The notes beneath the pieces were generated by a model that ran no database searches, was not told the DNA's origin, and worked only from the letters and a program-made list of their open reading frames with translations. Positions 1 to 29,084 of a stretch of DNA of 29,084 bases are shown here, one piece after another. Position 1 is the stretch's first letter; every line of letters begins with the position of its first letter. The translations under genes were made by a program, and so were the position numbers. The DNA is from a virus: IMG/VR virus record IMGVR_UViG_3300049825_000406, positions 1-29,084 of that record, one strand, 5' to 3'.

Positions 1-58
1 TCCCGGTGGAGGCGGCTCTACAGAGAACCGAGATAATTAATTGATTCAATCACGATAT

Positions 59-123
59 TTCCCAGAATCGGAAGGGATATTTTGGCTGAGGATATTGATA
101 CAGTCAATATCGAATTCTGGGAA
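59..123. repeat. Nested inverted repeats at the left edge of the window
   Basis: Outer arms are TTCCCAGAAT (59-68) and ATTCTGGGAA (114-123). Inner arms are GATATTGA (91-98) and TCAATATC (104-111) with a 5-base loop. They lie just downstream of the leftward early operon, between the Gp37/Gp68 gene and the window edge. There is no clear T run, so this is not a convincing intrinsic terminator. It could be a protein-binding site near the phage left end, but no TG/CA end or host junction can be recognised. The rest of 1-125 holds nothing else I can support. Confidence 0.45.
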
Positions 124-125
124 GG

Positions 126-1111
126 CTATTTGGGGAATTTATCCCACGTTCTACCATCTATTACGCGTCCAGCGAGTTTCTTTCCGATTTTGTAGTAAAA
201 ATTATTTTCATCACCAGCGATTTTTTCACCCTCATTGTAAATTGTATATGATTTCCCCGCCTCATCTTCCCACCGCCATTGATGATCGGTAATGTAGACT
301 TTTAAGTACTCTCCCCATTGCTTGAAAAAAATGGGACATCCGCTTCCTGGCACTGATTCCGTAAGGCGCGAAACCAGTCAGGATTTGACGGGCGAGCATT
401 TGCGCCAGATTCTCCACCAGCGATCACCCAGTTAATCGCCTGTCCGCGTACAGTTGTCTTATGGCAGTCCCTGCAAGACTCACCCCAGAGATTCGTTTCA
501 TCGCGATGGAACCCGCATTTACATTGGATTGTGGAGTGACCGATATAAGGGGCAATGTTAATTGCCCCCAGCATCGGCTCGACGCTAAGAAAAAGGACTT
601 TGGCGGTAATCTTTAGTAATTCAGGAATCCGCAAATCCGCGTATTTCTGATTTTCCACTGTAGTCCCCAGCCAAACATTCGGCAGGTGATCTTTTAAATT
701 CCAATGAACTCCATAGGTTCCTTTTGAAAACTCTATCAGGAACGGAGTGATGTTTTCTGGTCGTTTCGTTAACAGTAGCCAGTCCAGATGTGGCGTGTCG
801 TTAATCAAATAGAAAAGCCGTTCACGCGGCGCAACTAAATCAGGATGGTTTTCAAAGACATCCGCCAGGCTGGAACAGAAAACGCGTTGGCGAATTCCTA
901 CTGCTGCTGCTTTTTTATTCCAGCGGAGCGGTTGCGCCCAGTACGATTCACTCATTTGTTTGCGCGTACTATTAGCGCCCCAATGCGCTCCACTGTGAAT
1001 CCTTTTGTCGCGGCGTTCGGCGTAGCAGTTTTCGCATGCTGGCGAAATCTTCTGGCAGCCCTCGACGATATTAAAAGTATGATCCGTCCATTCGATGTGA
1101 GAATTTTCCAT
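126..1111 (-). CDS. Phage Gp37/Gp68 family (DUF5131) protein, interrupted by a one-base frameshift
   Basis: The first segment (1111 down to 302) has the family's N-terminal three-cysteine motif at C19, C26 and C29 (EGCQKISPACENC), then WLLLTKRPEN (111-120), SVEPM (176-180) and AGGESG (231-236). A second cysteine cluster (C197, C199, C213, C216) looks like an inserted zinc ribbon. The frame then breaks at a run of seven T on the coding strand (plus 325-331). The expected continuation FFKQWGEY and a C-terminus ending DGRTWDKFP lie in the -1 frame, down to 126. One more T would restore a full-length protein of about 325 residues. The family resembles radical SAM proteins in its cysteine motif; its biochemical role is not established. 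It is the last gene of the leftward early operon. The break may be a real mutation, ribosomal slippage on T7, or a homopolymer sequencing error. Confidence 0.85.
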
Positions 1112-1116
1112 AATTA

Positions 1117-1311
1117 TTAAGCCTTTCGTACCGCGTAGCGGCTGGTAATTACTTTAAAGCCGTCCTCGAATTCTACGAGGATGGAATTTCTTTTTCCTCG
1201 AACAATCACCCGGCAGCGTTGCCCTTTTCGATCAATCCGGCGCAATTCATTCGCTCGCCAGAACCAAATGTGATCGAAATTGTAGTTGTGTAGGGTTGAG
1301 GATGAATTCAT
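1117..1311 (-). CDS. Small basic protein, early operon
   Basis: A 64-residue protein with a basic core (about residues 19-45: RANELRRIDRKGQ, then VIVRGKRNSILVEFEDG) ending TSRYAVRKA. The core reads like a small beta-barrel or nucleic-acid-binding module, but I do not recognise a named family. The annotated start overlaps the upstream gene by 65 bases and has only a weak ribosome binding site, so the true start may be further in, near the WFWRANE segment. The stop is 5 bases before the Gp37/Gp68 start. The conserved-looking core argues that it is a real gene. Function unknown. Confidence 0.55.
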   Translation of the reverse strand: MNSSSTLHNYNFDHIWFWRANELRRIDRKGQRCRVIVRGKRNSILVEFEDGFKVITSRYAVRKA

Positions 1312-1495
1312 ATAAATCGTCCAGTCCTAATTGCACAGCACGAATGGCGATGCGTCTTCGTAGCACTGTGATTTCGTGCGTTAGAGCCTCAACATCTACA
1401 GAAACGCGTAGTTTATAGAGAAGAAAAAGACCTGCACGCTGGTCTAAAAATTCGTGCAGGTCTTTCGCTAATTGTTCATCTGTGATGAAGGTCAT
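1247..1495 (-). CDS. Small hypothetical protein, early operon
   Basis: An 82-residue, largely helical protein. Its middle is charged and amphipathic (LTHEITVLRRRIAIRAVQLG), possibly a short coiled coil. The start codon immediately follows the TGA of the 54-residue gene upstream (TGAATG), so translation is probably coupled. The 3' end overlaps the next gene. No motif links it to a known family. It is one of four very small genes between the B ATPase and the Gp37/Gp68 gene, an early-region position where transposable phages often carry accessory genes acting on host functions; that role is inference only. Confidence 0.55.
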   Translation of the reverse strand: MTFITDEQLAKDLHEFLDQRAGLFLLYKLRVSVDVEALTHEITVLRRRIAIRAVQLGLDDLYEFILNPTQLQFRSHLVLASE

Positions 1496-1660
1496 TCAGT
1501 TTTTCCTGTGGTTGGAAACTAAATCAAAATAGATTTTGCAATCGCCCTCTTCGGTAAATCGAAAATAACCATTCCCATAATTCTCTCCCTCAAGCTCAAT
1601 AACTAAAATAAATCCGAGGAAAGATAAGTACCGATTAATCCAACTTAATAAAATCTTCAT
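1496..1660 (-). CDS. Very small hypothetical protein (54 aa), translationally coupled
   Basis: A 54-residue ORF reading MKILLSWINRYLSFLGFILV at its start and ending RFTEEGDCKIYFDLVSNHRKN. Its ATG overlaps the TGA of the upstream 79-residue gene (ATGA at 1660-1657), and its own TGA abuts the ATG of the downstream gene. Such tight packing on both sides is the main reason to accept it. The first 20 residues are hydrophobic and aromatic and could be a short membrane segment; the rest is a polar strand-rich tail. Family and function unknown. Confidence 0.5.
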   Translation of the reverse strand: MKILLSWINRYLSFLGFILVIELEGENYGNGYFRFTEEGDCKIYFDLVSNHRKN

Positions 1661-1896
1661 AAAACGCTTTCTCTTTGCACTTGACGCGCCGCCGTTCCAG
1701 CAAGGACGCCGAGCGCGTAGGCTGTTTTCGCACCTTGCACGATAAAATTTGCACGCTTTTTTGACTTCGTGAAACCGTGATGGACGCCGAGTTGAAAAGC
1801 GTCGGAAAATTCACGATGAGAACACGGTACGGTGATCCGTGGTAACGTTATTAAGGGCTGTTCCGCACGCTTAAAAGGCTGAAAAGTTTTACTCAC
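1657..1896 (-). CDS. Small hypothetical protein, coupled to the B ATPase gene
   Basis: A 79-residue basic protein. The start is GTG, overlapping the TGA of the B ATPase gene (GTGA). An AGGAGG site with a 6-base gap lies inside the end of the B gene, so the start is well supported. The sequence contains FQLGVHHGFTKSKKRANF and a helical, alanine-rich C-terminus. No family is recognised. Its place right after A and B suggests co-expression with transposition functions. Confidence 0.6.
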   Translation of the reverse strand: MSKTFQPFKRAEQPLITLPRITVPCSHREFSDAFQLGVHHGFTKSKKRANFIVQGAKTAYALGVLAGTAARQVQRESVL

Positions 1897-3107
1897 TTCG
1901 TACCTCCTGACATATTGCGAACTTTCGGTTCATCGTTGACGAAAAGCCCTGGCATTTTGACGCGCAATAACGTAGCCGTGGCGCGTTTTTCGCCTTCCTC
2001 TTCGGCGGCAATTAAGGCTTGATTGCAGAGGTTGCCGAGTTGCAGCGGAGTCGCCGGATTGCGCTTGGAGGCGGCTCTTTCAATTAGTGCCTTGACCGTT
2101 TCCTCATCGAATAAATTGTGTAGTTTTCCACCCGCAAGGCTGATGCGAAAATCCAAATATTCTTCCGCTTTTTTGCCCAGGGCTGGCATTTTTACGACGG
2201 TTAATCGTTCGGCAATTTCCTGAAATCGAACCTCGCGCAACCGCCCCTGCAATAAGGGCTGACCGAATAAAACGATGCCGATATATTTGCGCCATTTCGC
2301 GCCAAGTATTTCGTAGAAATTTTTAAGCGAGCTGAGTGCTTTATCGTTTAAGCGATGCGCTTCATCAATCACGATTGCAACTTTGACGTTGTTCGCATTT
2401 GCATTTTTCAAGGTATTTACTAATGCCTTTTTTCGGTCTACCTTGTGCTGGGGAATTGGTTGATCGAAGGCGCGTAAAACTTCAATGACGATGGCTCCGC
2501 TATTCACCTCTGACATTTCAAAGAATGCGGGCCATATCAGCTTCATTTCGCCGTCATTACTGTCTTCGCTGGCTTCAGCCAGCTCCTCCAATCTAACCTT
2601 AAGAACTGACTTGCCAGTGCCAATTTCACCAACGATGGCAATGAAGCCCTGAAAGTTGACAGCTTCCTTAATTTTCTCCAAAGTTTTTTCTAATTCTTTG
2701 GTGGTAAACGCCTCTTCTGAGGCGCGTGGGAAAAGGCTAAACGGGTCGCGTTTTAGCCCGAAGAATCGCTGAACGGAAGGTTCCAGTTCAGTGCGGAGAG
2801 TGGTGAGCATTTCAGTTTCCTCCTCTTGGAAAATGGCTGAGATTTCAGCGTTGATTTGTGATGATGAGAATTTGCGTTCAGTGAGGAACGCGGTGATGTG
2901 ATCGCGCATTTCAGCTTGGATATATTTATTAAAATACCGATGCTGCGCAGTGCCTTTGCAGATGCGTTCGATCGAAGAACTTGACGTGTGCGTAGCGGCT
3001 CCGCCAAGCACTTTTGCGAGTAATCGAAACGATAGATCATGACGTTCCTTGAACGCCAAAAATCCGGGTTCTAATTCAGGCTCGACTGGTGAGAGTTTTG
3101 CTTTCAT
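1893..3107 (-). CDS. B: MuB-like AAA+ ATPase, transposition target-selection protein
   Basis: Walker A GEIGTGKS is at about residues 160-167 and Walker B VAIVIDEAH at about 243-251, followed by a sensor-like strand IGIVLFGQP and a C-terminal helical lid. The segment before the P-loop (FFGLKRDPFSLFP) is typical of the ExeA/TniB/MuB group. The N-terminus looks like a helix-turn-helix region, as in MuB. MuB binds DNA as an ATP-dependent filament, recruits target DNA and activates the MuA transposase. The start at 3107 is preferred over one at 3125: the stop of the A gene overlaps it (TAATG), and a GGAGGA site lies ten bases upstream, whereas the longer start begins inside that site. Length is 404 residues, against 312 for Mu B. 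Confidence 0.88.
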   Translation of the reverse strand: MKAKLSPVEPELEPGFLAFKERHDLSFRLLAKVLGGAATHTSSSSIERICKGTAQHRYFNKYIQAEMRDHITAFLTERKFSSSQINAEISAIFQEEETEMLTTLRTELEPSVQRFFGLKRDPFSLFPRASEEAFTTKELEKTLEKIKEAVNFQGFIAIVGEIGTGKSVLKVRLEELAEASEDSNDGEMKLIWPAFFEMSEVNSGAIVIEVLRAFDQPIPQHKVDRKKALVNTLKNANANNVKVAIVIDEAHRLNDKALSSLKNFYEILGAKWRKYIGIVLFGQPLLQGRLREVRFQEIAERLTVVKMPALGKKAEEYLDFRISLAGGKLHNLFDEETVKALIERAASKRNPATPLQLGNLCNQALIAAEEEGEKRATATLLRVKMPGLFVNDEPKVRNMSGGTK

Positions 3108-4816
3108 TAGGCTGTTTTCCTCCAATCATAATTGATAACGTTTTGCACGGGCTGATTGCGCTTTTCCAGTGCAATTCTGATGTCATTTTCTGGCAGTGTT
3201 TCGGTAGCTCCGAAAACGGTTTTGAGCCAGTTTTTGTCCGCTTCGTCGGCGGACAATAATTCTTCATTTTTGAGCAGAATAAAGGCTTCCCAAAAGTTCA
3301 ATTCTTTCGTGACTTGGATCGTACCAGGTGCGACAGCGGCAAGCTGTTCGGCGGTCAGTTCCAGACGCTTTTTCGGGAACGAAATTGTGTGAGAAGTTGA
3401 CAGGCTGAGTGGTGTATCAAAGCCCGGAACTTTGATGTCATTTTCCGGTGTATCAATCAGCTTGCGACGCTCTTTGGCGCGTGCCTTAGTTGTCTTGATA
3501 ACGGACTGCTGAACGTTGTCGGAAACGCTCTTGAATTCGCCTGCATTATCGGGTGCAGCAAGGCGACGATCTACGGTTAACCATACGTCCTCATAGAAGA
3601 GGTCGTTAGGGTTGCAAATCGAAAACCAATCGGCGTCCGCAGACGGCCATAGGACTTTGATTTTTTTGCCAACCCAATCACGAATGATCGTATCGTTGGT
3701 GCGTGGCAGTTGATAAATTTCGCCTTCAAAATTGATCGTCAGATCAGCTCCGATGACACGTTCAAATTCACGGCATTTGAAGGCGGCATCGAGCGCGGCT
3801 TCGGTCGGAATTCTCAAGGTGTGATTGATGGATTGCCATCGTGCAATTGGCTTCTGGCGCGTAGTCGAATGGACTAAATCATTGTTCAGATATTTGCAGG
3901 CTTCGACGCAAAAATTATTGATGCCTTCAAGGTCTGGCGTAAACTTTTTGACGCCGATTAATCGTTCCATTTTTTCAAATTTCTGATGGAAGCGTTCGAC
4001 CTTTCCTGATGCCTGCGCGTTACCTGGTAAATGCTGAAGCATCCGGTATCCGCCGCTCTCTAAAAAGGCATCATTTAAGATGCGTTCACCGCGCTGCATG
4101 AGCTTGCTCACGATGGTCGCAGCATTGTCAGTGTAAAGGATTTCCGGCACGCCTAATTCACGAAATGCACGGAGGATAAAATCAGCAATATCTATGCTGT
4201 TTTCTTTGGCAATGGCGTAGTAGCGAACGAAGCACATCCGCGAAAAATCATCTACTAAAACGAACCGCCAAAGCGGTACTCTGTTCGGGTCATCATTCGG
4301 ATGGTTTTTGGAAACTTCAAGGTTGGAAACTTTTAAAATCCGGCGCGTTGTACGGTCAAGCCATCGCTCTTTCGCAGCGGAAATATCAAACTGAAAAAGC
4401 TTGCCTGGGCGGTCAGCTTCCCAGCGGCGATAGGGGCGAATTGGGTTCTTGCGTTGCTTCAATCCCAGCTGATGCTCACGCAGGTATTTGTTCATTGTCC
4501 CGACTGAAATATCCAGCGGGAAATCGTTATCGTTAGCGATACGGATTGCCCAATCAGGGTCAACATTTCGATCAATGATTTGTTCTAGCGCAAACTGCAC
4601 AGAGGGGTGCGAAATATCGTACTTTCGCTCGCCTTTGTCAGCTCTGGTTTTTCGGGTTGGTCGCAGGTCTTTGGTGTGGTTATAGAGGGCGTTTTTTGAG
4701 ACGCCGAGCTGTTCAGAGAGTCGCGTCAATTCCTCGGTCAATCGCTTGCCCTTCAGACCACTCACGATAGTACGAATTTCTTGACGGGATACATTATCTA
4801 GTGTAATATTTGACAT
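3107..4816 (-). CDS. A: MuA-like DDE transposase
   Basis: A 569-residue transposase. An N-terminal HTH region (about 1-55, LSEQLGVSKNALYNHTKDLR) precedes a retroviral integrase-type core. Likely catalytic residues are D144 (LFQFD), D230 (EILYTDN) and E274 (GKVERFH), with the supporting strand FVLVDDFSRMCFV at 185-197. The C-terminal third (about 340-569) holds a Mu-type beta-barrel region and a helical tail, which in MuA contacts MuB. It would cut the phage ends and join them to target DNA for integration and replicative transposition. The terminal A/B-binding repeats are not identifiable here. It follows an intrinsic terminator and precedes B with a TAATG overlap. Mu A is 663 residues, so this one lacks part of the usual N-terminal end- or enhancer-binding domains. 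Confidence 0.92.
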   Translation of the reverse strand: MSNITLDNVSRQEIRTIVSGLKGKRLTEELTRLSEQLGVSKNALYNHTKDLRPTRKTRADKGERKYDISHPSVQFALEQIIDRNVDPDWAIRIANDNDFPLDISVGTMNKYLREHQLGLKQRKNPIRPYRRWEADRPGKLFQFDISAAKERWLDRTTRRILKVSNLEVSKNHPNDDPNRVPLWRFVLVDDFSRMCFVRYYAIAKENSIDIADFILRAFRELGVPEILYTDNAATIVSKLMQRGERILNDAFLESGGYRMLQHLPGNAQASGKVERFHQKFEKMERLIGVKKFTPDLEGINNFCVEACKYLNNDLVHSTTRQKPIARWQSINHTLRIPTEAALDAAFKCREFERVIGADLTINFEGEIYQLPRTNDTIIRDWVGKKIKVLWPSADADWFSICNPNDLFYEDVWLTVDRRLAAPDNAGEFKSVSDNVQQSVIKTTKARAKERRKLIDTPENDIKVPGFDTPLSLSTSHTISFPKKRLELTAEQLAAVAPGTIQVTKELNFWEAFILLKNEELLSADEADKNWLKTVFGATETLPENDIRIALEKRNQPVQNVINYDWRKTA

Positions 4817-4830
4817 ATCGTTCGAGTTAG

Positions 4831-4872
4831 AAAAATCAAGGGCGTTACAGTTTAGCCCACTGTGACGCCCTT
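4831..4872 (-). terminator. Intrinsic terminator between the GemA-like gene and the transposase
   Basis: Arms AAGGGCGTTACAGT (plus 4838-4851) and ACTGTGACGCCCTT (4859-4872) form a 14-bp stem with one mismatch and a 7-base loop. On the minus strand it is followed by TTGATTTTT. It sits inside the leftward early operon, just upstream of transposase A, so partial termination could hold A and B below the upstream early genes. The plus strand after the stem is also T-rich (TTATTATTT), so it may work in both directions. Confidence 0.75.
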
Positions 4873-4877
4873 ATTAT

Positions 4878-5513
4878 TTAAGCCATTACTTTCAGCCGTT
4901 CCGCCTGAATCCCTGTACGAATTCCTTGCAGATAAACGTGTGAAAGATTCATTTGTTCGATGGTCATTTTCGTCGTACTGCTGACACCTTCAGCCGTCGC
5001 TGTTTTGGTAGCATCGGCAAGGTAATAACGGTACGTCACGTCATCCAAATCCAGATCGTTTTTCAGTGCGTGGATTGCCTTGCGGAGGCGAGCTATTTGC
5101 GCTTGATCTGATTCGATTTTTGGCGTGAAAGGTTTATTGATTCGAGCGTCCAGGTGCGCTTGCAGGCAATCAAAATTAATTGCTTTGAAATACCGCGATA
5201 ACGCTCGTGAGGCTGCGACGAGTCCGGCTTTATGCTCGTCCTCGACAAACTTATTAATGCCAAGCGGCGAACCTACAAAACACACACCGACATATTTATT
5301 TGGAACCTTTTCAGAACCGCAGCAAACACTGGCGAGCTTGATTGCTTCGCTAAATTTTTTATCAGTGAAATGGGGCGCAAAATCCGGCGCAAGCGTATTG
5401 ATAATCGTCAGCGAATCTTCAAACCAAAAGATCGGATTTCCGCGTGGATCAAACTGTAAATTATTGATCCCATAATCCAACTGAAATTCTTGTTTTATTT
5501 CTTCAGGTGTCAT
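4878..5513 (-). CDS. GemA/Gp16-like early protein with an extra N-terminal domain
   Basis: A 211-residue protein. The C-terminal part (about 140-205: ARLRKAIHALKNDLDLDD, TYRYYLADATKT, then MTIEQMNLSHVYLQG) resembles the GemA/Gp16 (DUF1018) pattern of Mu-like phages, which modulates host gene expression and DNA supercoiling. The N-terminal 130 residues do not match GemA and are unassigned. The start overlaps the stop of the upstream gene (ATGA), with GGAGG seven bases before it. It lies directly upstream of a terminator and transposase A. The family call is by pattern only; the neighbouring early gene at 7608-8030 is another GemA-like candidate. Confidence 0.5.
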   Translation of the reverse strand: MTPEEIKQEFQLDYGINNLQFDPRGNPIFWFEDSLTIINTLAPDFAPHFTDKKFSEAIKLASVCCGSEKVPNKYVGVCFVGSPLGINKFVEDEHKAGLVAASRALSRYFKAINFDCLQAHLDARINKPFTPKIESDQAQIARLRKAIHALKNDLDLDDVTYRYYLADATKTATAEGVSSTTKMTIEQMNLSHVYLQGIRTGIQAERLKVMA

Positions 5514-5863
5514 TGCAAGCCTCCCGCGAATTCCAGTGAAGATTTATATTCTTCACTGGCGACTGTTATTGGTTTTGAGTTAGAGGGCTTCGGTAAGAGA
5601 TCGCTTGATGCCTGGCTCAGTTGGCGGATTGCTCGCATTGTTTCAAGGCTGCTCTGTTGAAATTGCGCTAAGATATAATCTCTGTTTTGCACTTCCATTT
5701 TTAGGCAATTATTTGCATTTTGCAGATCGAAGTGAGCCATTGATAGTGCGGATTTTAGCGAATTAATTTCAGCCGACAGCCAGAACCAGGTGGCTAAAAA
5801 CGTGACGCCGCAAAAGAAGAAAATTCCAAGTGAAATAGTGAGAAGAGAAAGTTCATCGTTCAT
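5510..5863 (-). CDS. Membrane-anchored coiled-coil protein, early operon
   Basis: A 117-residue protein with one N-terminal membrane segment (about residues 6-29, LLTISLGIFFFCGVTFLATW), then a predicted coiled coil (about 30-85, heptad-like with many L, M, Q and N) and a polar tail. The start at 5863 is chosen because GGAGG lies 9 bases upstream; a longer TTG start would begin inside that site. It overlaps the next gene by ATGA. I do not recognise the family. A bitopic protein with a cytoplasmic or periplasmic coil among early genes might affect the host envelope or superinfection, but that is speculation. Confidence 0.6.
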   Translation of the reverse strand: MNDELSLLTISLGIFFFCGVTFLATWFWLSAEINSLKSALSMAHFDLQNANNCLKMEVQNRDYILAQFQQSSLETMRAIRQLSQASSDLLPKPSNSKPITVASEEYKSSLEFAGGLQ

Positions 5864-5884
5864 AAGAAATACCTCCAATTTTGA

Positions 5885-6670
5885 TTAATCTTCGTCGTTT
5901 AAAAATCCCGCCAATTCATCATCGGTGAGATCGTCTTCGAGTTCGGCAATGCCCTTGCCGCTAGGGTTGAAAGTGGTTAGTAATTCGCCGTACGCTTCAA
6001 TGATGGAATCAACGCGCCGTGCATATTTTTTCTTGTAGGCGGCGAACTGTTTCGCGTTCAATTCCTGAATGCCAGCGCGGAGAGTTGCAAAGCCTTTGGC
6101 GATCTCGGTGATGCCTTCGGTGAGCGCGGAAACATCTGCGGTCACGATAGGTCGCGCCTCTTCTAATTCCGCAATTTGCTCGGCTTGTTTGGCGAGGTCT
6201 TTTTCCTGTTTGGCGGCTTTGGTTTCGATTAGATTTTGCTGTTCGATCAGGCGGGCGATTGCCTTTTTGATCGCCTTCTTATCCGTGATCGAATATTGCT
6301 TGTCGGCGATGTTAACAAGCTCGCCTTCGATGGAAATATCACCTGCTGTGAGCAGGCGACGCTGTGAAACTGGAACGTTACTTGACTGCAATAAATCAAA
6401 TTCATCTGAGCCAATTACGTTCACTATTTTGTCAAGTTCGTAGTATCGGTTTTTGCCCATTGGCGAGTATTGAGAGTTGTCAAGAAAATCAACAAAAGTT
6501 GGATGACCTAAGCTTAGGTATAACCTTTGTTCTTGAACTTGCTTGAGTGCGGTCATTGCCTTTGCGGTGATCGTTTCACTGATTTTATGAGCAGTATTAA
6601 TTCCACCAAGCAGGAAATATAATTTCGCGGCTTCGTCGTTCACTTCTGGTCTCGCTTCCAATGCTTCCAT
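5885..6670 (-). CDS. Coiled-coil early phage protein of unknown function
   Basis: A 261-residue protein. The N-terminus is helical (EAAKLYFLLGGINTAHKISE), the middle contains FVDFLDNSQYSPMGKNRYYE and LLQSSNVPVSQRRLL, residues about 130-175 form a long charged coiled coil (IARLIEQQNLIETKAAKQEK), and the acidic C-terminus ends ELAGFLNDED. The start has an AAAAGGAGCGAT site. The mix of an HTH-like middle and a coiled coil suggests DNA binding or oligomerisation, as in KfrA- or DUF3102-like proteins, but no family is certain. It lies between a palindromic intergenic site and the membrane coiled-coil gene. Confidence 0.6.
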   Translation of the reverse strand: MEALEARPEVNDEAAKLYFLLGGINTAHKISETITAKAMTALKQVQEQRLYLSLGHPTFVDFLDNSQYSPMGKNRYYELDKIVNVIGSDEFDLLQSSNVPVSQRRLLTAGDISIEGELVNIADKQYSITDKKAIKKAIARLIEQQNLIETKAAKQEKDLAKQAEQIAELEEARPIVTADVSALTEGITEIAKGFATLRAGIQELNAKQFAAYKKKYARRVDSIIEAYGELLTTFNPSGKGIAELEDDLTDDELAGFLNDED

Positions 6671-6687
6671 ATCGCTCCTTTTGGGTT

Positions 6688-6713
6688 GAAAATTCCCAGA
6701 TTCGGGAATTTTC
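6688..6713. repeat. Perfect 10-bp palindromic arms in the early operon
   Basis: Arms GAAAATTCCC (6688-6697) and GGGAATTTTC (6704-6713) flank a 6-base loop, and the related half-site GAAAATTCCCAAATTCAGAA lies at about 6763-6782 inside the end of the upstream gene. The palindrome is just upstream of the ribosome binding site of the coiled-coil gene. It may be an operator or an RNA hairpin controlling that gene. No T run follows it. Confidence 0.5.
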
Positions 6714-6738
6714 GGGTTGTGAGAAAAAGATAAGTCCT

Positions 6739-7029
6739 TTAAACTGTGTCAGTGGCTTTCTGAAAATTCCCAAATTCAGAATTTCTAAAAATCCGTGTCA
6801 CCTTCGGCGTTAACTTCCAGCCGCCTTCCACTTCAGCGACGTATCCGGCAATTTTTAAGGTCTTCAAGGCACGCATACAGAAATCAGTGGAGTGTCCACA
6901 GCGGTTCTGAATTCGCTTCGTTTGCAGTGCTAAAGACCCTGCATCATGCAAGGCTTCCAGGACGCGCAAGCCTTTCGCTAAGGCGTCAATTTCGTAAGAA
7001 GCGTCCGTGCGTGTTTTATCTCGTGCCAT
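6739..7029 (-). CDS. Small winged-helix DNA-binding protein (IclR N-terminus-like)
   Basis: A 96-residue protein with one winged-helix domain. The helix ALAKGLRVLEALHDAG is like the N-terminal helix of IclR regulators, and a recognition helix follows (TDFCMRALKTLKIAGYVAEV) with a wing (EGGWKLTPK). There is no effector domain, so it is a stand-alone regulator or adaptor. The start at 7029 has a GAGGTGGAAAACG site; the start extended to 7047 has no support. It overlaps the upstream gene by 14 bases. Likely roles are early gene control or replication, by context only. Confidence 0.65.
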   Translation of the reverse strand: MARDKTRTDASYEIDALAKGLRVLEALHDAGSLALQTKRIQNRCGHSTDFCMRALKTLKIAGYVAEVEGGWKLTPKVTRIFRNSEFGNFQKATDTV

Positions 7030-7570
7030 CGTTTTCCACCTCCTCAAAATCTAAATTGATTTGTCCTGCCAGCTCTGGGAAATTGGCTTTCACGACGCCG
7101 TGGAGTGTCTGCAATTCCTTCAGCGGTTGCGCGGAGAATTCGCGTATCCACGCCTTCATTTGTTCAGGCGTTTCAATCCAGTAATAGCCACTCGGAAAAT
7201 TACGATTTGCGCCGATGGGTAAGTGCCATTCATTGCGGGCTGATTCAATAAAGCTCTTGACGGTGCGGTCGGAAGCGGACAAGTGTTGGCATAAGGCTGT
7301 CAACGAAATCGGTGTTTGAGGTGTCGCTCTGACCAGGCAGCGAGCTGCTTGAACGATATTGATATTCACGAATCTGTCAGCGTCCTGACGGTCGCAGGTG
7401 CGTTGGAATAATTTCAGTGCGGGCTGTGTCATTTTCGCGCCGCAGTCGCAGACGGAAATCTTATTGCGCTCAATTTTGATCGCGGAATCTAAACAGATTT
7501 CGCAGCTATACGACAGCAGCATCTTGAGCAGGTTTTGTGCGATCTGAGGTGTCCAATTTGTTTGTTCCAT
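7016..7570 (-). CDS. Putative zinc-ribbon and winged-helix early protein
   Basis: A 184-residue protein. The N-terminal part has a cysteine cluster (CEIC at about 23-26, CDCG at about 41-44) that could bind zinc. The middle (about 88-130: ISLTALCQHLSASDRTVKSF, then LPIGANR and GYYWIETPEQ) is a winged-helix pattern seen in phage replication or regulatory proteins. The start has AAGGAG nine bases upstream. It overlaps the next winged-helix gene, so the two are probably made together. No exact family is recognised; DNA binding is the safest inference. Confidence 0.6.
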   Translation of the reverse strand: MEQTNWTPQIAQNLLKMLLSYSCEICLDSAIKIERNKISVCDCGAKMTQPALKLFQRTCDRQDADRFVNINIVQAARCLVRATPQTPISLTALCQHLSASDRTVKSFIESARNEWHLPIGANRNFPSGYYWIETPEQMKAWIREFSAQPLKELQTLHGVVKANFPELAGQINLDFEEVENDGTR

Positions 7571-7607
7571 TCTGTGAGGCTCCTTAAAAGTTCGCGGTTC
7601 GCAGTGA

Positions 7608-8030
7608 TTAGTTCGCAGCCTTGCGAGCTACCATTTTCTTTAAGGCTTCAATGCACGATTGAGCCTCTTTTGATGTACGCACGGGGTAGTGACCGATGCG
7701 CTTTTCAATCCAGATTTGCAGGCCGTTTTCCTGCGTGAAGAATCGCTTGCCGTAAGCTTCAATCAGTTCTTTCTGTGAAGCCTTTGCCAGTACAGGAATG
7801 TTCTGATTTTTGCGAGAGGCTTGCGTGGTGCGCATTGATGAATCGTACGCTCTGCCGCCGAGCTTGATAATCATTTCATTCGCTTCCGCGTAGTACATGT
7901 TTGCAGTCGAATCGGTGCGATCTTTTGTGATGTCCAGTACCATTTGCGCTTTTAATTCTTTATCAATTCCAGCGTCACGTAGTAGCGCGTGAATCGTTTT
8001 GTTTTGTGCGAGATTGCGAGGTTTTGGCAT
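7608..8030 (-). CDS. GemA/Gp16 (DUF1018)-like early protein
   Basis: A 140-residue protein. The N-terminus NKTIHALLRDAGIDKELK, a following segment TDSTANMYYAEANEMIIKLG, and a C-terminus reading WIEKRIGHYPVRTSKEAQSC then IEALKKMV match the layout of the GemA/Gp16 family: helical IH.. start, a mid-region ending in a LG turn, and a final kin..eA..vIeaLK helix. GemA in Mu alters host gene expression and supercoiling. Length is close to that family. It lies in the leftward early operon between winged-helix genes and small unknown genes. Confidence 0.55.
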   Translation of the reverse strand: MPKPRNLAQNKTIHALLRDAGIDKELKAQMVLDITKDRTDSTANMYYAEANEMIIKLGGRAYDSSMRTTQASRKNQNIPVLAKASQKELIEAYGKRFFTQENGLQIWIEKRIGHYPVRTSKEAQSCIEALKKMVARKAAN

Positions 8031-8042
8031 TGCGAGTTACCT

Positions 8043-8243
8043 TTATGAATTCGATCCAGCTTTCTCCGTTAATGGGTTATCAGAGATAAAAATCCCTCTT
8101 GCGACTTCCCATTCGGCGGTCATCCCTACGCCATTGACTGCTAGTAGGGCCGGATAAGATTTCTCCTCATCCCAGCGCGTGAAATAGACTTCATCGTGCG
8201 CCGGAAGGCGGAGTAGCTTTTCGATTAATTCAGCGTTCGTCAT
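8043..8243 (-). CDS. Small hypothetical protein (66 aa), early operon
   Basis: A 66-residue acidic protein beginning TNAELIEKLLRLPAHDEVYF, then WEVARGIFISDN, consistent with a small alpha/beta fold. The opening resembles many small phage proteins of the type 'LI+.L..lP.d..V', but no function is known. The ribosome binding site is weak (GAAAGAGCC). A hairpin-rich gap (8264-8337) lies upstream and the GemA-like gene follows 12 bases downstream. Confidence 0.55.
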   Translation of the reverse strand: MTNAELIEKLLRLPAHDEVYFTRWDEEKSYPALLAVNGVGMTAEWEVARGIFISDNPLTEKAGSNS

Positions 8244-8263
8244 AAGGCTCTTTCAAAGTTGGG

Positions 8264-8337
8264 CTGGAACTGGCAGAGGGTATCTGGAATGAAGTTTGCC
8301 AGTTCCAGAGTCCGCTTCAATTGCTGTCGAAAGCGGA
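8264..8337 (-). repeat. Two hairpins in the gap between early genes
   Basis: The first has perfect 12-bp arms CTGGAACTGGCA (8264-8275) and TGCCAGTTCCAG (8297-8308). The second has 7-bp arms TCCGCTT (8311-8317) and AAGCGGA (8331-8337). Neither is followed by a T run on the minus strand. They occupy most of the 106-base gap 8244-8349 and so would form in the early transcript just before the 66-residue gene. Confidence 0.6.
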
Positions 8338-8349
8338 CAAGATCAATTT

Positions 8350-8613
8350 CTATAATTCCGCGTAGCCTGTCATGGGCTTTGCCGGAGTACTTGCCAGCTC
8401 TTCAGCTCGGATAAAAACTAAATACAGATCGTCCCATTCACGGCGATCATAGGTATTCGTGAGGGCGAGCTTGTCCAGCTCTACGACTACTAAGCCCCAA
8501 TTCCAATCGTGCTTTTTGCCTGCCTCTTCTAATCGAGCCAGGAGGTCAGGGCGATTCGCTTTTGTGAAGCTATATGCGAGCTTGGCGACTTCATCAATTG
8601 AGACTTGCGACAT
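8350..8613 (-). CDS. Small hypothetical protein (87 aa), early operon
   Basis: An 87-residue protein with an N-terminal helix (VSIDEVAKLAYSFTKAN) and the pattern HDWNWGLVVVELDKLALTNT then WDDLYLVFIRAEELA. The start at 8613 has AAGGA five bases upstream; the longer TTG start overlaps this site. A terminator-like hairpin with seven T lies directly upstream, so its expression may depend on readthrough. Family unknown. Confidence 0.55.
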   Translation of the reverse strand: MSQVSIDEVAKLAYSFTKANRPDLLARLEEAGKKHDWNWGLVVVELDKLALTNTYDRREWDDLYLVFIRAEELASTPAKPMTGYAEL

Positions 8614-8623
8614 AAAAATCCTT

Positions 8624-8674
8624 TTCAAAAAAAGGGAGCGAGTGAACTTCCCCCAAAGTAAAAGCTCGCTCCCT
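8624..8674 (-). terminator. Terminator-like hairpin upstream of the 87-aa gene
   Basis: Arms AGGGAGCGAG (plus 8633-8642) and CTCGCTCCCT (8665-8674) make a perfect 10-bp stem. On the minus strand the stem is followed by TTTTTTT. The 22-base loop is long for an intrinsic terminator, so efficiency may be partial. It separates the control-proximal early genes from the rest of the leftward operon. Confidence 0.6.
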
Positions 8675-8681
8675 GCGAGTT

Positions 8682-8789
8682 CCCTGACGCTCCATTACAA
8701 TCGTCAGGGCTATCCAGGAGAAGCCACCATCACGGCTTCCCCAAGTTTTTTGGCGCGAGTAATTCAGGGCTACAGGGCTACTCGCGCCA
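8682..8789 (-). repeat. Tandem hairpin array in a non-coding gap of the early transcript
   Basis: Three more hairpins follow each other upstream of the terminator-like one: CCCTGACG/CGTCAGGG (8682-8689, 8702-8709); GGAGAAGCC/GGCTTCCCC (8717-8725, 8734-8742; the single mismatch on plus becomes a G-U pair in the minus-strand RNA); and TGGCGCGAGTA/TACTCGCGCCA (8751-8761, 8779-8789). The octamer CAGGGCTA recurs three times. With the terminator stem there are four hairpins in about 160 bases and no convincing gene. A structured RNA or leader is possible. On the plus strand, the second stem is followed by AAGTTTTTT and could also terminate rightward transcripts. Confidence 0.6.
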
Positions 8790-8794
8790 GCGTC

Positions 8795-9019
8795 TCAGCG
8801 GCGCGGGGCGAACCGCCGACCGCGAAGTCGAGGGCGATTGATCTGATTAATCAGTCGCGCTTCTTTTCCGAGAGGTGCAGCGGGGAGTTGCTGCACCTCC
8901 TGACGCCCGATTTCTCGACGGCGTAGGCCGTGCCGGGCGTATCTGTGTCGCCAGCTTGTCACCAAGCTGATTGCGATGATGGCTAATAAGAGAATTGAGA
9001 ATTTGTCGAGAGGAGACAT
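8795..9019 (-). CDS. Small membrane protein with a basic tail
   Basis: A 74-residue protein with an N-terminal membrane segment (about 7-22, FSILLLAIIAISLVTS) followed by a very arginine-rich cytoplasmic-type tail. AAGGA eight bases upstream supports the start. The C-terminal half is rich in R, G and P and is overlapped by a stem with arms GAGGTGCAGC/GCTGCACCTC (8872-8899), so the RNA structure or the protein, or both, may be under selection. No family recognised. Confidence 0.5.
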   Translation of the reverse strand: MSPLDKFSILLLAIIAISLVTSWRHRYARHGLRRREIGRQEVQQLPAAPLGKEARLINQINRPRLRGRRFAPRR

Positions 9020-9038
9020 AGTATTTTCCTTAGTGAGA

Positions 9039-9635
9039 TTAAGCTGCTCTTTGCTTGCGTTGCTCTAACCAGTTGTCGAAGCTTTCGCGCACGATCACCC
9101 AGCGCGTACCAATCGTGTAGCCTTCGATCTTGCCGCGATTGATTAAGCCTTTGATCTGCGCCGAAGTGATCGGCGGGATGTTCAGGTTTTGATAGGCGAG
9201 TAATTGAATCGCCGCTGAGATCGTCATCACTTGCCGCTGATCGGTCAGAGCCGGTGTGAGGTCAGGGAATAAGCGTTGTTGCTGCGCCTGATTGCCTTCT
9301 TTCAGGTTGCGGCGCGTGAGTTCCGCTTCCATCGTGTTGAAGGCGTTGATGTATTTGATCTTCCATTGCAACGCTTCTTTCCCGGTGAAGCCCATCGCCA
9401 GAATCGCAAATCCATCCCGCGTGAGATTGAAAATCGGGTACTCTTTTCCCCGCTCGTTTTTGTAAGTTGACTCCTCAAAATTGAGGAGTGAGAAGTCGGT
9501 TGGCGCATCAAGATAGATGGCTGAAATATCGCGTAAAAGATTGTCATGACGTTTATGAAAATGCTGGGCGACATCCAAAGAAGTCGTGTAGCTTTTCCCT
9601 TCGATGACTTTCAGTGTTGGTGAGACTTGAGACAT
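9039..9635 (-). CDS. Rha-family phage regulatory protein fused to an excisionase-type HTH
   Basis: Residues about 15-105 match the Rha family: SLDVAQHFHKRHDNLLRDI, then NFEESTYKNERGKEYPIFNL, LTRDGFAILAMGFTGKEALQ and the helix ending INAFNTME. Rha proteins are temperate-phage regulators that interfere with growth in some hosts, and many are antirepressor-like. Residues about 155-192 (ITSAQIKGLINRGKIEGYTI, TRWVIVRESFDNWLEQ) form a MerR/excisionase-type (HTH_17) DNA-binding domain. The start at 9635 has GGAGGAAAGA directly upstream. It is the second gene after the early promoter. Confidence 0.85.
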   Translation of the reverse strand: MSQVSPTLKVIEGKSYTTSLDVAQHFHKRHDNLLRDISAIYLDAPTDFSLLNFEESTYKNERGKEYPIFNLTRDGFAILAMGFTGKEALQWKIKYINAFNTMEAELTRRNLKEGNQAQQQRLFPDLTPALTDQRQVMTISAAIQLLAYQNLNIPPITSAQIKGLINRGKIEGYTIGTRWVIVRESFDNWLEQRKQRAA

Positions 9636-9656
9636 TCTTTCCTCCAAGTGAAAAAG

Positions 9657-9935
9657 TTAAGCCGCTTTCTGCATTCGGTTGATGGCGGCATTGCTACGAT
9701 TGCGAGTTGCGGGGCTTCCCCAAAGTCGTTCATAGGAGATGCCCATCTTCAAAGAGAGCTTGCGGCGAATCACCGGATACGTGCGGTATTGATGCTGATG
9801 AAGGCACATTGATAATTCTTCGCGTCGCACATCAATGAGCCGTGCCAGTTCCGCTAAAGATTCAATCTGATTTTCAGCCATCCAAATTTTGACTTGCCGT
9901 TTGATCGGGTTGATTTTTTTTCTGGATCGGTTCAT
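9657..9935 (-). CDS. Cro/Ner-like HTH protein, first gene of the early operon
   Basis: A 92-residue basic protein with an HTH of the XRE/Ner kind (about 12-60: IKRQVKIWMAENQIESLAEL, ARLIDVRREELSMCL) ending in a basic tail. The start at 9935 has GAGGAAAGA directly upstream; the longer version from 10010 runs into the promoter and is unlikely. As the first gene transcribed away from the repressor, its position matches Ner in Mu or Cro in lambdoid phages. It probably damps repressor and early promoter activity during lytic growth. The family call rests on pattern and position. Confidence 0.65.
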   Translation of the reverse strand: MNRSRKKINPIKRQVKIWMAENQIESLAELARLIDVRREELSMCLHQHQYRTYPVIRRKLSLKMGISYERLWGSPATRNRSNAAINRMQKAA

Positions 9936-9981
9936 TCTTTCCTCGTTTCTATGTTTCAGTTCGTAACAGTTCAGCAAGAGG

Positions 9982-10010
9982 AATGTAAACGAATCGTTGA
10001 AGTTCGTCAA
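9982..10010 (-). promoter_or_regulatory. Early leftward promoter
   Basis: On the minus strand, TTGACG (plus 10005-10010) and TACATT (plus 9982-9987) are exactly 17 bp apart, matching the -35 (5/6) and -10 (4/6) sigma-70-type boxes. It fires toward the Cro/Ner-like gene and lies at the start of the repressor gene, as expected for an early promoter under repressor control. Confidence 0.65.
9988..9998. promoter_or_regulatory. Candidate repressor operator in the promoter spacer
   Basis: AACGAATCGTT is a perfect inverted repeat (AACGA, centre A, TCGTT) placed wholly between the -35 and -10 boxes of the early promoter. Related half-sites GTTCGT occur on both sides (about 9959 and 10002). A dimeric HTH repressor bound here would block the promoter. 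Confidence 0.5.
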
Positions 10011-10377
10011 GAAGTTTTTACAAATTGTGAAAGAAAATATTGAAAGCGAATTTGGTATTAGACTAAGACAAGCTTTTTACGGTGCAAAGAATGCCGAAAT
10101 AGCTAGGCAATTATCTGTGTCTAGTGCTGCGATAACGAATTACATAGAGGGAAGGGTGCCACCTTCTGACAAATTAACGCTGATCTCAACTTTAACGAAT
10201 TGTTCAATTCATTGGCTGCTGACAGGTGAAGGCGAAAAGAATCTGAACGCAGTAGCCGACGAAAAAGCAGAGGTCGAAGAAGAAGCGAAAACAAAATTCG
10301 TAGTGGAAGATGAGGCGGAGGGCAAGATTGCGGGTTTATATTTCAGCTACGGTCGGGTCAAGGAAGATTTGGGATAG
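9997..10377 (+). CDS. HTH (XRE-family) phage repressor, probably truncated by an amber codon
   Basis: The HTH spans about residues 19-60 (FGIRLRQAFYGAKNAEIARQ, LSVSSAAITNYIEGR, then SIHWLLTGEG), a layout typical of CI-type phage repressors. The C-terminal part is short and acidic and has no S24 peptidase, so cleavage-type induction is unlikely. The start is uncertain: TTG at 9997 or GTG at 10027, and neither has a strong ribosome binding site. After TAG at 10375-10377 the same frame stays open for 24 codons to TAA at 10450-10452, coding a plausible helix (FLRLVGVADDWLRK). It would repress the divergent early promoter to keep lysogeny. Confidence 0.8.
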   Translation: MKFVKKFLQIVKENIESEFGIRLRQAFYGAKNAEIARQLSVSSAAITNYIEGRVPPSDKLTLISTLTNCSIHWLLTGEGEKNLNAVADEKAEVEEEAKTKFVVEDEAEGKIAGLYFSYGRVKEDLG

Positions 10378-10485
10378 GAAGACGAAGAAGAATTTCTGCG
10401 ACTGGTCGGCGTGGCAGATGATTGGCTGCGGAAGAATGGGAAGAAGAAATAAGGGACAAGGGGATTATGAGAAAAGGGGAATAAG

Positions 10486-10797
10486 ATGAGTGAGGCAGAT
10501 GTTCAGATTTTTGCGCGGTTAAGTTTGTTCAGTTTTTTACTGGAAACGATGCACGCGAACATTTTTATGAATCGCCCTGATCCGCATCAATGCTTGGCGG
10601 ATTTCAAGGTAACAATTACAGATCGGTTTCGAGACGCGACATTCAGGGGGAATACGTCGTTCGATGATGCCGCGATTGTGCAACAGGCATCAATGGAAGT
10701 TATCGAACGATTTTTTCAGGCGACGGCAGAGACGCTGACGCAGATTCAGGCACAAAAAGAACGGGCAGACGTGAGCCAACCAAATATTGACCTTTGA
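10486..10797 (+). CDS. Hypothetical helical protein of the immunity region
   Basis: A 103-residue, mainly helical protein (LSLFSFLLETMHANIFMNR, then MEVIERFFQATAETLTQIQA). A good AGGGGAATAAG ribosome binding site supports the start. It lies between the repressor and the ImmA-like peptidase on the same strand, so it may belong to the lysogeny operon. I do not recognise the family. The 100-base gap to the next gene shows no clear terminator. Confidence 0.65.
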   Translation: MSEADVQIFARLSLFSFLLETMHANIFMNRPDPHQCLADFKVTITDRFRDATFRGNTSFDDAAIVQQASMEVIERFFQATAETLTQIQAQKERADVSQPNIDL

Positions 10798-10899
10798 AGA
10801 GATTCTCAATCGGTAAGACGGGAGCTTTTCGGGTTGGCTGTTTTGTTTTCTTTGTTGCAGTTTTCATAAAAGTACCTCGGCGAAATAATAGCATAAGAA

Positions 10900-11325
10900 A
10901 TGAACGCGGCAATCTCACAATTAACGGCGCGTGGCTGGAACCGAAGAATTTTATCGCCTTCGGATTTTGAGGAGTGGTGCGAAACCGAAAAGATTGCCGT
11001 GATCGAAGTGGCAATGAAGCCACTCGGGTTATATGTAGTCCGCGACGAGCAGCCGTTTATTTTTATCAATGAAAAATTGCGCGGGATCGAAAAACAAATC
11101 GTGCAATGGCACGAATTCGGACACCACATCTTGCACGTTCCGAGTGGCAGATATTTTAGTTACAGCGTCCCGAACAAAGCGGAATATCAAGCGCATTTGA
11201 TTGCGGCAGTGGCGTTGCTCCCTGCGGCAGAATTAAAACGAAAATCAAAAGAAGAATTGTTGGAGGAGTACCCGAAAGAATTAGTGGGATTTCGGGAGAG
11301 GGTGAGACGACAGTTTAGGATTTAG
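10900..11325 (+). CDS. ImmA/IrrE-type zinc metallopeptidase
   Basis: A 141-residue protein with the zinc motif HEFGH at residues 71-75 (in WHEFGHHILH) and a likely third ligand E95 in NKAEYQAHLIAAVALLP, the classic ImmA/IrrE layout. Such peptidases cleave HTH repressors of mobile elements (ImmA cuts ImmR of ICEBs1) or act in stress signalling (IrrE of Deinococcus). Here it sits downstream of the HTH repressor, which itself lacks a protease domain, so it is a good candidate for the induction trigger. No clear ribosome binding site precedes this start, so the start codon is tentative. Confidence 0.8.
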   Translation: MNAAISQLTARGWNRRILSPSDFEEWCETEKIAVIEVAMKPLGLYVVRDEQPFIFINEKLRGIEKQIVQWHEFGHHILHVPSGRYFSYSVPNKAEYQAHLIAAVALLPAAELKRKSKEELLEEYPKELVGFRERVRRQFRI

Positions 11326-11387
11326 GTCAGCATTAATTCTATTATTTGAAGTGGCAATCTATTCTTTTTCTTGAAAGGTTCTCAGTT

Positions 11388-11822
11388 ATGAAAATCCTCC
11401 TCATTGTATTTCTGATTATTCAATCTGCCTGTTTGCAGCAGCCAACCCCAAAAGTTGAAGTGAGAGAGCCAATTGAGGCTCCAACGCCTACGCCGACGAT
11501 AGTCGTCAAGAAGACAACTAAGGATGATTTGAAATCTTATGAGGAAGTTCTCAAGCTTACTTCGGAGGTAAAATTCATTGATTCAATTATTGAAGGTACG
11601 CGGAGCGCGAATCAAATCAAGATCACATTGAAAGATCAATGGCATTATTTGCCCTACCAGATTCGGCTGCAAAAAGCGCAGGGATTGTGGAAGTTATGGG
11701 CAACAATCCACGCACCAGAGAACGTTGACTTGGCTAGAATTTCTTTAGTTGATTTAGAAGGAAATGAAGTTGGCGGATCAAGGCTGGTGGCTGGGTCAAT
11801 GCTGTGGGTAGCGGAAAAGTAA
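11388..11822 (+). CDS. Putative lipoprotein
   Basis: A 144-residue protein with an N-terminal signal peptide (MKILLIVFLIIQSAC) and a possible lipobox ending at C15, although position -3 is Q rather than L. A proline/threonine-rich linker (PTPTPT) follows and then a folded domain with QIKITLKDQWHYL and a C-terminal strand-rich part. The start at 11388 matches GAAAGG upstream better than a longer start. It lies in the immunity region, where membrane lipoproteins can be lysogenic conversion or superinfection exclusion factors; this is inference. Family unknown. Confidence 0.6.
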   Translation: MKILLIVFLIIQSACLQQPTPKVEVREPIEAPTPTPTIVVKKTTKDDLKSYEEVLKLTSEVKFIDSIIEGTRSANQIKITLKDQWHYLPYQIRLQKAQGLWKLWATIHAPENVDLARISLVDLEGNEVGGSRLVAGSMLWVAEK

Positions 11823-11964
11823 TATCTCAATGCTGTAGGTGTAAATATGAAATTGCCCATCTAAGGATTACTGCTTTTCGCTGTCCGACACCCACACCCG
11901 AAGAAACAGAAGACCCAACAGCGACACCTGAAGCACAATAATCTCTCACTCTGAAATCAGATAA
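11823..11964 (+). other. Gap with a possible remnant of a proline/threonine-rich tail
   Basis: No complete gene is evident. Codons at about 11878-11941 spell a tail (CPTPTPEETEDPTATPEAQ and stop) resembling the linker of the lipoprotein just upstream, but with no start codon or ribosome binding site in frame. TCAATGCTGT is present twice, inside the end of the lipoprotein gene and just after it, followed by similar bases. This looks like a decayed partial copy of a lipoprotein gene, weakly supported. Confidence 0.3.
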
Positions 11965-12084
11965 TTATTTACCAAGCAGAATATCTTGTTCTTTTTTGAG
12001 AAGTTCAAGTTGAAGGGTTCGTCTTGAATTGTTGAAGTCTCTCTGAAATTTCGAGAGCACGGCATGTATGTGTGATTTATCCAT
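11965..12084 (-). CDS. Small helical ORF, or in-frame extension of the HTH gene
   Basis: From ATG at 12084 a 39-residue ORF runs to TAA at 11965 (MDKSHIHAVLSKFQRDF... LELLKKEQDILLGK). The same frame is open upstream to the TGA at 12150 that ends the excisionase-like gene, so TGA-readthrough would add 61 residues with a coiled-coil look (YKKLEADLKALAKM). No good ribosome binding site precedes the ATG. Either the HTH protein was once longer, or this is a separate small gene. Confidence 0.35.
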   Translation of the reverse strand: MDKSHIHAVLSKFQRDFNNSRRTLQLELLKKEQDILLGK

Positions 12085-12147
12085 CTTTGCAAGGGCTTTT
12101 AAATCCGCCTCTAGTTTTTTGTATTCACAGTTACTACCACTATTTTC

Positions 12148-12378
12148 TCAGGCCGCGACCGCGCAGTTGTGTAAGTTACTAACCCATTTTTTCGCGCTTT
12201 TCTCGACGATAAAATACCTGCCACCGAGTTTCTTGCCGTCTAATTCACCCTCTTCAATCAGCGCGTAAAAGAAATCTTCGCTGGGAACGGGGACTAAAAC
12301 GCGTTGCCGTTCAAGGGCTTCACGAAATACTGAAAGTAAAATCATTGTTTCTACGAAGTCGAAAGTAAGCTGGTTCAT
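12148..12378 (-). CDS. Excisionase-type (HTH_17) small DNA-binding protein
   Basis: A 76-residue protein; AAGGAG nine bases upstream supports ATG 12378 over a longer start. Residues about 33-66 (SEDFFYALIEEGELDGKKLG, GRYFIVEKSAKKWV) match the short winged-HTH excisionase/AlpA pattern (helix, LIeeGeL, G.R..I....l..W), the same type as the Rha C-terminus. It is encoded against its rightward neighbours. In such phages these proteins control promoters or help excision. A possible promoter lies upstream (TTGTTT, 17 bp, TATCTT on the minus strand, about 12398-12426). Its frame stays open beyond the TGA. Confidence 0.6.
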   Translation of the reverse strand: MNQLTFDFVETMILLSVFREALERQRVLVPVPSEDFFYALIEEGELDGKKLGGRYFIVEKSAKKWVSNLHNCAVAA

Positions 12379-12532
12379 GTGAGAATTCTCCTTCGCGCCT
12401 AAGATAACTAAAACTCCAAAACAAAACAAGATTCCTTTTTTAACGACGTTGCCAGAACTCACCAAAGCAGCCTCCGCAATCCATTTCTTTTCGTTTATCT
12501 TGCACTCACTGACGGAGATGAGTTGATAGTTA

Positions 12533-12564
12533 GCGGGTAGGAATTGGTGAGAGTTCCTATCCGC
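12533..12564 (+). promoter_or_regulatory. Hairpin in the leader of the Gam-like gene
   Basis: Arms GCGGGTAGGAA (12533-12543) and TTCCTATCCGC (12554-12564) pair over 11 positions with one G-U pair and a 10-base loop, ending 30 bases before the next start codon. It could be a leader attenuator or a binding site. The 12379-12594 gap otherwise holds only weak promoter-like boxes. Confidence 0.4.
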
Positions 12565-12594
12565 CCTCCAAAAAGATTTTTCGAGTGATGAGTT

Positions 12595-13068
12595 ATGAGT
12601 AAAAAGAAAGTCAAAGAATTATTGGATGAGTGGGCAGAAGCGAAAGCGCAGGCGGCGATCATTGAAGCCGAGCGCGACGCGGAACTGGCTCCCATCGTTG
12701 AGCGACACGAAAAGAAGTGCGCTCCGATTCGTGAAAAGTTCGTAGCAGATTTAAGTAGCTGGCAGCAGAGAGCGGGTGAGATTGAGAAAGAAGTTAGTGA
12801 AATCCTCCTTTCCAATTTAAATGCGGACGGTTCGATTGCGGTGACGGAAATCATCGCTGACGGCGCGAAAGCGCAAGTGCTGAGTACTGGAAAACGCGAG
12901 ATCGAACCGTCTGCTTTTTTTGACACGACACCCGAAGGCGGACGCGACAAATCCTTCTGGGGCTGCGTCACGATTGGCATTGCCAAAGCCGAGAAATTTC
13001 TAGGCAGTCGCATTTACGCGATAGCCACCACGAAGTTTTCACATCGCGTGCAGATCACGCGGCAGTGA
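12595..13068 (+). CDS. Coiled-coil protein, possibly Gam-like
   Basis: A 157-residue protein. The N-terminal half (about 5-75) is a charged coiled coil with an API-containing turn (RHEKKCAPIREKFVADLSSW), reminiscent of the Mu Gam helical hairpin, in which 'I...F..+.API' is typical. Gam binds DNA ends and blocks host exonucleases. The C-terminal half (about 80-157) is strand-rich but lacks the clear FIR.K.E.NKEA end of Gam, so the call is tentative. It is the first gene of the long rightward run into lysis and head genes, unlike Mu, where gam is an early gene near A and B. Confidence 0.35.
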   Translation: MSKKKVKELLDEWAEAKAQAAIIEAERDAELAPIVERHEKKCAPIREKFVADLSSWQQRAGEIEKEVSEILLSNLNADGSIAVTEIIADGAKAQVLSTGKREIEPSAFFDTTPEGGRDKSFWGCVTIGIAKAEKFLGSRIYAIATTKFSHRVQITRQ

Positions 13069-13099
13069 TGAAGGTACAAACTAAAGACGTACGATTGAA

Positions 13100-13228
13100 A
13101 TGGAGAAACGAATTGATTGGACAGGAATGGGATTGTTATTAGTTGCGGTTCGACTTCTCCTGTTCTTTTTAATTTTGATTTTAGCAGTCGTAGTAGACGT
13201 TCTGCATTTATTGCACCACAGCAAGTGA
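13100..13228 (+). CDS. Small single-span membrane protein upstream of the endolysin (holin-like candidate)
   Basis: A 42-residue ORF beginning MEKRIDWTGMG followed by a hydrophobic span (LLLVAVRLLLFFLILILAVV) and ending LHLLHHSK. Its TGA is 5 bases before the endolysin start. The ribosome binding site is weak. Position and shape suit a small holin or antiholin, but one basic-ended span alone is not proof. It overlaps no other credible gene. Confidence 0.45.
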   Translation: MEKRIDWTGMGLLLVAVRLLLFFLILILAVVVDVLHLLHHSK

Positions 13229-13233
13229 ACTGA

Positions 13234-13743
13234 ATGGAACCGACACTTTTACAATCCGCGCTGGCAATTGCTGAAGGGCAAGAGGGAATTTGCGAGCAAC
13301 CGAAGGGCAGCAATCGCGGCCCTGAAGTGGATGCGTATATCAAGTGCGTCGGGCTTGACCCAAAAGGAAAATACGCCTGGTGTGCTGCCTTCGTGTACTG
13401 GTGTTTCAATAATGCAGCGGCAGTGCATAAAACTGCCAATCCGCTCGTGAAAACGGCGGGCTGCTTATTCCACTGGAACGCGACGAAGGCAAAAAGAATC
13501 TCGAAAAGCGTGGCACTCGCCGACCCGAACTTAATCAAACCTGGTCATATTTTTATTATGAAGTTTGGTACGTCAGGCGCAGGCCACACTGGAATGGTTG
13601 TCTCGGTGGATGCGAAAGCGAAAACGATTCGCACTATCGAAGGCAACACAAATGATGACGGTTCGCGTGAAGGCTACGAGGTAGCGAAGCGCACGCGAAC
13701 GATTAGTTCGATGCTGGGATTTATTGATTATTCAGGAGCGTGA
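13234..13743 (+). CDS. CHAP-domain endolysin
   Basis: A 169-residue CHAP/NlpC-type amidase or endopeptidase. Likely catalytic Cys is C50 in YAWCAAFVYWC and His is H118 in GAGHTGMVV, with E136/N138 in TIEGNTN completing the site. It has no signal peptide, so it would be released by a holin, and there is no separate cell-wall-binding domain. It would cut peptidoglycan to lyse the cell. A 42-residue membrane peptide lies just before it, and membrane and lipoprotein genes follow, forming a lysis cassette. Confidence 0.88.
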   Translation: MEPTLLQSALAIAEGQEGICEQPKGSNRGPEVDAYIKCVGLDPKGKYAWCAAFVYWCFNNAAAVHKTANPLVKTAGCLFHWNATKAKRISKSVALADPNLIKPGHIFIMKFGTSGAGHTGMVVSVDAKAKTIRTIEGNTNDDGSREGYEVAKRTRTISSMLGFIDYSGA

Positions 13744-13744
13744 A

Positions 13745-14086
13745 ATGAAAGAACGAGTGACGAAAATTATCACGATCATTTTTCCTGATTTGACGCTGGA
13801 ACGGGCGGCTCTTTTTGTCCGCACGTTAATTTTTAATTGCTGGACGGCAATGGGAAATGTCGCTACAAATTTTGCCTTGCAATATTTCAGTGCTGTTCAG
13901 ATTAGTAAGGACGAGCTTTTACGCTCACTGGGGTCGCAATTGCTGCCCGTCGTTATTGCGCTGCTTTGGCCATCTCCTTTGCAGCGGTTTCAAAAAGTAA
14001 TTGTTCAGCAGACGACTACAACTTCCGGTAGTGAAGCGCGTAGCTATATCGCGCCTCACGACATTTCGGAGGAGGATTCTAAATGA
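13745..14086 (+). CDS. Membrane protein of the lysis cassette, holin candidate
   Basis: A 113-residue protein. Hydrophobic segments at about 23-50 (LFVRTLIFNCWTAMGNVATN) and 66-75 (LLPVVIALLW) suggest two membrane spans; the C-terminus is polar. CAGGAG just upstream of ATG 13745 supports this start, one base after the endolysin stop. It overlaps the lipoprotein gene by ATGA. The number of spans and the position next to the endolysin suit a holin, but sequence identity to a known holin family is not evident. Confidence 0.55.
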   Translation: MKERVTKIITIIFPDLTLERAALFVRTLIFNCWTAMGNVATNFALQYFSAVQISKDELLRSLGSQLLPVVIALLWPSPLQRFQKVIVQQTTTTSGSEARSYIAPHDISEEDSK

Positions 14087-14679
14087 AAAGAATTTTTACG
14101 ACTCCCTTGTTATTGATTTTACTGTTGCTCCCGACGCTCGGATTTACAACCTGTCGGAATAACTCAGAACAGGCGCGAACGGCTGAGGAAGTCTTCGCAC
14201 TGAATACGGATCGCGTCACGAGCTATACGAATCAGGCTTTGCAAACGGTGGGTGTGCTGGTGGAGACGAAGGTGATCAAGCCGGACGGCGGCATCAAATT
14301 AGTTGATAAAATCCTGAACGTGAACGCGGTCAACAAAACGCTCATCAACGCCGGATCGCAATTTATTGTCTATGAGAACGGCGTGAAGGTGTTGAAATTC
14401 ACCTCAGAAGATCGGTTGCGCTTGGAAGGCTTGGCAAGGGCGTTGCGTGAATCTATCCGCAACGTAGCGAACGATCCGAATCTACCGATTGAAGCAAAGG
14501 CGCGATCACAGCTTAACGATATTATCCTGCCGCTCGTTTCGATTGCGGAGCGTCTGATTTCGCTGACGGTCTCTGCCAGAACAGTTCAGTTCGTGAATCC
14601 AAATTCTATTGAGGTCAGCAGCTATGGAAACAGCTTTAGCAATCGCACAATTGATCGGCTTTGCCTACAAACAATTTGA
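14083..14679 (+). CDS. Putative lipoprotein of the lysis cassette
   Basis: A 198-residue protein with a signal peptide (about 1-22, TTPLLLILLLLPTLGFTTC) ending at a possible lipobox cysteine C24. The mature part is helical and charged, with LVETKVIKPDGGIKLVDKIL and LRLEGLARALRES. The start overlaps the previous stop (ATGA). An outer-membrane spanin subunit is possible by position but the protein is longer than most. The last 19 codons overlap the next gene, so the C-terminus may not be under strong selection. Family unknown. Confidence 0.6.
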   Translation: MKRIFTTPLLLILLLLPTLGFTTCRNNSEQARTAEEVFALNTDRVTSYTNQALQTVGVLVETKVIKPDGGIKLVDKILNVNAVNKTLINAGSQFIVYENGVKVLKFTSEDRLRLEGLARALRESIRNVANDPNLPIEAKARSQLNDIILPLVSIAERLISLTVSARTVQFVNPNSIEVSSYGNSFSNRTIDRLCLQTI

Positions 14680-14815
14680 CCAGGCAACGAAAGCTGAACA
14701 GTTGCGGACGGGGAAATCTGCGGCTGAATTACTCGAACATGCATTATCGGGAACGCTTGAGAATGAACGCCTCGGAGCTGAACTGAAAGATAAATTTAAG
14801 GCTCTTGATAGTTAA
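14624..14815 (+). CDS. Small hypothetical helical protein
   Basis: A 63-residue helical protein (METALAIAQLIGFAYKQFDQ... LLEHALSGTLENERLGAELK). ATG 14624 has GAGG with a 9-base gap inside the end of the lipoprotein gene, which it overlaps by 56 bases in another frame. No family recognised. It may be translated as a coupled partner of the lipoprotein. Confidence 0.5.
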   Translation: METALAIAQLIGFAYKQFDQATKAEQLRTGKSAAELLEHALSGTLENERLGAELKDKFKALDS

Positions 14816-14849
14816 GGCAGAAACCTCACGTCTGTTGGATGCAGGCACT

Positions 14850-15143
14850 ATGGAAAAGTTAGTGGCTATGAATTTGCATAAAGATTTTCTGGTGTTCCTC
14901 AGCGCAGTGCTGGCTGCGTCTGTCGCAGAGCTGGCACACGGAAATCCAATCGTGTTGCAGGTCGAATGGACGGCGGAGTTTGCACGGGTGATTCACGCGC
15001 TGACAGAGCCAGCCGCGATTGCGGGAATCGTCGCCACGCTCGGAGCGTTAATCCGCTACGAGATTTGGAAGCGACGGCTGAGCCTGCGTCACGAAGAGGA
15101 AATTGAAGAGCTGAGACGACAGCTAAAGGAAAAGAATGATTAA
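14850..15143 (+). CDS. Small membrane protein with a C-terminal coiled coil
   Basis: A 97-residue protein with two hydrophobic spans (about 13-29 FLVFLSAVLAASVAEL and about 54-70 AIAGIVATLGALIRYEI) and a strongly charged helix at the C-terminus (RHEEEIEELRRQLKEKND). ATG 14850 is chosen for its nearby AGG; a TTG start at 14805 or ATG at 14868 is also possible. Such a two-span protein with a charged tail fits a holin or a spanin-like accessory, given its lysis neighbours, but the family is unknown. It overlaps the KTSC gene by 8 bases. Confidence 0.55.
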   Translation: MEKLVAMNLHKDFLVFLSAVLAASVAELAHGNPIVLQVEWTAEFARVIHALTEPAAIAGIVATLGALIRYEIWKRRLSLRHEEEIEELRRQLKEKND

Positions 15144-15354
15144 GCCCAAAATGTACAGCGTAGTTTCATCAAATATTTCATCGGTAGGATTTTGCAATGG
15201 AAAGTTATTCGTAGAATTCAAAAGCGGGAAAACGTACAGCTATGACGCGACAGAGAGCGAAGTGAATACGTTGAAGAAAGCGGAGTCGGTTGGGTCACAC
15301 TTCTCACGCCACTTTCGCGGACGCGAAGCAACGTTGATCGAAGACGAGGAATAG
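15136..15354 (+). CDS. KTSC-domain protein
   Basis: A 72-residue protein with the KTSC fold pattern: VSSNISSVGFCNGKLFVEFK, SGKTYSYDA, and a final SVGSHFSRHFRGRE segment. KTSC domains are found alone or fused to other modules in phages and bacteria; their role is unclear (related to a lysyl-tRNA synthetase C-terminal region by name). The stop TAG is directly followed by the next gene's ATG. It is the last gene before the packaging module. Confidence 0.75.
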   Translation: MIKPKMYSVVSSNISSVGFCNGKLFVEFKSGKTYSYDATESEVNTLKKAESVGSHFSRHFRGREATLIEDEE

Positions 15355-15945
15355 ATGCCAGCGAGGAAATCTACAACCGCGAAAGCGCATCCGAACGATT
15401 ATAAAAAGACCATCAAGGATAAGGTCAAAGCGACTCGCTACGATCAGATGGCAATCGGGAAAGCCTGCTCTTTATATCTTGCTTACAACGGCAAAAATCT
15501 TGATCGGGTAGTGACGCAGATGCGTCGCACCTATCCGGGATTTGCAAAGGCTACGTTGCAGAGTTGGGCAATTGAATACAACTGGGATTTTCTGGTTGAA
15601 GAAAAGATTGACCGCAGCAAGTCGCTGGCACTGACCGACGCGGATGAACTGTACGACGAAGTCAAATTGCTTCGCAAAAAGATTTTTGAATCCATTAAAG
15701 GTTCGGTCGGATTGGATGACGATCTGATTAAAACCTTTCTGGGCTACGCACGGGAATCGCGTGAGCTGCTGCTGAAGTTGAAAGCCGAAGAAGACACGCT
15801 CGGCGGTTTCGTTGGAATGTTGGAAAAGTTGTTGGAATGGTTGCCTGATTATTCGATTGAAGCGCGAGACGCTTTGATTCAAGTGAAAGACGAGATTATT
15901 GATCGTGCCACAAGCGAGCTTGGTGAAAAAGAGATCGAAGCTTAG
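15355..15945 (+). CDS. Small terminase-like protein
   Basis: A 196-residue protein. Residues about 36-78 form an HTH (SLYLAYNGKNLDRVVTQMRR, ATLQSWAIEYNWDF) typical of phage small terminase and Mu Gp27-like proteins, followed by helices that would oligomerise, including a strongly acidic C-terminus (LEWLPDYSIEARDALIQVKD). It would recognise the phage packaging site and guide the large terminase. It overlaps the large-terminase ORF, which supports the pair. Family call by position and HTH pattern. Confidence 0.7.
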   Translation: MPARKSTTAKAHPNDYKKTIKDKVKATRYDQMAIGKACSLYLAYNGKNLDRVVTQMRRTYPGFAKATLQSWAIEYNWDFLVEEKIDRSKSLALTDADELYDEVKLLRKKIFESIKGSVGLDDDLIKTFLGYARESRELLLKLKAEEDTLGGFVGMLEKLLEWLPDYSIEARDALIQVKDEIIDRATSELGEKEIEA

Positions 15946-17653
15946 CACGGAGCAACACCGCGCACGGATGCTCTCTGCGTTTGAGAAAGCGCAAGGCGAC
16001 GAAGTTGAAATTGAAGTCTCGCGTCAGCCGTTAAGCTGGTGGCGTGAGCGATGGGCGGATCGCAAGATTCAACAGCAGTTCATCGAAGGATTTTTGAAAA
16101 TCAGAGACTCGTTTGATGAAAACGAATTGCGTCCTTTTATTCTGACTGACCTGCAAAAACATTTGCATTTTAATCACAAAGGGAAAGACGTAATTCTGAA
16201 AGGACGCGGCGCACAGGTATCGCGGTATTGGTTAGCCAAACGCTTCGCCGATTGCGTTGTCATGTCAGGTCGCAAGCTCCGTGTGATTCCACACGAGCCG
16301 GAATTGGAAGAAGAGTTTTTCACTGATCTGAAAATCTTTTATGAGAACTTACCAGCACATTTGAAGCCGTTCACGCGGTACTACTCGAAAGAGCTGATCT
16401 ATTTTCACGATCCGGGCAAGGGCACGATTGGTTCAAGCATTAGTACGATGTGCATTCAGCCCAAGCGCGAAGGTAAGGGGCGAGGTCAATCCATTACGGA
16501 TTTAATCGCTACCGAAATGCCCTTCTGGAATTGCGATTCGGCGAAGGCGATGAAAAACCTGTTGCAGTCAATGCGCGGGAAAGGAACGGTGGTTTCAGAA
16601 TCCACCGCAGGCGGCTTGGAATTTCATAACGCGCTGTACGTCCAGGGCAAACGAAATGAAGCGGGATGGACTTCACATTTCTTTGGCTGGTGGTGGAATC
16701 GTCATTACCGAATTGAAGGCGCAGAGTTTTGCAAAGAAAAGTTGTTCATTGATTCCTTCACGCCAGCTTCGGAATTGAGTAAAGCTGAAATACGAATTGC
16801 GAAAGTAATTTATCGGCATTTGCGCAAGCATAAATATTTAGCCAAGCCCGGTGCTTGGATGTGCGATGAGGTAGCGGAGTACATCGCGTGGCGCAGAAAG
16901 AAGATTGAAGAAATCGGCGCACAGATGTTCGTGGTGGAGTATCCCGAAAACGACCGCGACTGCTTTGAGCAATCAGGACGCCCATTACTCGCGGCAGAAT
17001 TTTTGAAGGCAACGTGCCGTGCGGCAGAGGCGAAAGACGGGCGTGAATATTTGATTGGCTGTGACCCTTCAGGTGGATTGGATAAAGGGAATCCCGGCGC
17101 AATTGAAATTGCGGACATTACAACTGGCAAACAGGTCTTTGAATTACTGACGAAAGATAAACCCGAAGTGGTAGCGCGGCGGCTCTGTGATCTGAGTGAC
17201 GAATACAACGGCGCAATGATTATCGTGGAGCGCAACGGCTTAGGCTTAGCCGTTATCAACGCGATCATCCGCAACGGTTATGAAGATCGTTTATTCAAGC
17301 AATTAACGATGGCGCAGAAACGATCTGTAGACGAAGGCGAAATGACCACGCAGGAAGCGTGGGAGAAAGCACAGTTCGGATTACAGACTTCGCAGACGAT
17401 TAAGCAACTGATGGGCTACTCATTGGAACGGCAAATCAGATCGGGTGAGTTGGGGCTGAGCAGTGAAAGTTTTTGTGAGAATGCCAAGCGCGTCGTCTGG
17501 TTCGACAACGGCGGCTGGGGTGTGAAGTCAGGGACGGATGGCTATCACGGCGACGATGTGATTGCGCTGAGTTTAATTGCTTATGTCAGAGAGTATGAGA
17601 TGGGGACGCAGGCGGGGTTCATCGGCGTGCTGCCTGAGATGGGTAAAATGTAG
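15899..17653 (+). CDS. Phage terminase large subunit
   Basis: A packaging motor ATPase plus RNase H-like nuclease. The motor region has LKGRGAQVSRYWLAKRF (about 100-116) and LIATEMPFW with E206 as a Walker B acid. The nuclease region has D389 in IGCDPSGG, E444 in IIVERNG and D552 in YHGDDVIALS, the expected acidic set. The P-loop is unusual: K101 and R103 are present but the usual glycine is replaced (see findings). Start codon is uncertain: TTG 15899, GTG 15923 or ATG 15968. It would translocate DNA into the prohead and cut it, and in transposable phages package host flanks along with the phage genome. Confidence 0.9.
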   Translation: MIVPQASLVKKRSKLSTEQHRARMLSAFEKAQGDEVEIEVSRQPLSWWRERWADRKIQQQFIEGFLKIRDSFDENELRPFILTDLQKHLHFNHKGKDVILKGRGAQVSRYWLAKRFADCVVMSGRKLRVIPHEPELEEEFFTDLKIFYENLPAHLKPFTRYYSKELIYFHDPGKGTIGSSISTMCIQPKREGKGRGQSITDLIATEMPFWNCDSAKAMKNLLQSMRGKGTVVSESTAGGLEFHNALYVQGKRNEAGWTSHFFGWWWNRHYRIEGAEFCKEKLFIDSFTPASELSKAEIRIAKVIYRHLRKHKYLAKPGAWMCDEVAEYIAWRRKKIEEIGAQMFVVEYPENDRDCFEQSGRPLLAAEFLKATCRAAEAKDGREYLIGCDPSGGLDKGNPGAIEIADITTGKQVFELLTKDKPEVVARRLCDLSDEYNGAMIIVERNGLGLAVINAIIRNGYEDRLFKQLTMAQKRSVDEGEMTTQEAWEKAQFGLQTSQTIKQLMGYSLERQIRSGELGLSSESFCENAKRVVWFDNGGWGVKSGTDGYHGDDVIALSLIAYVREYEMGTQAGFIGVLPEMGKM

Positions 17654-17656
17654 GTA

Positions 17657-17776
17657 ATGAGTTTTGCATTTAAAAGCCCACTGTTGGATTTGAAATACGA
17701 AAACGCCCTATGCGTCGAATTTAGCGAAAGGGCTGAGCTGGTGTACTGCAAGGCGGCTTATCGAAGGGAATTTTAA
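17657..17776 (+). CDS. Very small ORF between terminase and portal
   Basis: A 39-residue ORF (MSFAFKSPLLDLKYENALCV, then EFSERAELVYCKAAYRREF) starting 4 bases after the terminase stop. No strong ribosome binding site. It is the only coding-like content in the 191-base gap before the portal gene. Family unknown; it may be a real small protein or chance. Confidence 0.35.
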   Translation: MSFAFKSPLLDLKYENALCVEFSERAELVYCKAAYRREF

Positions 17777-17844
17777 GTGTCCATTGGCGTAAAAATGCTC
17801 CGAGCGGCGCGATAGTACTTTTTAGCAGTAAATTTTAGGTTGAA

Positions 17845-19260
17845 ATGACGATTTGGCAGGAACTACGAAATTATATCAGTGCCAGGCTCGCAGTGCGAGA
17901 CGCAATCAGTTTGCCGATGGATGGCAGATCGTCACGCGATGAGAAATTGGATTCGATCATTTCCAGATTCGCCGGAGCCAATCAGGAAATTGCACCGGGA
18001 ATAAATTTTGAAACGCTTCGCTGTTTGAAAACTTTGTGGATTACCCATCCGACTTTAAGTCAGGCAGTGGGGAATTTGCAGGCACTCGCGAATACGGGCC
18101 ACAAAATCACGCTCGAAACGAAAAACGTCGAAGCGATTTTGAAGCGCCTGGATGAAACGGCAGCGCGGATTTATCCGAACAGCTACGGCGTTGATGGATT
18201 CGTGAATGATGCCATCGCGCAGATTATGTGGAGCGGTGCGTTATCACGCGAAGATGTTGTTGATCTCGCAGCAAAGCAGGTTCGCAAAATTGTTTTGGTT
18301 CCACCGGAGCAAGTTCGATTTGTTGCGAAAGATCACGAATGGGAAGCGCATCAGTTTGTATCGGGCTTGTTTGGCAATGCGGCGCAGGGGATTCAGGGGA
18401 TTCCCTTGCATCCGACGACGTATCGGTATTACGCCCTGACGCACGTTGATAATTCGCCGTATGCGAAACCGCCGTTTACGGCTGCGCTGGAAAGGATTCT
18501 GAAAACAGAAACCAACATGCGGGCGAACATTGATTCGATCATTGAAAAGCTGGGCATCTTTGGAATCTTCAGTGTTGAGGTTGTGCAACCTCCGAAAAAA
18601 ACAGGCGGTGGCGAGACAGAAGAGGAATATCAATCACGCGCTCAGAAATATTTGAGCAAGGTGCGTGAGGTCTTTGAAAAGAATCCTTTCAAGAATTTGA
18701 TGGTCACCTTCAAGGATCAAAAGGTTTCTCATACCTCAACAACGGGCGATGCGCGGGGAGCTTCGGAGCTGTACGGAATGAATCGGCTAGAGGTAGTGCA
18801 AGGCATTCAATCAATGCCGGCCTTTCACGGGATGACGGATTCGGTGACAGAAACGTTTGCCGATGTCGTTTGGAAGATTTTGCAAGCGCAGGGTGAGAAT
18901 TGTCAGAACTTAGTGACACGCAGTTTGCAGCGAACCTACACGTTGGATTTGTTGCTGAGCGGTTTGGATGCGACAGGATTATCAGTTGCCTTCAACCCGA
19001 TTCTCTCGCGTAATATTTTGCAGGAAGCGCAGGCGCGACAGGTGCAACAGGCGATCACGATTGCGGATGAGCAGGCTGGCTACATTGATATTGACGAAGC
19101 GGCACAGCAGCGCGGCTATAAGAAGGCTGCGAACCCGAAACGGAAAGACGGCGCGGGGTTAGTTTCTTTAAGTTGGAATGGACAGCAGAACCGATATGAA
19201 TTCGAGCGGGAATCAATTTCGGTGTCGAGTTTGATCGTAAAAAAAAAACAAGTGAATTGA
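17845..19260 (+). CDS. Portal protein
   Basis: A 471-residue portal. It follows the terminase and precedes the gpF-like gene, as gp29 (DUF935) does in Mu, and has typical portal segments (DGFVNDAIAQIMWSGALSR, VPPEQVRF, the stem-like helices FGIFSVEV, and a C-terminal coil rich in QEAQARQVQQA). It would form the dodecameric ring for DNA entry. The last codons cross an A10 run (19239-19248). In the -1 frame the reading continues straight into the gpF-like gene. Confidence 0.85.
   Translation: MTIWQELRNYISARLAVRDAISLPMDGRSSRDEKLDSIISRFAGANQEIAPGINFETLRCLKTLWITHPTLSQAVGNLQALANTGHKITLETKNVEAILKRLDETAARIYPNSYGVDGFVNDAIAQIMWSGALSREDVVDLAAKQVRKIVLVPPEQVRFVAKDHEWEAHQFVSGLFGNAAQGIQGIPLHPTTYRYYALTHVDNSPYAKPPFTAALERILKTETNMRANIDSIIEKLGIFGIFSVEVVQPPKKTGGGETEEEYQSRAQKYLSKVREVFEKNPFKNLMVTFKDQKVSHTSTTGDARGASELYGMNRLEVVQGIQSMPAFHGMTDSVTETFADVVWKILQAQGENCQNLVTRSLQRTYTLDLLLSGLDATGLSVAFNPILSRNILQEAQARQVQQAITIADEQAGYIDIDEAAQQRGYKKAANPKRKDGAGLVSLSWNGQQNRYEFERESISVSSLIVKKKQVN
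19239..19248 (+). promoter_or_regulatory. A10 slippery run at the portal-gpF junction
   Basis: Ten A residues precede the portal stop by ten bases (GTA AAA AAA AAA CAA GTG AAT TGA). A -1 ribosomal slip, or one extra A added by the polymerase, gives AAA ACA AGT GAA TTG ATC, which enters the gpF-like frame with no stop between. A weak hairpin (ATTGAT/ATCAAT) lies just beyond. It may cause a portal-gpF fusion or may be a sequencing-prone run. Confidence 0.45.
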
Positions 19261-20204
19261 TCTCTGAAAAAGAAATCAATCTTTTGCTTGATGAGTTCAT
19301 TGATAAATATTTGAAAGTGGTTTCGCCATTTGCGACGCGAGCGCGAGACATTGCGGTTGAGCAATTGCGAATGTGGCTAAGTAAAGCAGATGCCTCTGAT
19401 TTTAAAACCGGAGAAGCCTTCGCCAAAAAAGCGATAGAGCAAATCGGGTTGGCGTACGAAGCGGTATTTGACTCAGTCAAAACGAAAAAGGCAGTCGGCA
19501 ACGCGATCAAGGCAATTTACAGCTTCTTTCGATTGAATGATGAAACGCCGTTCGGTACGGAGGGTTCGCCGATTCAAATGAAGTTTGGTGCGCCAGATAA
19601 ACGGGCGGTGGAGTTCTTTAAAAATACTGAGAACTTTTATTTGTCGAAGTACCTGGACAACTCTGATGCTGAATTAAGGAAGTTCTTTAATGAAGAGTTC
19701 GTGACGAAGGGCAAGGCGTTATTTGGGAATCAGTCTTCCGAAGAGCTTGATCTCTTTCGAAAGGCGGCAGGTGGCAAGCTGGATAACGTGAATGATCGTG
19801 GCGTGCAGATCATCGTGAGGAATGGCGTACAACGCGCTCGAAATTATGCGCACATTCTTTCATTGCACCAGGGCGAAATTGAAGAGGCGGAGTACGTCGC
19901 TGTTTTGGATAAGCGAACGTCGCACATTTGCGAAACGCTCGACGGGAAGAAAATCAGAATCGGCGTGGCAGCGGCAACGGTAGAAGAATTGACAGCATTG
20001 GAGCCGGGCGATTATGCCCAGCGCATGTTTCAATCGAAAGATGCGAAAGAAATGCGCGTCGCGAATACTGATCCCGAAGCCTCGGCGAAATATTTTAGCA
20101 AGAAGATTACGGATGGCTACGTGGATGATGATTTTGTGAGCAGTGGATTAGCCCTTCCTCCGCTTCATCCGAATTGCAGAACCAGACTTATTGCAGTGGT
20201 TTGA
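19257..20204 (+). CDS. F: Minor head protein, Mu gpF / SPP1 gp7-like
   Basis: A 315-residue head morphogenesis protein. The C-terminal third has the family hallmark: YVAVLDKRTSHICETLDGKK (about 219-238) and PPLHPNCRTRL (about 302-312), with conserved D, H and C residues. The N-terminal part is helical. It is made with the capsid and helps assemble the prohead or is ejected. The start is TTG 19257, overlapping the portal stop with little ribosome-binding-site support, so it may be expressed by coupling or frameshifting from portal. Confidence 0.85.
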   Translation: MISEKEINLLLDEFIDKYLKVVSPFATRARDIAVEQLRMWLSKADASDFKTGEAFAKKAIEQIGLAYEAVFDSVKTKKAVGNAIKAIYSFFRLNDETPFGTEGSPIQMKFGAPDKRAVEFFKNTENFYLSKYLDNSDAELRKFFNEEFVTKGKALFGNQSSEELDLFRKAAGGKLDNVNDRGVQIIVRNGVQRARNYAHILSLHQGEIEEAEYVAVLDKRTSHICETLDGKKIRIGVAAATVEELTALEPGDYAQRMFQSKDAKEMRVANTDPEASAKYFSKKITDGYVDDDFVSSGLALPPLHPNCRTRLIAVV

Positions 20205-20206
20205 TT

Positions 20207-21415
20207 ATGGCTAAGAAACAAGAATCAGATTTACAAATTGATGAGAAAGCCAAGCGCGGCACGGTGATTTTACGCGCAGGATTTTTCGGACAGGCTGGGC
20301 ATCCGAGCGTCGAGCAAATCGAACGATACACGAACAGCGCGACGGCGGGGTTGGCGGCAGGTGTAGTGCCTCCGAAAGATGCTGCATTGATGCCTTCAGA
20401 AGTTGCGCCGAAGCCGGATGATTTTGTGACGCGCAATTGGCGGCTGCTTTCACAAACGATTGTTGAGCGCGGACACTTTTTAGATTTCTCAACCCCTGGT
20501 GTGTTGGAAGCGGCAGTACCGCTCGCAAAAGGGATTACGGTTTACAAGAACCATTGGTGCTACGACTCTGAAGAATGGGTCGGCTTAGTTGCCGAAACAC
20601 AATGGGACGCAACGGGTGCGAACTCTGATGGAATCGCGGGGATCAACGGCACGGTCTTAATTGACGCTGTACAGGCTCCGAAGATCGCACGCGGCGTTTT
20701 AGTCAACGCGATCAACAGCGGCTCGGTTGGTGTGGTGTTTGAGTATGAGTATTCGCACCCGACGATGGTCGCAGAAAAGGGCTATTGGTTTTTCCGCGAT
20801 CTGCTCGGCACAAAAGTTGACGATCAGATTGTTCGGTTCATCGTCACCAAAATTTTAGAGTTTCCAGAATTTTCAATTGTGCCAAGAGGCGGAGATAAAT
20901 ATGCAAACGTTCAGCCCGACAATGACGGCGAGGACGGATTAACCGCAGGGCTGGCAGCAAAGCCGACTGCAATTTCAAAGGAGAAAACCGTGAAGCTTTC
21001 AGCAACACAAATTACAGCTTTGGGCTTAACCGGAATCGAAGGTCACGACTTTCCTGAATCCGAAGTGCTGAGCGCAACAGATAAGACAATTGCCGCGCTT
21101 AATAGCAAAGCAACCAGCTTTGATTCCTTGATCGAAGCACAGCGCACCACTGCACGCAATCAAGCCTTCCTGGCATCGGGCGCGAAAGAAGGCGAGGCAT
21201 TGAACGTGGCTGATGAATTGGCAATTGCCAACGCGACGCCGGAACAGTTGACCGCGTTGACGACAGGCTACGCCGCGAAAGTTGCGCAGTTGTTTCCGCA
21301 GACGTGTCAGAGTTGCGGGAAGGCGGCGATCAGTGGTCAGTCGAGCGTGAACACGGAAATGGCTTCAGGTGTAGCTCCGCTCGAATCGGTAGATGTCAGC
21401 GGATTGCACGGCTAA
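20207..21415 (+). CDS. I: Prohead protease/scaffold, Mu gpI-like
   Basis: A 402-residue protein, protease first and scaffold last. The protease part (about 10-255) shows PLAKGITVYKNHWCYDSEEW then VGLVAET, a pattern shared with Mu gpI and other prohead proteases that cut scaffold and capsid during maturation. From about residue 262 the sequence is helical and low-complexity (KLSATQITALGLTGIEGH...) as in scaffolds, ending with a CQSCG pair. Its start ATG 20207 lacks a good ribosome binding site but is 2 bases after the gpF stop. An internal GTG gives the scaffold alone (next entry). Confidence 0.8.
   Translation: MAKKQESDLQIDEKAKRGTVILRAGFFGQAGHPSVEQIERYTNSATAGLAAGVVPPKDAALMPSEVAPKPDDFVTRNWRLLSQTIVERGHFLDFSTPGVLEAAVPLAKGITVYKNHWCYDSEEWVGLVAETQWDATGANSDGIAGINGTVLIDAVQAPKIARGVLVNAINSGSVGVVFEYEYSHPTMVAEKGYWFFRDLLGTKVDDQIVRFIVTKILEFPEFSIVPRGGDKYANVQPDNDGEDGLTAGLAAKPTAISKEKTVKLSATQITALGLTGIEGHDFPESEVLSATDKTIAALNSKATSFDSLIEAQRTTARNQAFLASGAKEGEALNVADELAIANATPEQLTALTTGYAAKVAQLFPQTCQSCGKAAISGQSSVNTEMASGVAPLESVDVSGLHG
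20990..21415 (+). CDS. Z: Internal in-frame start: separate scaffold protein (Mu gpZ-like)
   Basis: Codon 262 of the protease gene is GTG (20990-20992), preceded by AAAGGAG with a 6-base gap, a better ribosome binding site than that of the full gene. Translation here gives the 141-residue C-terminal scaffold alone. In Mu, gene Z is nested inside gene I in the same frame in just this way, and excess free scaffold is needed for prohead assembly. Confidence 0.65.
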   Translation: MKLSATQITALGLTGIEGHDFPESEVLSATDKTIAALNSKATSFDSLIEAQRTTARNQAFLASGAKEGEALNVADELAIANATPEQLTALTTGYAAKVAQLFPQTCQSCGKAAISGQSSVNTEMASGVAPLESVDVSGLHG

Positions 21416-21465
21416 ATAATTTGCCCTGCAAATCAATCAACAATTTTATTTGAGGAGAAAACGAA

Positions 21466-21861
21466 ATGGCGAATTCATTACGCTATCAACGATCACAGCG
21501 GCTGGCGATCAGCGGCACAATTGCAGTTCCAACCGAAGCTGGCACGCTGCTGAAAATCTCAGGCGATTATGCTTTCGCCAAGGCTGGGGTTAACGATCAG
21601 GTAGCTGGCGAGTTGGTGAAAACCACGACAGTTAATCTGAAAACAGAAGCCGTTGCCACGAATTTTAATGATGTGTTAACAATCAAAGCGTCTGCGGCAA
21701 TCACGGCGGGTCAGCAGGCAAAAATGGCGGCGGACGATGGAAGCGGTGTTCAGCAATGCGCGGTTTGGGTTGATGGCACGGATTCAATTCTGCGACGCAT
21801 TGGCACTTGTATTAAAGGCGCGGCTCTCGGTGCTGACGCTGAAATCTTAACAGTCGTCTAA
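21466..21861 (+). CDS. Head decoration protein-like (DUF2190 type)
   Basis: A 131-residue strand-rich protein, QRLAISGTIAVPTEAGTLLK and VLTIKASAAITAGQQAKM, then AVWVDGTDSI. Its size, composition and position between protease/scaffold and capsid fit a small beta-rich decoration protein. A strong TGAGGAGAAAACGAA site precedes the ATG. Family assignment is by pattern and context. Confidence 0.65.
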   Translation: MANSLRYQRSQRLAISGTIAVPTEAGTLLKISGDYAFAKAGVNDQVAGELVKTTTVNLKTEAVATNFNDVLTIKASAAITAGQQAKMAADDGSGVQQCAVWVDGTDSILRRIGTCIKGAALGADAEILTVV

Positions 21862-21914
21862 GCACTGCGCTTGCCCGGCAGTCGAACGGAAATTTATTTT
21901 CAAACGGAGAATTT

Positions 21915-23171
21915 ATGAGCAATGGTTTTAAAGGGAAAGTGAAAGAGCTGACTTCTCAATTAGATGAAGTTCGCACCGGAGTCGCGCCGCTGCGTGAAGG
22001 CGGTAAGGCACGCGCCACTGATATTTCGTTATCAGAGTTTATCGCAGAACGCCGACCGGGATTCGGCATCGGGCATTTATACGCCGAGGTTGGTGTTGAT
22101 CCGCGTCGCACTACAGTTGAAGAGCTTTACGCCGATGCGGACACGGTACACCTGATGCCGGAAATTATCCGCGACGGCGTCAAGCGCGGAATGGGCTTGG
22201 CTGGTTCGAGCAAAAAGCAGTGGGAACAGTTTCGCGCCGCGCTGATGGCAGCCGCCGCATCACTGGCTAGTCCGGGAACGTCAGCAGGTAACGGTTCGCC
22301 GCATGATCGGTTCATTCAGCCAGAGCAGTTCACGGCGGCATTAAATAATGCTCGCTTCAAAAAATCCTTCTATCAGAATTTATTGGCGATTACTGAAACA
22401 GGCTTAAAAGGGCCAGTCGTGAATGTCCCTTACTTTGATGCCAGCAACGCCAAGACGCGCGTGATTACTGAAGGCGAGACAAAGCCGAAAGGTTCTGTCA
22501 GTGGCAAGACGAAACCATTTGAGCTGAATAAATACTCAACTGGCTTGGGTGTGACTTACGAGCAAATCAGTCGCTTTAGCTTGAATATGTCATCTTTGTT
22601 TTTTGCTGACGCCGGACGTTTGCACGCGGCCAAGAAAAACACGAAAGCTGTTGAGTGTTTGCTGAATGGCGATCAGGCTGACCTTTCGTTTGCAGCCGCT
22701 GTGATTGGTGTGGAATCCACGGGCGCAGGCTTTGCCTGGGTTGACCATTTGCGCGTGCTGACCTTCTTTGAAGATTTAGACCTGTCACCGGATGCAATGA
22801 TTGCTTCAAAAACGATGGCTTTGAAAATCTTAAACTTGCCGGAATTCAAGGACAATCAAAACGCCGGGTCGAAATTAGCAAACATCAACGTGCAAACTCC
22901 GTTGCCAACGGAATTCAGCTTGTATCAGCACAAGACTGTTCCTTCGACAAAAGTTGTGTACAACGATTCTTCAATCAGCCTCGGTGAAGCGGTTGAGATG
23001 CCAATGACGATGCAATCTGAAAAGATCATCAGCCGCGACATCATTGATACCTACATTGATGAATGGTCAGGTTTTTGGAAAATGCTTCGCGTGGCTTCTG
23101 TGGTGGTTAATGAAGCCGTTAGCTATGCCGCGAATCCGTTCCCGGCTTGGTTTGAACCAGTCGAAGATTAA
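21915..23171 (+). CDS. Major capsid protein (HK97-like fold)
   Basis: A 418-residue capsid protein. The N-terminal about 130 residues are charged and helical (FKGKVKELTSQLDEVRTGVA) and could be a delta or maturation domain cut by the protease. The rest has the typical strand-rich core with a loop region (FDASNAKTRVITEGETKPKG) and YEQISRF..NMSSLF. It is placed after the decoration gene and is followed by a strong terminator, as for an abundant protein. In Mu the capsid is gene T. A GGAGAATTT site supports the start. Confidence 0.82.
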   Translation: MSNGFKGKVKELTSQLDEVRTGVAPLREGGKARATDISLSEFIAERRPGFGIGHLYAEVGVDPRRTTVEELYADADTVHLMPEIIRDGVKRGMGLAGSSKKQWEQFRAALMAAAASLASPGTSAGNGSPHDRFIQPEQFTAALNNARFKKSFYQNLLAITETGLKGPVVNVPYFDASNAKTRVITEGETKPKGSVSGKTKPFELNKYSTGLGVTYEQISRFSLNMSSLFFADAGRLHAAKKNTKAVECLLNGDQADLSFAAAVIGVESTGAGFAWVDHLRVLTFFEDLDLSPDAMIASKTMALKILNLPEFKDNQNAGSKLANINVQTPLPTEFSLYQHKTVPSTKVVYNDSSISLGEAVEMPMTMQSEKIISRDIIDTYIDEWSGFWKMLRVASVVVNEAVSYAANPFPAWFEPVED

Positions 23172-23188
23172 TCCTTTCTCGTTGTTTT

Positions 23189-23222
23189 GAGGGCGGCCTT
23201 GTGTCGCCCTCCATTTTCTTTA
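23189..23222 (+). terminator. Intrinsic terminator after the capsid gene
   Basis: Arms GAGGGCG (23189-23195) and CGCCCTC (23205-23211) with a 9-base loop, followed by CATTTTCTTT. It lies 17 bases after the capsid stop and would reduce transcription into the connector genes relative to capsid. Confidence 0.75.
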
Positions 23223-23238
23223 GTTACTCGGAGCGATT

Positions 23239-23484
23239 ATGGCGAAAGCGAATACAGATACAGCAGCGACCGCTGCTGCGGAACAAGCTGCTGCAGAACA
23301 AGCTGCTGCTGTGCCAGTCAAGCGATTCGTTCAACTTGCGCCGAAAAATCAAGATGGTGGATTCAGTGACCCTGATACACGTTTCGATATTTCACGCGAT
23401 CAAGTCGTTGAATTAACGGAGCCAATTGGAGCCGCTACCCGAAAGCTGTTGGCAAGCGGTGTGCTGGTACAAGTTGAAAAGTAA
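23239..23484 (+). CDS. Small alanine-rich protein after the capsid
   Basis: An 81-residue protein. The N-terminus carries a short repeat of AAAEQAA (three copies in DNA as GCTGCTGC.GAACAA), then a conserved-looking region (FDISRDQVVELTEPIGAATR, KLLASGVLVQVE) like small phage head-tail proteins. CGGAG lies upstream. Its stop overlaps the next start (TAATG). Function unknown; position suggests a minor head or connector role. Confidence 0.6.
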   Translation: MAKANTDTAATAAAEQAAAEQAAAVPVKRFVQLAPKNQDGGFSDPDTRFDISRDQVVELTEPIGAATRKLLASGVLVQVEK

Positions 23485-23903
23485 TGCTGAATTCTGCTGA
23501 CGACATCCGGGCGCGGGTCAATTATGTGGATTCGGAAATTCTGAATTCACAAATTGACCCGCACATCAAATCGGCTTCGCGGCGCATCATCCGTTGGGTT
23601 GGCGCGGACGCTTACGCTGATGCGGGGATCGGCTCTCCGGTGAATGCAGATCGCGCGGATGATCTGACGAATGCAGAGGCGGCATTAACACTTTATTTTT
23701 TATTGAAGTGGTTACAAACCAACGTCACGAATCGCGGGATGGTCAAGCAGGCGAAAGAGGACGGCAATACCGTCAATCAGTTTTATTCACCGAAAGAGGT
23801 TGCTGATTTTATGCAGCTCTATTGGGATGAAGCCGAGCAACTATGTAAGCCGTGGCAACTGACCGACGACGCGATTAGTTCCGTGCAGTTAACGAATCTA
23901 TGA
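23484..23903 (+). CDS. Head-tail connector, Mu Gp36-like (DUF1320 type)
   Basis: A 139-residue helical protein (DIRARVNYVDSEILNSQIDP, ADDLTNAEAALTLYFLLKWL). The layout (N-terminal helix pairs with an R..Y pattern, then an (A)L.. helix and a WDEAE tail) is like the head completion/connector proteins in Mu and related phages. It is tightly coupled: starts at the TAATG of the gene before and ends at an ATGA with the gene after. Family by pattern only. Confidence 0.6.
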   Translation: MLNSADDIRARVNYVDSEILNSQIDPHIKSASRRIIRWVGADAYADAGIGSPVNADRADDLTNAEAALTLYFLLKWLQTNVTNRGMVKQAKEDGNTVNQFYSPKEVADFMQLYWDEAEQLCKPWQLTDDAISSVQLTNL

Positions 23904-24481
23904 GCAACGCTACGATCACAATTGATACTTCACAGGTCAAAGATTTGGCGTTGGATTTTGAACGTGCAGGGCGGGTTGGGTTCGGAAAAGTAATTGCTAA
24001 AGCGGAAGCCTTAGTAGTGAAAGAAACTCCGCTGAATAAAGACCCGCAGTCACGCGCAGGCGGGCTTAGGAATTCGATTAGCAGCGAGATTGAAGCCAAT
24101 GGCAGTACTTTAGTTGGATTCATCACGGCAAACGCAACCAGTGCCGCGCTGCCGTCACGATCCGCGACGATTGAATATCCGAGCGGAGCCGAAAAGAAGA
24201 TTACGCTGCGACCGACGAAGGCGTTCATGTACGCCAAAGTCGTGGCTGAGGGGCGCGGATCAATTAGTCCGAAAGATGCCAAGCTTTTGATTATTCCGCT
24301 CAGTGCGTATCGCGGAACGCCGAAAGCAATTATTGATGATGGCGGCTATAAGTTTGTTGCTGTGCGCGGTGTTGGCCCAGCGAAGGCGAACGATTATCCG
24401 GGACGCGGCTTTGCGAAGCTGCAACCCTTAGTCGAACCGATAATGATGGCAGAGCTTGAGAAAAGGTTAGGTGTGAAATGA
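23900..24481 (+). CDS. Head-tail joining/tail completion-like protein
   Basis: A 193-residue protein placed where HK97 gp10-like or Mu virion morphogenesis proteins stand. The N-terminal LALDFERAGRVGFGKVIAKA then KETPLNKDPQSRAGGLRNSI segments fit a tail completion protein (a helix followed by TPlDTGrLR-type turn). It overlaps neighbours by ATGA on both sides. Family is by pattern; it may join the tail to the head connector. Confidence 0.6.
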   Translation: MSNATITIDTSQVKDLALDFERAGRVGFGKVIAKAEALVVKETPLNKDPQSRAGGLRNSISSEIEANGSTLVGFITANATSAALPSRSATIEYPSGAEKKITLRPTKAFMYAKVVAEGRGSISPKDAKLLIIPLSAYRGTPKAIIDDGGYKFVAVRGVGPAKANDYPGRGFAKLQPLVEPIMMAELEKRLGVK

Positions 24482-24960
24482 CGGGCGAGAAAGCTTTGTT
24501 AGATTATTTGAAAAGTTTTCAGTTGTTGCCAGGCTGTACGCCGCGCTTAAAAGATGCGCAGTTACATAGCACGATCTTTGCTAAATTCTTGAAAGGTACA
24601 GACGGACATACGATTCCGTTAGGTCTGCGAATTGGTGATGGCGATTACTGGCCTGGCATTATTGCAGGCGGTAACGTCAAGGAATTTGATCTGCATTTTC
24701 TGGTGACATGCTACGCCCGATCAGCCGGAAAAGATTTCACCGAACGTGCCGCCGCACGAGAGATTGCAGCGGAATTAGCGCACGAAGTTTTCCTTGCGCT
24801 AAGTGCGGATCGAACCCTGAACACGCAGGTTTGTGACAATACGCAGGTGCTGATGATTCAGCGTGGATTTGATGACGAAAATGCGGCTCCCTACGGCGTC
24901 GCGCAAATGGCAATTTTGATTAATAGCACCGGGCGACAACTGCCCAGACCGTGGGTTTAA
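24478..24960 (+). CDS. Tail terminator-like protein
   Basis: A 160-residue alpha/beta protein following the tail completion gene, with LDLHFLVTCYARSAG-type strands (FDLHFLVTCYARSAGKDFTE) and a paired helix (ERAAAREIAAELAHEVFLAL). Size and order fit a tail terminator (as lambda gpU-like), which caps the tail tube. It starts at an ATGA overlap and is followed after 4 bases by a small gene. Family by context and pattern. Confidence 0.55.
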   Translation: MTGEKALLDYLKSFQLLPGCTPRLKDAQLHSTIFAKFLKGTDGHTIPLGLRIGDGDYWPGIIAGGNVKEFDLHFLVTCYARSAGKDFTERAAAREIAAELAHEVFLALSADRTLNTQVCDNTQVLMIQRGFDDENAAPYGVAQMAILINSTGRQLPRPWV

Positions 24961-24964
24961 TTTT

Positions 24965-25255
24965 ATGAATCGAATTATTAAATTAAAAGAAAAGGCTGTG
25001 AACGCGGAACCGTTGCACGTTGGGCAAGGCGAAACAAACTTGACGTTTGATGTGACGCAGAAAAATTTCACTGTCTCGGAAAAAGATTGGGCTGCGATTC
25101 GTGGCACAGGTTTCTTTGAGATTGATGTTGAGGCAGAGGCGAAACTGATTCCTGCGAAGTTTGAGGAATCCGCTACGGCTGGCACAGGTGAAGCGATTCA
25201 ACTGCCTGCGACCAAAGGCAGCGATTCACTGCCTCCAGTTATCAGCAAAAAGTAA
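24965..25255 (+). CDS. Small hypothetical protein before the tail-tube gene
   Basis: A 96-residue protein starting MNRIIKLKEKAVNAEPLHVG, with a strand-rich middle (LTFDVTQKNFTVSEKDW) and a low-complexity tail. It lies just before the tail-tube candidate. Similar small proteins sit there in other siphovirus modules, but no function is known. Weak ribosome binding site. Confidence 0.55.
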   Translation: MNRIIKLKEKAVNAEPLHVGQGETNLTFDVTQKNFTVSEKDWAAIRGTGFFEIDVEAEAKLIPAKFEESATAGTGEAIQLPATKGSDSLPPVISKK

Positions 25256-25292
25256 TTCCCTTCACGCCCTTATTATTTTAGGAGATTGAGCA

Positions 25293-26414
25293 ATGAGCGT
25301 TATTAGCACGGTCGGAAAAGTTTACGGTTTATCACGGGTTCCTGAATCCGCTTACGGCGTGGCAGTTGCCGCCGCGAACGGCGCAGGTAAAGCGCATCAC
25401 CAGGTACTTTTGAAGAAAGCCGATAACCCGGTCAAGGTCGAAGTCCGCACGAAAAATAATCAGGAATTTGCGACCGGATCAAACTTTGCGACGCGGCAAT
25501 ACACGACAGAACACGACGGGAATTTTAATTTCAATATTGATCTGGATTCGTTTTCACTGGGGCTGCTGTTGCACTCTGCGTTAGGTTCAATCGTTTCGAC
25601 TGCGCCTTACGCAGGCGCGGCGGCAGTCAAGAAACACGTCTATAAACCTTACGATCCGAAAGTAACTGCTCAGCTTCCTTCGCGGACGCTGCTGGAATTT
25701 TTGGCAGTCGGTGAAGATCGTGTTTTCCCAGGCGGTGTAGTGCAATCGCTAGAGCTGAAAGGCGATGGCAGCGGCACAATTGAAGCCTCGGTTACAATCA
25801 TCACGGCAGGTTCGATCATCAAGCCGTCATTGCATAATGTTGATTGGGCAGATACCGCGAACGTGACAGTTATCAAGCTCTCCAACGTCAATCCCTTTTT
25901 TGAGAATCCCCAGGCGCGAATTATCCTTTCCGACGTAGCCACGCAAGCGAATCCAATCAACATTGGCTGTACGCTCCGCAACTGGTCTATCAAGATTGAA
26001 AATAAATTGCTGGCTGAACTCGGCTATCAACCTGGTTGCTCTGGCAACTATTTTGATCCGCTTGACCCGACGCAGGGGATTGTCCGTACACGACTTTTAT
26101 CAGAAGGTCAGGACATTATGCTGAAGTATCAAGTTGAACTTGGTGCGCAGGATTATTTGAATTATCTCAGTACGCAGCGTCCCTTTGATTTTGTGCAAAC
26201 GCTCGGCACACGCAAACTGATTGCCACTGGCACAGGCCCGGTGGATTACTATCACAATGCCTCATTCAGAGCGTTCAATACACAGATCAAATCCGTGGAT
26301 CGAAGCGCACCGAATAACATCTTGATCGCCGATATTGAGCCAATGATTTTGGATGACGGCAGCGGCATCTTTCAGGCGATTGTTGAAAACGAAACTGCCT
26401 CTTACCTCGTGTAA
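25293..26414 (+). CDS. Tail tube (major tail) protein candidate
   Basis: A 373-residue beta-rich protein: N-terminal SVISTVGKVYGLSRVPESAY, then FNFNIDLDSFSLGLLLHSAL and SGTIEASVTIITAGSI and a C-terminal ISDVA.. strand set. The tandem similarity of two halves (each a strand block with a DLDSF- or LGAQDY-like turn) is like tail tube proteins that duplicate a tube domain. It lies directly upstream of the tail assembly chaperone pair. TTAGGAG precedes the ATG. The name is by position and composition; a search would settle it. Confidence 0.65.
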   Translation: MSVISTVGKVYGLSRVPESAYGVAVAAANGAGKAHHQVLLKKADNPVKVEVRTKNNQEFATGSNFATRQYTTEHDGNFNFNIDLDSFSLGLLLHSALGSIVSTAPYAGAAAVKKHVYKPYDPKVTAQLPSRTLLEFLAVGEDRVFPGGVVQSLELKGDGSGTIEASVTIITAGSIIKPSLHNVDWADTANVTVIKLSNVNPFFENPQARIILSDVATQANPINIGCTLRNWSIKIENKLLAELGYQPGCSGNYFDPLDPTQGIVRTRLLSEGQDIMLKYQVELGAQDYLNYLSTQRPFDFVQTLGTRKLIATGTGPVDYYHNASFRAFNTQIKSVDRSAPNNILIADIEPMILDDGSGIFQAIVENETASYLV

Positions 26415-26489
26415 TCACGAAACAATTTTGACTCTCTCAAAACGGATTGCTGTGCCAATCGTGGCGAGAGCTTCACTTCGGAGAAGAAA

Positions 26490-27125
26490 ATGAAAGCCCA
26501 AACAATGTACGACGCAGCGGCAAAACAAGTTGTCACTGTCACAGTGAAGCCGGGGAAAAAGATTCATCACGTCCTGTTATTGACGGATGAAATCTATCAG
26601 GAATATTTGGCAGGTAAGCCAACTGAACCGGAAGCCTCACTCGAATTTCTCTACGAATTGACGGCGCAGGATTTGACCGGAATTACAGGTGTATTACCTG
26701 AAAACTGGAAATCATTGGTTCCAAAAGCTGACAAGCATGACGTGATTGCGAATGGGTTACTGAAGGCTGATTTCATTGAACTGGAGGAAGCGATTGAGGA
26801 TGAAAGCGAATTCACGCTCGAAGATTATAGTCAGTCCGTTAAGACCGAAGCGACGTATAAACTGCGCTGTGCCTTCGATGGCGAGATGATTGATTGTGAG
26901 CATACGCTCCGTTCGTTTACGCCTGAAGAGCGCGAACATTTAGGCAAGATCGCGCAATCGAAAGTTTTCACAGAAGCCGAATCCCAAAAGAAAATCGCGG
27001 CATTTTACGACAAGGTTTTAGTTGAGAATAAAAACTATCACCGTGGCGTTGTCCCGCAATTTCATAAGGTCGCCGTGATCGTTCGCCACTTTTCCAGCGA
27101 GTCGCGGGTACTGCAAAAAAACTAA
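26490..27125 (+). CDS. Tail assembly chaperone, upstream product (lambda gpG-like)
   Basis: A 211-residue protein located just after the tail tube candidate. It has LVPKADKHDVIANGLLKADF and a helical, acidic second half (LEEAIEDESEFTLEDYSQSV), features of tail assembly chaperones. Its stop TAA directly follows the heptamer A AAA AAC (27116-27122), and -1 slippage enters the downstream ORF. GGAGAAGAAA precedes the ATG. In lambda-like phages gpG and the frameshifted gpGT together load the tape measure protein. Confidence 0.75.
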   Translation: MKAQTMYDAAAKQVVTVTVKPGKKIHHVLLLTDEIYQEYLAGKPTEPEASLEFLYELTAQDLTGITGVLPENWKSLVPKADKHDVIANGLLKADFIELEEAIEDESEFTLEDYSQSVKTEATYKLRCAFDGEMIDCEHTLRSFTPEEREHLGKIAQSKVFTEAESQKKIAAFYDKVLVENKNYHRGVVPQFHKVAVIVRHFSSESRVLQKN

Positions 27126-27183
27126 CCTGGCTTAGTCCCGCCATCACGAACCGTGTAGCGGAAATGTGGGGCGCGGCTAAGCC
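27116..27183 (+). promoter_or_regulatory. Programmed -1 ribosomal frameshift site (A AAA AAC plus downstream stem)
   Basis: The slippery heptamer A AAA AAC ends at 27122, one codon before the TAA at 27123-27125. A 7-bp stem GGCTTAG (27129-27135) / CTAAGCC (27177-27183) begins 6 bases downstream, a normal spacing for -1 frameshifting. After the slip the ribosome reads CTA ACC TGG CTT and 10 further codons into ATG TGG GGC of the next ORF without a stop. Confidence 0.85.
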
Positions 27184-27499
27184 GACGAATTCAGGCGAAC
27201 GCTGTCCAGGTGAAGAAAATTGCGAGCGATTTGGTTCGCAGGGCGGAGACGGCATCACGCACGCGGAACAAGAAATCGCAGCATGTACGTCGTGTTCGCT
27301 CAAAGGCACCAAGCCGGGCAAGTTTTCTAAAAGTGATTTGATTGGTTCGATAGTGAATTCAATCGTGAGACTGGCGCAACGGCGTGATAGCGGCTACGGG
27401 ATTCAGGACTTGACCGCGCTCGAAAGCGAGCTGCTGCTGACATACGACGCGGAACATGCGCACTACCACAGGGTGGCAGCGCAATTGAAATTTAGTTGA
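27122..27499 (+). CDS. Downstream tail assembly chaperone segment (lambda gpT-like), reached by -1 frameshift
   Basis: Expressed as the C-terminal extension of the gene at 26490, giving a fusion of about 336 residues; it has no ribosome binding site of its own, and the only ATG in frame is at 27164. The segment has a cysteine cluster (CPGEENC and CTSC, four Cys with a His) that could bind zinc, then a helical part (SDLIGSIVNSIVRLAQRRDS). In lambda the gpT part of gpGT binds tail tube subunits. The cysteine cluster is not typical of well-known gpT proteins. Confidence 0.75.
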   Translation, partial: LTWLSPAITNRVAEMWGAAKPTNSGERCPGEENCERFGSQGGDGITHAEQEIAACTSCSLKGTKPGKFSKSDLIGSIVNSIVRLAQRRDSGYGIQDLTALESELLLTYDAEHAHYHRVAAQLKFS

Positions 27500-27542
27500 G
27501 TTTATGGCGGGGCCTCTTCTTTCTATCAGGGCTAGGAAATGG

Positions 27543-27568
27543 GGAGGCGCACACCCGCCACCTTTTTT
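27543..27568 (+). terminator. Intrinsic terminator after the tail chaperone genes
   Basis: Arms GGAGGCG (27543-27549) and CGCCACC (27556-27562) pair over 7 positions with one A-A mismatch, a 6-base loop, then TTTTTT (27563-27568). It stands in the short gap before the next gene, so downstream genes may be lower or need readthrough. Confidence 0.65.
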
Positions 27569-27579
27569 GGTGATTATTT

Positions 27580-27960
27580 ATGATCGTACCGGATCGTTTG
27601 GAAGTTGCGCTGGGACTTGCTCCAACACGTTTAATGAGCGGCACAATGGTGCGCTCAGGCGCTGCAATGAATGCGCTGGACGAATGGAAATTCAATAAAG
27701 ACGCCATCCTTTACGTGCCGAGAAATCTGGTTGGTGAAGTGTTGATCGGCTGGTCAAAGCCTGACGGTTCCTTGCCCTCAGCCATCGAAGCCACCTCCCT
27801 CTGGATATGGAATTTGGGCGCAGGCGACGCCTGGGAAATGCCGGAAATTCCTGACATGAATTATCAGCATTGCTGGGTTGCGGTTGGCAACGTGATTGAT
27901 GCGGGGAAGAAAATTGCAGTGGTGAATTACGTGTGGGGGACTGATGTCGCAGCAATCTAA
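27580..27960 (+). CDS. Hypothetical phage structural-region protein
   Basis: A 126-residue protein (GLAPTRLMSGTMVRSGAAMN, then LYVPRNLVGEVLIGWSKPDG and WEMPEIPDMNYQHCWVAVG), strand-rich with many W and G. No tape measure protein lies here, although one would be expected directly after the tail chaperones. GGTGAT precedes ATG 27580. Family unknown; the gene overlaps the next one by 17 bases. Confidence 0.55.
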   Translation: MIVPDRLEVALGLAPTRLMSGTMVRSGAAMNALDEWKFNKDAILYVPRNLVGEVLIGWSKPDGSLPSAIEATSLWIWNLGAGDAWEMPEIPDMNYQHCWVAVGNVIDAGKKIAVVNYVWGTDVAAI

Positions 27961-28300
27961 GCAAGGGCGGATTATTCGAGCTAGTAGCGGAGGCGGAGCT
28001 TTACCCGCAGTGCCTATTGATGCTCGCACAATTGGCAGCAGCGCGACGCCGCTCACGTTTACAGCCGACAATACGATCTTGACTTATGACGACATCGTTG
28101 GCGGTCAGATCGTTTTTGAATCAGCTACCTTACACGCGGGTAAGCGTGTAACGCTGATTGTGCAAGCTGGCAGTGGCAGTCTGAGCAGTGCGGAGCTGAT
28201 CCGCGATTCTGAAAAAGGCGGGATGCTTCCGAGCATCCCTTTTACGCAACATTACACAATCCCGTTTATCTCAAACGGCACAAATTGGAGCATTGAATAA
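27944..28300 (+). CDS. Small putative tail or fibre accessory protein
   Basis: A 118-residue beta-rich protein (VPIDARTIGSSATPLTFTAD, VGGQIVFESATLHAGKRVTL), with a glycine-rich N-terminus. GGGGGACTG before ATG 27944 supports the start. Such short strand-rich proteins before fibre genes are common; a specific family is not recognised. Confidence 0.55.
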   Translation: MSQQSKQGRIIRASSGGGALPAVPIDARTIGSSATPLTFTADNTILTYDDIVGGQIVFESATLHAGKRVTLIVQAGSGSLSSAELIRDSEKGGMLPSIPFTQHYTIPFISNGTNWSIE

Positions 28301-28302
28301 TT

Positions 28303-29084
28303 ATGGCAAATCGTGACATCGCCGCAACAGGCACAACCAACGTTGCAACGTTGGCGGCATTGCAAGCCGTCCTCTACGCAACACTGACGGCATATAAAGA
28401 ATATTTTGTCGTCGCGTCACAGAAAACATACAAGTGGGTAGCAGACGCCGTTTTTGGCGCGATCCGTCCAACCGACGCGCTATCTATCACGGGCGTAACA
28501 TTCACCAACGCCACGGACGTGGTGAACAAAACCGCTCACGGGTTTGTGAATGGTAATGCCGCTTACTTCCCACGTACATCGAATCTGGCACTGGCTACAG
28601 GCTTGAGCTACAACACGGTTTATTACGTTGTTGGAGCCACTGCAAACACTTTTCAAGTCTCTTTGACTTTAGGTGGAGCAGCAATCAACTTCACCTCAGA
28701 CGGTGGGACAATTGCGGTCACAGCCGACAACACAACCGACCTTCTGACCGCTGCGGCGCACGGGCTGAAAGATGACGATCAGGTATTTCTAACAGCTACC
28801 GCTTTTCCAACCGGATTAGCAGCAGCGACGATCTACTACGTCAAGCGAATCAGCGCAAATACCTTCCAACTCGCAGCTACGGCAGGCGGCGCGGCAATCA
28901 ACTTCACGACAGACGGAACCGCCGTTGTTGTGAATGGTGCTTTCGCAGCCAATCAAGCTGGCTGGTACGTGGCAGCCGATAACCAAGATGAGTACGTCAT
29001 TGACGCTTTGCCTGAAGTTATCACCCGTGTTGATGATTTGAATATCCGTGTATCCAACAAAGTTTTCGCCGCTGGCAACATTAC
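28303..29084 (+). CDS. Tail fibre-like protein with FCCH-type repeats (partial, runs off the window)
   Basis: At least 260 residues are visible. Two tandem repeats of about 70 residues (about 75-140 and 148-210) share AHG..., Y(Y)V, ANTFQ(V/L) and GGAAINF(T) segments. This pattern resembles the E1 FCCH-type domain found in many phage tail proteins, probably a beta-rich adhesion module. The N-terminus is helical (TLAALQAVLYATLTAYKEYF). No stop occurs before the window edge, so the full length is unknown. It may be a tail or baseplate fibre. Confidence 0.65.
   Translation, partial: MANRDIAATGTTNVATLAALQAVLYATLTAYKEYFVVASQKTYKWVADAVFGAIRPTDALSITGVTFTNATDVVNKTAHGFVNGNAAYFPRTSNLALATGLSYNTVYYVVGATANTFQVSLTLGGAAINFTSDGGTIAVTADNTTDLLTAAAHGLKDDDQVFLTATAFPTGLAAATIYYVKRISANTFQLAATAGGAAINFTTDGTAVVVNGAFAANQAGWYVAADNQDEYVIDALPEVITRVDDLNIRVSNKVFAAGNI

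Follow-up and report, generated by a model that had tools for sequence, protein, structure and literature searches.

A very probable −1 ribosomal frameshift signal joining two putative tail assembly chaperone genes of a transposable-type phage, with a candidate recoding site at its portal-MuF junction

The stretch of DNA analysed here (hereafter the window) is a 29,084-bp IMG/VR fragment of an uncultured, transposable-type phage. Its minus strand carries an rve-domain transposase, recognised by a weak Pfam match, together with a neighbouring AAA ATPase. The plus strand, on which all of the features discussed below are located, encodes in this order TerL, the portal protein, MuF (PF04233), a capsid protein (PF25209), connector-size genes and a tail tube protein, followed by the two ORFs called G and T here. 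The tail tube gene (25293..26414; PF18906 Phage_tube_2, E 1.5e-8; PHROG 290 tail, E 5.8e-10) lies directly upstream of G, an ORF of 211 aa (26490..27125) whose ATG is preceded by GGAGAAG. The ORFs found after T (27580-29084, where the contig ends) are not recognisable as a tape measure gene, unlike those at this position in relatives. No tRNA gene was found in the window, and an Rfam scan of it returned nothing.

The 3' end of G reads CTG CAA AAA AAC TAA and contains a run of seven A (27115-27121), which overlaps the slippery heptamer A_AAA_AAC (27116..27122). The heptamer is in the zero-frame phase X_XXY_YYZ that is canonical for −1 sites, and its last codon adjoins the TAA stop (27123-27125) with no codon in between. 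Over the 4,056 codon steps of the structural genes of the window, this is the sole heptamer abutting a stop, and the only other match near the end of an ORF is a poly-A tract at the end of the portal gene (see below). GGCTTAG (27129-27135) pairs with CTAAGCC (27177-27183), and the spacer (27123..27128), which includes the zero-frame stop, is therefore of 6 nt. These two segments form the outer stem of a putative stimulatory hairpin (27128..27184, −32.1 kcal/mol), which begins 5-6 nt 3' of the heptamer, within the range of about 5-9 nt for structures stimulating −1 shifts; its z-score varies from −2.84 to −4.4 with the length of sequence folded. The sequence-only reading had described both an in-phase A AAA AAC before the stop and a stem starting 6 bases downstream, and both descriptions hold, the hairpin being larger than the 7 bp noted at that time.

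No stop interrupts the −1 frame between 27068 and 27499, in keeping with what had been noted from the letters, and this frame contains the ORF listed from ATG 27164. Entered at the heptamer, it would add a T-like extension of 125 aa (27122..27499) to G, for a predicted GT fusion of 336 aa. T in the window has exactly four cysteines (T residues 28, 34, 55, and 58), forming a CPGExxC...C...C cluster (27203..27295). T overlaps G in the −1 frame with a single, poor candidate start: ATG 27164 lies within the hairpin and is not preceded by a suitably spaced Shine-Dalgarno sequence (GTAGCGGAA-ATG), in line with the earlier suggestion that this ORF lacks its own ribosome binding site.

Single-protein searches with G, T, or the tube protein recovered no relatives among viral contigs and phages, and a search with TerL found none in viral contigs and distant matches only in phages. 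An alignment of the portal protein with those of two gut phages led to 37 IMG/VR loci, and a second portal alignment to L043, a Pyrinomonadaceae prophage (Acidobacteriota, Blastocatellia) that is syntenic with the window until its contig stops, at the beginning of G. The full contig of another locus (L006, also referred to as G004 or L047; IMGVR_UViG_3300034026_000012) encodes a tube protein, G, T, and a tape measure-like ORF, and its T is 37.5% identical to that of the window. A search with a T profile gave matches in 6 of 162 genomes of the class of L043 (Blastocatellia), plus one (G074) in a phylum-wide search. The order tube-G-T-tape measure is shared by these relatives, which include Blastocatellia-class prophages and viral contigs: the tube gene is upstream in the window, the full order is seen in L047, L055, L057, L059, and L060, and a tape measure-like ORF also follows T in L008.

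Several of these loci have peculiarities of their own. The L006 contig has about 10 kb of extra genes within the head module, between MuF and a protease-like gene, and these include a second tape measure-like ORF of 1,409 aa (L006:12913-17142). The TerL ORF of L003 (6964-9459) is 831 aa long, versus 502 aa in its relative L002, and has a long internal insertion that resembles an intein. In the L066 prophage (G074:C10), nearly 5 kb separate two adjacent head-tail connector genes, homologues of the genes located at 23900 and 24478 in the window.

Comparison across homologues, set beforehand as the test that could refute the frameshift, revealed a canonical in-phase heptamer (A_AAA_AAC/G or G_GGA_AAC/G/A), with T in the −1 frame, at 14 of 15 distinct G/T junctions. 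The heptamer is AAAAAAC in the window, L057, and L092, AAAAAAG in L060, GGGAAAC in G004, L055, L058, L089, L090 (two copies), and L091, GGGAAAG in L056 and L066rc, and GGGAAAA in L059; GGGAAAC is also present in L008, at the junction of an unrelated chaperone pair. Since it alternates between A_AAA_AA(C/G) and G_GGA_AA(C/G/A), it is function that is conserved, and not letters. Outside the junctions, eight G ORFs scanned over 1,907 codon steps contain only one such heptamer. The heptamer adjoins the stop at 12 of the 14 junctions, with one intervening codon in L008 and 38 in G004, where the zero frame continues beyond the heptamer. The exception is the near-identical pair L071/L072 (L071:12285-12330), which has CTG GGG GAA, a G5 tract that is not canonical, with T still in −1. 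When the 65 nt downstream were folded at ten sites, z was negative relative to shuffles in all ten (mean −2.6, Stouffer −8.2), the weakest structures being those of L060 (z −0.8) and L057 (z −1.1); the position of the stem is kept across relatives, while its sequence varies. The presence of the same slip signal at this junction in nearly all distant relatives examined indicates that the site is real.

What G and T do is suggested mainly by where they are and how they are arranged. Neither protein of the window matched anything in Pfam or PHROGs, and no Pfam or PHROG chaperone match was obtained among the 9 G or 8 T members. The case for a chaperone role is therefore built from genomic position, gene architecture, and a weak structural resemblance. 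The N and C halves of G are homologous (hhalign probability 93.6, E 2e-7), which makes it an internal tandem duplication, and its structural model (pLDDT 73) consists of two copies of a beta-hairpin-plus-helices unit. Residues 1-90 weakly resemble the HK97 tail assembly chaperone 2ob9 (Z 4.2 over 80 residues, rmsd 5.3), a match that stands among middling scores and is not proof of kinship. The C half aligns with 5ir0 (Z 5.6), which comes from a PICI-like element of Vibrio and is itself uncharacterised, and Foldseek gave no significant match for G in either PDB or BFVD. G and T are probably tail assembly chaperone proteins.

The AlphaFold2 model of T is helical (pLDDT 85) and has no significant Foldseek match in PDB; with VIA-align, its best match was a yeast DNA-binding domain (Z 4.5), judged not meaningful. 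The four cysteines, CPGExxC and two later ones, are invariant in all eight sequences of alignment A8, CPGE is also present in L066rc, L071, L089, L090, L091, and L092, and every T checked has four or more cysteines. The cluster had been called unusual from the window alone; within the T family of this group it is on the contrary a hallmark. Such an invariant motif may well bind zinc, and a literature search for a zinc-binding T domain found no paper.

If T were a separate gene, translated by re-initiation after the G stop, the in-frame ATG 27164, located 38 nt past this stop and ahead of the Cys cluster, could serve as its start. However, this ATG is the one that lacks a usable Shine-Dalgarno and is buried in the hairpin, T homology is seen from the slip codon onwards, 14 codons before this ATG, and six of ten homologous T frames (G004, L056, L059, L060, L066rc, L008) have no ATG, GTG, or TTG ahead of the first Cys. 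A separate T would also need no heptamer, and re-initiation is thus very unlikely. Transcriptional slippage on the A-run is even less probable as the source of the fusion: the window does have A7, but most relatives use GGGAAA(C/G/A), without a long homopolymer, and the hairpin stands downstream at the spacing typical of ribosomal sites. The reading to which the least credence is given, next to none, is that an assembly or sequencing error in the A7 run has split a single ORF into G and T; homopolymers are indeed prone to errors, but relatives with GGGAAAC/G/A are split into −1 at the same place on independent contigs. It is the conserved heptamers, the folds, and the missing T starts that together make an independent start, an assembly error, and transcriptional slippage unlikely.

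The junction is thus almost certainly a programmed −1 ribosomal frameshift signal, placed between paired tail assembly chaperone genes of the lambda G/GT type. The joining of G-like and T-like chaperone ORFs by a −1 frameshift, first proposed from the sequence of the window, is supported by the 14 of 15 junctions and by the order tube, G, T, tape measure.

In lambda, G and T lie between the tail tube and tape measure genes and the heptamer is of the XXXYYYZ type, two features common to lambda and the window group. There too, a −1 shift near the 3' end of a G-type chaperone gene adds a T domain (PMC5009743), as is predicted for the window. In lambda, both G and GT bind the tape measure protein, tail tube subunits are bound by the T domain, and GT is the minor product, at about 30:1 (PMC5009743). 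However, the proteins of the window have no detectable sequence similarity to those of lambda, G is a tandem duplication and T has an invariant Cys4 in the window group, and the heptamer of the window abuts the stop and is then followed by a strong hairpin. Mu-type phages are another point of comparison. According to a passage of the KS10 paper, Xu et al. place a chaperone frameshift in Mu, as a −2 shift (PMC2628397). The phage of the window is likewise of the transposable type, has paired rve and AAA genes, and belongs to a group in which a predicted chaperone frameshift precedes the tape measure gene, but its shift is −1, its proteins show no sequence relationship, and a tail sheath gene is not seen beside its tube gene.

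A further parallel is provided by L008, whose protein at the G position is recognised by PHROG 313 (tail assembly chaperone, E 3.2e-8). As in the window, this gene has an in-phase heptamer, here GGGAAAC one codon before the stop, with a hairpin 6 nt past it, and is followed by a cysteine-containing T in −1 and then by the tape measure gene. The Cys pattern of L008 is nonetheless different, there is a faint DUF1799 match (E 0.04) below the cut-off, and hhalign found no similarity between the window-family G and T profiles and the L008 pair. L008 therefore supports the architecture, and is not shown to be homologous to the G/T of the window.

Taken together, these data indicate that a single message of this phage very probably yields both tail-building proteins, through a −1 slip of the ribosome. 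We infer both the slippage on the heptamer and its efficiency from the sequence. Most ribosomes would finish G, and a minority, impeded by the hairpin 6 nt downstream, would slip back by one base on A_AAA_AAC, thereby bypassing the abutting stop to synthesize the 336-aa GT fusion. If lambda is a guide, the tape measure protein would then be coated by many G and few GT molecules, with tail tube subunits being recruited by the T domain.

A second candidate −1 recoding site, at an A10 tract (19239..19248, region 19200-19260), would join the portal protein to MuF. Eighteen distinct loci, the window among them, have portal and MuF as two ORFs; every one carries an A9 or A10 tract just before the portal stop, and MuF is in −1 in each of them, in several cases without a start codon before the MuF homology. 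The tract is A9 in 16 loci and A10 in the window and L077. The homologous sites are L043:11482, L006:11425, L071:4468, L073:1899, L074:4052, L075:3448, L076:11419, L077:11424, L079:4212, L081:7621, L083:11500, L085:4620, L086:2926, and L090:11485, as well as those of G062 (L067), G099 (L068), and G074 (L070). Only one other homopolymer of at least nine occurs in the 284 kb of these loci. Portal and MuF form a single ORF in L007, L008, L044, L045, L087, L089, L091, and L092, and in L009, L078, and L084 no MuF was found and there is no A-run at the end of the portal gene. Microbacterium phages are known to have fused portal and MuF genes (PMC7302621), and a literature search found no report of a recoded fusion. 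The A9/A10 tract is a strong candidate for a site of recoded portal-MuF fusion, and A9 is compatible both with transcriptional slippage and with ribosomal frameshifting.

The late genes of this phage group are thus likely to contain two −1 recoding sites, a ribosomal one adding a Cys4, probably zinc-binding, T extension to G, and the A9/A10 tract, at which either transcriptional slippage or ribosomal frameshifting would give some of the portal subunits a MuF extension. The G/GT frameshift is already known, and is extended here to transposable phages found in prophages of Acidobacteriota (Blastocatellia); what is new is that the proteins show no sequence relationship to known chaperones and that the T family has an invariant Cys4. 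The combination of heptamer, hairpin, and −1 overlap offers a way to find such genes, which are invisible to family databases. Recoding at the portal-MuF junction is perhaps more novel than the G/T site and, if true, would represent a new way of setting the number of MuF-bearing subunits per portal ring.
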